From assembly GCF_001547755.1 (NCBI RefSeq), contig NZ_AP013042.1, positions 868,001 through 932,000 of the forward strand: a stretch of DNA of 64,000 bases. Reading direction: 5' to 3'. This DNA comes from an endosymbiont of Bathymodiolus septemdierum str. Myojin knoll. Lineage in GTDB: Bacteria; Pseudomonadota; Gammaproteobacteria; PS1; Pseudothioglobaceae. Below the pieces are notes generated by a model. That model was not told the DNA's origin and did not search any database. It worked only from the letters and a program-made list of their open reading frames with translations. Shown piece by piece: positions 1 to 64,000 of the stretch (positions within the stretch are counted from its first letter, which is position 1; every line of letters begins with the position of its first letter). The position numbers and the translations under genes were made by a program.

Positions 1-1
1 T

Positions 2-403
2 GCACACATTGCCACATTGATTTGTACGCTGTTCGTTAAACACTTTCCAAAATTAGTCAGAGATGGGCATATTTTCGTAGCAATGCCACCACTGTATCGT
101 ATTGATGCTGGCAAGCAGATTTATTATGCACTGGACGATGCAGAGCGTGATGCGACAATTAACAAGATAGAAAAAGAAAATAAACGCACCAAGGTGCAAG
201 TGCAACGATTTAAAGGTTTGGGTGAAATGAACCCTTCACAGCTTAGAGAGACCACAATGCTACCAGATACCCGCCGTCTCATTCAACTGACACTTGAAAA
301 TCCTTTACAGGTCAATGAAATGATGGATATGTTATTAAGTAAAAAGCGTGCACCAGATCGTAAAAAGTGGCTAGAATCAAAAGGCAATCTTGCCAATGTC
401 TAA
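2..403 (+). CDS. parE: DNA topoisomerase IV subunit B, C-terminal part
   Basis: The reading frame is open from base 2, so the gene begins outside the window and only about 133 C-terminal residues are present. ParE is the ATPase subunit of topoisomerase IV, which decatenates daughter chromosomes with ParC. The part seen is the end of the TOPRIM region (HIATL) and the C-terminal block with [17 protein letters not shown] and the MDMLL-KKR-DR tail. The short end right after this block fits ParE better than GyrB, which usually carries extra sequence here in gammaproteobacteria. Its stop lies inside the start of queC (8-bp overlap), suggesting coupled translation. Confidence 0.9.
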
Positions 404-1073
404 GAAGGCTGTTATTCTTTTATCAGGTGGCTTAGATTCAACCACCACGCTTGCGATTGCAAAGTCTCAGGGTTTTAAATGTTATGCAATGAGTTTTGAC
501 TACGGTCAAAAACAAAAATCAGAACTTAATGCCGCTACCAAAATTGCCAAGTTATTCTCTACTGTAGAACACAGAATAATGGATATTTCTTTAAATGACA
601 TTGGTGGATCTGCACTGACAGACAGTGCGATTTCCGTACCAAACTTTAACAAGAGTGACGAAATCCCAGTTACCTATGTCCCTGCTCGCAACACCATTTT
701 TTTGTCGTATGCAATGGCCTGGGCAGAAGTGTTAGACTGCCAAAGTATTTTTATCGGTGTCAATGCCTTGGATTATTCGGGCTATCCAGATTGTCGCGCG
801 GCATACATTAAAGCCTTTGAAACAATGGCAAATTTAGCCACCAAACAAGGCGTGGAAGGAAAAAAACTCACTATTCATACGCCTTTAATAAACCTACATA
901 AGGCAGAAATTATTCAAAAAGGACTGAAACTCGGCGTAGATTACGCAATGACCACGACTTGCTATCAAGCCGATGAAAATGGCTATGCCTGCGGGGTTTG
1001 TGACGCTTGTGAATATCGTAAACTCGGCTTTAAAGAGGCTGAAATCATAGATCCGACAAGATATCAAAAATAG
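396..1073 (+). CDS. queC: 7-cyano-7-deazaguanine synthase QueC
   Basis: QueC converts 7-carboxy-7-deazaguanine to preQ0 with ATP and ammonia, on the path to queuosine in tRNA. The 225-residue product has the N-terminal PP-loop SGGLDS near residue 10 and the C-terminal zinc site made of four cysteines in C-x8-C-x2-C-x2-C spacing ([17 protein letters not shown]). An in-frame TTG lies 6 bp upstream, but the ATG at 396 gives the usual [12 protein letters not shown] start. It overlaps parE by 8 bp. No other queuosine gene is in the window. Confidence 0.95.
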
Positions 1074-1149
1074 CTGAAAAACAATACTTGCACAAATCAT
1101 TTTTTACGATAAAATATAACTTTTTAAACGACAACACAGGAAATAACAA

Positions 1150-1377
1150 ATGAGTATTGAAGACAGAGTAAAAGCGGTTGTAGCTGAACAGTTAGACGCA
1201 AGTGGTGATATTGATAATAACGCCTCTTTTATTGATGATTTAGGTGCAGATTCATTAGACACCGTTGAATTAGTAATGTCTCTTGAAGAGGAGTTTGACT
1301 GTGAAATCCCTGACGATGAAGCAGAGAATATTACAACTGTTCAGCAAGCAATTGACTATGTAAACAAAACTTTGTAA
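1150..1377 (+). CDS. acpP: Acyl carrier protein
   Basis: This 75-residue acidic protein carries growing fatty-acyl chains on a phosphopantetheine arm. Ser35 in the DSLD motif is the attachment site. The length and helix pattern are those of a normal AcpP. A good ribosome site (acaggaa) lies 8 bp before the ATG, and a TAAAAT -10-like hexamer about 40 bp upstream could be the promoter. A strong terminator separates it from fabF, so acpP can be made at higher level than its neighbour, as is known for this abundant protein. Confidence 0.97.
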
Positions 1378-1400
1378 TTTCTGTTTATTAACTTAAACTA

Positions 1401-1427
1401 AAAAGCGCTTATTGAGCGCTTTTTTTT
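1401..1427 (+). terminator. Rho-independent terminator after acpP
   Basis: A hairpin with arms AAAAGCGCT and AGCGCTTTT and a TATTG loop is followed by a T run. It lies between the acpP stop and the fabF ATG at 1442. An alternative upstream TTG for fabF falls inside this hairpin, which argues against that start. Confidence 0.85.
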
Positions 1428-1441
1428 ATATAGAAGAAACT

Positions 1442-2680
1442 ATGAGCAAAAGAAGAGTGGTAATCACAGGCATGGGCATTGTTTCACCTGTTGGATCAAC
1501 AATAACAGATGCGTGGCGTAACATCCTTAATGGTAAATCAGGCATTAATGTTTTGAGTAATATTGATACCGAAGGGCAATCCGTTAAATTTGGTGGCTCT
1601 GTTAAAGGTTTTGATATTGCCGACTACCTAAGCCCAAAAGAATCTAAAAAAATGGATACTTTCATTCATTATGGCATGGCAGCAGGTATTCAGGCAATTG
1701 AAGACAGTGGCATTGAAATTACCGAAGAAAATGCCGAACGCATCGGTGTTGCTATTGGCGCAGGTATTGGTGGTTTAGGTACGATTGAAAAAACTACTGA
1801 CCTATACAGGGAGAAAGGTGCACGACGCATTTCTCCTTTCTTTGTCCCCTCTTCAATTATCAATATGATTTCTGGTAACCTTTCTGTTAAATATGGACTC
1901 AAAGGTCCAAATTTTGCCATTGTTACTGCTTGTACGACAGGCACACATAATATCGGCGATGCCTCACGATTGATTGAATATGGTGATGCCGATGTGATGA
2001 TTGCCGGTGGTGCTGAAATGTCAACTACGAATTGTGGCTTAGGTGGTTTTGCGGCGGCTCGCGCCCTTTCTACGCGCAACGATGACCCTGCTACCGCCTC
2101 TCGCCCTTGGGATAGAGATCGTGATGGTTTTGTGCTTGGCGATGGCGCCGGTGTTGTGGTTTTAGAAGAATATGAGCACGCTAAAGCCCGTGGTGCAAAA
2201 ATCTATGCAGAAGTCTTAGGTTACGGCATGAGTGGCGACGCTTTCCATATGACTTTACCTTCTAAGGGTGGTGAAGGTGCGGCAAGATGCATGAAAAATG
2301 CGATGCGTAATGCAGGCATTAATGCCAATCAGATTGATTATATTAATGCACACGGCACCTCTACCCCTGCTGGCGACCAAGCAGAAACAGATGCAGCAAA
2401 AGCGGCACTTGGTGACCATGCTTACAAAGTGGTAATGAGTTCTACCAAATCAATGACAGGTCATTTACTTGGTGCTGCTGGTGGTATTGAGGCAATTTTT
2501 ACTGCTTTAGCACTCAGAGACCAAGTAGCGCCAGCAACCATCAATATCATAAATCAGGATCCTAATTGCGATTTAGATTATTGTGCAAATGAAGCCAGAC
2601 AAATGAAAATGGATTATGCAATTTCCAATTCATTTGGTTTTGGCGGTACTAACGGTTCAATACTGCTTTCAAAGATTTAA
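1442..2680 (+). CDS. fabF: 3-oxoacyl-[acyl-carrier-protein] synthase II
   Basis: FabF condenses malonyl-ACP with acyl-ACP in fatty-acid elongation. The 412-residue product begins [18 protein letters not shown]. The catalytic triad is visible: the active-site Cys in TACTTG (near residue 163), His in NAHGTSTP (near 303) and His in [13 protein letters not shown] (near 340). Length matches the family. I chose the ATG at 1442 because the longer frame to 1412 runs through the acpP terminator. It follows acpP as in the usual fab arrangement, but fabD and fabG are not adjacent here. Confidence 0.96.
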
Positions 2681-2700
2681 TACTCTAATCCAAAGATAAA

Positions 2701-2730
2701 AAAAACCCCGATGAATTCATCGGGGTTTTT
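2701..2730. terminator. Bidirectional terminator between fabF and the convergent small gene
   Basis: A perfect 30-bp palindrome (AAAAACCCCGATGAA and its complement) has a T run on both strands. It sits between the ends of fabF and the convergent small membrane-protein gene and can stop transcription from both sides. Confidence 0.9.
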
Positions 2731-2756
2731 ATGCGTATTTTAAAACTTTTAAACCA

Positions 2757-2981
2757 CTACCTTGCTTCCACAGGTGTCGCCTCTTCATTGGCATTTTCTT
2801 TTTTGGCTTTTGCAACCATCTCCGCAACAAAATCATAAATTTTAACAGCACCTGTCTTTACGCTACTTGCTGCAATTTCTTTATTGACCACCAAAGACCA
2901 ATCTTTATCCGTTGACTTAAATTGAACTGCACCACCAATTAACGCCAAAATAATAACAATACCTAATAAATACTTAATCAT
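2757..2981 (-). CDS. Small single-pass membrane or exported protein, unknown function
   Basis: The 74-residue product starts MIKYLLGIVIILALIGG, a hydrophobic stretch that could be a membrane anchor or an uncleaved signal. The rest is polar and ends in a Lys/Glu/Ala-rich tail. I do not recognise a family. It has its own terminator (shared with fabF) and is 34 bp downstream of the oligopeptidase gene on the same strand, so it may be cotranscribed with it. Confidence 0.6.
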   Translation of the reverse strand: MIKYLLGIVIILALIGGAVQFKSTDKDWSLVVNKEIAASSVKTGAVKIYDFVAEMVAKAKKENANEEATPVEAR

Positions 2982-3015
2982 ATTAAAATCCTATTTAAAT
3001 TTAATAAAAGTAATT

Positions 3016-4968
3016 TTACCTATTTTTTTTATCAAGAATATCATTGTTTTCTAATATTATACCATTTGACATTAATAACGCTTTCGTACTTGGTCTTTCC
3101 CCTCTAAATTTAAGATACTGCTTCATAAAGTCAGCACTTCCACCAGTCTCTAAGATACATTGCATGAAGTCCTGTGACGCCTGTGAGCCAATGCCACCCT
3201 GTGATTGTACATAGTAATAGGCATCAGCTGCCAACACTTCAGCCCACTTGTAACTAAAATACCCTGCCGCATAACCACCACTAAAAATATGCCCAAAGGT
3301 ATTCAAAAAACGATTTTCCTTCACTATCGGCATTAATGCCGTTTCAGCACGCACTTCGTTCAATACTTCGTAAGTATCTTTATTTTTAGAATGTGTTTTC
3401 ACATCCCACAAAGAAAATTCACATTGACGCAACATACCTAGTGCTGACTGAAAGTTCTTAGCGTCAATCAATTTGCCATACAATTTATCTGGCAACGACT
3501 CAGCTGTCTTCCAATGCTTAGATAATAATTTAACCACCGACTTTTCATAACAGAAAAACTCCATATACTGACTGGGCAATTCCACCCCATCCCAAGGTAC
3601 ACCTGAAATACCTGCCGCAGATGGATATTTAACCTTGGTCAATAAATGGTGTAGTGCGTGTCCAAACTCGTGGAATAGCGTTACAATCTCATCAAATTCA
3701 AACAACGCGGGCTTATCTTTAGTCGGTGAATTAAAGTTACAAACCACAAAGGCTATCGGTTTATTGTCACCCATTAACGGCTGATAATCTGCCATCCACG
3801 CCCCACCTCGCTTACCTTTTCGTGCATAGATATCTAGGTAGACGCGCCCTACCAGTCCCGCTGCGTTACTAATATCTAAAACGCGGACATCAGAATGATA
3901 AGAATTTTCTTTAACCAGAATAATACTAACTTGATACAAGTTTTCAATGGTTGCAAACAAACCTTTTAACACCTGTTGTTCGGGGAAATACGGGGTTAAG
4001 TCCGACTTCTTAAAGCCAAATTTCTTCTCTTTGAGTTTCTCTGCATAATAGCTCAAATCCCAGGGCATTAATTTCATTCCTGAAAAAGTCTTTAACTCTG
4101 CTAACTCTTGCTCTGCCTGTGGCTTTGACCGCGCCACTAAATCTTCTAAAAAATCAATCACTTGACTTTCTGACTCCACCATTTTAGCTGCAATAGAATA
4201 TTCTGCATAATTAGAAAAACCCAAAATTCCTGCCATCTCTTGCCGCAATGATAAAATCTCATCCATTATCGCCCTATTATCAAATGATTTATCGGTAATT
4301 CCAACCTCAGATGCGCGTGAAACATAAGCTTTATATATTTCTTCACGCAACGCACGATTATCTGCGTATGTCATTACATCTATATAAATCGGTGCTTGCA
4401 AACTAATTTCATAGCCATTATCAGTTTTAACTTTGGCAAGACTAACATCATCATAACCCGCTAAATCCTCTTTAGTGACAACTTTTTTCCATTCGTTCGT
4501 CGCCAACAGGCTGTTTTTAGAGAATTGGTTATTCAAGATACTCAAGCGCTCTTTAATCGCTTTAAATCTTTTCGATACTTGTCCCTCTAAGCCTACGCCC
4601 GACAACTCGAATCCTTTAATTGACTCCTTAATAATGTAAGCCTGCTGTTCGTTTAAATTTGTATCCAAAAGATTTTTATAAGCCTGGTACAACGCTTGAT
4701 TACTACTTACTTCGGTATAAAAATTAGTAATCAATGGTAGCGTCTTTTCATATTCCTCATTAAATTCTTCGCTGAATAACACCGCATTTAAGTGCGAATT
4801 AACATTCGCCTGCTGTCCTAACTTAAATTCAAACATATCCATCGACTCAATTACTTCTGCCCAAGTTTTTCCTTTAGTGGTTAGTTCTACCACCTTTAGA
4901 CCCTCTTCAATCAACACTCGAATAGTTTCAACAATGTCTTTTGGTTTAAAATTTGGCGTTAAATTCAT
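3016..4968 (-). CDS. prlC: Oligopeptidase A, M3 zinc metallopeptidase
   Basis: This cytoplasmic oligopeptidase degrades short peptides, including signal-peptide fragments. The 650-residue protein has the M3 zinc motif HEFGHALHH near residue 433, followed by the third-ligand region GVELPSQYMEFF. The length is a little under the about 680 residues of the E. coli enzyme. The N-terminal M3 helical region is present. The ATG at 4968 gives a normal start (MNLTPNFKP). Dipeptidyl carboxypeptidase Dcp is the alternative in the same family, but the GVPWDGVELPSQ region favours oligopeptidase A. Confidence 0.9.
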   Translation of the reverse strand: MNLTPNFKPKDIVETIRVLIEEGLKVVELTTKGKTWAEVIESMDMFEFKLGQQANVNSHLNAVLFSEEFNEEYEKTLPLITNFYTEVSSNQALYQAYKNLLDTNLNEQQAYIIKESIKGFELSGVGLEGQVSKRFKAIKERLSILNNQFSKNSLLATNEWKKVVTKEDLAGYDDVSLAKVKTDNGYEISLQAPIYIDVMTYADNRALREEIYKAYVSRASEVGITDKSFDNRAIMDEILSLRQEMAGILGFSNYAEYSIAAKMVESESQVIDFLEDLVARSKPQAEQELAELKTFSGMKLMPWDLSYYAEKLKEKKFGFKKSDLTPYFPEQQVLKGLFATIENLYQVSIILVKENSYHSDVRVLDISNAAGLVGRVYLDIYARKGKRGGAWMADYQPLMGDNKPIAFVVCNFNSPTKDKPALFEFDEIVTLFHEFGHALHHLLTKVKYPSAAGISGVPWDGVELPSQYMEFFCYEKSVVKLLSKHWKTAESLPDKLYGKLIDAKNFQSALGMLRQCEFSLWDVKTHSKNKDTYEVLNEVRAETALMPIVKENRFLNTFGHIFSGGYAAGYFSYKWAEVLAADAYYYVQSQGGIGSQASQDFMQCILETGGSADFMKQYLKFRGERPSTKALLMSNGIILENNDILDKKNR

Positions 4969-5014
4969 AATAATGTGTTAATTAATAAAAAAATCAGTAA
5001 AATACCTTGTCTTT

Positions 5015-5102
5015 GGAGAGATGTCAGAGCGGTTTAATTTGCTCGCTTGGAAAGCGGGTGTACCTTGCGGTACCGAGGGTTCGAATCCCTCTCTCTCCAC
5101 CA
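5015..5102 (+). tRNA. tRNA-Ser (anticodon GGA)
   Basis: An 88-base cloverleaf folds with a 7-bp acceptor stem (GGAGAGA with TCTCTCC), an anticodon loop TTGGAAA closed by the stem at 5042-5046/5054-5058, a long type II variable arm (ACCTTGCGGTACC area), the T-loop GGTTCGAATCC and an encoded CCA end. The anticodon GGA at 5049-5051 reads UCC and UCU. The discriminator base appears to be A (5099), whereas tRNA-Ser of E. coli has G73. Confidence 0.95.
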
Positions 5103-5114
5103 TATTACTGCGTC

Positions 5115-5215
5115 TTTTTCCATTCCACGGCGTTGAACAAATAAACCCTCTCAATCACATAGTTTTATCTATGCTCAATCGAGTATTTATTCGTTCGCCT
5201 TGTGGAATGGAAAAA
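5115..5215. repeat. Long imperfect inverted repeat (about 100-bp hairpin)
   Basis: Left and right arms are near mirror copies: TTTTTCCATTCCAC (5115-5128) faces GTGGAATGGAAAAA (5202-5215), then GGCG, AATAAA, TCAAT and CATAG blocks each find their complement further in, ending with a TTTTAT loop at 5163-5168. The stretch lies between tRNA-Ser and the end of convergent metG. The A/T tracts are inside the stem ends, so it is not a classical terminator. It could be a small mobile-element relic or a structured RNA end. An apparent ORF across it is only a shadow. Confidence 0.7.
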
Positions 5216-5260
5216 TACTTGTAATACCTTTCCTTTCCTGCATCTTTTTTCTGCGTTAAT

Positions 5261-7252
5261 TCAGCTAATTTTCATCCCAACCTGAGCGCCAGAATCAGGG
5301 GATAAAAGGTGCAAAGACTTGCCGTTGCCCGCAGCAAGCACCATACCTTCGGATACGCCGAATTTCATTTTTCTTGGGGCAAGGTTGGCAACCATAACAG
5401 TTAGGCGACCTTCTAAATCTTCTGGATTGTAGTAGGCTTTAATGCCAGCGAAGACATTACGCGTATTCTCTTCGCCAATGTCCAAGGTTAATTGCAATAA
5501 CTTATCTGCGCCTTCGACGACATTGGCTTTGACAATCTTGGCAATGCGCAGGTCAATTTTAGTAAAATCGTCTATTTGTATCATATTGTCTTCCTCTTTA
5601 ACGGCTTGTGTGGTTTGCTTTGAAGCCTCGATGACAGCGGAGATTTGATCATCTTCGATACGAGACATTAAAGGCTTAAATGTATTAATTTCGTGCTTGG
5701 TGAGTGGGTGTTTTAAGTCATTCCATGCTAAGGTATCAATATTTAAAAAATGCTCTGCTTGCTCTGCCATTACTGGTAGAACAGGCTTTAGGTAAGTCAT
5801 TAGCACCCTGAATAAATTAATAGCAAGCGAAGTGACATCGTGGACTTGCGCTTCGCAACCCGCTTCTTTTACCAGTTGCCAGGGTTTATGTTCGTCAATG
5901 TATCGGTTGGCTTTATCGGCAAGTTTCATAATTTCACGCATTGCCTGATTGTATTGACGCATCTCGTAAAGCCTGGCAATATCATCACCTTTAGCGACGA
6001 ATTCATTGTACAAATCTCCTTCAATTGAATATGCAGAAAGTGTTTTGTTAAATTTTTTAACGATAAAACCAGCACTTCTAGAGGCGATATTGACAACTTT
6101 TCCAACCAAATCAGAATTCACGCGTTGTTTAAAATCCTCTAGGTTTAAGTCTATGTCATCAATTTTATTGTTGAGTTTATACGCATAGTAATAACGAAGA
6201 CACTCAGGATTTAAATTTTCTAAATAAGTGCGTGCTTGAATGAAGGTGCCACGAGATTTACTCATTTTTTCTCCATTCACGGTCAAAAATCCATGTGCAA
6301 AAACCGCTGTTGGGGTGCGGTGATTAGAACCCATCAACATTGCCGGCCAAAACAGTGAGTGGAAATAAACAATGTCTTTACCGATAAAATGATACAACTC
6401 GGTTTTTGAATCTTTGTTGAAATATTCGTCAAAGTCAATTCCCTGCTCAGTGCACAACTTTTTGAAACTTGCCATATAGCCAATTGGTGCATCTAACCAA
6501 ACATAAAAATATTTACCCTTAACACCTGGAATTTGAAACCCAAAATATGGTGCATCGCGGGAAATATCCCACTGCTGCAAGCCCTGATCAAACCATTCGG
6601 CAAGCTTGTTACTGATTTCGTCTTGCAAATGCCCTGCGTTAGTCCATTCTTTAAGTTGCACTTCAAACTGTGGCAAATCAAAGAAATAATGCTCAGAATC
6701 CTTGGCAATCGGCATCGCACCTGAGATGGCGGACTTGGCATTTTTAAGTTCAGTTGGTGAATAAGTCGCACCACAGACTTCACAATTGTCACCATATTGA
6801 TCGGCTGCACCGCATTTTGGACATTCACCCCTGATAAATCTGTCGGGCAAGAACATTTGTTTCAAAGGGTCGAACGCCTGAGAAATAGTGCGTTTTTTGA
6901 TAAAGCCAGCCTTATTTAATTTGTTATAAATACCCGCTGAAATTTCTTTATTTTCTTCCGAATGCGTCGAATAATACTGACTAAAACCGATAGAAAATTC
7001 TTTAAAATCCGCTTGATGTCGTTCACTCACGCTTGCAATTAATTCTTCTGGGGTAATGCCCAACTCACTTGCCTTTAACATAATCGGTGTGCCATGGGCA
7101 TCATCTGCGCAAACGAAATGACACTCGTGTCCCTGCATTTTTTGAAAACGCACCCAAATATCTGTTTGAATATATTCTAACAAATGTCCAAGGTGAATCT
7201 CACCATTGGCGTAAGGCAGTGCGGAGGTAACGAGTATTTTTCTTTGGGTCAT
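5261..7252 (-). CDS. metG: Methionyl-tRNA synthetase
   Basis: MetG charges tRNA-Met for initiation and elongation. The 663-residue protein has the class I signatures HLGH near residue 21 and KMSKS near 330, and a zinc knuckle with CPKC and CEVC near 143-161. The last about 110 residues form the Trbp111-like tRNA-binding domain ([14 protein letters not shown] onward), which supports dimerisation. The length is typical for the long bacterial form. It is divergent from apbC with an 80-bp gap that must hold both promoters. Confidence 0.97.
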
Positions 7253-7332
7253 AAGATAGTCTTAGTAATATTAAGGTTTAATAATATGATTATACGATAA
7301 AATGGCTTATTTTACTTAATCGGACAAGACAG

Positions 7333-8403
7333 ATGGCAGATTTAACCCAAGACAGCATTGAAAATATTTTAGAAGGTGTAACGGATAAATATACCGAACA
7401 AGGTATTGTTGCAGACAGTATTGAAATCGATGGTGGTAAAGCGATTATTAATATCTTACTTAGTTATCCCGCACAAAGCTACCATCAAGAATTGTCTGAG
7501 GCAATTACTTCCGCTTTATCAGGCAAAGGTATCAGTGATGTTACGGTTAATATTGACACAAAAATTGCCAAATATGCCACACAGAAAGGTGTGGATGTAT
7601 TGTCAGAAGTTAAAAACATTATTGCTATTGCCTCAGGCAAGGGTGGCGTTGGAAAGTCAACCACAGCTGTTAATTTAGCACTTGCATTACAAGCAGAAGG
7701 GGCGAAAGTTGCAATTTTAGATGCCGATATTTATGGCCCTTCTCAGCCGAGAATGTTGGGCGTTTCCAAACTCAAACCAGAAACCACAGGCGAAGGTAAA
7801 TTACTCCCAATCTTAGGTCATGGTATGCAATCTATGTCAATCGGCTATTTAGTTGATGAAGACAATCCAATGATTTGGCGTGGACCTATGGTTACACAGG
7901 CATTAGAGCAAATGCTTCGCGATACGCTATGGCGTGGCGTGGATTATATGATTATCGATCTTCCGCCAGGAACAGGTGATACGCAATTGACTTTGTCACA
8001 GAAAATTCCAGTCAGTGGTTCTGTTATCGTTACAACCCCTCAAGACATCGCTTTATTAGATGCAAAAAAAGGTCTTAAGATGTTTGAAAAAGTCAATATT
8101 CCAATTCTTGGTATTGTTGAAAATATGTCACTACACATCTGCTCTGAATGCGGACATGAAGAAGCAATTTTCGGTACAGGTGGTGGTAAATCAATGGCAA
8201 AAGATGCTAATGTGAATTTCCTTGGTGCCCTGCCTTTAGAGATAGACATTAGAACAGATGTGGACGAAGGCACACCAACTGTTGCCAAAAACCCAGAAGG
8301 TAGAGTCGCACAAATCTATAAAGAAATTGCTAAGAAAGTTGCAGCGAAATTAACCTTACAAGATAAGGCCCTTGGCGCATTTCCAAGTATCACTATTGAG
8401 TAA
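7333..8403 (+). CDS. apbC: Mrp/ApbC P-loop iron-sulfur carrier protein
   Basis: This ParA-like ATPase binds and transfers Fe-S clusters to target enzymes. The 356-residue product has an N-terminal MIP18/DUF59-type domain (about residues 5-80), a deviant Walker A GKGGVGKST near 101, a Walker B-type DLPPGTGDT near 200, and the C-S-E-C pair near 262 that bridges a cluster in the dimer. The adjacent location to metG also occurs in E. coli, where mrp is divergent from metG. A TAAAAT hexamer about 30 bp upstream could be its -10. Confidence 0.95.
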   Translation: MADLTQDSIENILEGVTDKYTEQGIVADSIEIDGGKAIINILLSYPAQSYHQELSEAITSALSGKGISDVTVNIDTKIAKYATQKGVDVLSEVKNIIAIASGKGGVGKSTTAVNLALALQAEGAKVAILDADIYGPSQPRMLGVSKLKPETTGEGKLLPILGHGMQSMSIGYLVDEDNPMIWRGPMVTQALEQMLRDTLWRGVDYMIIDLPPGTGDTQLTLSQKIPVSGSVIVTTPQDIALLDAKKGLKMFEKVNIPILGIVENMSLHICSECGHEEAIFGTGGGKSMAKDANVNFLGALPLEIDIRTDVDEGTPTVAKNPEGRVAQIYKEIAKKVAAKLTLQDKALGAFPSITIE

Positions 8404-8414
8404 TACCCACTAGT

Positions 8415-8840
8415 ATGGATTATTTAACGGAGTTTCGCGGGCGTTTCATTGGTATTATGCAATGGAGTGATTGTCATGCGTTATTTGAAAATTTAATTGC
8501 AAACCCTGCAGAGGATTGGTATCTTTATGACACCCTATTGCCTATGCCAGAAGTGACAATTGACGCTGATAATTTGGTTAAATCTTTGACAGAAATCCAC
8601 GCTTTACTTAAAACTAAACATCAAGAGCGCTATTGCGGTATTGTCTATGTAGATGATTTAAAAAATCCAAGTTTTGTCAAAATTTTCAACCCAAATAATT
8701 TGGGTAAAGTCTGCGGCAGTAGCGAAAATCCACCTATCCCACAATGGTTACTATCAAAAACTAAGCCCAAAGATGTTATAGAAAAATTCGCCCTACCCAT
8801 GGAAGAAAAAGGCTTCATTTCAAAATTCTTCAAATTCTAA
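8415..8840 (+). CDS. Conserved-looking cytoplasmic protein of unknown function
   Basis: The 141-residue product starts 11 bp after apbC and probably shares its transcript. It has no signal peptide or membrane segment. Visible features are a Trp/Asp-rich N-terminal half (MQWSDCHALF, EDWYLYDTLLPMPE) and a central KIFNPNNLGKVCGSS stretch. I do not recognise the family. Its stop codon lies inside the left arm of the terminator hairpin. The context suggests only a loose link to Fe-S protein maturation. Confidence 0.7.
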   Translation: MDYLTEFRGRFIGIMQWSDCHALFENLIANPAEDWYLYDTLLPMPEVTIDADNLVKSLTEIHALLKTKHQERYCGIVYVDDLKNPSFVKIFNPNNLGKVCGSSENPPIPQWLLSKTKPKDVIEKFALPMEEKGFISKFFKF

Positions 8841-8871
8841 GCCCGGCTTAGCTAAACCGGGCTTAGAATTT
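8832..8871. terminator. Strong terminator-like hairpin between convergent genes
   Basis: Fifteen-base arms (AAATTCTAAGCCCGG and its exact complement) flank a CTTAGCTAAA loop. It includes the stop codon of the upstream gene and lies just before the end of convergent fdx, so it can serve both strands. Confidence 0.8.
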
Positions 8872-8882
8872 GGAAGTTTTTC

Positions 8883-9221
8883 TTAATGATTTTCAGAGAC
8901 TTGGTTGATGGTATATTTTGGAATTTCAATCACCAAGTCTGTTTCACCAACGACGGCTTGGCAAGATAGGCGAGAATCAGGGTCTAGACCCCAGGCTTTG
9001 TCGAGTAAATCATCTTCAATTTCATCGGATTCTTGAAGGCTATCAAAGCCTTCGCGAATATAGATATGGCAAGTGGTGCAGGCGTTCGACATTTCGCAGG
9101 CGTGTTCAATTTCAATGTGGTTGGCAAGCATTGCACGGCAAACACTGGTGCCTTTTTCAACTTCAAGAACAGCACCCTCTGGACATAAATCTTCGTGTGG
9201 CAATATAATCAGTTGTGGCAT
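8883..9221 (-). CDS. fdx: ISC-type [2Fe-2S] ferredoxin
   Basis: This adrenodoxin-type ferredoxin supplies electrons to Fe-S cluster assembly on IscU. The 112-residue product has the cluster cysteines in C-x5-C-x2-C (CEMSNACTTC, residues about 42-51) and a fourth Cys near 87 (LSCQAV). It is the last gene of the isc operon, 24 bp after hscA, in the usual order. Confidence 0.95.
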   Translation of the reverse strand: MPQLIILPHEDLCPEGAVLEVEKGTSVCRAMLANHIEIEHACEMSNACTTCHIYIREGFDSLQESDEIEDDLLDKAWGLDPDSRLSCQAVVGETDLVIEIPKYTINQVSENH

Positions 9222-9245
9222 TTTTTTTTACTCCTTAAATTATGA

Positions 9246-11093
9246 CTATTCAAAGTCCTCTACTTTATGACCTTGCATGACTTTAGCAATGGTAGAATTC
9301 ATTCTCATTTCGACAAATGTCACGCTGACCAACTCAAGGTTTTCCATTTTTTCTTTGATAATTTTTTCATTCTTATTTTTGGCAACTGCTTTTAACTCGG
9401 CTCTGGCTTGCATAATATCGTCAATCATCGCCTGAGTAAGCATTTTCTTGTCTTTGGCAAGGGCAGAGTCAATCGCCTCAAGAGTCCTCTTGGCTTCAAC
9501 TTGCATTTCATGCAATTGTCTAGCTTTGATGTCATCTTTAGCGTGAATAATGGAATCTTTCAGCATTTTTTCCATCTCTCTGTCGCTCAAGCCGTAAGAA
9601 GGTTTGATAATAACATCAGCCTTGACACCTGAGGTTTCTTCGGTGGCACTAATGGATAATAAACCGTCTGCATCTACTTGAAATTCCACACGAATACGCG
9701 CATTACCTGCGACCATTGGTGGAATACCTCTAAGTTCAAATTTACCCAACGAACGGCAATCAGACACTAACTCGCGTTCACCTTGCAAAACATGTATACT
9801 CATCGCTGTTTGTCCATCTTTAAAGGTGGTGAATTCTTGTGCACGGGTAATAGGGATAGCGGTATTGCGATGCACAACTTTTTCTACCAAGCCACCCATT
9901 GTCTCTAAACCGAGTGACAATGGCAGAACATCCAATAATAACATCTCGTCTTGTGACTTGTTGCCTGCTAATAAATTCGCTTGAATGGCGGCACCCTTAG
10001 CGACTACTTCATCTGGATTAATAGAACATAAAACGGGCTGGTTAAATAAATCGCTAACCATAGACCTGACTAACGGCATACGCGTTGAGCCACCAACCAT
10101 AACAATATCTTTAATGTCGCTCATTTTTACTTCTGCATCTCTTACAGCGCGTTTTGCCAATAATAAAGTGCGCTTGATTAGCACCTTAGAAAGCACTTCA
10201 AATTTTTCCTTAGAGATGCGATACGGAACCTCTACGCAGTTAAATTCAGCAAAATCATTATCGCTAAGTGTTTCTTTGGCAATGCGAGAAAATTGCCTAA
10301 TTTTTTGCATTTGCGTTGGATCTAGTTCGCCAAGTTTCAAGGTTTCGATACAATCATCAATAATCAATTGATCAAAATCATCACCACCCAGTGCAGAATC
10401 ACCACCCGTAGAGAGTACTTTAAACACCCCCTTCTGAAAACTTAAAATAGAAATGTCAAAAGTGCCACCACCAAGGTCGTAAATTGCATGCACCCCCTCT
10501 TCTTTCGAATCTAAGCCGTAAGCCACCGCTGCCGCAGTAGGCTCATTTAATAAGCGAAGTGTATTTAGACCTGCAAGCGTTGCTGCATCTTTGGTCGCTT
10601 GTCGTTGTGCGTCGTTGAAATAGGCAGGCACAGTAATCACTGCACCAACCAAATCACCGCCCAACGCCTTTTCTGCACGCTGTTTAAGCGAAGTTAAAAT
10701 ACCAGAGGAAATCTCAACCGCAGACAAATCCCCCATTGCCGTATGGAATTGCACATTATTACCATTTTCCACCAACTTATACGGGCAGTTTTTAAAGTCT
10801 TTAACTTCCTTATACCCCAAGCCCATAAAGCGTTTCACCGAAACAATAGTATTGGTTGGGTCCGTCTTTGCATACGGGCAAGCGTCGCAGCCCACTGTGA
10901 GTTTATTGTCCTTACCACAATGCACTACTGACGGTAAAATTGCATTACCATGCTCATCCGTCAATATCCGACTCACCCCACTCTGCACCGTTGCCACTAG
11001 CGAATTAGTGGTGCCAAGGTCTATCCCAACTGCCAATTTATGCTGATGTGGTTTACTTGCTTGCCCAGGTTCTGATATTTGTAAAAGTGCCAT
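9246..11093 (-). CDS. hscA: Fe-S assembly Hsp70 chaperone HscA
   Basis: HscA is the specialised Hsp70 that, with HscB, releases clusters from IscU (client motif LPPVK, which IscU here has). The 615-residue protein shows the Hsp70 signatures [24 protein letters not shown] and [13 protein letters not shown], then the substrate domain from about residue 390. Neighbours hscB and fdx distinguish it from DnaK. It lies 3 bp after hscB. Confidence 0.96.
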
Positions 11094-11096
11094 ACC

Positions 11097-11609
11097 TTAT
11101 AGCCATTCGTCCATCAATCTATTTGCCTGTGCGTTGAGTTGCGTGTAGAACTTTAACTCGCGGACTAAGTTTTTAATTTTATTAATATTGTTATTTTTGA
11201 AAGACGACTGAATTTGACAGATATTTTCCCTCACTTTGCTATCAATGTCCTCAGTAAAATCGTCCAACTGCAACACATCTTTTGATTTTTCTATGTCTTC
11301 TAATGACTCTCTTAATGCGATTTGTGACATTAGGAAATCCATATCCATTTGCGTGTCTTTTTCATCAAAAGCGTTAATATTTTGAAGTTCTAATAGGTAG
11401 GTGGCACGCAGTAGAGGGGATTTTAAAGTGTTAAAGGCAGTGTTAATAAGTGAGGTGTTCTGCAAGGCGATGGATTGTTCTTTATCGCTTTTAGTGACAA
11501 ATTTATCGGGATGGTGCTCGGAAATTTTAGCTAGGTAAGCGCCCTCTAAAGCGTTAACATCTAAATCAAAACCAACTTCTAACGAGAATAATTCAAAATA
11601 GTTTTGCAT
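11097..11609 (-). CDS. hscB: Fe-S assembly co-chaperone HscB
   Basis: HscB is the J-protein that delivers IscU to HscA and stimulates its ATPase. The 170-residue product has an N-terminal J domain with the diagnostic HPDKF motif near residue 33 and a C-terminal helical IscU-binding region. Length is typical (E. coli 171). It sits between iscA and hscA with gaps of 9 and 3 bp. Confidence 0.95.
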   Translation of the reverse strand: MQNYFELFSLEVGFDLDVNALEGAYLAKISEHHPDKFVTKSDKEQSIALQNTSLINTAFNTLKSPLLRATYLLELQNINAFDEKDTQMDMDFLMSQIALRESLEDIEKSKDVLQLDDFTEDIDSKVRENICQIQSSFKNNNINKIKNLVRELKFYTQLNAQANRLMDEWL

Positions 11610-11618
11610 AGCGACCTT

Positions 11619-11942
11619 TTAAACAGTAAACGATTCGCCACAGCCACATTCGGCTTTAGCATTTGGGTTGTTAAATTCAAACCCCTCGTTCAGACCTTCT
11701 TTGACAAAATCCACTTCAGTACCATCCAAATAAACCAAACTTTTTGCATCAATCACTACTTTTACACCGTTGTTGTCAAACACGGTGTCATCATCGTTGA
11801 CATTATCAACAAATTCTATATTGTAGCCCAAACCCGAACAGCCCGTAGTTTGCACAGAAAGACGGATACCGATACCTGAGCCACGATTGTCAAGAAATCC
11901 AACAACGCGCTGAGCTGCAGTATCTGTGAGTGTAATTGCCAT
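11619..11942 (-). CDS. iscA: A-type Fe-S carrier IscA
   Basis: IscA carries iron or clusters to targets. The 107-residue protein has the three conserved cysteines, one in TTGCSGLGY and two in the C-terminal CGCGESFTV. Its position between iscU and hscB fixes it as IscA rather than ErpA. Confidence 0.95.
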
Positions 11943-11948
11943 TGTTAA

Positions 11949-12326
11949 TTAAGCCTTGCTTCTAATGTCGCTAATTGCCGCTTTAATTGCATCTTCTGCC
12001 AATACCGAACAATGTATTTTTACTGGTGGTAATGCCAATTCTTCTGCTAAGTCAGTGTTTTTGATTTGCGCTGCCTCTTCCAAAGTCTTGCCCTTTACCC
12101 ACTCTGTAAGCAGTGAACTTGATGCAATCGCTGAACCGCAACCGTAAGTTTTGAATTTTGCCTCTTCAATCACACCATTTTCATCGACCTGGATTTGCAG
12201 GCGCATCACATCGCCACAAGCCGGTGCGCCAACCATACCTGTGCCAACATTTTTTGCATCCTTATCTAAAACACCTACATTGCGAGGGTTTTCGTAATGA
12301 TCTAATACCTTTTCACCGTATGCCAT
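11949..12326 (-). CDS. iscU: Fe-S cluster scaffold IscU
   Basis: IscU is the scaffold on which [2Fe-2S] clusters are built. The 125-residue protein has the three ligand cysteines (GAPACGDVM, YGCGSAIASSS, KIHCSVLAEDA), the conserved Asp in ACGD and the HscA-binding LPPVK motif just before the third Cys. It follows iscS by 19 bp. Confidence 0.97.
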   Translation of the reverse strand: MAYGEKVLDHYENPRNVGVLDKDAKNVGTGMVGAPACGDVMRLQIQVDENGVIEEAKFKTYGCGSAIASSSLLTEWVKGKTLEEAAQIKNTDLAEELALPPVKIHCSVLAEDAIKAAISDIRSKA

Positions 12327-12345
12327 ATTATTTTCTCCTATTTAA

Positions 12346-13560
12346 TTAATGTGCAGCCCATTCTACCTTGCTAAGGTCGATACCGTCTTTGAACATATCC
12401 CATAATGGCGATAAGTCGCGTAATTTTTGTACCTTTTCACGCACCAGTGTGATTGCTTTATCGACATCCGCTTCTGTCGTGTAGCGACCAATGGTAAAGC
12501 GGATGGATGAGTGTGCCAATTCGTCTGTTAAGCCTAATGCGCGTAATACATACGATGGCTCAAGACTTGCCGAAGTGCAGGCTGAACCCGAAGAAACAGC
12601 GATGTCGTTGATAGCCATCATCAGTGATTCACCTTCAACATAGTTAAAACTAATGTTGAGATTACCAGCAATGCGGTGCTCCATATCACCGTTAACGACG
12701 ACTTCTTCCATGTCAGTAAAACCTGCCAACAGACGGTCACGCAAGGCGCCGATTTTTTTATTTTCTTCTGTCATTTCAGCCTTAGCAATTGCAAATGCCT
12801 TGCCCATACCTACGATTTGGTGGGTAGCAAGCGTACCTGAACGCATGCCGCGCTCATGTCCGCCACCATGCATTTGTGCCTCTAAACGCACACGCGGCTT
12901 GCGACGAACATACAAAGCGCCAATACCCTTGGGTCCGTAGATTTTATGCGCCGAAAAACTCATTAAATCCACCGGTAATTTAGTCACATCAATATCGACT
13001 TTACCCGCAGATTGTGCGGCGTCCACATGGAAAAATATTTTATTTTCACGACACAGATTACCGATAGATTCAATGTCTTGAATGACGCCGATTTCGTTGT
13101 TAACATGCATCACAGACACCAAAATAGTGTCTTCACGAATAGCCTCCTTTAAGATATTTAAATCTAACAAACCATTCGGTAATGGGTCTAAATAAGAAAC
13201 CTCATAACCTTCTCGCTCTAACTGACGACAAGTATCCAAAACTGCTTTATGCTCAGTCTTCAAGGTAATAATGTGGTTGCCTTTTTTCTTGTAAAAATGG
13301 GCAATACCTTTAATCGCTAAATTATCAGACTCTGTTGCACCCGAAGTCCAAACGATTTCTCTTGGATCGGCATTAATTAAATCTGCCACTTGTTGCCTAG
13401 CGTTTTTGACTGCATCATCTGCTTGCCAACCGTAGTAGTGAGAGTTGGATGCTGGATTGCCAAAATCGCCATCCATAGTCAAGTATTTCATCATTAAATC
13501 TGCAACACGCTTGTCCACTGGCGTGGTTGCAGAATAGTCCATATAAGTAGGGGCTGTCAT
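12346..13560 (-). CDS. iscS: Cysteine desulfurase IscS
   Basis: IscS is the PLP enzyme that takes sulfur from cysteine for clusters, thiamin and tRNA thiolation (ttcA and tusA relatives are in this window). The 404-residue protein has the PLP lysine in [12 protein letters not shown] (near 206) and the persulfide-forming Cys in [17 protein letters not shown] (near 328). The length equals the E. coli enzyme. Its ATG at 13560 overlaps the last base of the iscR stop. Confidence 0.97.
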
Positions 13561-13979
13561 TATTTTATTCCTTTCATTCCGTGATTATCAATTACCATTT
13601 GCAGGGTTTTACTGCTTAAAAAATCTCTAATTTGTTCGCTGACTTCGCACCATAATTGGTGAGATATACATTGACGACCATTGTTACAGCCTTTCAATCC
13701 TTTACAACGGCGCAGGTCAATGTTTTCATCTACCGCTTCGATGATTGCCGATAGGCTAATATCTTGTGCCTGTGCGTCTAATAAATAACCACCCCCTGGA
13801 CCTCTGACGCTTTTGACTAAGTTAGCACGGCGTAATTTAGCAAACAACTGCTCCAAATAAGACAAAGAAATATTTTGTCTTTGTGAAATAACATCTAATG
13901 TCATAGGTCTGCCTATATCATTGGATGCCAAATCAAGCATTGCAGTGACCGCATAGCGCCCTTTAGTAGTTAATTGCAT
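13560..13979 (-). CDS. iscR: Fe-S cluster-sensing regulator IscR
   Basis: IscR is an Rrf2-family winged-helix regulator that represses isc when loaded with a [2Fe-2S] cluster. The 139-residue product has the Rrf2 start [18 protein letters not shown] and the three cluster cysteines in [15 protein letters not shown] (about residues 91-103). A matching operator is found upstream (14020-14044), so autoregulation as in E. coli is likely. Confidence 0.96.
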
Positions 13980-14011
13980 AGTTAGTGGGTTTTATTTATT
14001 TCAAAAATAAT

Positions 14012-14044
14012 ATTATACTATAACCAACTATTTTAGTCGGGTAA
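14012..14044 (-). promoter_or_regulatory. isc promoter with IscR type 1 operator
   Basis: On the minus strand the 25 bp at 14044-14020 agree with the remembered type 1 IscR consensus (ATASYYGACTRWWWYAGTCRRSTAT) at about 22 positions, including the dyad GACT-AAAT-AGT. A perfect TATAAT follows at 14017-14012, 33 bp before the iscR ATG. The operator therefore covers the -35 region, as expected for repression by cluster-loaded IscR. Confidence 0.8.
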
Positions 14045-14050
14045 TATTTT

Positions 14051-14749
14051 TTATTTACTTTCAATCTCCAGATTGTTCACAGAGGTATCTTTACCTTCGT
14101 CAATATTCAACTCTTTTGAGACCTTATGCAACTGCAAATCCATATCATGTAAATGCAACAAAATGGAGTTAATCGCTTTCACTGTCGGGTCGTCAATATC
14201 GCTACCCACCGCATAAGAGTCAAATTCACCCGATTGTTTTTTAGATTCTTTTAGCACGCGCGCAGGCACACCGACAACAGTCTGGTCTTTTTCAACAGAC
14301 TTAACGACTACCGAATTAGACCCCACGCGTACACCATCCGCCAAGGTAATTGGGCCTAAGATTTTAGCACCTGCACCGACCACCACATTATTACCAAGCG
14401 TTGGATGGCGTTTACCTTTATTCCAAGTCGTTCCACCAAGCGTAACACCGTGATATAAAGTACAATCATTGCCAATTTTTGCCGTCTCACCAATCACCAC
14501 CCCCATACCATGGTCGATGAAAAAGCGCCTACCAATCGTTGCCGCAGGGTGAATTTCAATCCCCGTGAACCATCTACCAAGCATAGAAATAAAGCGTGCT
14601 AGCCATTTAAGTTTGAGCACCCAAAGATTGTGCGCCAAACGATAAAACAACATCGCCTGAACACCTGAATAGCAAGTAATAATTTCAAAGGTATTTCTTG
14701 CCGATGGGTCACGGTCAAAAACACTTTGAATATCTTCAATAAATTTCAT
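14051..14749 (-). CDS. cysE: Serine O-acetyltransferase
   Basis: CysE makes O-acetylserine, the direct precursor for cysteine, which feeds IscS. The 232-residue protein has an N-terminal helical domain and a left-handed hexapeptide beta-helix with the active-site region [12 protein letters not shown] and [10 protein letters not shown]. Its place just before iscR is a known arrangement in other gammaproteobacteria such as Azotobacter and makes metabolic sense. The isc promoter lies between them, so isc need not depend on cysE transcription. A MITE-like element ends 18 bp upstream of the ATG. Confidence 0.95.
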
Positions 14750-14755
14750 TGTAAA

Positions 14756-14761
14756 ATTATA
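14756..14761 (-). promoter_or_regulatory. Candidate cysE -10 box
   Basis: A perfect TATAAT lies only 6 bp before the cysE ATG. The matching -35 position (about 14779-14785, TTTATG) falls inside the terminal repeat of the MITE-like insertion. If used, the transcript would begin at or beside the ATG. Confidence 0.45.
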
Positions 14762-14767
14762 TCATAA

Positions 14768-14960
14768 GGAGACCTTTGCATAAATAGGGATGATTAGCAA
14801 AATGACAGATTTTATTAATTTTAAAATTTTTTAAATCCACTCCTAGCAAAGCTAAGGGTGTTTTTTTTCTCCTAGAGGACTGCTTGGTATCGCTGGAAAA
14901 GTTTTCAAATTGATGAAAGATGGTGTTTTGATGATTATTCATATTTATGCAAAGGTCTCC
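14768..14960. mobile_element. 193-bp MITE-like element with 19-bp perfect terminal inverted repeats
   Basis: The ends GGAGACCTTTGCATAAATA (14768-14786) and its exact complement (14942-14960) are flanked by a 4-bp direct repeat ATAA (14764-14767 and 14961-14964), which looks like a target duplication. On the minus strand an ATG directly follows the terminal repeat and opens a 58-residue frame (starting MNNHQNTIFHQ) that resembles the first residues of IS4/IS5-type transposases, then diverges. This suggests an internally deleted IS that now needs a transposase in trans. The family name is inference. Confidence 0.8.
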
Positions 14961-14968
14961 ATAAGATA

Positions 14969-15814
14969 CTAATATCTTATCACGCCTTTAAAACGCTTGT
15001 AACTCCATAAATACTGCTCTGGACAGGTTTTAATTACGGCTTCAATTGCTTGATTCATTAACGCTACATCGTCTTTCAACTCACCACTGGTGGATAACAC
15101 ATCAATAGGTTCAAAATTTAGCTCGTAGCCTTTTCCTTGTGGCAGGCGTTTTGCCCATGTCATTAGTACTTTGGCATTATTTTTTCTAGCAAGCCTAACC
15201 AATAGTGTCATTGTGCGTGCATTTTGCGTAAAAAATGGCACCAACATACCGCCCTCTTCTCCCGGGTCTTGGTCAGGCAAAATACCAATGATTTGATTTT
15301 TTAACAAAGCCCGTTGTAATTTAGCAACGCCTTTGGCGTTAGCGTTAGCTAAATGCATATTTTTAGTGCTGCGTTTTTCTAATAAAAATTTCTTTTGTTT
15401 TTTGTTTTTTGGCGCTTTGTACAAAATAGTAATGGGTTGTTTAAGTGAAACTGCAGGTCCGACAATTTCCCAACAGCCCATATGGGGGGCTAATAAAATG
15501 GTTGCTTGATTTGATTCTAAATATTCAATACCTTTAATATTTTTAATTTGTTTAGCGTTACTTTCAAAACTTCGAAACCAAACAAAGCTTATTTCGGTTA
15601 GACCTTTACCGGCTTCAATAAGGGATTTTTTAATCAGTATTTTTCTTTGTTTTTCATTCAGTTCTGGAAAGCAAATATCAATATTTTGACTAACAACAAA
15701 TTTTGTACGATTATTTGTAATGTAGAAAATCTGACCAATCAGCGCACCGATAAAATGATTAACCCTAAGCGGTAGTATTGAGAAGAATTTAAGTATAAAT
15801 TCAATCATTTTCAC
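14969..15814 (-). CDS. LpxL/HtrB-family lipid A acyltransferase
   Basis: This inner-membrane enzyme adds a secondary acyl chain to Kdo-lipid A or a precursor. The 281-residue product has one N-terminal hydrophobic stretch, the HxxxxE catalytic motif in LLAPHMGCWE (near residue 111) and the LPDQDPGEEGG block near 181. It is somewhat shorter than E. coli LpxL (306). LpxL and LpxM cannot be told apart here. Its start overlaps the end of ttcA by 14 bp. Confidence 0.88.
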   Translation of the reverse strand: MKMIEFILKFFSILPLRVNHFIGALIGQIFYITNNRTKFVVSQNIDICFPELNEKQRKILIKKSLIEAGKGLTEISFVWFRSFESNAKQIKNIKGIEYLESNQATILLAPHMGCWEIVGPAVSLKQPITILYKAPKNKKQKKFLLEKRSTKNMHLANANAKGVAKLQRALLKNQIIGILPDQDPGEEGGMLVPFFTQNARTMTLLVRLARKNNAKVLMTWAKRLPQGKGYELNFEPIDVLSTSGELKDDVALMNQAIEAVIKTCPEQYLWSYKRFKGVIRY

Positions 15815-16535
15815 TAACTTCGTTTAACATTGGTTTCATTGCACTGAGTAGATTTTTGTATAAATTCGGCAAGCGCTTTTCTTCGGTTAATAACCATTGT
15901 TTAAAGTATTCGCGTTCGGTCGGCATGCTAAAACAGGCGGGGCAAGAATCAGCAATAACAGGCAAATCAGCAATCTTAGCAAAGTCAGCTAATTGTCGCT
16001 CACGCACATAAACCATTGGGCGAATGATGCGTAAATCTTTATCATCGTTAATGTAATGCGCCTTCATCGTTTGAATCTTGCCATTATGGCACATTGACAT
16101 CATTAAACTTTCTGCCAAATCATCCAAATGTTGCCCAAGTGCCAAAACATTATAACCCTGCTCTCGTGCAACTTTATACATCAAGCCGCGTTTAATACGG
16201 GCACAAAATGAACAGTAAGAATCCCCTTTCATACTTTCTTTGGCCTGCTCTAAAATCGGAAATTCTTCAAAGAAATACGGCGTATCAAACTGCTTAAAAA
16301 ATACATCTAAGGCTTGCGGCTCAAAGCCTTCCACCTGTGGATCAATAGTAACCACACCAAGCTCAAATTTTACTGGGGAATGCACTTGGAAATGTCGCAA
16401 AATATGAAATAAACTCAGTGAATCCTTGCCGCCAGAAACTGCCAATAATATTTTATCGCCCGCTTTAATCATACCAAAATCGGCGATGGCTCGTCCGACA
16501 GGTTTAACAAGTAGTTTAGGTAATTTTCTTATCAT
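15801..16535 (-). CDS. ttcA: tRNA 2-thiocytidine synthetase TtcA
   Basis: TtcA thiolates cytidine 32 of certain tRNAs using an Fe-S cluster and sulfur from IscS. The 244-residue protein has the PP-loop SGGKDSL near residue 35 and two Cys pairs, CSFC near 107 and CPAC near 194, which hold the cluster. It is shorter than the E. coli protein (311), lacking part of both ends. It is the first gene of a pair with the lipid A acyltransferase. Confidence 0.93.
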   Translation of the reverse strand: MIRKLPKLLVKPVGRAIADFGMIKAGDKILLAVSGGKDSLSLFHILRHFQVHSPVKFELGVVTIDPQVEGFEPQALDVFFKQFDTPYFFEEFPILEQAKESMKGDSYCSFCARIKRGLMYKVAREQGYNVLALGQHLDDLAESLMMSMCHNGKIQTMKAHYINDDKDLRIIRPMVYVRERQLADFAKIADLPVIADSCPACFSMPTEREYFKQWLLTEEKRLPNLYKNLLSAMKPMLNEVSEND

Positions 16536-16729
16536 TTTTTTTAGAATTTTACAGCAAAGACTTTTACATAAATAAAAAATGACAAGTAAAATTCACCCTA
16601 AACAAACATCTCATTAGGCATAGATGTATTATAATAATCAGGATTAAAATGTAATTTCAGAAAATCTTTCAACAAAGGGCTCTATCGCTTGGTAATGAAA
16701 TTTTTAACTAAAACAGGAAGACCAAAAAA

Positions 16730-16828
16730 ATGTTAAATAAATTTTACTCTGACCCTAATTATTCCAGTTCCAGCATATTAACGACAAAAAATGACAAAAA
16801 ATTTAACCCAAGGACTAACACCATCTGA
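16730..16828 (+). CDS. Possible 32-residue leader ORF
   Basis: An ATG with a well-spaced ribosome site (AGGAAG, 9 bp upstream) opens a 32-codon frame that overlaps the start of the 398-residue gene in another frame. It is Ser/Asn/Lys-rich with no recognised domain. It could be a leader that delivers ribosomes to the next start, or mean that the next gene has lost its own start region. Evidence is thin. Confidence 0.3.
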   Translation: MLNKFYSDPNYSSSSILTTKNDKKFNPRTNTI

Positions 16829-17987
16829 AAAGTTTATTAATGGTCTTTGTGAATCATCATTCTTAAAATTATGGACACATCCAAATCCCAAAGGTAAAAA
16901 AAATAAAGAATTATGCGATTGCCTAATTGTTTGTGGGGTGCATATCGTTATTATCTCTGTTAAGAAAATTGAATATAAAGATACAAACAACAAGACTGGA
17001 CATGATAGATGGGTCAAACAAGCAATAGACAAATCAGCAAAACAAATATACGGTGCGGAGCGTTGGCTAGAAAAAACAGATACCGTTACAAGGCACGATG
17101 AAAGGATAATCAATTTACCGCCTAAATCGGAAAGAATATATCACAGAATATCTGTCTCTTTAGGCTCAAAATTGCAAGTTCCTATGCCGTATGGAGATTT
17201 AGGAAATGGCTTTATACATGTTTGCGATGAAAAAAGTACAGAAATTTTATTTAAAGAACTTGATACAATTTTAGATTTTACAAATTTTTTACAGGCTGTT
17301 GAAAATTTATCAAATAAAACAAAACTGATTTTTGATGGCGGAGGTATTGAAGATTTAATTGCCTTATATTTACAAAATAATGATTTATTCAAAAATTGTA
17401 AAAATTCAAATTTAATGATATCGACAAACGATATATGGGATGGATGGGTAAATTCACAAGAATATAAAGATAGGTTGTTAGATTTACAGTCTTCCTATCC
17501 ATGGGATGGATTAATTGAGCATTATTCACAAGATTTATTATCTGGAGAAGTGTTTGATTTTTATAATCGAAAAGCCACAAATAATGATTGGGCTATTATG
17601 ACAATGGCTTTACAACCAAGAGATCATCGTGCAGTTCTTATGGATGCTTTTATTGAATGTCTAAATAATGATGAAAGTGCTTCTCGTATAGCACAAGGCT
17701 ATAACAACACTATTTTTGTTTTTTTAAGAGGTAAGCATTGTGATAGAGAACATAGATCCAAAGAATTGCTTTTAAGGTGCTGTATAGTGAGTGTCAATTT
17801 AGAAAATAAAATAATAGTTGGCATAGCAAGAGATAAACCAGAAGGAAATGGGTGTTCCTCAGATCTTGTGTATATAGAAGATAAAAACTGGACACAAGAA
17901 GAAAAAAATAAATACAAAGAACCTTCAAAAGAACTGAATTATTTTAAAGGTATAAATTGGAAAGAAATGAAAGAAATGAGTTTATGA
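16791..17987 (+). CDS. Nuclease-like protein of unknown function in an integron cassette
   Basis: The 398-residue product starts with SEKFINGLCESSFLKLW, then a possible PD-(D/E)xK core near residues 43-60: E-L-C-D, a hydrophobic strand, then I-I-S-V-K-K. The pattern resembles a restriction-type nuclease with Ser in place of Glu before the Lys, but this is only a pattern reading. A Cys/Trp-containing C-terminal half (about 250-398) is not recognised. The gene is clearly more AT-rich than its flanks and ends 7 bp before an attC site, so it is a cassette gene. A defence role is possible but unproven. Its own ribosome site is weak. Confidence 0.75.
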   Translation: MTKNLTQGLTPSEKFINGLCESSFLKLWTHPNPKGKKNKELCDCLIVCGVHIVIISVKKIEYKDTNNKTGHDRWVKQAIDKSAKQIYGAERWLEKTDTVTRHDERIINLPPKSERIYHRISVSLGSKLQVPMPYGDLGNGFIHVCDEKSTEILFKELDTILDFTNFLQAVENLSNKTKLIFDGGGIEDLIALYLQNNDLFKNCKNSNLMISTNDIWDGWVNSQEYKDRLLDLQSSYPWDGLIEHYSQDLLSGEVFDFYNRKATNNDWAIMTMALQPRDHRAVLMDAFIECLNNDESASRIAQGYNNTIFVFLRGKHCDREHRSKELLLRCCIVSVNLENKIIVGIARDKPEGNGCSSDLVYIEDKNWTQEEKNKYKEPSKELNYFKGINWKEMKEMSL

Positions 17988-17994
17988 AAAAACA

Positions 17995-18050
17995 TCTAAC
18001 AAATCATTCCAGCTAACCGCTAACGCGGCGTCTGAATTCAAGCGTTATAT
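17995..18050 (+). repeat. Integron attC recombination site 1
   Basis: The 56-bp imperfect palindrome has the R'' box TCTAAC, the L'' part AAATCATTCCAG, a CCGC-TAAC-GCGG centre, the L' part CTGAATTCAAG and the R' box GTTATAT. The order, spacing and bases match the attC (59-base element) of integron cassettes such as aadA1, whose outer parts read AACAATTCATTCAAG and AATTCAAGCGTTAG. It directly follows the nuclease-like gene. Confidence 0.85.
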
Positions 18051-18130
18051 TTACATAGTTTTATTTTCAATAGAGTATATAGGGGGAATGTTTCCTTATA
18101 CTAATAGTTAGAATTACCAAAAAGAATACT

Positions 18131-18529
18131 ATTAAACATATAATTTATTATTTTTTACTCATTTTATTAAGCACAAATGCTACCGCTGATTCACTAACGA
18201 TTAATATTTTTGGCATTACTTTAAACCAAGGCGATGTCCGTATTGGTATTTTTAATCGTCAAGAATTTCCAAACGGAAAGCAATTTAAAGGTGCCATTAT
18301 CGATGGAAGTAAAAATAAATCTAGTAAAACATTAGAATTAACATCAGGAGATTATGCTATAGCAGTTTTTCAAGATACAAACTATAACAAGGTGTTAGAT
18401 AAAAATTTCTTTGGCATTCCAAAAGAAAAATATGGCTTTAGCGGTTCGGATGTTTTTGGTGAGCCTACTTTTGATGAGGCAAAAATTACAGTTAATGGCA
18501 GCCAAACAATATTAATTAGAATAGACTAA
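18131..18529 (+). CDS. Secreted DUF2141-type protein, start codon unresolved
   Basis: The frame that ends at 18529 encodes a hydrophobic signal-like segment (HIIYYFLLILLSTNATA) followed by a DUF2141-like domain: GDVRIGIFN, F-N-G-K-F-G, SGDYAIAVFQDTNYNKVLD and KYGFSGSDVFGEPTFDEA. The frame is open back to 18110 but has no ATG, GTG or TTG before the domain. Either ATT at 18131 is used, giving a normal-looking signal peptide, or the gene has lost its start. An ATG at 18090 is out of frame. It lies 14 bp before the DUF2269 gene. Confidence 0.65.
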   Translation: MKHIIYYFLLILLSTNATADSLTINIFGITLNQGDVRIGIFNRQEFPNGKQFKGAIIDGSKNKSSKTLELTSGDYAIAVFQDTNYNKVLDKNFFGIPKEKYGFSGSDVFGEPTFDEAKITVNGSQTILIRID

Positions 18530-18543
18530 GCGAGGATAAATTT

Positions 18544-19014
18544 ATGAATACATACTTACTATTAAAAAGTTTACATATACTTGGTGTAGTGCTATTTCTT
18601 GGCAATATCATTATCACCGGTTGGTGGAAAGTTATGGCTGACCGCACAAAAAACAAACAAATCATTGCTTTTGCTCAACATCAAGTAACACTTACTGATT
18701 ATGTTTTCACGCTTGGAGGGGTATTGCTTGTTTTAGCCACAGGGATAGCTAATGCAATGCTGCATGAACTAGACTATTCCTCAATAAAATGGTTGGCTTG
18801 GGGGTATTGGCTATTTATCGCATCTGGCATCATTTGGGCGGCAATATTGATTCCAGTACAAATTAAACAAGCAAGAATGGCTAAACAATTTTCTGAACAA
18901 GAGCCAATACCAGAGCAATATTGGAAATTAGGAAATTTATGGATAGTCTTTGGCACATTAGCAACTTTATTACCACTGGCTAACTTATATTGGATGGTGT
19001 TCAAACCAATATGA
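18544..19014 (+). CDS. DUF2269-family integral membrane protein
   Basis: The 156-residue product has four likely membrane segments (about residues 6-27, 50-70, 80-104 and 128-152) and the HILGVVLFLGNIIITGWWK start typical of DUF2269 proteins, whose function is unknown. A GAGGA ribosome site is 7 bp upstream. It follows the DUF2141 frame and is followed at once by a truncated attC site, so both belong to the second cassette. Confidence 0.85.
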   Translation: MNTYLLLKSLHILGVVLFLGNIIITGWWKVMADRTKNKQIIAFAQHQVTLTDYVFTLGGVLLVLATGIANAMLHELDYSSIKWLAWGYWLFIASGIIWAAILIPVQIKQARMAKQFSEQEPIPEQYWKLGNLWIVFGTLATLLPLANLYWMVFKPI

Positions 19015-19015
19015 T

Positions 19016-19033
19016 CCTAACAAATCATTCCAG
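19016..19033 (+). repeat. Truncated integron attC site 2 (5' half only)
   Basis: CCTAACAAATCATTCCAG is identical to the left half of attC 3 and nearly so to attC 1, but the central stem and the right half (CTGAATTCAAG-R') are missing. The sequence continues as an open frame ending at about 19123 (PVFVALSVVGFNIYGFYY), which has no start and looks like the tail of a lost membrane-protein gene. A deletion has probably removed the right half of the site and the front of the next gene. Confidence 0.75.
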
Positions 19034-19143
19034 TATTTGTAGCACTAAGTGTTGTAGGATTTAATATTTATGGATTCTATTATTCGTTTGCTCTTGGAAT
19101 CAATAGAATTTCACTAGCAAAATAATCTCCATTATTTCATAAT

Positions 19144-19257
19144 ATGACAACAGATATGCTTTTTCCAATATTCTTATTCTTAATTGCGTCTATCTTTATG
19201 GTTATAACAATGCCGTTTTTGATTGTCAAGATTCAAGAGTTGTTTGAGAGAAAATAA
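19144..19257 (+). CDS. 37-residue single-pass membrane peptide
   Basis: An ATG at 19144 opens a 37-codon frame with one long hydrophobic stretch (LFPIFLFLIASIFMVITMPFL) followed by a short charged tail. No family is recognised and the ribosome site is weak. It fills most of the roughly 300-bp stretch between truncated attC 2 and hicB. The remainder of that stretch holds the gene remnant described with attC 2 and an AT-rich segment likely to contain the hicB promoter. Confidence 0.4.
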   Translation: MTTDMLFPIFLFLIASIFMVITMPFLIVKIQELFERK

Positions 19258-19317
19258 TTAAGATTAGTATTTACTAAATGATAAAATTGTAAGCATTAAA
19301 TTTAATACAAATAAATT

Positions 19318-19536
19318 ATGAAAACAATAATTAAAAAAGATGGTGATGGTTATTTAGCTAGAATAGAAGGACATCAAAATTTATTTGCATTTGCTTATTC
19401 CGAAAAAGAGGCAATTATGGAATTAAAAAATGTTGTTGAGATGGTGATGGATTATCATCTTGAACAAGTAAACGATGAAAGAATTATCAGGAATGAATTA
19501 ACTCATGCGGTAGAAGAGTATGCCGTTCAAGTATAA
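19318..19536 (+). CDS. hicB: HicB-like antitoxin (short form)
   Basis: The 72-residue product has the HicB-type partial RNase H fold start (IIKKDGDGYLARIEG, then EKEAIMELKNVVE) but lacks the usual C-terminal DNA-binding domain. HicB proteins bind and neutralise HicA. It overlaps hicA by 17 bp. The antitoxin-first order is the reverse of the second hic pair near 62.7 kb. It lies in the third integron cassette. Confidence 0.8.
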   Translation: MKTIIKKDGDGYLARIEGHQNLFAFAYSEKEAIMELKNVVEMVMDYHLEQVNDERIIRNELTHAVEEYAVQV

Positions 19537-19729
19537 AGAATTTGAAAAAAAGTTAACAAAACTTGGGTACAGGGTTGTGCGTCAAAAAGGTTCGCATGTT
19601 ATATTTTCAGATGGGAAAAATACTTTTCCGGTACCGAATCACGGTTCAAAAAATATTTCTCCTGGTGTTGAGAGGCAATTATTAAAAATACTAGATTTAA
19701 CAATCAATGAATTTAGAAAAATCAAGTAG
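19520..19729 (+). CDS. hicA: HicA-family mRNA interferase toxin
   Basis: The 69-residue protein has the dsRBD-like HicA fold: FEKKLTKLGYRVVRQKGSHVIF with the catalytic-type His in GSH, and VPNHGSKNISPGVERQLLK. HicA toxins cleave mRNA. It ends 4 bp before attC 3, the expected layout of a cassette gene. Toxin-antitoxin cassettes are known to stabilise chromosomal integron arrays. Confidence 0.88.
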   Translation: MPFKYKEFEKKLTKLGYRVVRQKGSHVIFSDGKNTFPVPNHGSKNISPGVERQLLKILDLTINEFRKIK

Positions 19730-19733
19730 AGCA

Positions 19734-19789
19734 CCTAACAAATCATTCCAGCCGACTGCTAAGGCGTCGGCTGAATTCAAGCGCTAAGG
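19734..19789 (+). repeat. Integron attC recombination site 3
   Basis: The 56-bp site has R'' CCTAAC, AAATCATTCCAG, a perfect 8-bp stem CAGCCGAC/GTCGGCTG, GAATTCAAGC and then GCTAAGG where R' should read GTTRRRY. The left side and stem are intact, but the GTT of the right core has become GCT, so recombination there may be weakened. It marks the right edge of the cassette region. Confidence 0.82.
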
Positions 19790-19794
19790 GCTTG

Positions 19795-19813
19795 AGTAAT
19801 GATAATCATTCAA
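19795..19813 (+). promoter_or_regulatory. Fur box
   Basis: TAATGATAATCATT (19797-19810) matches the 14-bp core of the classic Fur consensus exactly and is itself a near-palindrome. It lies 17 bp before the ATG of the Bfd-like gene, where bound Fur would block transcription or initiation. Bfd genes are Fur-regulated in E. coli, so the pairing makes sense. Confidence 0.8.
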
Positions 19814-19826
19814 AGAGAATATATAA

Positions 19827-20051
19827 ATGAGCTGTTGCAATACAAAAATTAATGAAAAAATATTATGTTATTGTTTTAATATTAGTGAGAATGCTTATCT
19901 TGAGGCGCTAGAGGCTGGCAAAGGCGCTGTACTGAAAGATTTTGTGGTGTTTCAAACTAAGTACAATTATTGCAATTGTGAAAACTTAAACCCTGCAAAA
20001 CATTGTTGCTTAAAAGACTTTAAGACAATAGAAAGAGCACGCTCTAAGTAA
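19827..20051 (+). CDS. BFD-like [2Fe-2S] ferredoxin
   Basis: The 74-residue product has nine cysteines. C-Y-C-F-N at about residue 14 matches the first pair of BFD-like domains, and the later C-N-C and C-C (NPAKHCCLKDF) resemble the version found in CopZ-type and NirB-like proteins. BFD proteins help release iron from bacterioferritin or carry electrons. The Fur box just upstream supports an iron role. It follows attC 3 but looks like a chromosomal gene. Its 3' end overlaps convergent pabB by 8 bp. Confidence 0.75.
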   Translation: MSCCNTKINEKILCYCFNISENAYLEALEAGKGAVLKDFVVFQTKYNYCNCENLNPAKHCCLKDFKTIERARSK

Positions 20052-21333
20052 AAATCTTCAACATTCCTTGTGCTTTATGCTCGGTTTCTGCTAATTCCCG
20101 CTGGGCAATTGAATCAAAGACGATTCCTGCCCCAGCTCTGAAAGTTAGCGTTTTATCTTGTTGCGTAAGGGTGCGAATCAAAATATTGAAATCCATTTTT
20201 CCATTGCTAGAAATATAACCAAGCGATCCTGTATAGGCTTGCCTAGGCATTTGTTCGAGTTCACTGATAATTTGCATACAGCGAATTTTTGGACAACCAG
20301 TAATAGTACCACCAGGGAATAAAGCACAGACTAAGTCTTTAATCGTCATATTTTTCTTGAGTTTACCCCGGATATTGGAAACAATATGGTGGACAAATGG
20401 ATAAGTTTCTAGCGTCATTATCTCATTGACATGAATTGAGCCATATTGACAGACTCTACCAAGATCATTGCGTTCTAGGTCAAGTAGCATAATATGTTCG
20501 GCTTGTTCTTTAGGGTGATTAATGAGTTGCTTCTTTATCTGTTCATCTTCTTCCCCCTGCCCTCGAGGGTGGGTACCAGCAATTGGACGAGTTTCTATTT
20601 GATTATTATCAACACTAAATAGACGCTCGGGGGAAGATGAAATGATACTAAAATCGTCAAATTGCGCCAAAGCGGCGAATGGTGCAGGGTTAGCATGCTT
20701 GAGTGCTTGATAGAGCTGAGCTGGCGCAACATCGTTATCCAGCGTATATTGCCATTGTCGGGAGAGGTTAACTTGAAAAACATCGCCGGCAATAATGTAA
20801 TCACGACTGCGTTGTACACCATCGATGAATTTACTTTCTTGCTCTGATAAGAGTTTTCCTTTAATGGTACTTGATTTTATCATTTGACATTGTTCAATAT
20901 CTGACAGCACTTGGTTGATGCGTTGTTGGTCGTCAAACTGGTCAAGTAGATAGGTTTTATTTTTTTGATGGTCAATAACGATGGCAGTAGGGATTTTGAC
21001 GGCAATGGCAATGGGTTGTTCACTTGTATATAAGTCGTTTTTTAATGTCGGCTCAATTTGCCCGATAAGTTCGTAGGATAAATACACAAACCAGCCACCT
21101 GTAAAGGGTAAATCGCTTTTTATACTTGTTGTATCGACTTTAGATTCTAATTCAGAGAGAAAATCAAAATCGTCCAAACCCTCAAGAATAATTCTATCTG
21201 CAGGGTGTGCAAAGAGGATAGAATAGCGGTTATTGTCATTGTGATTAACGCTTTCCAATAGAAAAGGATAGCGCTGCGTATTAAAATAGCACAATGTGTC
21301 TAACGCTACCCTGGGTATCGGTAAGGGTTTCAC
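20044..21333 (-). CDS. pabB: Aminodeoxychorismate synthase component I
   Basis: PabB converts chorismate to aminodeoxychorismate for folate. The 429-residue protein has the chorismate-binding domain with SSSPERL, LLDLERNDLGRV, GTITGCPKIRCM and the AGAGIVFDS end. The N-terminal half is short, as in PabB. The motif PIAGT replaces the PIKGT whose Lys acts in E. coli PabB. TrpE-type proteins also have PIAGT, so an anthranilate synthase role cannot be ruled out, though the length (TrpE is about 500) and lack of a trp neighbour favour PabB. Confidence 0.85.
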   Translation of the reverse strand: MKPLPIPRVALDTLCYFNTQRYPFLLESVNHNDNNRYSILFAHPADRIILEGLDDFDFLSELESKVDTTSIKSDLPFTGGWFVYLSYELIGQIEPTLKNDLYTSEQPIAIAVKIPTAIVIDHQKNKTYLLDQFDDQQRINQVLSDIEQCQMIKSSTIKGKLLSEQESKFIDGVQRSRDYIIAGDVFQVNLSRQWQYTLDNDVAPAQLYQALKHANPAPFAALAQFDDFSIISSSPERLFSVDNNQIETRPIAGTHPRGQGEEDEQIKKQLINHPKEQAEHIMLLDLERNDLGRVCQYGSIHVNEIMTLETYPFVHHIVSNIRGKLKKNMTIKDLVCALFPGGTITGCPKIRCMQIISELEQMPRQAYTGSLGYISSNGKMDFNILIRTLTQQDKTLTFRAGAGIVFDSIAQRELAETEHKAQGMLKIFT

Positions 21334-21352
21334 ACTATTAAAGTTTTAAAAG

Positions 21353-21916
21353 TTATTCGTAGATAAACTCAACACGGCGATTTTTCTGCCAGCCAGTTTC
21401 ATTATTCAGTGGGCTGATTGGTTTTTCTTCGCCGTAAGCAATAACTGTAATTCTATCTTTAATGCCTTCATAAAAACCCATTGCCTCTTTAACGCTCAAG
21501 GCACGATTTTCAGAAAGAGCCAAATTGTATTCACGGGTGCCTCGGGTGTCTGCATGCCCTTCTAGGCGTAATCTGATCTGTGGGTTGTCTTGCATAAATT
21601 GCACATGTTTGGAGATTTCTTGCGCAACTTCTTCACTTACTTTACTGACATCGAAGTCAAAATACAGAGTAAATTTAGTGCCGTTGGCTTTTAAAACCGT
21701 TAACACCTGCTCTCTTTCTCTTTCAGGCATTGCTTCTGTTGTTGATTGCACTTCTTCCGTCCATTTAAAACTTGATTGCTCGCCGATAATTGCAGGAATT
21801 TCGCTTTGCCCCCTATCTTCAATAATCGCTTTATTGTCGTTAGACTTACTAGGATCACCTGTTACTGAACACGCATTGAGTATGGCGACCAATGGTAAAA
21901 TAATTAATACTTTCAT
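21353..21916 (-). CDS. pal: Peptidoglycan-associated lipoprotein Pal
   Basis: Pal anchors the outer membrane to peptidoglycan and works with TolB. The 187-residue product has a lipoprotein signal with lipobox LNAC (Cys16) and a C-terminal OmpA-like domain with FDFDVSKVSEE, LEGHADTRGTREYNLALSENRA and NRRVEFIYE. It follows tolB by 17 bp. tolQRA are not in the window. Confidence 0.95.
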   Translation of the reverse strand: MKVLIILPLVAILNACSVTGDPSKSNDNKAIIEDRGQSEIPAIIGEQSSFKWTEEVQSTTEAMPEREREQVLTVLKANGTKFTLYFDFDVSKVSEEVAQEISKHVQFMQDNPQIRLRLEGHADTRGTREYNLALSENRALSVKEAMGFYEGIKDRITVIAYGEEKPISPLNNETGWQKNRRVEFIYE

Positions 21917-21933
21917 TTCTCTCTCCTATTTTT

Positions 21934-23226
21934 TTATTGCTGTAAATGAGTCGACCAATTTGGCTCTCTAACCTCTGCATTGTGTGAAGACAACTCATAT
22001 GAACGATTGCCCTCCACGGATACGACTGATAATACACCTGTTCCTCTGTGGTTACTGGAAAAGACAATCATATCACCATTCGGTGAAAAATGTGGTGATT
22101 CGTCTAATGTACCGTTACTTATCACCGTTAATTCATTGGTTTTGGTATTCAATAGCGCAATACGATAATCGTTATCCACACGGTGCACCAAGGCTAACTG
22201 CTTACCGTCGGGAGAAAAAGTTGCTTTGGCATTATAACGCCCTGCAAAACTAACACGATTAATGCGGTTGGTTTTTAAATTTCTAATGTAAACCTGTGGT
22301 TGACCAGAACGATCAGAAGTAAAGACGATATACTTGCCATCAGCAGAATAGCTGGCCTCTGTGTCGATGCCCTTGTGCTTAGTCCAGCGGATAAAACGCT
22401 TGGTTTCTAAATTATATTCATAAATATCTTTGTTACCCTTATAAGACATAGTCATTAACAAACTTTTTCCATTTGGATGCCAGCTCGGTGACGAAGCAAG
22501 TCCATCAAAATGAGGCAATCTTTGAATTTTTTTATTTACAAATGGATACCAAACAAACACCTCTGAACGCCCATTTTCAAAAGAAACATAAGCAATTTTC
22601 TTATCTTTATAACGGCGGTCTGGCGACCAAACTGGGGAAAGCATTGGGCTTGTGTGTTTGACACGACTTTTGGCATTTTTAGCGTCAGCATCAGAGATGT
22701 TAAGTTGGTAAATTTTTTTACCACTACTCTCACCCTTTTTTACCGTTATATAAGTCAGTAGCGTATTAAATGAGCCATTTTCGCCCAACAATATCTCGTA
22801 AATGCTGTCGCTGATTTGATGAGCAACCTTTCTAAAGCCACTAACACTAACAAGTGTCGATTGCGAGAGGAGTTTTGCATTACTGTAAACATCGTATACA
22901 ACAAAGGTGAGCCGATAAAGTTCGCTACTTTCTTGCTTGATAGTGCCGAAAACCAGTGCCTCTATGTTTTGCTGTTTCCAAAATTCTGGTTTAAAACTCT
23001 CTACGGTAGCATTGGGAACAAGAACGCTAAAGCGACCTGAACGGGTTAGATTGTCGTGAATGATTTTTGAAATGTCTTTGTCGTGTGCACCCTTGCCGAT
23101 TAATTGGAATTTGCTAATGGCAATCGGGAAAGCGTTTTCATCTTTTTTAACCACGGTAACTTCTAACGCACTATGGGCAACGCCAACGCTGAGAATAAAA
23201 AATAACAGCAATCGACTTAGCTTCAT
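21934..23226 (-). CDS. tolB: Periplasmic Tol-Pal protein TolB
   Basis: TolB is the periplasmic beta-propeller that interacts with Pal and TolA. The 430-residue protein has a signal peptide (LLLFFILSVGVAHSA), an N-terminal domain and WD-like blades with repeated SP-WSPDR, SWHPNGKSL, SYSADGKYIVFTSDRSGQPQ and FSPDGKQLA. The ATG overlaps the iscX stop by 4 bp (ATGA), so the two are coupled. Confidence 0.96.
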   Translation of the reverse strand: MKLSRLLLFFILSVGVAHSALEVTVVKKDENAFPIAISKFQLIGKGAHDKDISKIIHDNLTRSGRFSVLVPNATVESFKPEFWKQQNIEALVFGTIKQESSELYRLTFVVYDVYSNAKLLSQSTLVSVSGFRKVAHQISDSIYEILLGENGSFNTLLTYITVKKGESSGKKIYQLNISDADAKNAKSRVKHTSPMLSPVWSPDRRYKDKKIAYVSFENGRSEVFVWYPFVNKKIQRLPHFDGLASSPSWHPNGKSLLMTMSYKGNKDIYEYNLETKRFIRWTKHKGIDTEASYSADGKYIVFTSDRSGQPQVYIRNLKTNRINRVSFAGRYNAKATFSPDGKQLALVHRVDNDYRIALLNTKTNELTVISNGTLDESPHFSPNGDMIVFSSNHRGTGVLSVVSVEGNRSYELSSHNAEVREPNWSTHLQQ

Positions 23227-23417
23227 TCTCTCTCTTCAAGCCAGCTCATTTGTATTGCTTCTAAGATTTTTTCACCTGATTTTTCTTCATCATCATCAAA
23301 TTCTTCAAGGGCAATGACCATTTTTCGTAAATCCACAAAATTGACATAAGTTGGGTCAAAATCAGGATGTGCTTCATCTAAAGCAATCGCAATATCTAGA
23401 GAATCAGTCCAAAGCAT
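23223..23417 (-). CDS. iscX: IscX, Fe-S assembly accessory protein
   Basis: IscX is a small acidic protein that binds IscS and iron and tunes cluster assembly. The 64-residue product, MLWTDSLDIAIALDEAHPDF onward, closely follows E. coli IscX, including the DFDDD block and the WLEE end. I chose the ATG at 23417 over a TTG 15 bp upstream. It is normally the last gene of the isc operon, but here it stands about 14 kb away, coupled to tolB. Confidence 0.9.
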   Translation of the reverse strand: MLWTDSLDIAIALDEAHPDFDPTYVNFVDLRKMVIALEEFDDDEEKSGEKILEAIQMSWLEERE

Positions 23418-23473
23418 ACTTATATTTATCAAAAATAATTAAAGACTAATTTTAACGGATAAAACATATTAGG

Positions 23474-25600
23474 TTAGTTTTTTTTATTGCGATTACTACG
23501 CACTACTGAATGGACAAATTCCAAGCTTTTAATGGCATACATTATTTCATCAAGTTTAGCAATATTAGGAACATTGACAATGAAATTAAGCCCCTTCATA
23601 GTGTTGTCTCGCTCTTCCACTTCAATATTTTCAATATTAACATTAATCTTAGCAATCGCATTGGCAATAGAAGCTAGCATACCTCGTCGATTTTCAATTT
23701 TCACACAAATACCGACTTCAAACTCTTCTCCTTCACTTTGCTGCCAATCTACTGCCATCCATTGCTCATTTTTTTGCTTGGCATGAATTAAATTACCGCA
23801 GTCAGATCGGTGTAAGACCATTCCCTTAGTGGTTGTCAATATACCTGCTACTTTGTCGCCTGGAATTGGATAACAACAGTGAGCAAAGCTGATTGGTTTA
23901 CCTTTAATACCTTTGATACTAATACGATTAGCATTGATGTCACATTCTTTTTCATGTAATTTATTAAGCACAAAAGAAATTAAAATCTCAGATAAGGCAA
24001 TTTTAATGTGAAGTTCATCCTTGTTTTCACATTTAAGCTCAGTTAAACACGCTTGCCATTTTTTATCGCTAATAACTATATCATTACCCTGATAATCTAA
24101 GGCGTTAGTAAGTAAATAATCGCCTAACTGTATTAGTTCAAAGGTAGATTCTTCTTTAAGTTTAGCCTTAATAGAGACCTTGGCTTTTGCTGTTACAGCA
24201 ATATTCAACCAATCTGGATGTGGTTTGGCACTTTTATCGGTGATAATCTCAATGGTTTGCCCTGATTTTAATACCGTAGATACGGGTGAATCAATTCTAT
24301 CAATTTTCACTTTAAGTGTGTGATTGCCCACTTTGGTATGGATAGCATAAGCAAAATCTATCGCAGTAGACTGATAAGGCAGTTGGATAATCTTACCTTT
24401 TGGTGTAAAAACAAAGACTTCAGATGGGAATAAATCATTTTTAGTTTTCTCTAAGAATTCAATAGAAGTATCTGAATTTTTTTGGATGTCTAACAAAGAA
24501 CCTAGCCAATTATTGGCTAATTCTGCAAAATCACCCTCTTTACTCTTGTCTTTACTTTTATAATACCAGTGTGCTGCAATGCCGTATTCAGAGATAAAAT
24601 CCATATCCGTCGTGCGAATTTGTACCTCAATAAACACTTTGCTTGGACCAAATAAAACAGTATGCAAAGATTGATAGCCATTGGCTTTTGGCAGGGCAAT
24701 GTAATCTTTAAATTTACCTGGCAAGGGTTTGTACAAATTATGCGCAATACCTAAAGCCTGATAACAGTCTGGTAAATTGTCAACCACCACTCTAAAGGCA
24801 AATATATCCAATATTTGTGAGAATTTTAACTTCTGCTGATGCATCTTTTTGTAAATACTGTAAGTGGTTTTTTTGCGACCGCTAATGGAAAATTGAGACA
24901 TCCCCTCTTGGGTTAAACGACGCTCAAATTCTTCTTGAATACTGTTGATATTTTTTTTTAAATTACCGTATCGTTTATTAATTTGATGGCTCATTACTGT
25001 GTATCGATATGGATACATAAACCGAAAGCATAAATCTTCCAATTCTGCTCTAATATTATTCAAGCCCAATCGACGAGCAATTGGCGCATGAATTTCAGAG
25101 GTTTCTTTGGCAATTCTATATTGTTTTTCTCGTTTTACCGCCCCTAGCGTACGCATATTGTGCAATCTATCTGCCAATTTAATCATCATTACCCGCATAT
25201 CGGCACTCATTGCCAAAAACAACTTCCTAAAATTTCGTGCCTGCTGGTCAATACTTGAATTAAATTCTAAATCTGTTAATTTAGAGACGCCCTGAACAAT
25301 ATGCGCCACCTCTTTACCAAAATCTTTAGCAATACTTTCGTATGTCAGCGTTGTATCTTCAATACAATCGTGCAAGAGTGCAGCGACAATGCAACAACTG
25401 TCAAGTTTAAGTTCTGCCAAAATCATTGCCACGCTAATTGGGTGAAATACATACGCTTCACCCGATTGACGATATTGCCCATCATGTGCCGTTGCGGCGA
25501 CCATATAAGCCCTGTAAACATCGTCTACTTGTGCTTTTGACATATAGGCGCTCAATGTATCACATAGGTCACTGATTAATATTCTATTAGAAAAAGGCAT
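23474..25600 (-). CDS. spoT: Bifunctional (p)ppGpp synthetase/hydrolase SpoT
   Basis: SpoT makes and degrades the alarmone (p)ppGpp. The 708-residue protein has an intact HD hydrolase domain (GQYRQSGEAYVFHPI, ALLHDCIEDT), a synthetase domain (DIFAFRVVV, GKFKDYI, NGYQSLHT, EYGIAAHWYYK), a TGS domain (VFVFTPKGKIIQLP) and a C-terminal ACT domain. The intact HD residues identify SpoT rather than RelA. The frame runs 60 codons further to 25780, but that part overlaps the divergent bamD start; MPFSNRILIS at 25600 is the natural start. Confidence 0.95.
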   Translation of the reverse strand: MPFSNRILISDLCDTLSAYMSKAQVDDVYRAYMVAATAHDGQYRQSGEAYVFHPISVAMILAELKLDSCCIVAALLHDCIEDTTLTYESIAKDFGKEVAHIVQGVSKLTDLEFNSSIDQQARNFRKLFLAMSADMRVMMIKLADRLHNMRTLGAVKREKQYRIAKETSEIHAPIARRLGLNNIRAELEDLCFRFMYPYRYTVMSHQINKRYGNLKKNINSIQEEFERRLTQEGMSQFSISGRKKTTYSIYKKMHQQKLKFSQILDIFAFRVVVDNLPDCYQALGIAHNLYKPLPGKFKDYIALPKANGYQSLHTVLFGPSKVFIEVQIRTTDMDFISEYGIAAHWYYKSKDKSKEGDFAELANNWLGSLLDIQKNSDTSIEFLEKTKNDLFPSEVFVFTPKGKIIQLPYQSTAIDFAYAIHTKVGNHTLKVKIDRIDSPVSTVLKSGQTIEIITDKSAKPHPDWLNIAVTAKAKVSIKAKLKEESTFELIQLGDYLLTNALDYQGNDIVISDKKWQACLTELKCENKDELHIKIALSEILISFVLNKLHEKECDINANRISIKGIKGKPISFAHCCYPIPGDKVAGILTTTKGMVLHRSDCGNLIHAKQKNEQWMAVDWQQSEGEEFEVGICVKIENRRGMLASIANAIAKINVNIENIEVEERDNTMKGLNFIVNVPNIAKLDEIMYAIKSLEFVHSVVRSNRNKKN

Positions 25601-25682
25601 CTTATTTTGATTGGTGAAAATATTTTTATTATACAAACCTATCAGTATAATATTGTCACATAAATAACAAATAACAATACCC

Positions 25683-26456
25683 ATGAAAAACACACTTAAA
25701 CTTATTGCCACTCTTCTTCTTTTAGCGTTATCACTCAATGGTTGCCTTTGGGAAGATGAAAAAAGAGAGTCCATTACCAAAGGTTGGTCGCCAAAAACAT
25801 TCTTTAATCAGGCAAAAGAAGAGGCTTCAGCAGGATCCATCAATAAAGCAATCGGATTATACGAGCAGCTGCAAGCGGCTTACCCGGGCTCTAAATACGC
25901 CATACAAGCCAAACTGGAAGTTGCCTATGCCTTATACAAATCTGGAGACTATGATGAGGCGATTTTGCGTTTAAATGACTACATTAAGCTTTTTCCTGAG
26001 CATTTTTCAACGCCGTATGCCTATTATTTACGAGGCGTTATTTCTGAAAGTAAATCTCGCTCTATCTTAGATGGCATTATGACTGATAATGCCCAGCGTG
26101 ATATTGATTCTGTGCGTGATTCTTTCAATTATTATATGGCGTTAATCGAAAAATTTCCTAAGACCGAATATGCTGAAGAAGCAAAAACACGCCTGATTAT
26201 TTTAAGAAACATTCTAGCGCGACACGAATTATTTGTTGCCATTTATTACACCAAAAGAAAGGCCAACATCGCCGCTATTAATCGCACAAAATTCATTATT
26301 GAAAAATATCCAAATACGCCGTCAGTTCCTGCGGCGCTACATTTAATGGCATATAACTACGATCGCATAGATATGCAAACTTTGGCAAAAGATACGCGTC
26401 GTGTATTGATAAAAAGTTACCCAACCTATACGCCACACTACACGCTAGATGATTAA
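25683..26456 (+). CDS. bamD: Outer membrane assembly lipoprotein BamD
   Basis: BamD is an essential part of the BAM complex that inserts beta-barrel proteins. The 257-residue product has a lipoprotein signal with lipobox LNGC (Cys21), then five TPR-like helical repeats with typical blocks (YPGSKYAIQAKLEVAYALY, LFPEHFSTPYAYYLRG, FPKTEYAEEAKTRL). Length matches the family. It is divergent from spoT. Confidence 0.95.
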   Translation: MKNTLKLIATLLLLALSLNGCLWEDEKRESITKGWSPKTFFNQAKEEASAGSINKAIGLYEQLQAAYPGSKYAIQAKLEVAYALYKSGDYDEAILRLNDYIKLFPEHFSTPYAYYLRGVISESKSRSILDGIMTDNAQRDIDSVRDSFNYYMALIEKFPKTEYAEEAKTRLIILRNILARHELFVAIYYTKRKANIAAINRTKFIIEKYPNTPSVPAALHLMAYNYDRIDMQTLAKDTRRVLIKSYPTYTPHYTLDD

Positions 26457-26470
26457 AATCCGCCGTTTGT

Positions 26471-27631
26471 ATGAATAAATACGAGCGTTTTTTCGCACTT
26501 AAAATCTCCTCTATTATGGCAACTCGAATGTTTGGGTTGTTTATGATATTTCCAGTTTTCTCCGTGTATGCTGCCCAATATCAGAGTACCACCCCTTATT
26601 TAATTGGTTTAGCCATTGGTATTTACGGCTTAACACAAGCCATATTGCAAATTCCTTTTGGTTATTTGTCTGACCAATACGGTCGCAAACCCCTCTTGGT
26701 TATTGGGCTAATATTTTTCTTTACTGGTAGCGTAGTGGCAGCGAATGCCACCGATATTATTCAAGTAGTGATTGGCAGGGCTCTGCAAGGTAGTGGTGCA
26801 ATTTCTGCAGTATTAATGGCTTTTTTGGCGGATTTTGTCTCCGAGGAACAACGCGCTAAGGCGAATGCTTTTGTGGGAATGCAAATTGGATTGGCATTTA
26901 TGTTGTCGTTGTTGATTGGCCCAATGGTTACCGTTAACTTAGGACTTTCAGGGTTATTTTGGGTGATTGCCGGCTTATCTATCGTTGCCATGGCAATTGT
27001 TACCACCTTGCCTCACGCTAAACCTCGTGCGCAATATGCATTGTCTATGGAAAACTTCAAACAAGTGTTAACGGCTAAATTACTCAAACTGGACTTTAGC
27101 ATCTTTACTTTGCATTTAATTTTAACTTGCGTTTTTATCAGTGTGCCCTTATTACTGGTGGAAAACAAAATTGTTTTAAGTGATTTGAGCGACAATTGGC
27201 GCGTTTACTTACCAGTAATGTTACTTTCTTTTATCGGTATGATACCAATTATTATCATTGCTGAGAAGTTCAAAAAACACAAATCTATGATCGTGATTGC
27301 TATTTTTATTATGGGCATCAGTCAAATCTTACTTTTTAAAACACCCTTAACTTACACCGCATTTTTAGTCATAATGACGCTATTTTTTATCGCTTTTAAC
27401 GCCATGGAGGCAATGCTTCCATCAATGGTATCAAGGATTATAACAAATGACAAACGCGGAATGGCAATGGGTATGTATTCAACCTCGCAATTCCTTGGTG
27501 CATTCGTTGGTGGTGTTGTTGGCGGATATATCGCCCACAATTTTGATTTGAATAGTGTATTATTATTCACCGCATTGATGACAATGTGTTGGTTGGGTGT
27601 TGCACTCACCATTAAAACAGTAAAAAAGTAA
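26471..27631 (+). CDS. Major facilitator superfamily transporter
   Basis: The 386-residue protein has about 12 membrane segments and the MFS loop motif GYLSDQYGRKPLL between segments 2 and 3. It resembles YajR-type exporters without their C-terminal soluble domain. The substrate is unknown. It starts 14 bp after bamD and ends 27 bp before ssb, so the three may share a transcript. Confidence 0.88.
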   Translation: MNKYERFFALKISSIMATRMFGLFMIFPVFSVYAAQYQSTTPYLIGLAIGIYGLTQAILQIPFGYLSDQYGRKPLLVIGLIFFFTGSVVAANATDIIQVVIGRALQGSGAISAVLMAFLADFVSEEQRAKANAFVGMQIGLAFMLSLLIGPMVTVNLGLSGLFWVIAGLSIVAMAIVTTLPHAKPRAQYALSMENFKQVLTAKLLKLDFSIFTLHLILTCVFISVPLLLVENKIVLSDLSDNWRVYLPVMLLSFIGMIPIIIIAEKFKKHKSMIVIAIFIMGISQILLFKTPLTYTAFLVIMTLFFIAFNAMEAMLPSMVSRIITNDKRGMAMGMYSTSQFLGAFVGGVVGGYIAHNFDLNSVLLFTALMTMCWLGVALTIKTVKK

Positions 27632-27658
27632 AAAAGTAAACCATAAGGAGAAAAGAAA

Positions 27659-28147
27659 ATGGCAGGCATAAACAAAGTAATATTAGTAGGTAACTTAGGG
27701 CAAAAACCTGAAATTAAATACGCAACAAATGGTAATGCAATTACTAATTTATCTATCGCAACCAGCGAATCTTGGACTGATAGAGCAACTGGTCAAAAAC
27801 AAGAAAAAACAGAATGGCATAGAGTAAGTGTGTTTGGAAAGTTGGCTGAAATCATCGGTCAATACTGCGATAAAGGTTCAAAACTTTATGTTGAAGGAAA
27901 ATTACAAACACGCAAGTGGCAAGACCAATCAGGTGCTGACCGTTACACCACCGAAGTGGTGGTTTCAGGTTTTGGCGGCACTATTCAAATGCTAGATTCT
28001 CGCAATACTGCAGGTGCTAGTACTCCAGCGCCTCAGCAACAGCAAGCAGCGCCACAATCTGCACCAATACAACAAAGTCAAACCCCTGTCGCTGACCCAA
28101 TCACCCCAGTAGATAATTCGGGTTTTGATGATGATATCCCGTTTTAA
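27659..28147 (+). CDS. ssb: Single-stranded DNA-binding protein
   Basis: SSB covers single-stranded DNA in replication and repair and recruits partners by its tail. The 162-residue product has the OB fold ([47 protein letters not shown]), a Gln/Pro/Ala-rich linker and the acidic tip DDDIPF. An AAGGAGAA ribosome site is well placed. Confidence 0.97.
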
Positions 28148-28172
28148 AGGTTAGTCAACACAGTTTAGGTAC

Positions 28173-28202
28173 AAAAAAAGCCCGCAAATAGCGGGCTTTT
28201 TT
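28173..28202. terminator. Terminator between ssb and the convergent HIT gene
   Basis: Arms AAAAAAAGCCCGC and GCGGGCTTTTTT flank an AAATA loop. With A and T tracts on both sides it can act for ssb and for the convergent HIT-family gene. Confidence 0.88.
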
Positions 28203-28218
28203 ATTAATTTTCAAATAA

Positions 28219-28626
28219 TTATTTGGCTCGGATTGTACTTTCTTTATCGTCCCAATAGTTGGCTTTATTTTTCAAAACCCAACGCACACCTCCTTTTGGA
28301 TCCTCAACATCACCCTTATAGCGAGGAATAAGATGCACATGCAAATGCATCACGCTTTGCCCTGCGGCTTGTCCGTTATTGACGCCAATATTATAAGCAT
28401 CTGGGGAAAACTCTTCATCTAAGATTTTTTTGGCATTTTGCACAGCCCTGCCAATTGCTAATAATTCTTCATCTGTGGCTTCAAAAAATGTAGCAAAGTG
28501 GCGTTTAGGCACAACTAAAGTATGCCCAGGAGAAGCGGGATAGCTATCAATAAAGGTCTTTGTGTAATCACATTCGCCAATGATACGCTCGTCTCTGAGA
28601 TGACAAAAAATACAATCTTTACCCAT
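28219..28626 (-). CDS. HIT-family nucleotide hydrolase
   Basis: The 135-residue protein has the histidine triad HLHVHLIPR near residue 99 and a front CIFCHLRDE zinc-like start. Such proteins split nucleoside phosphoramidates or dinucleoside polyphosphates. The length and the Cys pair place it with the HinT/Hit1-like group. The exact substrate is not clear from sequence. Confidence 0.9.
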   Translation of the reverse strand: MGKDCIFCHLRDERIIGECDYTKTFIDSYPASPGHTLVVPKRHFATFFEATDEELLAIGRAVQNAKKILDEEFSPDAYNIGVNNGQAAGQSVMHLHVHLIPRYKGDVEDPKGGVRWVLKNKANYWDDKESTIRAK

Positions 28627-28666
28627 GGTTTTATCGATTTGAAAAAAGGCATTATTTTACGCAATA

Positions 28667-28692
28667 AAAAAGCCTGTTGCTACAGGCTTTTT
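28667..28692 (-). terminator. Terminator after the Asn/Tyr-rich protein gene
   Basis: Arms AAAAAGCCTGT and ACAGGCTTTTT flank a 4-base loop. It lies downstream of the minus-strand gene at 28729-29046 and before the HIT gene start. Confidence 0.85.
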
Positions 28693-28728
28693 AAATGGTT
28701 ATCTAAACCCAATCAAAGAAACAACAAA

Positions 28729-29046
28729 TTATTTAACCTGATTCGCTGTAGCTGGGATTTTTGCATTATTATTGTATGGATTATAACCATAATACGGATT
28801 GTAACCATAATTATTACCCCAACCGTTGTTATCAAATTCATCAAACATATTGCTCATTTCCTCAGAATACCAACGAGGGTCCCAATAATCATACGGGTTA
28901 TAAGCAAAAAAACCGTTATCTTGCCGATAGTAGCCATTATTATTATAATTACTAACGCCATTATCCCAAGGCATATTGTTGTTATTCCAAAAAGCATTTG
29001 CACTCATTGTGAGTGTAAATATCACGATTGCTAAAATTTTCTTCAT
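28729..29046 (-). CDS. Secreted Asn/Tyr/Gly-rich low-complexity protein
   Basis: The 105-residue product has a clear signal peptide (KKILAIVIFTLTMSANA) and a mature part full of Asn, Tyr, Trp and Gly with short NNNG, YNPY and YGYNPY repeats. The composition and size recall sulfur globule envelope proteins (SgpA-C) of sulfur-oxidising gammaproteobacteria, but there is no diagnostic motif and this is only a suggestion. It has its own promoter space (divergent from metH), a GGAGAA ribosome site and its own terminator, so it is probably expressed alone. Confidence 0.75.
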   Translation of the reverse strand: MKKILAIVIFTLTMSANAFWNNNNMPWDNGVSNYNNNGYYRQDNGFFAYNPYDYWDPRWYSEEMSNMFDEFDNNGWGNNYGYNPYYGYNPYNNNAKIPATANQVK

Positions 29047-29133
29047 GTTGTTTTCTCCTATGATGATTGTTCAACGGAATACATTATAACATACTAATAT
29101 AGATTATAAAAAAATATCTTTTACGCTGTTAGG

Positions 29134-29139
29134 TATAAT
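29134..29139 (+). promoter_or_regulatory. Candidate metH -10 box
   Basis: A perfect TATAAT overlaps an ATG at 29138 and lies 7 bp before the ATG at 29147. If this is the real -10, transcription starts about at 29147 and the first ATG is not in the mRNA. Confidence 0.5.
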
Positions 29140-29146
29140 GCCCCTG

Positions 29147-32100
29147 ATGAATCAGAAAGCATTGTTACAATCCCTTTTAAAGCAAAGAATTCTAGTGCTA
29201 GATGGCGCCATGGGTACGATGATTCAAAAGCACAAACTTAGTGAAGCTGATTATCGTGGCGAGCGTTTTAAAGACTGGCATATCCTTGTGCAAGGTAATA
29301 ACGACTTGCTGTCACTAACTCAACCAGAAATTATTAAAGGTATTCATTGCGAATATCTTGAAGCTGGCGCAGATATTCTTGAAACTAATACCTTTAATGC
29401 TACGCAAACTTCTATGTCAGATTATAAGATGGAAGAATTGGCGTATGAAATCAATGTAAAGAGCGCCAAACTCGCTAGACAAGCCTGCGATAAATTTTCC
29501 ACCATTGACAAACCTCGCTTTGTCGCAGGTGTTATCGGCCCTACTTCGCGTACTTGCTCTTTGTCACCTGATGTTAATGACCCAGGGTTTAGAAATGTAT
29601 CATTTGATGAATTAGTCGTTGTTTACACTGAGGCAACTCGTGGTTTGATTGAGGGCGGCAGCGACATTATCTTGATTGAAACCATTTTTGACACATTAAA
29701 TGCCAAAGCTGCTATTTTTGCGGTACAACAAGTATTTGAAGAGGATGAGGTTGAATTGCCGATTATGATTTCAGGCACGATTACCGATGCCTCTGGTCGC
29801 ACTCTATCGGGTCAAGTCACTGAAGCCTTTTATAACTCACTACGACACGCAAACCCTATTTCTATAGGTCTTAATTGCGCCTTAGGTCCTGATTTATTAC
29901 GCCAATATGTCGCTGAACTTTCTCGTGTTGCCAGTACTTATGTTTCTGCACATCCAAACGCAGGTTTGCCGAATGAATTTGGCGAATATGACTTGGATGC
30001 GCCAACCATGAGTGAGCAAGTTAGCGAATGGGCAAAATCAGGTTTGGTTAATATCTTGGGTGGCTGCTGTGGCTCTACGCCTGAACATATTAAAGCCATT
30101 GCCAATGCGATTGACGGTTTGCCACCACGCAAAATACCTAATATTACACCCGAATGTCGCCTTGCTGGCTTAGAGGCTTTTAATATTGGTGAAAACTCTT
30201 TGTTTGTCAATATTGGTGAACGCGCCAATATTACCGGTTCTGCAAAATTTAAGCGACTTATTCTGAATGAAGAATACGAAGAGGCGCTTGATGTTTGTCG
30301 CACACAAGTGGAAGAAGGGGCACAAGTTGTTGACATAAATATGGACGAAGGTATGCTTGATGGTAAGGCAGCTATGATTCGCTTTATGAATCTAATTGCC
30401 TCCGAGCCAGACATTTCCAAAGTGCCTATTATGGTTGATTCTAGCAAGTGGGAAATCATTGAAGCAGGGTTAAAATGCACACAAGGAAAGCCTATTGTTA
30501 ACTCAATCTCACTCAAAGAAGGCAAGAAAAACTTTGTTAAATACGCCAAATTATGCAAACGCTACGGCGCGGCAATCATTGTGATGGCGTTTGATGAAGA
30601 TGGTCAGGCAGATACACAGGAACGCAAAATTGAGATTTGCACCAATGCCTATCATATTTTAGTTAACGAGGTTAATTTTCCGCCAGAAGATATTATTTTT
30701 GACCCAAATATCTTTGCCATTGCCACGGGTATTGAAGCGCATAATAATTATGGCGTTGATTTTATTGAGGCAACAAGAGAAATCACCAAAAACCTGCCTT
30801 ATGCAAAAGTATCGGGCGGTGTTTCCAATGTTTCCTTCTCATTCAGGGGGAATAATACTGTGCGTGAGGCAATTCACTCGGTATTTTTATATCACGCCAT
30901 CAAAGCAGGTATGACGATGGGTATCGTCAATGCAGGGCAATTAGTCGTGCTTGATGACATCGACCCTAAGCTTAGAAAAGCCGTGGAAGATGTGGTATTA
31001 AATAATGATGCAGAAGCAGGCGAGCGCTTGGTGGATATTGCTGAAGAATTTTCAGGAGAATTAGCCAAAAGAGACAACAGCAAAGATTTAGAGTGGCGTA
31101 GTTGGGCAGTGGAAAAACGCTTAGAACATTCGCTAGTTAAAGGTATTACCAAATTCATTGACGAAGACACTAAAGAGGCCTTTAAAAAACTCGGTCGCCC
31201 TATTTTGGTGATTGAGGGTCCATTAATGGACGGTATGAATGTCGTTGGCGACTTGTTTGGTGCGGGCAAAATGTTCTTGCCACAAGTGGTGAAATCAGCA
31301 CGAGTAATGAAAAAATCAGTAGCTTGGCTTGATCCTTATTTAGAAGCAGAAAAATCAGATTGCGCCTCCATGTCAAACGGAAAAATTTTAATGGCAACGG
31401 TAAAAGGCGATGTCCATGACATTGGTAAAAATATTGTTGGCGTAGTATTATCCTGCAATAACTATGAAATCATCGACCTTGGTGTGATGGTGCCTACTGA
31501 GACCATTTTAGAAACGGCAAAAAAAGAAAATGTAGATATCATCGGACTCTCGGGCTTAATCACCCCTTCTCTTGATGAAATGGTGTTTGTCGCCAAGGAA
31601 ATGAAACGACAAGGTTTTGATTTGCCACTTATGATTGGCGGCGCCACCACTTCCAAAGCGCATACAGCGGTTAAAATTGAACCTGAATATGATAAGGGTG
31701 TATTTTATGTGCAAGATGCCTCTAAATCGGTTGGTGTTGCCAGTAGTTTACTTTCAAAAGAATTAAAGCCTGCATTATTAGCCGAAACCAAAGCCGATTA
31801 CGAAAAAGTTCGCCAGCGTCGTGCCAACAAAGGCAAAAGTAAACTGATAACAATGGATAAAGCCAGAGCTAACAAGCCCAAACTAAACTTTGACTCAATC
31901 ACTACGCCACATAAAATCGGCATTCAAGTTTTTAAAGATTATGATTTGGCTGAAATTTTTGAATTTATTGATTGGACGCCATTTTTCAAAACTTGGGAGT
32001 TAGCCGGTAAATTCCCAGACATTCTAACCGATGAAGTCGTTGGCGAATCTGCCTCAGAATTATACAAAGATGCTAAAGCAATGTTCAAAAAAGTCATTGG

Positions 32101-32800
32101 CAGAAAGTTATTACAAGCCAATGCAGTTGTCGGCATATTCCCTGCCAATAGTGTCAATGAAGATATTGAACTCACCAATGAGAATGGCGAAGTCTTTATG
32201 GTCATCAACCATCTACGCCAACAACTAGACAAAAAAGGCAACACGCCAAATTTCTGCCTCAGCGACTTTATTGCCCCGAAAGACAGTGGCATCCAAGACT
32301 ACATTGGCGCCTTTGCTGTTACCGCTGGCATTAACATAGACCCATTGATCGAAGCCTTTGAGGCTGACCACGACGACTACAATTCTATTATGATTAAAGC
32401 TGTTGCAGACCGATTGGCAGAAGCCTTTGCAGAATTAATGCACTACAAATTCCGTACTGAAATTTGGGGCTACAGTAATGAAGATATTAACAATGACGAA
32501 TTTATTGAGGAAAAATACCGTGGCATCCGCCCTGCTCCAGGCTATCCGGCCTGCCCAGAGCACAGTGAAAAAGAAAAAATATGGCAGTTACTTGATGTTG
32601 AAAATAACACTGGTATGACGCTCACCAGTTCCTACGCAATGCTTCCAACTGCCGCCGTCAGCGGTTGGTATTTTGCACATCCAGATTCTCGTTACTTTGG
32701 TGTCGCCAAAGTCAATCAAGAGCAATTAGAAAACTACGCTAAACGCAAAGGCGTCTCCACGGAGCAAGCTGAACGCCTACTTTCTCCTAATTTAGAATAA
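29147..32800 (+). CDS. metH: Cobalamin-dependent methionine synthase
   Basis: MetH transfers a methyl group from methyltetrahydrofolate to homocysteine through cobalamin. The 1217-residue protein has all four modules: homocysteine domain with zinc cysteines ([15 protein letters not shown]), pterin domain, cobalamin domain with [10 protein letters not shown] (the cobalt-binding His) and the C-terminal SAM reactivation domain ([15 protein letters not shown]). I prefer the ATG at 29147 because it gives the same distance to RILVLDG as in E. coli MetH. A TATAAT overlaps the earlier ATG. The cell must obtain B12; no B12 gene is in the window. Confidence 0.96.
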
Positions 32801-32805
32801 AAAAA

Positions 32806-32961
32806 CTAACTGCGGTTTTTGCTTGATTGAATTTTCATTACTGTTACTTTAACACTTTCAGCGCCTTTACCTTGCCCACCTTTATACATGCTACTCAGCG
32901 TAATATAACTACCCGCAAATAAAGCAATGACAATTAGCAGAACGATATATTTCATGTTCAT
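32806..32961 (-). CDS. 51-residue single-pass membrane peptide coupled to nusB
   Basis: An ATG at 32961 overlaps the nusB stop as ATGA and opens a 51-codon frame: a hydrophobic segment (YIVLLIVIALFAGSYITL), a Gly/Lys loop and a basic C-terminus. The tight overlap, membrane segment and absence of other coding potential in the gap support a real gene. No family is recognised. It is the last gene of the rib-nusB operon and ends 5 bp from convergent metH. Confidence 0.65.
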   Translation of the reverse strand: MNMKYIVLLIVIALFAGSYITLSSMYKGGQGKGAESVKVTVMKIQSSKNRS

Positions 32962-33383
32962 GCGTTAACCTCAATTTTTCTAAGAGATTGTGCCAGTTTA
33001 TCTAATGAGGCGTTAATAAGTTTATATGCACCCTCTGCACCGTAGGTTTTAGCGACCTCTAGGGCTTCGTTAATAACGACCTTGTAGGGGATCTCAATGC
33101 TATTTTTGAGTTCGTACGTACCAAGATAAAGAATGGCATGTTCAACAGTGCCTAGCTCTTCAGTATCGCGACTGATGGTTGGGGCAATTAACGCATCTAA
33201 TTCTGTGCGACTTTTCATAATGTTAAGGAACAAGTTGGAAAAAAAGGCTTTGGATATCTTGCCATTTTTTTGATTGATAAATTGTTGCTCAATTTGCAAC
33301 ACTTCCCCACCTGATACGGAATACTGGTACAAGGCTTGCACAACACGCTCTCTGGAGCGGTGCTTTGGCGTGGTGAATGACAT
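32958..33383 (-). CDS. nusB: Transcription antitermination factor NusB
   Basis: NusB acts with NusE in rRNA antitermination. The 141-residue protein is all helical with the family blocks RSRERVVQALYQYSVSG and the C-terminal VINEALEVAKTYGAEGAYKLINASLDKLA. It directly follows ribH (no gap), a common gammaproteobacterial order. Confidence 0.95.
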   Translation of the reverse strand: MSFTTPKHRSRERVVQALYQYSVSGGEVLQIEQQFINQKNGKISKAFFSNLFLNIMKSRTELDALIAPTISRDTEELGTVEHAILYLGTYELKNSIEIPYKVVINEALEVAKTYGAEGAYKLINASLDKLAQSLRKIEVNA

Positions 33384-33863
33384 TTATACCTCCACCTGTT
33401 TCATTAGATAAAGCATTTCAATCATTGCCATAGTAGCTTCTTCGCCTTTGTTACCCTTGTAACCCCCTGCTCTGCCGATGGTTTGCGCCATATTACTGGT
33501 GGTTAATACGCCGAATGTGGTTGGCACTCCATACTGGTAAGATACATCGGCAATACCGCGTGCACATTCATTGCAAACAAAGTCAAAATGTGGGGTTTCA
33601 CCATTAATTACCGCACCCAAAGTAACAATACCTTGGTATTTTCCAGCGCTTGCTAATGTCTTAGCCATTAAAGGAATTTCAAACGCACCTGGCACATAAA
33701 AAACATCAACATTGTCTAACTTGATACCATATTTAGCAAGCGTTTCTTGTGCTGCTGTCAATAATTTATCGCCAATTTCTTGGTAGAAATAACCAACGAT
33801 AATTGCAACCTTGCTGTTGGCTAAAAAATTACCATTTGCGTCTTTATCAAATTTAAAATCCAT
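33384..33863 (-). CDS. ribH: 6,7-dimethyl-8-ribityllumazine synthase
   Basis: RibH forms lumazine, the next-to-last compound of riboflavin synthesis. The 159-residue product has the family blocks VPGAFEIPLMAK, GAVINGETPHFDFVCNE (catalytic His in PHFD) and PTTFGVLTTSN. It lies 9 bp after ribBA in a ribE-ribBA-ribH-nusB operon. Confidence 0.96.
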   Translation of the reverse strand: MDFKFDKDANGNFLANSKVAIIVGYFYQEIGDKLLTAAQETLAKYGIKLDNVDVFYVPGAFEIPLMAKTLASAGKYQGIVTLGAVINGETPHFDFVCNECARGIADVSYQYGVPTTFGVLTTSNMAQTIGRAGGYKGNKGEEATMAMIEMLYLMKQVEV

Positions 33864-33872
33864 ACCTATTCC

Positions 33873-34952
33873 TTATTTACTTGTATTAATATATTCAACT
33901 ACCTCTAAGCCAAAACCTTTAAGGGCATGAAGTTTTCTTGGGTTGCCTAAGATTTTCATTTTTTTAACACCGAGATCCGATAAGATTTGCGCACCAACAC
34001 CATAAGTCTTAATGTCATCAATAGGCTCTTTACCCGACTCATCAATGTGCTGCACGATAGAAACATCTGTTTGCTTTCTTAATAATAAGAATACACCCGT
34101 GCCATCTTCGGCAATGTACTTTAAGGCTTCGTCAACACTAAAACCCTTTGAATTTTCTTTTAGCACATCTTTAAAAATGTCTTCCATGTGGACGCGTACA
34201 CAGGTTTCACTACCATCAGTGATATCACCTTTAACTAAGGCTAAATGTGTTTCATTGTGAATGCTATCAAGGAATGATAGCAATTTGAATGTACCATATT
34301 CTGTTTCAAACGCGCGTTCATTAATGCGTTCAATGGTTTTTTCATTTTCAATACGATAAGAAATCAAGTCTTCGATGGTCCCCCATTTGATTTGATGCTT
34401 TTCAGCAAAGTCCTCAAGGTCATCACGACGCGCCATAGAACCATCTTCATTTAAAATCTCAACAATTACCGATGCAGGCTCTAATCCTGCAAGGCGTGCT
34501 AAATCACAGCCTGCCTCGGTATGCCCTGGGCGAATCAACACACCACCTGGCTGCGCCATTAGTGGAAAAATATGTCCAGGCTGGACAATGTCAGATGGCT
34601 TGGCATTTGGTGCAACAGCATCTAACACAGTTTTCGCCCTGTCTGCTGCGGAAATACCCGTGGTAACACCCTTCACAGCTTCAATAGAAACCGTAAAATT
34701 AGTACCGTTCACATCATTATTCTGCGCCACCATCAGCGGTAAATTTAAGCGCTGACAGCGCTCCTGAGTCAAAGTTAAACAAATCAAACCACGACCATGG
34801 GTCGCCATAAAATTAATATCTTCCTTGGTGCAAGTCGCTGCAGGGATGATTAAATCGCCTTCATTTTCGCGATCCTCGTCGTCCATCAAAATAATCATCT
34901 TACCTTGCTTATAATCCTCTAATATCGCTTCAATACTGGCTTTATTTCTCAT
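33873..34952 (-). CDS. ribBA: 3,4-dihydroxy-2-butanone 4-phosphate synthase with degenerate GTP cyclohydrolase II domain
   Basis: The 359-residue protein begins with an intact RibB domain ([12 protein letters not shown], [10 protein letters not shown], [16 protein letters not shown], residues about 1-200). The C-terminal half has the RibA fold but lacks the three zinc cysteines and the active-site run of true GTP cyclohydrolase II, so it is probably inactive. This kind of fusion is common in proteobacteria and implies a separate ribA elsewhere. It feeds RibH next door. Confidence 0.93.
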
Positions 34953-34957
34953 TGTCG

Positions 34958-35551
34958 TTATTTATTATTTAATAATTGTTCAAGATGGCGGGCAATCATA
35001 TCAACTTCAATATTCACCACATCCCCTATATTCAGTTGCACTAGCGTCGTTGCCATCAGTGTGTGTGGCACAACATTAATGTCAAATACATTCTCATTAA
35101 TGTTGTTCACTGTCAAACTCACACCATTCACGGTAATTGATCCTTTTCTAGCAATGTATTTTACCAAAGACTGCGATACGCTAATTTTAAAACGCGTAGA
35201 TTTACCTTCGGTTACCTTATCTACCACTTCCCCCCGTCCATCTACATGTCCGCTAACTATATGACCGTCAATGCCTTGATTAATGCGCAATGATTTTTCA
35301 AGGTTAACATTATTGCCAACCGACAGATCGCCTAAAATAGAGCAATCCAGCGTTTCCTGTGACACATCCGCCTTAAAGCCATCACTGTCTAGATCAATCA
35401 CCGTTAAACATACGCCACTGACAGCAATACTGTCACCAATAGCAACAGTGTCAAAATCTAAATCAACAGATAAAAAAGTGAACACTACACCTTTTTTGTG
35501 CGTGGTTTTGATTTTAACCTGACCGATGGCCTGTATGATACCTGTAAACAT
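34958..35551 (-). CDS. ribE: Riboflavin synthase, alpha chain
   Basis: This enzyme (also named RibC) turns two lumazines into riboflavin. The 197-residue product shows the two tandem lumazine-binding domains, each with an S-V-x-G-V-C/S-LTV motif (AVSGVCLTVIDL near residue 43 and TVNGVSLTVNNI near 140), and the MFTGIIQAIG start. It lies 5 bp before ribBA and directly after the yihY-like gene. Confidence 0.95.
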   Translation of the reverse strand: MFTGIIQAIGQVKIKTTHKKGVVFTFLSVDLDFDTVAIGDSIAVSGVCLTVIDLDSDGFKADVSQETLDCSILGDLSVGNNVNLEKSLRINQGIDGHIVSGHVDGRGEVVDKVTEGKSTRFKISVSQSLVKYIARKGSITVNGVSLTVNNINENVFDINVVPHTLMATTLVQLNIGDVVNIEVDMIARHLEQLLNNK

Positions 35552-36337
35552 CTATTGCTCTTGTTTTTGATATAAACAAAAACTCATACTGGCACCAAAC
35601 AACACCAATACCCAAGAAAAATAAACCCAAAGCATAAACAGCAATAGCATTGATAACGCGCCATAAATCAATTCATACAAGGGGAAATAATTAATATAGA
35701 TAAGCAAAATAGATTTTAAAATTTCTAAAAAAAAGGCAGTAATAAACCCAGATTTTAGTGCATTCTTCACAGTAATTTTTTCACTTGGAATGAAGTAATA
35801 CAATAAACCCAGTCCGATTGCCGAAAGGATAATAGGCAAACTAGAAATAAAAATACCGCCCATCGGCACAAATATAAAGAGTTTTGAGGCGCTCAAATAT
35901 GAGCTTACAAACAAAGATCCGGCTAAGAACAACGGACCCAAAACCAGCACCAGTAAATACTTTAATAAGCCCAATCCAAAATGGCGTTTTTTTCTCGCCC
36001 CCCACACTGAATTAATGCGATGATCCACTTGACGAAATAAGAAAAATGCCGCCAATATCAGAAACACAATACTAACACCTTTAAGCTTTTGCGCACTCGC
36101 AATAAATTGATGGATATACTGACTGATTACTTCATAATTTTTGGGTAACAACTGCTCAAACAAAAAAATTTCTAGATATTGTTGTAAGTCAGAAAAATAA
36201 GGCGATAAAGAGAACACACTAAAAACCAAAGTAAGCGTTGGCACAATCGCAAACAAAGTTGAAAATGACAACACTGCAGCCGAATCAAAACCATTTTTTA
36301 ACTTTAAATGCGTTAGTGCTAATTTTAAGGTGTTCAT
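35552..36337 (-). CDS. YihY/BrkB-family inner membrane protein
   Basis: The 261-residue protein has about six membrane segments and the family blocks DSAAVLSFSTLFAIVPTL, RQVDHRINSVWGA and LYELIYGALSMLLLFMLWVYFSWVLVLFGA. Such proteins were once called ribonuclease BN by mistake; the true function is unknown. Its ATG overlaps the stop of a 46-codon gene by one base (TAATG) and it is followed at once by ribE. Confidence 0.9.
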   Translation of the reverse strand: MNTLKLALTHLKLKNGFDSAAVLSFSTLFAIVPTLTLVFSVFSLSPYFSDLQQYLEIFLFEQLLPKNYEVISQYIHQFIASAQKLKGVSIVFLILAAFFLFRQVDHRINSVWGARKKRHFGLGLLKYLLVLVLGPLFLAGSLFVSSYLSASKLFIFVPMGGIFISSLPIILSAIGLGLLYYFIPSEKITVKNALKSGFITAFFLEILKSILLIYINYFPLYELIYGALSMLLLFMLWVYFSWVLVLFGASMSFCLYQKQEQ

Positions 36338-36477
36338 TAGTCTTTGTAGGTATATTCTGGTAAATCTTGCGTTTTAATCTTGACCACTTTTTTAGCTTTT
36401 TTATCCCAAATAACGGCATACTGCCCTAACGCTTTTTTAATGGCTAAAGCCTTATTGACGCTCTTTTTCATTGACAT
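36337..36477 (-). CDS. 46-residue basic protein, unknown function
   Basis: An ATG at 36477 opens a 46-codon Lys-rich frame (NKALAIKKALGQYAVIWDKK) with a final LPEYTYKD. It lies 10 bp after the zeta-toxin-like gene and its stop overlaps the yihY start by one base. It could be an antitoxin partner of the kinase or a small gene of the yihY operon. No family is recognised. Confidence 0.6.
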   Translation of the reverse strand: MSMKKSVNKALAIKKALGQYAVIWDKKAKKVVKIKTQDLPEYTYKD

Positions 36478-36487
36478 TAGGACTTCT

Positions 36488-37063
36488 CTATCGTTTAACA
36501 TTTTTAACCCTCAAAATTTCATCCATTATGCTTTGATTGTAAACAGTGAGATTGTCTTTATTTTTGTTAAAGATTAATTCACTGTGATTTTCGTTACCAA
36601 TACAAATAATACTATCGGTCACCAAAAAATAATCATTTATCAAATTCTCAATACTTCTATTATATCTTCTCTTAATATCTTCAAGCCTAATATTATGCCC
36701 GCCATTTTTAACCCTTTCTGCAACTCTATCAATAGATAAATTAACATTGGGTAAATACAGATAAAGCATTTGTACTCGCCAGTTATTTTGTTTTAGTCTA
36801 TTAATAAGTTTAATATAGTTCTTGCTCGCTAAAGTTGTTTCAATTGCAAAATTTTTTCTATTTTTAATGCATTTTTCAATCTCAATCAACATTAATTTTC
36901 CTGCTCTAAATTGAGATAAATCAGGGTTATTAGGTGAAAACCCTGTAGCAATTAAATCTGCGTTAATAAAAGTTGTTTGACTGTCTTTAAAATAATCCAG
37001 AGCAAAGGTTGTCTTCCCTGATCCGTTAACGCCTGCAATAATTGTTAAAATTGGATTATTCAT
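36488..37063 (-). CDS. Zeta-toxin-like P-loop kinase
   Basis: The 191-residue protein has Walker A GVNGSGKTT near residue 14, INADLIATGFSP near 33, FAIETTLASKNYI near 75 and a basic RVAERVKNGGH near 115, the layout of the COG4185/zeta toxin group. Zeta toxins phosphorylate UDP-N-acetylglucosamine and block wall synthesis. Many chromosomal relatives are unstudied. Its ATG overlaps the stop of the beta-helix membrane gene (4 bp), so the two are coupled. Confidence 0.82.
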   Translation of the reverse strand: MNNPILTIIAGVNGSGKTTFALDYFKDSQTTFINADLIATGFSPNNPDLSQFRAGKLMLIEIEKCIKNRKNFAIETTLASKNYIKLINRLKQNNWRVQMLYLYLPNVNLSIDRVAERVKNGGHNIRLEDIKRRYNRSIENLINDYFLVTDSIICIGNENHSELIFNKNKDNLTVYNQSIMDEILRVKNVKR

Positions 37064-38583
37064 AATTTTCTGCTATATTTTCTGAATGCTTGAATAGTTT
37101 GGTAAACAAGTAAACCTTCAATAATTCTAAAAATAAAATCTATTGCGTAAGTCAGACCGCTCCAATCACCACCAAACACATCCTTCACTTTATGTGATGG
37201 ATTTAAAAATATAAAAAATCTAGCGAAAAATTTACTCAAATCATCTAAAACATTTACACTTAAATCCGATATAGGCAAGAGATACAAAAGAAAAATATAA
37301 AGAAAAATAGAGAAAAATAGCAACCACTTTAGAGGGAGAAAAAGGTCTAAAGCAAAATCATTAGTATATTTATTGAAGCGTAAAGTTGCTCTATCTGATA
37401 ACGAGTATTCTTGATTGTTCTTTACTATTTGGTAATGATAATCCATTTCTTTAGCAAAGAATTTTATCGCTTGGGGTTGGTCGTTATTCCTTGATGCTAC
37501 ATTTTTTAAGATTCTATAGGTATCTTGTTTTTTCTCTAATTCATTTTCATCGCCGGTAGTTTGCTCAACCCCTATATCTTTATCACCCCAAATAAGATTT
37601 GTATAGTCAATTTCAGTAAAAATATTATCAAATATTACTACCTCATTAAATGAACCTATGTTAACACTTTGAAAATCAGTTTTCCCGATGGAAGTATTAT
37701 CAATTTGAAATTTTTTATTGTCGCTTGTTTCGTCTTTTTGATAAGTATTTTCAAAATAATCATGAGATATATTAAGAATATTGATTTTATAAAGTCTAAA
37801 CTTTCCTATATTTCTAAAATTTGTAAGTTTAAAATTTTCAAAATGACAATCTCCAATATTTAATTCTGCGTTTTGTGGGAGTTTTAAATTTGATAAAACA
37901 AAATCCTTAACACTAACAAAGCCAATTCTTAAATACACCCCATCATTAGCAGAGCAATCTATTAAATGTAATTTATTAAGGTGTAATTTTGTTTCTTGAA
38001 CAATTTCATATTTTTCAAAATCTGTTCCGCCTGGTAGTTGTGCTCTATGTTCGCTATTTCTGATTTTAAGTTTTTTAGAAAAATGACACCAGTTAAAAAT
38101 AAACGATAAGTCATTTTCTTTGTGGTCAAATTCTATTAAACACTCATCTTCAAATTTTGTATTCCAAAAAGCAAAATTTGGAATATTTGGTTTTTCATTA
38201 AACTGTTCACGAGAATATATGCTTGTGGTTTTATCGAACTCACCAGAAATCAAATAACTCCTCTTTATTGTTACTTCTTTTAAAAAAATATTATTACAGA
38301 AAATAAACAAACCCGAAGAAGTAAAATCATCATCAGTTAAAGATATCTCAAAATTAAAGACACATCTTTCAAAGACACATCTTTCATCAAGATTTTTCTT
38401 GCTTATACTTATGCTATCTAAAAACTTAAACCCCTCATCTTTTGTTTTTTCAAAGCGGTCGCGACATTCTGTTAAGGAATTTATCACTAGGTATTGTTGA
38501 CCTTCTATTGGTACGCGACCATTCTTATCTATCTCTATCTTCTCACCTCTATAGAAAATGCATTCGCCTTTTGATTCTGACAT
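37060..38583 (-). CDS. Beta-helix (pentapeptide-repeat-like) protein with C-terminal membrane segments
   Basis: The 507-residue product has no signal peptide. Residues about 60-330 show many short strand-like repeats (CVFERCVFNFE, LNIGDCHFENFKLTNFRNIG), as in pentapeptide-repeat or right-handed beta-helix proteins. A linker (TYRILKNVASRNND then KFFAKEMDYHY) leads to one or two membrane segments near 415-445 and a final hydrophobic helix near 475-500. The same layout occurs in uncharacterised pentapeptide-repeat membrane proteins. The gene is AT-rich and starts 12 bp after ybiT. It is the first gene of the unit with the zeta-like kinase. Confidence 0.75.
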   Translation of the reverse strand: MSESKGECIFYRGEKIEIDKNGRVPIEGQQYLVINSLTECRDRFEKTKDEGFKFLDSISISKKNLDERCVFERCVFNFEISLTDDDFTSSGLFIFCNNIFLKEVTIKRSYLISGEFDKTTSIYSREQFNEKPNIPNFAFWNTKFEDECLIEFDHKENDLSFIFNWCHFSKKLKIRNSEHRAQLPGGTDFEKYEIVQETKLHLNKLHLIDCSANDGVYLRIGFVSVKDFVLSNLKLPQNAELNIGDCHFENFKLTNFRNIGKFRLYKINILNISHDYFENTYQKDETSDNKKFQIDNTSIGKTDFQSVNIGSFNEVVIFDNIFTEIDYTNLIWGDKDIGVEQTTGDENELEKKQDTYRILKNVASRNNDQPQAIKFFAKEMDYHYQIVKNNQEYSLSDRATLRFNKYTNDFALDLFLPLKWLLFFSIFLYIFLLYLLPISDLSVNVLDDLSKFFARFFIFLNPSHKVKDVFGGDWSGLTYAIDFIFRIIEGLLVYQTIQAFRKYSRKL

Positions 38584-38594
38584 AATAATTAACT

Positions 38595-40181
38595 TTACCT
38601 TTGAGACTTTAAATAATCTTCGTAATTACCCGCATAATAAATAGCATCATTTTCTGTAAGTTCTATAATTTTAGTGGATAGTGATGAAACAAACTCTCTA
38701 TCATGGCTGACGAATATCAATGTCCCTTCATAATTCTCTAACGCAAGATTAAGTGCTTCAATAGACTCCATATCAAGGTGGTTGGTTGGCTCATCCATAA
38801 CTAAAACATTTGGATTTTGTAACATAAGTTTGCCAAATAACATCCTGCCTTTTTCACCACCAGAAAGAGATTTAACACTTTTTTCAATATCATCCTTACC
38901 AAATAGCATTTTCCCAAGAACAGAGCGCATATCTTGAATGTCTTGCTTTGGAGTTTTAAATTGTGCCATCCAATCTAAGACCGTTATGTCTTCTGCAAAG
39001 TCGTCACTATGATCCTGTGCGTAATAGCCAATATTAACATTCTCACTCCACTTAATCTTACCCTTGTCAGCTTCGATTTCGCCGACCAAGGTGCGTAGTA
39101 GCGTGGTTTTACCGGTACCATTTTGACCGATAATGGCAATGCGTTCTCCGACTTCAAAAAGAAAGTGAATGTCTTTTAAAACTTCCACACCATCAAAACT
39201 TTTATTTAACCCCTCTACTTCAATAATATTACGGTGCAAGGCTTTGTCTTGTCTGAAATTAATATAAGGGCTAACACGGGAGGATGGACGCATGTCATCT
39301 AACACAATTTTGTCTAATTGCTTAAGACGAGAAGTTGCCTGTTTAGATTTAGAGGCATTGGCAGAAAAACGCGAGACGAAGTGTTTAAGCTCCTTCATTT
39401 TTGCCTCTTTCTTGGCGTTATCTGACTGCATTTTCTCTTGAATGGCAGTGGCAGCAATCATAAAGTCATCATAGTTCCCTGGGAAGGTTTTTAATGCGCC
39501 ATAATCTAAGTCTGACATATGGGTGCAAACACCGTTTAAGAAATGCCTATCGTGAGAAATAATGACCATTGTGGCTTTACGAACTTTCAACACACCCTCT
39601 AACCAGCGAATTGAATCAATGTCCAAGTTGTTGGTTGGCTCATCAAGTAACAAAATTTCAGGATCAGAGAACAGTGCTTGCGCTAATAACACACGCAATT
39701 TCCAACCTGGTGCAATCTCACTCATTAGATTATAGTGCTGATCCTCGGGAATATCCAAACCTAGTAATAACTCACTGGCAGAAGATTCTGCCATATAACC
39801 ATCCATTTCAGCAAATTCCATTTCTAATTCTGCAACTTTGGTGCCATCTTTTTCACTCATTTCTGCCAAAGCATAAATACGCTCTCTTTCTTGCTTTACT
39901 TGCCAAAGTTTTTCGTGCCCCATAATCACGGCATCCACCACTCGATATTCTTCATAAGCAAACTGGTCTTGACGCAAAATACCCAATCGCTCACCATCAC
40001 TAATACTAACAGTGCCATGGGTTGGTGTTAATTCGCCAGTTAAAATTTTCATAAAGGTTGATTTGCCGCAACCATTGGCACCAATCAAGCCATAACGATT
40101 GCCGTCAGAAAATTTAATAGAAATATTTTCAAATAAAGGTTTTTCACCGAATTGCATGGTGATATTGGCGGTAGATATCAT
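38595..40181 (-). CDS. ybiT: ABC-F family ATPase YbiT
   Basis: ABC-F proteins act on the ribosome rather than in membrane transport. The 528-residue product has two ATP-binding cassettes with Walker [10 protein letters not shown] and GQNGTGKTT and signatures preceding [11 protein letters not shown] and [11 protein letters not shown]. The linker between them ([18 protein letters not shown]) matches YbiT very closely along its length. The promoter region is the 92-bp gap with divergent ftsW. Confidence 0.93.
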
Positions 40182-40273
40182 AATTTTATCGTTGTTTTTA
40201 CAAAACGCACATTATCCCATAAGGATTATAATATAAGGTATAAATAGCACTCAAATTATTCACTTGTAAAATT

Positions 40274-41419
40274 ATGTTTGCTTTCTTAAAAATATTTGAT
40301 AAAACGGGTCAGGTTCCTGATAAAAAATTACTATTTGCCATAATGTCATTAGTGATTTTTGGCTGGATAATGTCGTCTTCCGCATCAATTGGGCACTTTG
40401 GTATCTACAATAAAGCTTTTATGCAATTAGGTTTTATTGTGGTTGGCATAGTGGCTGGAATTTTTACACTTAAAACACCCTTGTCTTTTTATAAAGAAAA
40501 TCGTTATTGGCTTATTTTACTCACGCTGATATTATTGATTGTTGTCATTACCCCTTTGGGGAAAACCATTAACGGTTCTACACGCTGGATTCCCTTAGGC
40601 GGTTTTAATTTACAGCCTTCTGAAATCTTAAAACTTGTGATTATTTTATTTACCGCAGGCTTTTTAGTTGAGCAAGAGGAGGATTTAAGACACCCGTGGC
40701 TCGGTTTCATTAAAGCCTTGTTTATTATTGCTATTCCAAGCGTATTGTTGATTATTGAGCCTGATTATGGTGCAACCATCATTGTCGTTGCAACAATACT
40801 AATTATGTTGCTGGTAGCAGGGGTTTACTTAAAGCAGTTGATTGCCACTGGTGGCATTCTTAGTCTATTGATTATTGGGATTATTTCCACAAACCAAAAT
40901 CGAGTGGATCGTTTTACCGCCTTTTGGCGAGAAGACTTATGGCTTAATCATTCTGATAAAGTATGGCAGACCAAACAAGCGCTCATTGGTATTGCTAGAG
41001 GGGATTGGACTGGTGTGGGCTTGGGCAATGGCATTCAAAAATACACCAAACTACCTGAGCCCCATACCGATATGATTTTTGCAATTATCGGTGAAGAAAC
41101 GGGGATTATCGGCATGGGTTTCGTTCTACTTACCTTTACTTACATTATTCTCAGAGGTTTTAAAATTGCCAGAGAGGCGCTTAAAGATGACCGTAGATAC
41201 AGTTCTTATGTCGGTTTTGGCATCTGCACCTGGTTAAGTATGCAATTTAGCGTCAATATCTCCATGAATCTTGGGCTTATTCCACCTAAAGGCTTTACTT
41301 TGCCTTTGGTTAGTTATGGGGGATCTAGTATGATATTGATACTCGTTTCTATGGCAATTTTATTAAGAATTGATTTGGAAAACAGAACGGAATCCTCAAA
41401 ACGGAGATATTATGTCTAA
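40274..41419 (+). CDS. ftsW: Septal peptidoglycan polymerase FtsW
   Basis: FtsW is the SEDS-family glycosyltransferase of the divisome. The 381-residue protein has about ten membrane segments and the family blocks [24 protein letters not shown], the large loop with [24 protein letters not shown] and the end [10 protein letters not shown]. RodA is the sister family; the murG gene directly after it identifies FtsW. Other dcw genes are not next to it, so the cluster is broken up here. Confidence 0.93.
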
Positions 41420-42437
41420 AAATAAAACCATTCTTATTATGGCAGGTGGTACAGGTGGCCATATATTTCCTGCATTGGCAATTGCAAAAGCGTTGGCGCA
41501 ACACTCGGTTAAGGTTGAATGGTTAGGCACTAAAAAAGGCATGGAAAACAGCCTTGTGCCTAAACATAATATTAAGCTACATACGGTTAGCGCCGTGGGT
41601 TTACGGGGTAAAAAATTACTCAGCCTTACTAAAGCACCCTTCTTACTCTCGCTTGCCGTATTACAAACTTTTGCTGTGTTTATACGCGTCAAACCCGATG
41701 CGGTTTTAGGCATGGGTGGATTTGCCTCAGGCATTGGTGGCTTAGTGGCTTGGCTATTACGCAAACCGCTCATTATTCACGAACAAAACGCCATCCTTGG
41801 CACAACCAACAAGAGTCTATCAAAACTTGCCACGCAGACATTTCAAGCTTTTGATGGTGCATTTTCCGATAATAGTATTATTACTTCAGGTAATCCCGTG
41901 GTATTTCAACCAAAGAATAATCATAAAAAAGGTGAAAAACTGAATTTATTAATTGTTGGCGGTAGTTTAGGCTCAAAACCCATTAACGACATCGTTAGCA
42001 AGCTCACTATTGACATTAATATCTGGCATCAAACAGGAAAACAGCATTTGGACACTGTCCAAGTCCAATACAGCAATAAAAATGCAAAAATAGTGGCATT
42101 TATTGATGATATGGCTAGTGCTTATGCTTGGGCAGATGTGGTGCTATGTCGTGCGGGCGCAATGACAGTGTCGGAGTTAATGTTGGCGGCGAAGCCGAGT
42201 ATCTTGATTCCTTTGCCACATGCAATTGACAATCATCAATTTTACAATGCTAAGATTTTAGCCGACCACAGGGCGGGAATTCTGATTGAGCAAAAGAAGT
42301 TAACCCTTGAGGGGCTAGAAGAAATACTGCTTAATTTGGACGCAGACAGCATTCAAACCATGTCACAAAATGCCAAGAAACTGGCAAAACCTAACGCAGC
42401 AACTGAAATCAGTGCGTACTTACTGACTGTCGATTAA
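41412..42437 (+). CDS. murG: Lipid II synthase MurG
   Basis: MurG adds GlcNAc to lipid I to make lipid II. The 341-residue protein has the N-terminal [33 protein letters not shown] and a C-terminal nucleotide-binding block with [31 protein letters not shown]. The ATG at 41412 is preceded by ACGGAGA and overlaps the ftsW stop by 8 bp. Its 3' end overlaps convergent bioB by 29 bp. Confidence 0.95.
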
Positions 42438-43368
42438 TGCCTAACTTTTTAAATAGCATTTGATCTGCATTGGTATCTGGATTACTCGTTGTCAATAATT
42501 GTTCGCCGTAAAAGATAGAATTTGCCCCTGCAAAGAAACACATCGCTTGCATTGCTTCACCCATTTCCGTGCGACCTGCTGACAAACGCACCACAGATTT
42601 CGGCATCATAATACGGGCTACTGCAATAGTACGGACGAATTCGGTTTCACTTGGTGGCGTAACTTTTTCAAAAGGCGTACCTGGGATTGGCACCAAAAGA
42701 TTGAGTGGCACAGAATCAGGGTGTTTTTCAAGATTTGCCAACGAACGCAACATGGATGCACGGTCAGATTGCCCTTCTCCTAAACCTAAAATACCACCAC
42801 TACAAACATGAATGTCGGCATTTTGCACCGATTCTAAGGTGTCCAATCTATCTTGAAAATTACGCGTAGTAATCACATTAGAATAGTTCTCTTCCGAGGT
42901 ATCAATGTTGTGATTATAGTAATCCAACCCCGCTTCTTTCAGTGTAAATGCCTGCGCCTGCGTCAGCATACCCAAAGTCACGCAAGTTTCCATACCCATT
43001 GCTTTAACACCTTGAATCATCGGAATGACTTTGTCCAAACTCTTGTCTGTCGGATTACGCCATGCAGCCCCCATACAAAAACGCGTTGCACCATTATCTT
43101 GTGCAGTTTTTGCCTCTTTAAGCACCATGTCAATTTCCATCAACTTCTCGCGCTCTAAGCCTGTATCGTATTTAGAACTCTGTGAGCAGTACGAGCAGTC
43201 CTCTGGACAAGCACCTGTCTTAATATTCAGCAAAGAACTAACTTGGACAGCATTAGGGTCAAAATTACCTCTGTGTATCGTATGCGCTTTAAATAACAGG
43301 TCGTTAAAAGGCAAAGCAAATAATGCCTCAACCTCTGCCAATGTCCAATCGTTTTTTAATTTTGTCAT
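42409..43368 (-). CDS. bioB: Biotin synthase
   Basis: BioB is a radical SAM enzyme that inserts sulfur into dethiobiotin. The 319-residue protein has the radical SAM motif [10 protein letters not shown] near residue 54 and the later conserved [10 protein letters not shown] and [10 protein letters not shown]. The 3' end overlaps murG by 29 bp on the other strand, changing only the final residues. A TAAAAT/TATAGT promoter-like pair is 8-18 bp before the ATG. No other bio gene is adjacent. Confidence 0.96.
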
Positions 43369-43397
43369 AGTGCGATATTTTACTATACTTCAAATGC

Positions 43398-43427
43398 AAA
43401 AAAACCGTGCAATTGCACGGTTTTTTT
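43398..43427 (-). terminator. Terminator after glnA
   Basis: A perfect 30-bp palindrome (AAAAAAACCGTGCAA and its complement) lies 18 bp beyond the glnA stop on the minus strand and before the bioB promoter. It can work on either strand. Confidence 0.9.
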
Positions 43428-43445
43428 TATTTTAGATATTACCAA

Positions 43446-44861
43446 TTAACAACTGTAATACATATCAAACTCAACAGGATGAGGTGAAGCACGCAATGCT
43501 GTTACCTCCTCCATTTTAAGTTCAATAAATGAATCGATCACATTATCAGTAAACACGCCGCCTGCTTTTAAGAATTCACGGTCTGCATCCAATGCCTCTA
43601 ATGCCTGGTCAAGTGACCCACAAACCTTAGGAATCTTAGCTTTTTCCGCTTCAGACAATTCATACAGATCCTCATCTCCTGGCTTACCTGGGTCAATTTT
43701 ATTCTTAATACCATCAAGGCCCGCCATTAACATTGCAGAGAACGCTAAATATGGATTGGCTGTTGGGTCAGGGAAACGAACTTCTATACGACGACCTTTT
43801 GGGCTAGAAACAAAAGGGATGCGAATAGCGGCAGAACGGTTTTTAGCTGAATAAGCCAACATTTCAGGCGCTTCAAATCCTGGCACCAAACGCTTGTAAG
43901 AGTTAGTTGAAGAATTGGTAAAGGCATTTAACGCTCTCGCATGCTTGATAATACCACCAATATAATAAAGTGCCATTTGACTTAATTGACCATATTCGCC
44001 TCCATCAAATAAATTTTTACCGTCTTTAGAGATTGACTGATGAACATGCATACCATTGCCATTATCAACCGCAATCGGCTTAGGCATAAAGGTTGCTGTT
44101 TTGCCGTACATATGGGCAACATTGTGAATACAGTATTTAAGAATTTGGGTTTCGTCTGCTTTTTTCACTAGCGTGTTAAATAAAGCACCAATTTCACATT
44201 GTCCAGCTGTGCCTACTTCGTGATGATGTACTTCGGTTGTAACACCCATTTCTTCAATAGCCAAACACATTTCTGCGCGTAAATCATGTAATGAGTCCAC
44301 CGGTGGCACTGGGAAATAGCCGCCTTTAATTCTAGGTCGGTGCCCTTTGTTGCCACCTTCAAAATCAGAACCAGATTCCCAATCGGCTTCTTCAGAATGG
44401 ATTTCATAAAAAGCCTTTCCTAAGCCAAAACCTGTGTCCCATTTAACACTGTCAAAAACAAAAAATTCTGGCTCATTACCAAAATAAGCGGTATCACCAA
44501 CCCCCGTTTCATTTAAATAAGCTTCAGCTCTTTTAGCAATAGAGCGAGGGTCTTTTTCATAGCCTTTCATATCATTTGACTCAATAACATCACAGGTAAT
44601 GTTAAGCGTAGACTCTTGAGTAAATGGGTCTAAAACTGCTGTTGTTGTATCCGGTTTGAGGATCATATCAGATTCATTAATTGGCTTCCATCCAGCGATT
44701 GAGGAGCCGTCAAACATTTGCCCCTCTTCTAATTTTTCAGCATCAATGGTATGTGCAGGAACACTCACATGTTGCTCCTTGCCAATTGTGTCAGTAAAAC
44801 GAAAGTCAATAAATTTTACCTCATTGTCTTTTATCATATTCATTACATCTTTTGCAGACAT
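43446..44861 (-). CDS. glnA: Glutamine synthetase, type I
   Basis: GlnA makes glutamine from glutamate and ammonia. The 471-residue protein has the family blocks [27 protein letters not shown], the [19 protein letters not shown] region and the adenylylation Tyr in [11 protein letters not shown] near residue 400. The Tyr implies control by GlnE. A TAGGAGAAAA ribosome site lies just before the ATG. No ntrBC genes are next to it. Confidence 0.97.
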
Positions 44862-44945
44862 AGTTTTCTCCTATTTTTTAAATAAATTTACTGACAATCT
44901 TTGTCAACTGGCTTGCGTCATTACAAGCAAAAACAGTCAACAATT

Positions 44946-46604
<1,659 letters not shown>

Positions 46605-46608
<4 letters not shown>

Positions 46609-47477
46609 TTTTTTGCCCTCGGATGACATTTATCATAAACCTTGCTTAACTCTAAAAAATCAAGATGGGTGTAGACTTGTGTGGATTTAATACTCTCATG
46701 CCCTAAAAAATCTTGCACAGAGCATAAGTCGTGACTAGACTGCAAAAAATGTGTGGCAGCTGTGTGGCGAAGCATATGAGGGTAGACATTGACTTTAATG
46801 CCAACGCTTAATGCCCGTTTCTTAATCATTAGCTCAATCGCCCTAACACTCATTCGTTGCCCTTTATTGTTTAAGAATAAAGCACCCATGACAATCCCTG
46901 TTTTTTGCAAATAACGACTGAGTGCCTTTTGTGCGGCTTTACCCAAGGGCGTGTGACGCATCTTTGAACCTTTGCCCATCACTTGCAAAAAACCCCCTTC
47001 AAAGTCAATGTTGTTCACATTTAAACCTACCAGTTCTGACACCCTAAGTGCGCACGAATAAATCACTTCAATAATAGCAATATTACGCAGTTCTATTGCG
47101 CTTTTAGACTGCAGTCTTAATAGTAATTCTATTTGATTGTAGTCCAGAGTTTTGGGTAAATTTTTATCAATTTTGGGCGACCGCAACCCCACCGAACAAT
47201 TATTTAGAATGATATCGTGATTGACTAAATAGGTGAAAAAACCACGCACAGAAGACAAATGGCGACGAATACTGCGAGCACTATTATTATGACTGCGTAG
47301 ATTTATAATTAAGGCATTCAAGTGCTCTATAGTAACCTCCGCCCACTGTTGAATGTGTTGTTGTTGTAAAAAATCCAATAATTGGTACAAGTCTTTTGCA
47401 TATGCCCGCTGAGTATTTAGCGCATAATTACGCTCAATATCAAGGTAGGAAATAAAATCATTAATATTTTCTTGCAT
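46605..47477 (-). CDS. xerC: Tyrosine recombinase XerC
   Basis: XerC with XerD resolves chromosome dimers at dif. The 290-residue protein has the N-terminal SAM-like domain and the catalytic set: Arg in SCALRVSEL, His-x-x-Arg in HMLRHTAATHFL, His in LGHESIKSTQVYTH and the Tyr in QVYTH. The size and place in a housekeeping operon mark it as XerC rather than an integron integrase. I chose the ATG at 47477; a GTG start at 47525 would overlap the htpG leader. Confidence 0.92.
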
Positions 47478-47541
47478 AGATGCTTGAATTTTTGTGTTTT
47501 GTCTATATTTAGGTATTTTACGCACAACATGGAGTTAAAAA

Positions 47542-49392
47542 ATGGCAGAAAAACAAACACATACTTTTCAGACGGAAGTCTCTCAATTGTTAGACTTAAT
47601 GATTCACTCTTTATACTCAAATAAGGAGATTTTTTTGCGTGAGTTGATTTCTAACGCATCTGATGCGATTGATAAATTGAAGTTTGAGTCACTTTCTAAC
47701 GATACAATGGTGGAAGGTAAGGAAGATTTATCCGTTTTTGTTGAAGTCGATAAAGCCAAAAAGACCATTACCATTACTGATAACGGTATTGGCATGACAG
47801 AATCGGAAGTCAATAAAAATATTGGCACTATTGCGAATTCTGGTACTAAAAAATTCTTAAAAGGAATGAACGAGAAGCAAGCACAGGATTCTAATTTAAT
47901 TGGTCAGTTCGGCGTGGGCTTTTATTCAGCATTTATTGTAGCCGATAAGGTAACACTAATAACAAGGAAAGCAGGTGCTAAAGGTAAAAAAGGCATACAA
48001 TGGACTTCAGCTGGCAAAGGTAAATACTCTATTGAGAAAGTGGATTGCCCTGATTTTGGTACTAAGATTGTGTTGCACATTAAAGACGATGAGGCTGAGT
48101 TTTTAGACGAACAGCGTCTGCGAGGTATTATTAGTAAATATTCTGACCACATTACCGTACCGATTATGATGGTTAAGCACTCAGAAAAGAGTGATGATAT
48201 TGAATATGAAGCAGTAAATAAGGCGAATGCGTTTTGGGCACAGGACAAAGCTGATTTAAAGCAAAAGGATTATGATGAATTTTACAAGTCATTGACTTTT
48301 GATTTTGAGGCGCCATTGACGCAATTGCATAACAAGGTTGAGGGTAATCTTAACTACACTTCTCTACTTTACATACCCTCTAAAGCGCCTTTTGATATGT
48401 GGGAGCCAAAACGCAAAGGTGGGATTAAGTTGTATGCAAAACGCGTCTTTGTTATGGAAGATAACGAAGAATTAATGCCCCTTTATTTGCGATTCGTCAA
48501 GGGTGTGATTGATACAGCTGACCTATCCCTGAATGTTTCGCGTGAGATTTTACAGGGCAGTAAAGTTGTCGATACGATTCGCAAAGCATCTGTTAGCCGC
48601 ATTCTTAAAGAATTGGAAAAAATGGCAAAAAATAAGCCTGAAAAATATGCAACTTTTTGGAAAGAATTTGGCATGGTGATGAAAGAAGGCGTAGTTGAGG
48701 ATTTTTCCAATAAAGATAAAATCGCTAAATTACTGCGTTTTGCAACTAATAAAAGCGACAATGCTACGCAAACTGCAACGCTTGAATGTTATGTCAAAAG
48801 CATGCAAAAAGACCAAAAGGCAATTTACTACATCACTGCTGAGACTTATGAAGCTGCCAAAGGCTCACCACATTTGGAGGTATTCAACAAGAAAGACATT
48901 GAAGTTTTATTGTTATCTGACCGTGTGGACGAGTGGATGGTAAGTAATTTTGGAGAATTTGACGGTATTCCGCTTAAATCAATTGCCAAAGGTGACTTAG
49001 AAGATTTAGACTCTAAAGAAGACAAAAAGGAAAAAGAAAAAGTAGCTAAAGACTTTGAGAAAGTCATTAAAGATATGCAAAAAATTCTTGATGCGCAAGT
49101 CAAGGAAATTAAAGTATCTTCTCGCTTGAGCGAATCCCCTTCTTGCCTTATTGCTGATGAAAATGAAATGGGTGGTAACATGGAGCGTATTATGAAATCA
49201 CTCGGTCAAGATGTGCCTGATACCAAGCCAATTCTTGAAATCAATCCAAAACACCCTTTAGTTAAAAAACTCAAAACTAAAGTTGATGAGGATTTGGTAA
49301 ATGTGTTGTTTGATCAGGCGCTATTAAGCGAAGGTGGGCAATTAAAAGACCCTGCTGAGTTTGTAAAACGCATGAATAAATTGATCAATTGA
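47542..49392 (+). CDS. htpG: Chaperone HtpG (Hsp90)
   Basis: HtpG is the bacterial Hsp90. The 616-residue protein has the GHKL ATPase motifs (ELISNASDAIDKL, ITDNGIGMT, LIGQFGVGFYSAF), the middle domain with LSLNVSREILQ and the C-terminal dimer domain. Length is typical. It is divergent from xerC. A possible ribosome site (ATGGAGT) is 8 bp upstream. Confidence 0.97.
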   Translation: MAEKQTHTFQTEVSQLLDLMIHSLYSNKEIFLRELISNASDAIDKLKFESLSNDTMVEGKEDLSVFVEVDKAKKTITITDNGIGMTESEVNKNIGTIANSGTKKFLKGMNEKQAQDSNLIGQFGVGFYSAFIVADKVTLITRKAGAKGKKGIQWTSAGKGKYSIEKVDCPDFGTKIVLHIKDDEAEFLDEQRLRGIISKYSDHITVPIMMVKHSEKSDDIEYEAVNKANAFWAQDKADLKQKDYDEFYKSLTFDFEAPLTQLHNKVEGNLNYTSLLYIPSKAPFDMWEPKRKGGIKLYAKRVFVMEDNEELMPLYLRFVKGVIDTADLSLNVSREILQGSKVVDTIRKASVSRILKELEKMAKNKPEKYATFWKEFGMVMKEGVVEDFSNKDKIAKLLRFATNKSDNATQTATLECYVKSMQKDQKAIYYITAETYEAAKGSPHLEVFNKKDIEVLLLSDRVDEWMVSNFGEFDGIPLKSIAKGDLEDLDSKEDKKEKEKVAKDFEKVIKDMQKILDAQVKEIKVSSRLSESPSCLIADENEMGGNMERIMKSLGQDVPDTKPILEINPKHPLVKKLKTKVDEDLVNVLFDQALLSEGGQLKDPAEFVKRMNKLIN

Positions 49393-49410
49393 CTTAGTAA
49401 CTAACGAACA

Positions 49411-49440
49411 AAAAAAAGCCCGAGAAATCGGGCTTTTTTT
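49411..49440 (+). terminator. Terminator after htpG
   Basis: Arms AAAAAAAGCCCGA and TCGGGCTTTTTTT flank a GAAA-type loop, 19 bp after the htpG stop. It also faces the end of the convergent subtilase gene. Confidence 0.9.
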
Positions 49441-49470
49441 TATCACTTTTTAAAACTTTAAAGTTACACT

Positions 49471-50490
49471 TTAGTGCAAACTACCAATTGGCGCTAGTGC
49501 GGCACCTATATTTAGTTTCCCATGCCCATAAACATCGTCCACACCTTCTACACCTAAATCATCGGCTGTATTCAAAATTATCGTGGCTGTCTGGGAGCCG
49601 CTAAGATTTGGAAATTTATGGCGAGTTAATGCACCAGCACCAGCAACCCTAGGCGTGGAAAATGAATTGCCGTGTGCACCCCCATCGCTATCAACTGTTA
49701 TGTAGTCAGACGAAGTAACGATAAATTGATTTTTATGAGCTGCTCCAGCTTGATTGGACCACGGTGGAATCTTGTTGTTACTGTCAACCTCGCCAACATA
49801 AATTAAATTATTTGAATTAAAGCCTTTTACCGCCCAGCCGTTGCATTTCTCTACTGTCATAGCGGCGTCATTTGGGCAATTGACAAATCCACCGCGACCT
49901 GTTCTACCTGGACTATCGTCTCGAGTCCCACTCCAATTACTATGTTGTGCTGCCACTGTTATAAGGGCGTCAGAAGCTTTAAAATCTACTATCAGCCCCT
50001 CAACATACTTATTAAGATTCGAGTCAGATAACAACGATGACGGTGAATATCCTGATGAGGTTGTTATTACATTAGAGGACATAGTTTTTAAATTTTTAGC
50101 AGAATCATCCAAAGCCCCAAGATTAAATTCATTTCTTGTTATGCCTGGGGCTGTTACATAGACAATATCACTAACAATCCTGCCATGATCCTCACTACTA
50201 TTAAAAACATCGAGAATACTAACGGTCTTTCCTTTGCCTGTCCAACCATCTTTATGCGCCTGCTCCACGCCAGGAATATTAAGCCTTGTATATAAGTCGG
50301 CTACTGTGTCTTGACTAGCGCTATTCGCTGTCAAGAATTCCTGTAGATAAATCACTCCTTTTTTAGAATCTGCAATCCCCTCGGTTTTGTCAAACCCTGT
50401 TGTATCTATAACCTTTTTTGACCCGCCGCCACAGCCAGTTAACAATACCGACCCTATTATTCCCATTGTGATTAATATCTTCATGCTCAT
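49471..50490 (-). CDS. Lipoprotein subtilisin-like serine protease (S8)
   Basis: The 339-residue product has a lipoprotein signal with lipobox LTGC (Cys20) followed by a Gly/Ser linker. The subtilase triad is readable: Asp in VSILDVFNSS, His in EDHGRIV and Ser in GNSFSTPRVAGAGAL. The end DVYGHGKLNIGAALAPIG is like the join between protease and barrel in autotransporter serine proteases, but no barrel follows. It is 13 bp downstream of a small barrel-like gene. It probably sits at the cell surface or in the periplasm. The substrate is unknown. Confidence 0.85.
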   Translation of the reverse strand: MSMKILITMGIIGSVLLTGCGGGSKKVIDTTGFDKTEGIADSKKGVIYLQEFLTANSASQDTVADLYTRLNIPGVEQAHKDGWTGKGKTVSILDVFNSSEDHGRIVSDIVYVTAPGITRNEFNLGALDDSAKNLKTMSSNVITTSSGYSPSSLLSDSNLNKYVEGLIVDFKASDALITVAAQHSNWSGTRDDSPGRTGRGGFVNCPNDAAMTVEKCNGWAVKGFNSNNLIYVGEVDSNNKIPPWSNQAGAAHKNQFIVTSSDYITVDSDGGAHGNSFSTPRVAGAGALTRHKFPNLSGSQTATIILNTADDLGVEGVDDVYGHGKLNIGAALAPIGSLH

Positions 50491-50503
50491 ACAAATAACC
50501 TAA

Positions 50504-50971
50504 TTAAAATTTATACCTATATTTAAGCTCAACCTTTGTATTTACATTGTTCTTAGGCTGTGTAAATGGCTCTAATGTAGCTAAATTATCACAAAAAAAT
50601 TGCCTGCCCGTTCCGCTATCGTCTGTACACGCAACTTCGGTTGTTTTGCCGCCAAATTTTGTAGATACACCAAAACTTATGTGGCTATTATTACTGGTAA
50701 TCACTAATTGTGTTACCCCTGCTATTAGCGCCTTGCTCCTGTTTCGCTTCTGAGATTTTAACCCACTGTCAAAATACAAATCAACTCTAGTATTTGAATT
50801 AAATATCAAATAACCTCTCAAGTTAAATTGATTATTTTGGACTTTGTAAAATGTTGAAATATCATGAACAACATTATTACTGTCAACAACTGTAGTTAAA
50901 GTTGCATTATTATAACTTCCACTATTTAAGAGTTGGGCGGACACAATACAAGTTTTAATAAAACATATCAT
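50504..50971 (-). CDS. Small exported barrel-like protein upstream of the subtilase
   Basis: The 155-residue product starts with a short hydrophobic signal-like segment (MICFIKTCIVSA) and then alternating beta-type strands, ending in NVNTKVELKYRYKF with the terminal Phe typical of outer membrane barrels. The strands near the end (FGGKTTEVACTDDSG, RQFFCDNLATLEPF) recall the last part of autotransporter barrels. At this size it can form only a partial barrel. The start is weak and a truncated gene is possible. Confidence 0.6.
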   Translation of the reverse strand: MICFIKTCIVSAQLLNSGSYNNATLTTVVDSNNVVHDISTFYKVQNNQFNLRGYLIFNSNTRVDLYFDSGLKSQKRNRSKALIAGVTQLVITSNNSHISFGVSTKFGGKTTEVACTDDSGTGRQFFCDNLATLEPFTQPKNNVNTKVELKYRYKF

Positions 50972-51019
50972 CAAAATACCTTTGCAATTATTACTTCTTA
51001 CATCTAAATAATTATAACC

Positions 51020-51760
51020 TTACTTTAAATAAGGTTTGATGTTTCTAAGGATCCCTCTAAAAATTGCCACTTCTTCTTTTTCAGGCTCTGCTCTACCGAA
51101 AAATCGCCGCAATCGCCGCATTAATAAAGCCTTTGGACGCTTATCTTCAAAGTATTCAATATACTCTAATACTTGAGAAAAGTGTGCGTAGAAACCTTCT
51201 AACTCCTGATAACTGGCCAATACATTTTCACTTTTTTCAAATTCTGTCGTGGTGTTATAGACATAATTTTGATAAGCGAAAACTTGAATGGCAGAGGCGA
51301 CATTAAGTGAAAAGTAATTAGGGTTACCAGGGATGGTCATTAGGATTTGACACAAATCTAACTCTTCATTGGTTAAGCCAAATTTTTCTGTACCGAATAC
51401 AACAGCCACTTCTTGCCCCTTAATGCCGGTGGTTTGTTTAATTTCAGCACAAGCACTAACCACATCCATTTGTCGCCATTTTATATTGCGTTGACGGGCA
51501 CTGGCACCGATGACGAGGTGTGTACCTTGTAAAGCCTCCTCTAGAGAATTACAAACAACAGCTTGAGATAACACATCGTCTGCACCACTTGCTCTGGCAG
51601 TAGCAACGGCGGACGGATAACCTCTTGGATTGACCAAATACAACCGCGATAAATTCATGTTTTTCATTGCGCGGGCTGCCGCGCCAATATTCCCAGGTTC
51701 CGTGGTATTAACCATTACTATTCGTACACTATCAAAGGTATAATTTGTTTCTTTTGTCAT
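51020..51760 (-). CDS. trmJ: tRNA (cytidine/uridine-2'-O-)-methyltransferase TrmJ
   Basis: TrmJ methylates the ribose of tRNA position 32. The 246-residue protein has the SPOUT knot with VNTTEPGNIGAAARAMKNM at the start, VFGTEKFGLTNEE in the middle and MTIPGNPNYFSLNVASAIQV. The ATG at 51760 gives exactly the E. coli length; the frame continues upstream across the divergent suhB start and is rejected there. Only 13 bp separate the two start codons. Confidence 0.94.
   Translation of the reverse strand: MTKETNYTFDSVRIVMVNTTEPGNIGAAARAMKNMNLSRLYLVNPRGYPSAVATARASGADDVLSQAVVCNSLEEALQGTHLVIGASARQRNIKWRQMDVVSACAEIKQTTGIKGQEVAVVFGTEKFGLTNEELDLCQILMTIPGNPNYFSLNVASAIQVFAYQNYVYNTTTEFEKSENVLASYQELEGFYAHFSQVLEYIEYFEDKRPKALLMRRLRRFFGRAEPEKEEVAIFRGILRNIKPYLK
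51739..51744 (+). promoter_or_regulatory. Candidate suhB -10 box inside trmJ
   Basis: A TATAAT on the plus strand lies 29 bp before the suhB ATG, within the first codons of divergent trmJ. With only 13 bp between the two genes, the suhB promoter must overlap trmJ coding sequence. The -35 is poor. Confidence 0.4.
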
Positions 51761-51773
51761 TTTGTCTATTTTT

Positions 51774-52574
51774 ATGCATCCTACGCTTAATATCGCCATC
51801 AAAGCCGCTCGCAAAGCCGGTGACATCATTTTAAGATACCACAATCAAATTGACTTGCTAACGATTGAAAATAAAGCAGCCAATGACTTTGTTTCCGAAG
51901 TGGACAAGGCTGCCGAAGATGCTATTATAGACGAGTTGAAATACGCTTTTCCCGATCATTCGATTTTAGGTGAAGAAAATGGCGAGATTTTAGGCGACGA
52001 CCGCTTTCAGTGGATTATTGACCCATTAGACGGCACCACTAACTATTTACACGGGTTCCCGCAGTATTCGGTTTCAATTGCTTTATATATTGATAATGAA
52101 GCCAGACACGCTGTCGTTTATGACCCATTCAAAGAAGAATTATTTACCGCTTCAAAAGGCGATGGCGCTTATTTGAACGAGCAAAGAATTCGCATGACCA
52201 GTACCCGAGGTTTTGAAAATACACTCATTGGTACTGGTTTCCCGTTCAAAGCACCACAGCATTTAGATGCTTACTTAGATATGTTCAAAGCCATCCATCC
52301 ACAAGTATCTGGCATTCGTCGTGCAGGCTCTGCTGCATTAGATTTGGCTTGGTTAGCAGCGGGCAGAATGGACGGATTTTGGGAAATTGAACTCAATATC
52401 TGGGACATTGCTGCTGGCGCATTAATTGTCAAAGAGGCAGGTGGTTACATTGGCGATTTTTCAGGTAGGGATAAATACCTAGAAACAGGTAATGTTGTCG
52501 CTGGTAATGAGGCAGTATTTAAAGCAATTTTAAAGACCATTCATCCGCACCTTACTGCGGACTTACAACGATAG
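51774..52574 (+). CDS. suhB: Inositol-1-monophosphatase family protein SuhB
   Basis: SuhB is an inositol phosphatase fold protein that also takes part in rRNA antitermination with NusB/NusG in E. coli. The 266-residue product has the metal-binding blocks GEENGE, WIIDPLDGTTNYLHG and WDIAAGALIVKEAGG. Length is as in E. coli (267). The ATG at 51774 is preferred to a TTG 12 bp upstream. Its end overlaps convergent yciK by 12 bp. Confidence 0.95.
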   Translation: MHPTLNIAIKAARKAGDIILRYHNQIDLLTIENKAANDFVSEVDKAAEDAIIDELKYAFPDHSILGEENGEILGDDRFQWIIDPLDGTTNYLHGFPQYSVSIALYIDNEARHAVVYDPFKEELFTASKGDGAYLNEQRIRMTSTRGFENTLIGTGFPFKAPQHLDAYLDMFKAIHPQVSGIRRAGSAALDLAWLAAGRMDGFWEIELNIWDIAAGALIVKEAGGYIGDFSGRDKYLETGNVVAGNEAVFKAILKTIHPHLTADLQR

Positions 52575-53306
52575 TTGCTCGCCATTTATCCCCTCTGCAG
52601 TCTCGCTCATTAGATAAACGATTGCCAAAGATTTGTTCTCTGGCAATGGGTTTTTATCCGCATTTTCCGCAGGATAAGCTGTGCGTCTCATCTCAGTTCT
52701 CATGCGTCCTGGATCTAGCGAATTAACACGAATATTGGTTTTTTCCAACTCTTCTGAGAGGGTTTTGCTTAATCCTTCAATGGCAAATTTACTTACCCCA
52801 TAAGCACCCCAATAAGCTCGGGCATCACGCCCTACTGAGGAAGATAAAAACAACACTCTTGCATCTTTGGATTTATTCAACACGGGGATTAGTGCTTGCG
52901 TAAGCATAAACACGGCATTAACATTGATTTGCATCACCGAATACCAAAGTTTGATATCATATTGTTCAATCGGCATCATTGTGCCGATAATACCCGCATT
53001 GTGAATTAATCCATCCAAATGACCAAAATTTGTCAATAAATCTGCTTGCAATTGCTCATAATGCTCAGGCGTTGCACCCTCTAAATCTAAAGGGTAAAGC
53101 ATCGGCTCTTGATAACCTGCATCCGTCACTTCGTCATATACCGCTTCAAGCGAGGCTAAATCACGCCCCAACATAATGACGGTGGCACCCGCTTTGGCTA
53201 AATCTAGCGTCATTGCTCTACCAAAGCCACGATTGGCACCAGTAACAAGAATAATTTTGTCTGTTAATTCATTACCTATGATTTTATAATTGGTTGGAAT
53301 ATTCAT
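52563..53306 (-). CDS. yciK: YciK-type short-chain dehydrogenase
   Basis: The 247-residue protein has the SDR motifs TGANRGFG (cofactor), HNAGIIG, and catalytic Ser-Tyr-Lys (LSSSVG, YGVSK). The pattern and length follow E. coli YciK, an oxidoreductase of unknown substrate. Its start overlaps the rmuC stop by 4 bp, so it is the last gene of gph-rmuC-yciK. Confidence 0.88.
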   Translation of the reverse strand: MNIPTNYKIIGNELTDKIILVTGANRGFGRAMTLDLAKAGATVIMLGRDLASLEAVYDEVTDAGYQEPMLYPLDLEGATPEHYEQLQADLLTNFGHLDGLIHNAGIIGTMMPIEQYDIKLWYSVMQINVNAVFMLTQALIPVLNKSKDARVLFLSSSVGRDARAYWGAYGVSKFAIEGLSKTLSEELEKTNIRVNSLDPGRMRTEMRRTAYPAENADKNPLPENKSLAIVYLMSETAEGINGEQLSL

Positions 53307-54436
53307 TCTTTAATCTCCTTTTTTGAAGTAACACCTAAGGTTTTTAATTTACCTGCAACACTCAAGATACTGCCCTTGCCGTCTGACAATCTATTTCTCG
53401 CTGTATCATAACTGTCTTTGGCTTTATTTAAGTGTTTTTCCATATCATCCATTGATTTAATAAACCCAGAAACCTTGTCATACATTGCCCCTGCTTGACG
53501 CACAATTTCTTCAGTATTCTTATTTTGCCTTTCTGTGTTCCAAATATGATGCACGGTTTTAAGGCTCATCATTAGCGTTGAAGGTGACACCAGGGCAACA
53601 TTTTTCTTTAAGGCGTCATTAAACAAATTTGGCTTTTTCTCTAACGCCACTAATAGCGATGCTTCAATCGGGAAGAACACAAAAATATAGTCCAAGGTAT
53701 TTACCCCTTCTAAATTTTCATAGGATTTAAGTGAGATATTTTTAATGTGATTATCAATCGATTTAATGTGTGCATTAATCGCATCTGTATCACCTGAAAC
53801 ATAGTTTTGATAATCTTTAAGTGATACCTTGGAATCAATAATAATATCTTTACCATCGGGTAAATGCACAATTACATCGGGTCTTGAATTCTTACCCTCT
53901 TCATCTTTTAAGGTTACCTGTATGTGATATTGCTCATTTTTTTTAAGTCCAGAATCCTTCAAAATTGACTCTAAAATCATTTCACCCCAATCGCCCTGCT
54001 GCTTGTTATCATAAGTCAGTGCATTGGTAAGTTTTTCCGTACCTTCCAATGTGTTTTTATGCGCATCTGCCAATGCCTTTATTTGTTGCTCCAATGCGCT
54101 TCTATCCTTGGCTTGATCAACGGAAAGTCCTTCCATTTTTTTACGGAATTCTTCAATTTGGATTTTAAGTGGATTGAGTAAATCAGCATTTTTTTCACTT
54201 AAATTTTGGCTGTCTTTCTTTAGCACTACCGCAGAAATCTTTTCAAAAGTCCGATCCATTTGTTCTTTTGAACTTTGCATAAAATCAAAGGTTTTGGCTT
54301 GCTCTTCTAATTTTGTTATTAACTGCGCTTTTTCAGTGGACAACTGCATGAACTTATCTTTGAATTTTCCAAAACGAAAAAATACAACACTTGCGCCGAT
54401 TGCAAGCCCTAGCAATATCCCTAATAATATTTCCAT
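53303..54436 (-). CDS. rmuC: DNA recombination protein RmuC
   Basis: RmuC limits inversions at short inverted repeats and has a PD-(D/E)xK nuclease-like core. The 377-residue product has an N-terminal membrane anchor (MEILLGILLGLAIGASVVFF), a long coiled coil (about 30-150) and the core GDWGEMILE, RPDVIVHLPDGKDIIIDSKVSLKDY. The Glu and the D-SK pair of the core are present. It overlaps gph by one base (TAATG). Confidence 0.93.
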   Translation of the reverse strand: MEILLGILLGLAIGASVVFFRFGKFKDKFMQLSTEKAQLITKLEEQAKTFDFMQSSKEQMDRTFEKISAVVLKKDSQNLSEKNADLLNPLKIQIEEFRKKMEGLSVDQAKDRSALEQQIKALADAHKNTLEGTEKLTNALTYDNKQQGDWGEMILESILKDSGLKKNEQYHIQVTLKDEEGKNSRPDVIVHLPDGKDIIIDSKVSLKDYQNYVSGDTDAINAHIKSIDNHIKNISLKSYENLEGVNTLDYIFVFFPIEASLLVALEKKPNLFNDALKKNVALVSPSTLMMSLKTVHHIWNTERQNKNTEEIVRQAGAMYDKVSGFIKSMDDMEKHLNKAKDSYDTARNRLSDGKGSILSVAGKLKTLGVTSKKEIKE

Positions 54437-55071
54437 TAAATCAACTCCTGTATATCCTGCGGATGCTCAACCAAATAATCATAATTCCAATCATCTGTCA
54501 CTTTCCCGTAGCCATAAGCCACTGCCACAGTTTTGATGCCTGCATTTTTACCTGCTAACATATCATTTTTATCATCGCCAATAAACAAACACGATACTGG
54601 GTCAACTGCCAATCTTGCACAAGCATAAAGTAGCGGCGCAGGATGCGGCTTGTTATGCTCTAGTGTATCACCACAAACAATAACATCAGGTTTGATATCC
54701 ATTTTATCTAACAATAAATGGGTTAAATTTTCAGGCTTATTGGTAACAATACCCCAAAGCAAGCCTTTTGCCTTTATAACACCCAATAAATCGTCAATAC
54801 CCTCAAAAGTTTTTGCGTATTTATCGATATTATCGGTGTAAATCTGCAGCAATCTTTGGTGCCTACTGTCAAACTTAGGGTGCAACTCATCGCAGTCAAA
54901 ACCCATACTTACCAAGGTTTTTCCGCCAAATGCCACTAACGGTTTGATATCTGCATAGGGTTTTTCTGGCATACCATTTTCCAACAGTAAAGTATTTAAT
55001 GCGAACGCCAAATCAGGTGCAGTATCAATCAGTGTACCGTCTAAATCAAAAAGAAGCGTGTTAATTGCCAT
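54436..55071 (-). CDS. gph: Phosphoglycolate phosphatase-like HAD hydrolase
   Basis: Gph removes phosphate from 2-phosphoglycolate, made by RuBisCO oxygenation or DNA repair. The 211-residue protein has the HAD motifs LLFDLDGTLIDTAPDL, GIVTNKP, K-P-HPAPLLYA and FIGDDKNDMLAGKNAG. The ATG at 55071 (MAINTLLFDLDG) is preferred to an upstream frame extension. Substrate assignment is by overall family likeness. Confidence 0.88.
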   Translation of the reverse strand: MAINTLLFDLDGTLIDTAPDLAFALNTLLLENGMPEKPYADIKPLVAFGGKTLVSMGFDCDELHPKFDSRHQRLLQIYTDNIDKYAKTFEGIDDLLGVIKAKGLLWGIVTNKPENLTHLLLDKMDIKPDVIVCGDTLEHNKPHPAPLLYACARLAVDPVSCLFIGDDKNDMLAGKNAGIKTVAVAYGYGKVTDDWNYDYLVEHPQDIQELI

Positions 55072-55116
55072 AAAAATCATTAAAATCTTAAGTTCGTAAA
55101 TTATAACCACATACCA

Positions 55117-55827
55117 ATGCTATTTTTAAGATCTCTGCTTTACTTTTTAGGGTCGGCACTTGTTTTAATTGTGTTGGTTGTTATTTCAATACCATTATTC
55201 TTCATGCCAATCAAGGTGCGTTACGGTCTTTTAGTGAATTGGTCTAAGTTTTGCATTTGGTGGTTACGCATTACGCTCAACATTAAACTCAAACTCATTG
55301 GTAAAGAAAACATCCCAACAACGCCCTGTGTAATTATCTCTAACCATCAATCTACCTGGGAAACCATCGCCCTGCAAACCATTTATCCACATCAAACCTG
55401 GGTATTAAAACAAGAATTACTATTAATTCCTGTATTTGGTTGGGGGTTGGCACTTCTCAAACCCGTTATTATCAATCGTGGCGAGAAGTTAAAAGCATTG
55501 AGAAAAGTTATCAAACAAGGTGCTGATCGAGTTTCTAAAGGTATTTTTATCGTGATATTTCCAGAGGGCACTCGTCAACCTTATGGGCAACTTGGTGAAT
55601 ACCAAAAGGGAGGGGTTGCTATTGCTAAAAAAGCCAACTGTGACATTTCACCTGTATGTCACAATGCAGGTATATTATGGGCTAAAGGTAGTTTTATTAA
55701 ACAATCAGGCACGATTACTGTTGTTATCGGTAAGCCGATTTCTGTTGAAGGTAAATCGGCGAGTGTATTGATTAAAGAAATAAAAGACTGGACTGAAAAA
55801 ACCGCTAAGAATATTGCTGAGCATTAA
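55117..55827 (+). CDS. plsC: 1-acyl-sn-glycerol-3-phosphate acyltransferase
   Basis: PlsC makes phosphatidic acid. The 236-residue product has an N-terminal membrane segment, the catalytic NHQSTWE (an HxxxxE variant of HxxxxD, near residue 76), FPEGTR near 150 and the PVCHNAG block. It is divergent from gph and its last 23 bp overlap the end of rnt. Confidence 0.92.
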   Translation: MLFLRSLLYFLGSALVLIVLVVISIPLFFMPIKVRYGLLVNWSKFCIWWLRITLNIKLKLIGKENIPTTPCVIISNHQSTWETIALQTIYPHQTWVLKQELLLIPVFGWGLALLKPVIINRGEKLKALRKVIKQGADRVSKGIFIVIFPEGTRQPYGQLGEYQKGGVAIAKKANCDISPVCHNAGILWAKGSFIKQSGTITVVIGKPISVEGKSASVLIKEIKDWTEKTAKNIAEH

Positions 55828-56395
55828 ATATTTGACAAAAAAGTTCTGCTGTTTTTTGTGTGTCATATAACGCCGAATGTGCACTGGCATCGTCCCATTC
55901 AATATTTGCCACGCGCATCGCTTTTGCCAATACCGTCTCCCCATAATACAAAGCAGAAAGACTAACGGTGTCAATGGTTGAAAATTGATGAAATGGATTT
56001 TTTAATTTTGAGCGATTGCCAGCTGCATATAAAAATCCCAAATCAAAAAAAGCATTATGCCCAACTAGGATAGCACGGGTGCACTCTTCTGTCTTTACTT
56101 CGGTACGAACGGATTGAAAAATTTCACTCAATGCCGATTTTTCGCTCACTGCCATACGCAGAGGATTGTCCACATCAATACCATTGAATTTAAGGGCTGA
56201 TGCCTCTAACACGCTCCCTTTAAAAGGAGTTATATGAAAATGTTTAGGTTTTTTTGGGTAAAAAACACCCTTTTCATTGACGCCAATTGTAATCGCACAA
56301 ATTTCGAGCATTGCATCGGTCTGTGCATTAAAACCTGCAGTTTCAATATCAATAACAACGGGTAAATAACCCCTTATACGGTCTTTAATTTGCAT
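55805..56395 (-). CDS. rnt: Ribonuclease T
   Basis: RNase T trims 3' ends of tRNA and other RNA. The 196-residue protein has the DEDD exonuclease motifs VIDIETAGFNAQTDAMLE, VGHNAFFDLGFL and HSALYDTQKTAEL. The length is slightly below E. coli (215). It starts inside the end of the acetyltransferase gene (11-bp overlap) and its end overlaps plsC. Confidence 0.94.
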   Translation of the reverse strand: MQIKDRIRGYLPVVIDIETAGFNAQTDAMLEICAITIGVNEKGVFYPKKPKHFHITPFKGSVLEASALKFNGIDVDNPLRMAVSEKSALSEIFQSVRTEVKTEECTRAILVGHNAFFDLGFLYAAGNRSKLKNPFHQFSTIDTVSLSALYYGETVLAKAMRVANIEWDDASAHSALYDTQKTAELFCQIFNAQQYS

Positions 56396-56819
56396 TGGTT
56401 ATTCCTTTAAAAAAGATAGACGAATTACGCTGATGGTCAAATAATTTTTGCCTGTTTTTTGGCAATTCACTTATTTCCATTTGCACAAAACCTTGCTTTA
56501 AAAACCAAAGTGCATTGTGCTTCGACAAGGCAAAAATTTTAGAGAAATTATCAACTTTTGCCTTTTGCATTACTTTAACCATTAGTTTATCCGAAATACC
56601 TTGATTTTGCATATTTTTTGACACAGCAAGTGCATAAATTTCCCCCATACCACCCTCTTGGCAATTTTTTAAGCCTGCACAGGCAATCACAATACCAGAT
56701 TGCTCTAATATGACAAAATCCGCGATATTGTCGCTAATTTGTGCGTAAGTACGGGGTAATATCCTACCCTCTGCAACAAAAGGCGCAATCAAATCTAATA
56801 TTTGCTGTGCTGTATCCAA
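56385..56819 (-). CDS. Stand-alone ArgA-type N-acetyltransferase domain
   Basis: The 144-residue GNAT protein resembles the C-terminal third of E. coli N-acetylglutamate synthase ArgA: ILDLIAPFVAEGRILPRTYAQI, IACAGLKNCQEGGMGEIYALAV, KIFALSKHNALWFLKQGFVQM and NRQKLFDHQRNSSIF. The amino-acid kinase domain of ArgA is absent. Short NAGS enzymes of this kind start arginine synthesis in some bacteria. It is coupled to rnt, with no arg gene nearby. Confidence 0.82.
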   Translation of the reverse strand: MDTAQQILDLIAPFVAEGRILPRTYAQISDNIADFVILEQSGIVIACAGLKNCQEGGMGEIYALAVSKNMQNQGISDKLMVKVMQKAKVDNFSKIFALSKHNALWFLKQGFVQMEISELPKNRQKLFDHQRNSSIFFKGITNAN

Positions 56820-56895
56820 TTTGGGTCAAAAAAGGCTTTGAGAAAACCTCTATTTTAGTCTAAAATTTAACACTTTACATTCATACAAATATATT

Positions 56896-58563
56896 ATGTC
56901 CTCAAGTTCAAGGAAATATTCCTCACAAGTCGTTGATGGTTACGAACGCGCACCCAGTCGCGCAATGCTTTACCCTGTTGGTTTCAAAAAGGAGGACTTT
57001 AAAAAGCCGCAAGTCGGTATTGCTTCTACTTGGTCGATGGTTACACCGTGTAACATGCACATCAATAAATTAGCCGATGAAGCGGAAAAAGGCGTCAATA
57101 GTGCGGGTGGTAAAGGGGTTATTTTTAATACCATTACCATTTCAGACGGTATTTCTATGGGCTCAGAAGGTATGAAATATTCCTTGGTTTCTCGTGAAGT
57201 GATTGCAGATTCCATTGAGACGGTTGTTGGTTGTCAAGGTTTTGATGGCGTTGTTGCCATTGGTGGTTGCGACAAAAATATGCCTGGTTGCATTATCGGT
57301 CTTGCTCGGCTTAATCGTCCAGGTATTTTTGTTTACGGTGGCACCATTCAGCCAGGTAAAGGTCATACCGATGTGGTTAGCGTGTTTGAGGCAGTTGGAC
57401 AATTTGCCAACAATACGATTGATGCGATTGAATTGGAGAATATTGAAAAGACGGCCATTCCTGGTCCGGGCTCTTGTGGTGGTATGTACACGGCAAATAC
57501 TATGGCGAGTGCAATTGAAGCATTGGGTATGAGTTTGCCAAATTCTTCAGCGCAAGATGCCATTTCAGATGAAAAAAACAATGACTGTGTGCGTGCAGGT
57601 GAAGCTGTTCTTAATTTATTAGAAAAAGACATTAAGCCGAATGATATTATGACAATGAAAGCATTTGAAAATGCGATTACCGTTATTATTGCCCTTGGTG
57701 GCTCTACCAATGCGGTGCTACACTTAATTGCCATGGCTTACGCCGCTGGGGTTGATTTAAATATAGATGATTTCACTCGTATCGGTAAAAATGTCCCTGT
57801 TATCGCTGACCTTAAACCATCAGGAAAATATATGATGAGTGAGTTGGTTAAAATCGGTGGCACCCTGCCATTGATGAAGATGTTATTAGACGCAGGTTTG
57901 TTACACGGTGACTGTATCACGGTAACAGGTCACACCATGGCTGAAAACTTAAAAAATGTAAAACCTTATGCAGATTCACAAGAAATTATCAGAGCCTTAG
58001 ACAATCCAATCAAAAAGGATTCACACTTACGCATCCTACGAGGTAACCTTGCAGAAGAAGGTGCAGTGGCAAAAATCACGGGCAAAGAAGGCTTAAGTTT
58101 TCAGGGCACCGCCAAATGCTTCGGCCGTGAAGAAGAGGCGTTATCCGCTGTTCTCAACGACGAAATTAAATCAGGCGATGTCATTGTTATCCGCTATGAA
58201 GGTCCCGCTGGTGGCCCAGGTATGCGTGAAATGCTTGCCCCGACTTCCGCCGTGATGGGTAAAGGCTTAGGTGGCGAAGTTGCCTTAATTACCGATGGTC
58301 GCTTCTCAGGTGGCACCCACGGATTTGTGGTGGGTCACATCACTCCAGAAGCCTTTAAAGGTGGTGTGCTAGCAATCGTAGAAGATGGCGATGGAATTCT
58401 CATCGATGCAGAAAACAACAAATTAGAATTATTGGTTGCGCAAAGTGTGATTGATGAACGCTTATCTAAGTGGACACAGCCGAAACCGAACTACACCAAA
58501 GGTGTGCTGGCTAAGTTTGCAAAATTGGCGAAATCAGCCTCTGAAGGTGCTGTAACAGACTAA
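56896..58563 (+). CDS. ilvD: Dihydroxy-acid dehydratase
   Basis: IlvD makes the 2-keto acids for isoleucine and valine using an Fe-S cluster. The 555-residue protein has cluster cysteines in [17 protein letters not shown] and [14 protein letters not shown] and the C-terminal [21 protein letters not shown]. The short form lacks the extra length of E. coli IlvD (616), as in the 2Fe-2S or shorter type group. It ends one base before the convergent hydrolase. Confidence 0.96.
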
Positions 58564-58564
58564 C

Positions 58565-59449
58565 CTACTGTAAATGTTTTCTGACAAAATCTGCCGTCCT
58601 CTGATTGGCATCTTTGGCAGCTAAATCATCGGCAAAAGTTCGCACATGCTCTGGACGGAAATCAAAACCTCTGCCAACACCTGGGTAGACAATTAATTCA
58701 ACATCGACACCTTTTTCTTTCAACACTTTGGTTGCTAAGAAAATCGGGCGCAGTCTTTGATATTGTTCGTATTCACCGATAAATACCAAAGTTGGCACTT
58801 TGAGTTTATCAATTTCTGGCGCATATTGATAAACTTGCTCAACTTCTGAACCATCAGGGTCTTGCCAATGTGGATAATAGCCAACATAACACGCTACCTT
58901 ATCTTCTTGTTTTTTATGTGTTACTAAGGCTTTTAGCGTCATGTAACCGCCACGAGTATGTGCAACTGTGCAGACTTTATTACCGATAATATCATCGCGT
59001 TCCAGCAGGATATCAATGCCTTTTGCTACATGATGGTCGTAAGCAGGTGTGTGTTTATTTGGAAATGGTGGTTTGAGATAAGTGCCAAACATATTCGGGG
59101 CTAACACAATAAAACCACGGGCTGCCAAGCGTTTAATCCTCGGCAATGTCCAAGAATCTAAACCACGACGACCATGCTGAAACAAAATTGGTAAATATTT
59201 ACCGGGTTTTGTCGGCTTAAATAAATAAGCCTCAACCTCAACATCACCGTCCATATAAGTCACTCCTTGCATAGAAACTTGATAATTCTGCGGCACAGAT
59301 AATCGCCCTTCTTTCCACCATGCATCATCCCACCAGCGTTTTTCTTTGTCTTGCGGATAGTTGATTTCAACCCAAGGCTTAGAAGGATGCACGCCCGCAA
59401 AAATCAGACTAGAAAAACACAGTATTGAAAATAAAGTCAGTTTTCTCAT
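58565..59449 (-). CDS. Secreted dienelactone-hydrolase-like alpha/beta hydrolase
   Basis: The 294-residue product has a signal peptide (LTLFSILCFSSLIFAG) and an alpha/beta hydrolase fold: ILFQHGRRG as oxyanion region, FIGEYEQY near the Asp position and PEHVRTF with the His. The nucleophile elbow reads V-A-H-T-R-G-G, with Thr where Ser or Cys is expected. It may therefore be inactive or use Thr. It is 11 bp after thiC on the same strand. The substrate is unknown. Confidence 0.75.
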   Translation of the reverse strand: MRKLTLFSILCFSSLIFAGVHPSKPWVEINYPQDKEKRWWDDAWWKEGRLSVPQNYQVSMQGVTYMDGDVEVEAYLFKPTKPGKYLPILFQHGRRGLDSWTLPRIKRLAARGFIVLAPNMFGTYLKPPFPNKHTPAYDHHVAKGIDILLERDDIIGNKVCTVAHTRGGYMTLKALVTHKKQEDKVACYVGYYPHWQDPDGSEVEQVYQYAPEIDKLKVPTLVFIGEYEQYQRLRPIFLATKVLKEKGVDVELIVYPGVGRGFDFRPEHVRTFADDLAAKDANQRTADFVRKHLQ

Positions 59450-59460
59450 GGTAACCTCAA

Positions 59461-61344
<1,884 letters not shown>

Positions 61345-61360
61345 TTATTAAATGAAATGA

Positions 61361-62362
<1,002 letters not shown>

Positions 62363-62372
62363 CTTTAATTTT

Positions 62373-62705
62373 CTACTGATAAGACCTTAGTCTATCTGTA
62401 ATAAAGTTACGCACTAAAGCATTAACGCTCATTTTACGCTGTCGGGCAACTTGCGTTAATTGCGCATGTTCTTTTGGGTCTATACGCAGAGAGAATTTTC
62501 CAGATGCTGGTTTAACAACCTGATTATTATTTTTCTTGCAAGTTTCGAGATAAAAGTCAACAGATGCTTTAAATTCATCATAAATTTTTTTGGCGTTATC
62601 ACTTTCAAAAAGGATTTTATTCTTGCCGATATTAATCACTTCACCCCAAAATATTTGGTCCTCTTCGCTAAAGTTTACTTGTGCCTTATAACCCTTGTAT
62701 TCCAT
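62373..62705 (-). CDS. hicB: HicB-family antitoxin with ribbon-helix-helix domain
   Basis: The 110-residue protein has the HicB fold (YKGYKAQVNFSEEDQIFWGEV, then NAKKIYDEFKASVDFYLETC) and a C-terminal RHH DNA-binding domain (SGKFSLRIDPKEHAQLTQVA). It neutralises HicA and likely represses its own operon at the operator upstream of hicA. Start overlaps the hicA stop by one base (TAATG). Confidence 0.9.
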   Translation of the reverse strand: MEYKGYKAQVNFSEEDQIFWGEVINIGKNKILFESDNAKKIYDEFKASVDFYLETCKKNNNQVVKPASGKFSLRIDPKEHAQLTQVARQRKMSVNALVRNFITDRLRSYQ

Positions 62706-62956
62706 TATTTAACTCCAATATCTTTCAAAAAATTTTGTAACTGTTTTATCACATAGGTTTTAACTTCGTTATTCGGATGTGGCTTATGTAAAACAATAAA
62801 CGCATCACCAAATCTAAACACAATCCTTGAACCACTACCTTCGCTTCTTACTAATCCAATAGCAATCAATAAATTATCAATATCACTAAATTTAATATTC
62901 TTTAACGCTGGTTTTGTTAATAATCTATCAAGTGTTTTCCTATGCTTATTATTCAT
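62705..62956 (-). CDS. hicA: HicA-family toxin
   Basis: The 83-residue product has the HicA-like layout with SDIDNLLIAIGLVRSEGSGSRIVF and HKPHPNNEVKTYVIKQL. The usual His of the GSH motif appears as GSR, with His later in HKPHP, which is a variation within the family. I chose the ATG at 62956; an upstream ATG at 62974 lies within the operator palindrome. The toxin-first order is the reverse of the pair at 19.3 kb. Confidence 0.85.
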   Translation of the reverse strand: MNNKHRKTLDRLLTKPALKNIKFSDIDNLLIAIGLVRSEGSGSRIVFRFGDAFIVLHKPHPNNEVKTYVIKQLQNFLKDIGVK

Positions 62957-62964
62957 ATATTTAA

Positions 62965-62994
62965 ATGATACCATATTTTAAAATATGATACCAT
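62965..62994. promoter_or_regulatory. Palindromic operator of the hicAB operon
   Basis: Two direct copies of ATGATACCAT (62965-62974 and 62985-62994) start exactly 20 bp (two helix turns) apart. The perfect palindrome ATATTTTAAAATAT (62973-62986) lies between. The spacing suits an RHH repressor such as HicB binding on one face of the DNA. It lies between the acs stop and the hicA start. Confidence 0.65.
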
Positions 62995-62996
62995 TT

Positions 62997-64000
62997 TTAT
63001 ATTCTATTCTCAATCAAATCATCTACCACCTCTGGCTCTGCTAGCGTTGAAGTGTCACCTAAGTTACCATAATCACCTTCGGAAATTTTTCTTAAAATAC
63101 GACGCATTATTTTGCCACTGCGGGTTTTTGGCAGTCGATTGGCAAATTGGATTTTATCGACGGTGGCAATTGGTCCGATTTCACTGCGAACTAATTTAAC
63201 CAATTCGACTTTTAACGCATCGCTTGGCTCTATACCATTAATGAGGGAAACATAGGCGTAAATAGCCTGACCTTTGATATCGTGGGGGTAGCCGACGACA
63301 GCGGATTCAGAGACATTTTTGTGTAGCACCAAGGCGGATTCTATTTCTGCAGTACCGAGTCGGTGTCCAGAAATGTTGAGGACATCATCAACTCTGCCGG
63401 TAATCCAATAGTAACCGTCTGCATCACGACGAACACCATCACCGGCAAAATATTTACCTTTGAAAGTAGAGAAATAGGCTTCCATAAAGCGTTCATGATT
63501 ATTATAAAGTCCACGCATTTGTCCAGGCCATGAGCGGGCTAAAACCAAGATACCTTCCGCTTCACCTTTTAATACTTGGCCTAATTCATTGACCACTTGC
63601 GGTTCAATGCCGAAGAATGGCTTACTGGCAGAGCCTGGCTTTAAGGCAGTGGCATACGGCAGTGGGGTAATCATATGCCCACCTGTTTCAGTTTGCCACC
63701 AAGTATCAACGATTGGACAATTACCATTACCGATTTTATGGTAGTACCATTCCCACGCCTCAGGATTGATTGGCTCACCAACAGTACCAAGAATGCGCAA
63801 ACTTGAACGCTCGGTTTTTGCAACGAAATCATCACCTGCACCCATGAGTGCACGAATAGCAGTTGGCGCGGTATAAAATGCATTAACCTGATGTTTGTCA
63901 ATAACCTGCCAAAAACGCGCCGCATCTGGATAAGTCGGAATACCTTCAAACATCAATGTAGTTGCGCCGTTTGCGAGCGGACCATAGACAATATAAGAAT
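62997..64000 (-). CDS. acs: Acetyl-CoA synthetase, C-terminal part
   Basis: The gene continues beyond the right edge; about 334 C-terminal residues are seen. Acs makes acetyl-CoA from acetate and ATP. Visible are [11 protein letters not shown], the [13 protein letters not shown] substrate motif, [31 protein letters not shown] (part: [17 protein letters not shown]) and the acetylated lysine motif [11 protein letters not shown]. The C-terminal stop is 41 bp before hicA on the same strand. Confidence 0.95.

What the first reader, a model, noticed from the sequence alone, without database searches (positions are those of the whole stretch)
36337..38583. Coupled beta-helix membrane protein, zeta-like kinase and 46-aa protein module
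Three AT-rich genes on one strand: a 507-residue pentapeptide-like protein with membrane ends overlaps a zeta-type kinase by ATGA, followed by a basic 46-aa protein whose stop overlaps yihY. Membrane sensor plus kinase plus small partner is a pattern compatible with an abortive or signalling toxin system not described to my knowledge.
Basis: inference. Interest (0 to 1): 0.7.

Follow-up and report, generated by a model that had tools for sequence, protein, structure and literature searches.

The report
Kinase toxin and new small partner
Inside a row of everyday genes this bacterium carries a suspected growth-stopping enzyme together with a tiny protein that probably keeps it switched off; the same pair turns up in many distant kinds of bacteria, while the neighbouring membrane protein looks like a separate traveller.

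Summary
The unit is two genes: a zeta-toxin-like kinase (kin) and a basic 54-aa protein (sm, not 46 aa) overlapping its end by 14 nt. A position-only test found a small ORF at the kinase stop in 65 of 80 relatives, against 23 of 430 other genes; profiles from half of these ORFs found the other half. In a kinase tree one clade of 105 has sm beside 95; a neighbouring clade of 12 has none. The sm family has no shared Pfam or NCBIfam model. In the window's family kin is broken or gone at 11 of 14 readable sm loci, sm still open at 7 of these; no intact kinase of this kind lacks sm there. The kinase fold is zeta/PezT/AvrRxo1/polynucleotide-kinase-like. Best reading: a reverse-order type II toxin-antitoxin pair, here between abcF and yihY, elsewhere sometimes in restriction operons. 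The 507-aa membrane protein is absent from the 99 other kinase loci checked. Toxicity, neutralisation, substrate and phage defence are untested.

The parts
38595..40181 (-). ABC-F ATPase gene (abcF), upstream border of the insertion site
   Evidence: Pfam ABC_tran 4.2e-50 and ABC_tran_Xtn; within 160 bp of yihY in 8 of 10 sm-free loci given to the script
37060..38583 (-). bh: 507-aa protein, pentapeptide-like N-terminal part, C-terminal membrane segment (residues 409-447); probably a separate mobile gene
36488..37063 (-). kin: 191-aa zeta-like P-loop kinase, presumed toxin
   Evidence: Pfam Zeta_toxin 2.2e-11; AlphaFold2 pLDDT 94, zeta/PezT/AvrRxo1/PNK fold
36337..36501 (-). sm: basic 54-aa protein, presumed antitoxin; helix 4-25 plus beta-hairpin 29-33/38-42 in the model; overlaps kin by 14 nt
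35552..36337 (-). yihY (Virul_fac_BrkB), downstream border of the insertion site; shares one base with sm
   Evidence: Pfam 7.4e-46

Best explanation
Kin-sm is a two-gene, reverse-order (toxin first) type II toxin-antitoxin module. Kin folds as a zeta-type small-molecule kinase and, when free, would phosphorylate an essential nucleotide-like metabolite and stop growth. It lacks the GTxR motif used to bind UDP-N-acetylglucosamine, so the target is probably something else, such as NAD or a nucleotide (inferred). Sm is made by coupled translation, binds kin and keeps it inactive (inferred). The pair moves as a cassette into transcribed operons: here between abcF and yihY, elsewhere after a purU-like gene and in or beside restriction operons (type I, type III, MmeI-like, McrBC). 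The kinase is then often lost while the harmless sm frame stays. The membrane protein bh in front of it is another mobile gene, sometimes settled near toxin or restriction modules, and is not needed by the pair.
For: Conserved pair: small ORF at the kinase stop in 65 of 80 relatives against 23 of 430 background genes, 30 of the 65 by exactly 4 nt overlap; half-set profiles find 65 of 65 held-out partners at E<=1 and 61 of 65 at E<=0.01, plus 6 of the 15 loci that failed the position test. Clade-bound: 95 of 105 kinases of one clade (support 100/98) with sm, 6 without, 4 at contig ends; 0 of 12 in a neighbouring clade, of which eight inspected members have another ORF just upstream. Kin and sm distances correlate (Spearman 0.49 for 65 pairs, 0 of 1000 permutations as high). 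Fold and active site. Loss pattern: kin broken or absent at 11 of 14 readable sm loci, sm open at 7 of those 11, no intact kinase of this kind without sm in the family. Sm held at protein level: pN/pS 0.10-0.37 in all pairs but two (synonymous sites are near saturation in many pairs). Insertion: abcF and yihY adjacent in 8 of 10 sm-free loci given. Precedent: AvrRxo1:Arc1 has the toxin first and arc1 stays intact behind inactivated toxin genes (PMC4938570, passages).
Against: No toxicity, binding or neutralisation was tested. Kin is 3.5 times longer than sm, so neutral decay would also break it more often. Sm is broken too at 4 of the 11 kin-less loci, and the pair G278-G226 has pN/pS 0.55. 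Kin and sm are both basic (+7.7 and +6.5), so simple charge pairing is not the mode. The sm model matches no PDB chain at E<=0.001. Six kinases of the clade, two on viral contigs, have no recognised sm, and the sm profile used there was built partly from the same loci. The half-set profiles also hit, at E<=0.01, five fragments each outside the strict kinase-adjacent interval, in six loci in all, most of them nearby.
Confidence: 0.65

Rival explanations
1. Kin is not a toxin but a repair or metabolic kinase (polynucleotide-kinase-like), and sm is a structural or activating subunit of it.
For: Polynucleotide kinase structures score the same as zeta (Z 15.2-15.6 against 15.8). Sm is a near-obligate partner within the clade, as a subunit would be. 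The UNAG motif is absent.
Against: An activating subunit has no reason to persist without its enzyme, yet sm stays open at 7 of 11 kin-less loci. Patchy distribution, insertion into housekeeping and restriction operons and repeated loss look like a toxin module. Pfam assigns Zeta_toxin above cut-off.
Confidence: 0.2
2. One reading: bh, kin and sm form one three-gene signalling or abortive system in which bh senses an event at the membrane and releases kin.
For: 4-nt overlap of bh and kin. Bh and kin or sm remnants stay together at the same site in G234 and G236. Bh relatives also lie near RelE-type, PIN-domain and McrBC genes in G230 and G233, so bh could serve several toxins.
Against: Bh is a long open frame in G234 although kin is truncated. 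No bh homologue in 99 other kinase loci, and the bh loci away from abcF-yihY show no kin or sm. At the same site a decayed kin plus sm stands without bh in G278, and in G226 a HpaII-type fusion takes that place.
Confidence: 0.08
3. Kin-sm is a guard of restriction systems: inhibition of the restriction enzyme by a phage frees kin, as PrrC does for EcoPrrI.
For: Pair attached to or within about 0.7 kb of Pfam-confirmed HsdS, HsdM, type III Mod/Res or MmeI-type genes in several loci; HsdS in the same row on pSYSG; McrB-sm-McrC in G230 and a short kin N-terminus fused to sm between McrB and McrC in G239.
Against: Restriction markers in only 5 of 80 loci of the broad set and 5 of 19 of the class set; 7 of these 10 are loci from which the markers were taken after I had seen the neighbours, and no random-locus control was run. 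The window copy has no restriction gene next to it (by eye).
Confidence: 0.07

Closest known systems
epsilon/zeta and PezAT toxin-antitoxin systems
   Same: Kinase fold (zeta 3q8x Z 15.8 over 176 residues, PezT 2p5t Z 14.7), P-loop, catalytic Asp region, Pfam Zeta_toxin
   Different: Partner gene lies downstream, not upstream (epsilon/PezA order recalled); sm is 54 aa, one helix plus hairpin, without sequence or PDB fold match; GTxR motif missing
AvrRxo1:Arc1 (toxin first, antitoxin downstream)
   Same: Best Foldseek hit of kin (6.5e-9); same gene order; antitoxin frame kept behind dead toxin genes (PMC4938570, passages)
   Different: Arc1-like proteins are mostly 81-98 aa, predicted 3 to 4 short helices, with a double-tyrosine motif that sm lacks by inspection; AvrRxo1 is about 420 aa and a secreted effector
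Rv0366c-Rv0367c, non-canonical PezAT-like pair
   Same: Short zeta kinase (197 aa) without the UNAG motif but with Asp36, as in kin (PMC6362051, passages)
   Different: Its antitoxin is upstream, 129 aa, with a predicted ribbon-helix-helix N-terminus
PrrC and PARIS restriction guards
   Same: PrrC is embedded in a restriction locus (PMC12707154, passages), as kin-sm is at some loci
   Different: Unrelated enzymes (recalled); restriction linkage of kin-sm is a minority trait
Pentapeptide-repeat proteins (for bh)
   Same: 3 of 7 family members match Pentapeptide_3
   Different: The window protein itself has no Pfam hit

Membership tests
Zeta toxin family (Pfam PF06414) | Profile score above Pfam's cut-off | tested here: met
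   44 bits against 22.3
Zeta toxin family (Pfam PF06414) | Walker A motif and catalytic Asp | tested here: met
   G11, N13, G14, G16, K17 and D36 invariant in 38 sequences; D36 taken as the equivalent of zeta Asp67 by analogy with PMC6362051
Zeta toxin family (Pfam PF06414) | Zeta-type kinase fold | tested here: met
   Model pLDDT 94; Z 15.8, 2.9 A over 176 residues to zeta; polynucleotide kinase and AvrRxo1 tie
UNAG-phosphorylating zeta/PezT toxins | GTxR substrate motif | tested here: not met
   No GTxR in kin
epsilon/zeta and PezAT toxin-antitoxin systems | Antitoxin encoded upstream of the kinase | tested here: not met
   sm is downstream; the upstream neighbour is the 507-aa bh
epsilon/zeta and PezAT toxin-antitoxin systems | Epsilon- or PezA-like antitoxin fold | tested here: inconclusive
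   No Pfam, NCBIfam, PDB-sequence or Foldseek match for sm; a missing match does not prove a different fold
AvrRxo1:Arc1 | Arc1-type antitoxin (mostly 81-98 aa, double-tyrosine motif) | tested here: not met
   sm is 54 aa and lacks KExFD...YExxYY by inspection; motif from PMC4938570
Type II toxin-antitoxin module (as a kind) | Conserved co-transcribed pair of a toxin-like enzyme and a small protein | tested here: met
   Pairing; co-transcription only inferred from overlaps
Type II toxin-antitoxin module (as a kind) | Toxicity and neutralisation by protein binding | not testable with these tools
   needs bench work
Three-gene bh-kin-sm module | Co-occurrence of the three genes across genomes | tested here: not met
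   bh with kin or sm only at one site in 3 genomes; no bh in 99 other kinase loci
Pentapeptide-repeat family (bh) | Pfam pentapeptide match | tested here: inconclusive
   0 for the window protein, 3 of 7 relatives
Known anti-phage system | PADLOC component match | tested here: inconclusive
   Only P-loop matches for kin, best AriA 1.5e-5; none for sm or bh

The most novel reading that the evidence does not exclude
Kin-sm is an unrecognised, pan-bacterial toxin-antitoxin family with its own antitoxin fold and a non-UNAG substrate, and it has repeatedly been built into restriction operons (type I, III, MmeI-like, McrBC) as a second line of defence that fires when restriction is blocked. Zeta-like kinases as a whole would then be a chassis that swaps small antitoxins, downstream in one clade and upstream and unrelated in its neighbour.
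Probability: 0.2. Interest if true: 0.78.

Novelty: new variant of a known kind. Interest (0 to 1): 0.52.

Why it matters
Proteins annotated 'zeta toxin family' are common (515 plasmid records hold a relative of kin). Here a short protein family without a database model is shown to be the genomic partner of a large kinase clade in more than ten phyla by record label, including a copy annotated only as 'hypothetical protein' on the Synechocystis plasmid pSYSG. That makes a simple toxicity and neutralisation test possible for dozens of loci. Kinases of the neighbouring clade carry another ORF on the other side, which would show how partner and gene order change in toxin evolution. The repeated loss of the kinase with survival of sm is a natural experiment on antitoxin orphans.

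Tried and rejected
Three-gene module: rejected on co-occurrence. Sm as a yihY-linked protein: rejected, since it sits in McrBC, type I and, with kin, purU-like contexts. Sm as a subunit of McrBC: considered, because it lies between McrB and McrC with overlaps in G230. I then found in G239, at the same place, about a dozen residues that read like the kinase N-terminus fused to sm (the piece alone scores only E 0.064), so a lost kin-sm pair is the better reading. Restriction linkage as the general rule: rejected, only 5 of 80 and 5 of 19; one further locus in each set matched only a RhuM/Fic marker, which I did not count.

Led nowhere: viral scans with sm (0 relatives) and bh (0); sequence search of PDB with kin, sm and bh (no close relative); structure match of sm; PHROGs (kin best to an ATPase and a polynucleotide kinase family); plasmid search with bh (none). 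Eleven viral contigs hold a kinase relative, 2 of them with sm nearby.

Literature: ten searches of an open-access library listed no paper that by title, abstract start or the passages I read describes this pair. I read only passages of PMC12839542, PMC12707154, PMC4938570, PMC6362051 and PMC4963859; all others only as listings. Subscription papers are mostly not in that library and no bioRxiv collection is held.

Rows dropped: the kinase model used 38 rows, a selection from the 80 loci plus the window. One search failed because L126 read through a stop; I then left out L126, L130, L151, L174 and L181 without checking whether the last four also failed. For sm I gave 45 of the 65 partners plus the window. 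In one search I gave 10 of the sm-free yihY loci, not all; in two of them (L227, L250) no abcF was found in the flank. In one search, 3 of 17 sm loci (G272, G231, G232) were set aside because contig ends cut off the upstream side; G236 was kept with only 227 bp because the bh end lies 41 bp before sm. In one search the targets L095-L099 were missed through a naming slip; those loci were covered.
Full report
What is there. The window is part of a single-contig genome of 1.47 Mb, rated 100% complete. On the minus strand runs a gene row abcF - bh - kin - sm - yihY and then what look like riboflavin genes (by eye). Bh begins 11 bases after the abcF stop; bh and kin overlap by ATGA; kin and sm overlap by 14 nt; sm and yihY share one base. 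The stretch is AT-rich (G+C 0.28-0.32). The small protein is 54 aa: its first ATG follows GAGGG and relatives align from that Met.

The insertion. AbcF and yihY lie within 160 bp of each other in 8 of the 10 sm-free related loci given to the script; in the other two no abcF was found in the flank. At the same junction other genomes of the family hold: bh plus a truncated kin plus sm (G234); bh plus sm with kin deleted (G236, where the assembly breaks inside bh); a decayed kin plus sm with a late stop (G278); decayed kin without sm (G255); sm alone (G229); frame-broken sm (G270, G282); or, in G226, a 661-aa fusion of a C5 methylase with a HpaII endonuclease followed by the last 24 residues of kin and an intact sm. 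So a cassette probably entered this operon in an ancestor and was then worn down.

The pair. Kin-sm stands without bh in G250 and G253, after a purU-like gene (by eye), and in G097. No bh homologue was found in any of 99 other kinase loci, the 19 and the 80 (flanks of about 1.5 and up to 6 kb). These ORFs were picked by position only. Profiles from one random half found all held-out partners at E<=1 (33 of 33 and 32 of 32) and 31 and 30 of them at E<=0.01. They also recognised partners in 6 of the 15 loci that the position test had missed, and each hit five fragments outside the strict interval (in L133, L162, L134, L123, and L143 or L168), several of them close to the kinase. The partners are therefore one family. 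Pfam and NCBIfam have no model for it: of 46 members no family matched more than two, all weakly.

Clade and partner. In a tree of 122 kinases one clade of 105 (support 100/98) has sm beside 95, none beside 6, and 4 lie at contig ends; a neighbouring clade of 12 has none (sm labels come from a profile partly built on the same loci, and the bootstrap had not fully settled). Of nine kinase loci outside the sm clade that I inspected, all have another ORF just upstream, 47-83 aa in eight and 164 aa in L079; six of the nine kinases sit directly before an hscA-like gene in genomes of the window's own family (gene name by eye). Among the 65 sm loci the distances of kinase and partner correlate (Spearman 0.49, highest of 1000 permutations 0.12).

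The kinase. The AlphaFold2 model is confident (pLDDT 94, pTM 0.89). Foldseek's best matches are AvrRxo1, PezT and zeta (6.5e-9 to 1.5e-7). In the second aligner zeta (Z 15.8), polynucleotide kinase (15.6) and AvrRxo1 (15.1) tie. P-loop residues and D36 are invariant in 38 sequences. The GTxR motif that zeta and PezT use for UNAG is absent (role of the motif from PMC6362051, passages). So kinase activity is likely, UNAG as substrate is not, and the real substrate is open.

The small protein. Model pLDDT 87: helix 4-25, hairpin 29-33/38-42, loose tail. No PDB match at E<=0.001. Charge +6.5; kin +7.7.

Asymmetric loss. In the window's family sm is found at 17 loci of 16 genomes. At 14 the upstream side can be read: kin is intact at 3 (G000, G250, G253) and broken or gone at 11. 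Sm is open at 7 of these 11 (G234, G226, G229, G230, both G235 loci, and G236 in a 49-aa form) and broken at 4 (G278, G239, G270, G282). No intact kinase of this kind lacks sm in the family. pN/pS between sm copies is 0.10-0.37 except 0.55 for G278-G226 and one near-identical pair without synonymous change; synonymous sites are near saturation in many pairs. The kinase is the longer target, so part of the bias is expected without selection. AvrRxo1:Arc1 shows the same pattern (PMC4938570, passages).

Restriction context. Pfam-confirmed neighbours of the pair are HsdS (L005, L015), type III Mod and Res (L017), Mod (L019) and an MmeI-type methylase (L176) directly beside it, and HsdM within about 0.7 kb (L184, L106). 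Markers lie near the pair in 5 of 80 and 5 of 19 loci, 7 of these 10 being loci from which the markers themselves came; no random-locus control was run, so I claim only that the link recurs. On pSYSG the order is HsdS - nucleotidyltransferase - kin - sm - DUF4433 - macro domain. [quoted passage not shown] that these include this pair is my inference from gene order. In G230 sm lies between McrB and McrC with overlaps at both ends; in G239 the same place holds about a dozen residues resembling the kinase N-terminus fused to sm, so a kin-sm pair probably once sat there. In G223 sm lies in a type I operon between an IrrE-like gene and HsdR, without a recognised kin. In the class search for sm, 12 of the 15 hits outside the window's own family stand beside an intact or remnant kinase by pairwise search or earlier fetch; G223, G089 and G351 do not, and G026, counted here as remnant, has its kinase pieces on another contig, so 11 of 15 is the strict count.

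The membrane protein. Bh relatives occur in 9 of 145 genomes searched, own genome included, some only as short or broken matches. Away from the abcF-yihY site they lie next to dusB-, cinA- or queE-like genes (by eye), in G230 also near a RelE-type gene and McrBC, in G233 near a PIN-domain gene, in G239 near an FRG-domain gene; three loci (G234 C52 and C104, G246) show no such neighbour. It looks like an independent mobile gene that sometimes shares landing sites with toxin and restriction modules.

Judgement. The three-gene signalling module is not supported. A reverse-order toxin-antitoxin pair of zeta-like kinase and an unmodelled small partner is the best reading (0.65). Shown: pairing, clade restriction, predicted fold, loss pattern, occupied and empty site. 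Inferred: toxicity, inhibition, coupling of translation, substrate, guarding of restriction.

Noticed in passing
L095:2082-4067 (G226): A single 661-aa protein fuses a C5 cytosine methylase to a HpaII restriction endonuclease and sits exactly at the abcF-sm-yihY junction, replacing the kinase except for its last 24 residues.
   Followed up: partly
L071:4123-4665, L072, L073, L074, L054, L079: A second zeta-like kinase in genomes of the same family has an unrelated ORF just upstream (most beginning like MKxKFDKKEKSILELD) and sits directly before an hscA-like gene; it falls in the neighbouring kinase clade without sm.
   Followed up: partly
L101:4637-4759 (G239): Between McrB and McrC about a dozen residues resembling the kinase N-terminus are fused in frame to the sm C-terminal part, a likely trace of a deleted kinase in an McrBC operon.
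   Followed up: yes
L040:4702-13189 (G230): Two bh paralogues in one region, one beside a RelE-type gene and one near an McrBC system.
   Followed up: partly
window 16791-17987 +: AT-rich stretch (G+C about 0.31) with a 398-aa ORF without any Pfam match at 0.001; possibly another foreign insert.
   Followed up: no
L205:1235-7593 (G223): Type I operon HsdS - IrrE-like peptidase - sm - HsdR with an sm but no recognised kinase.
   Followed up: partly
L212, L215 (viral contigs): Kinases of the sm clade on viral contigs without a recognised sm; their partner, if any, is unknown.
   Followed up: no
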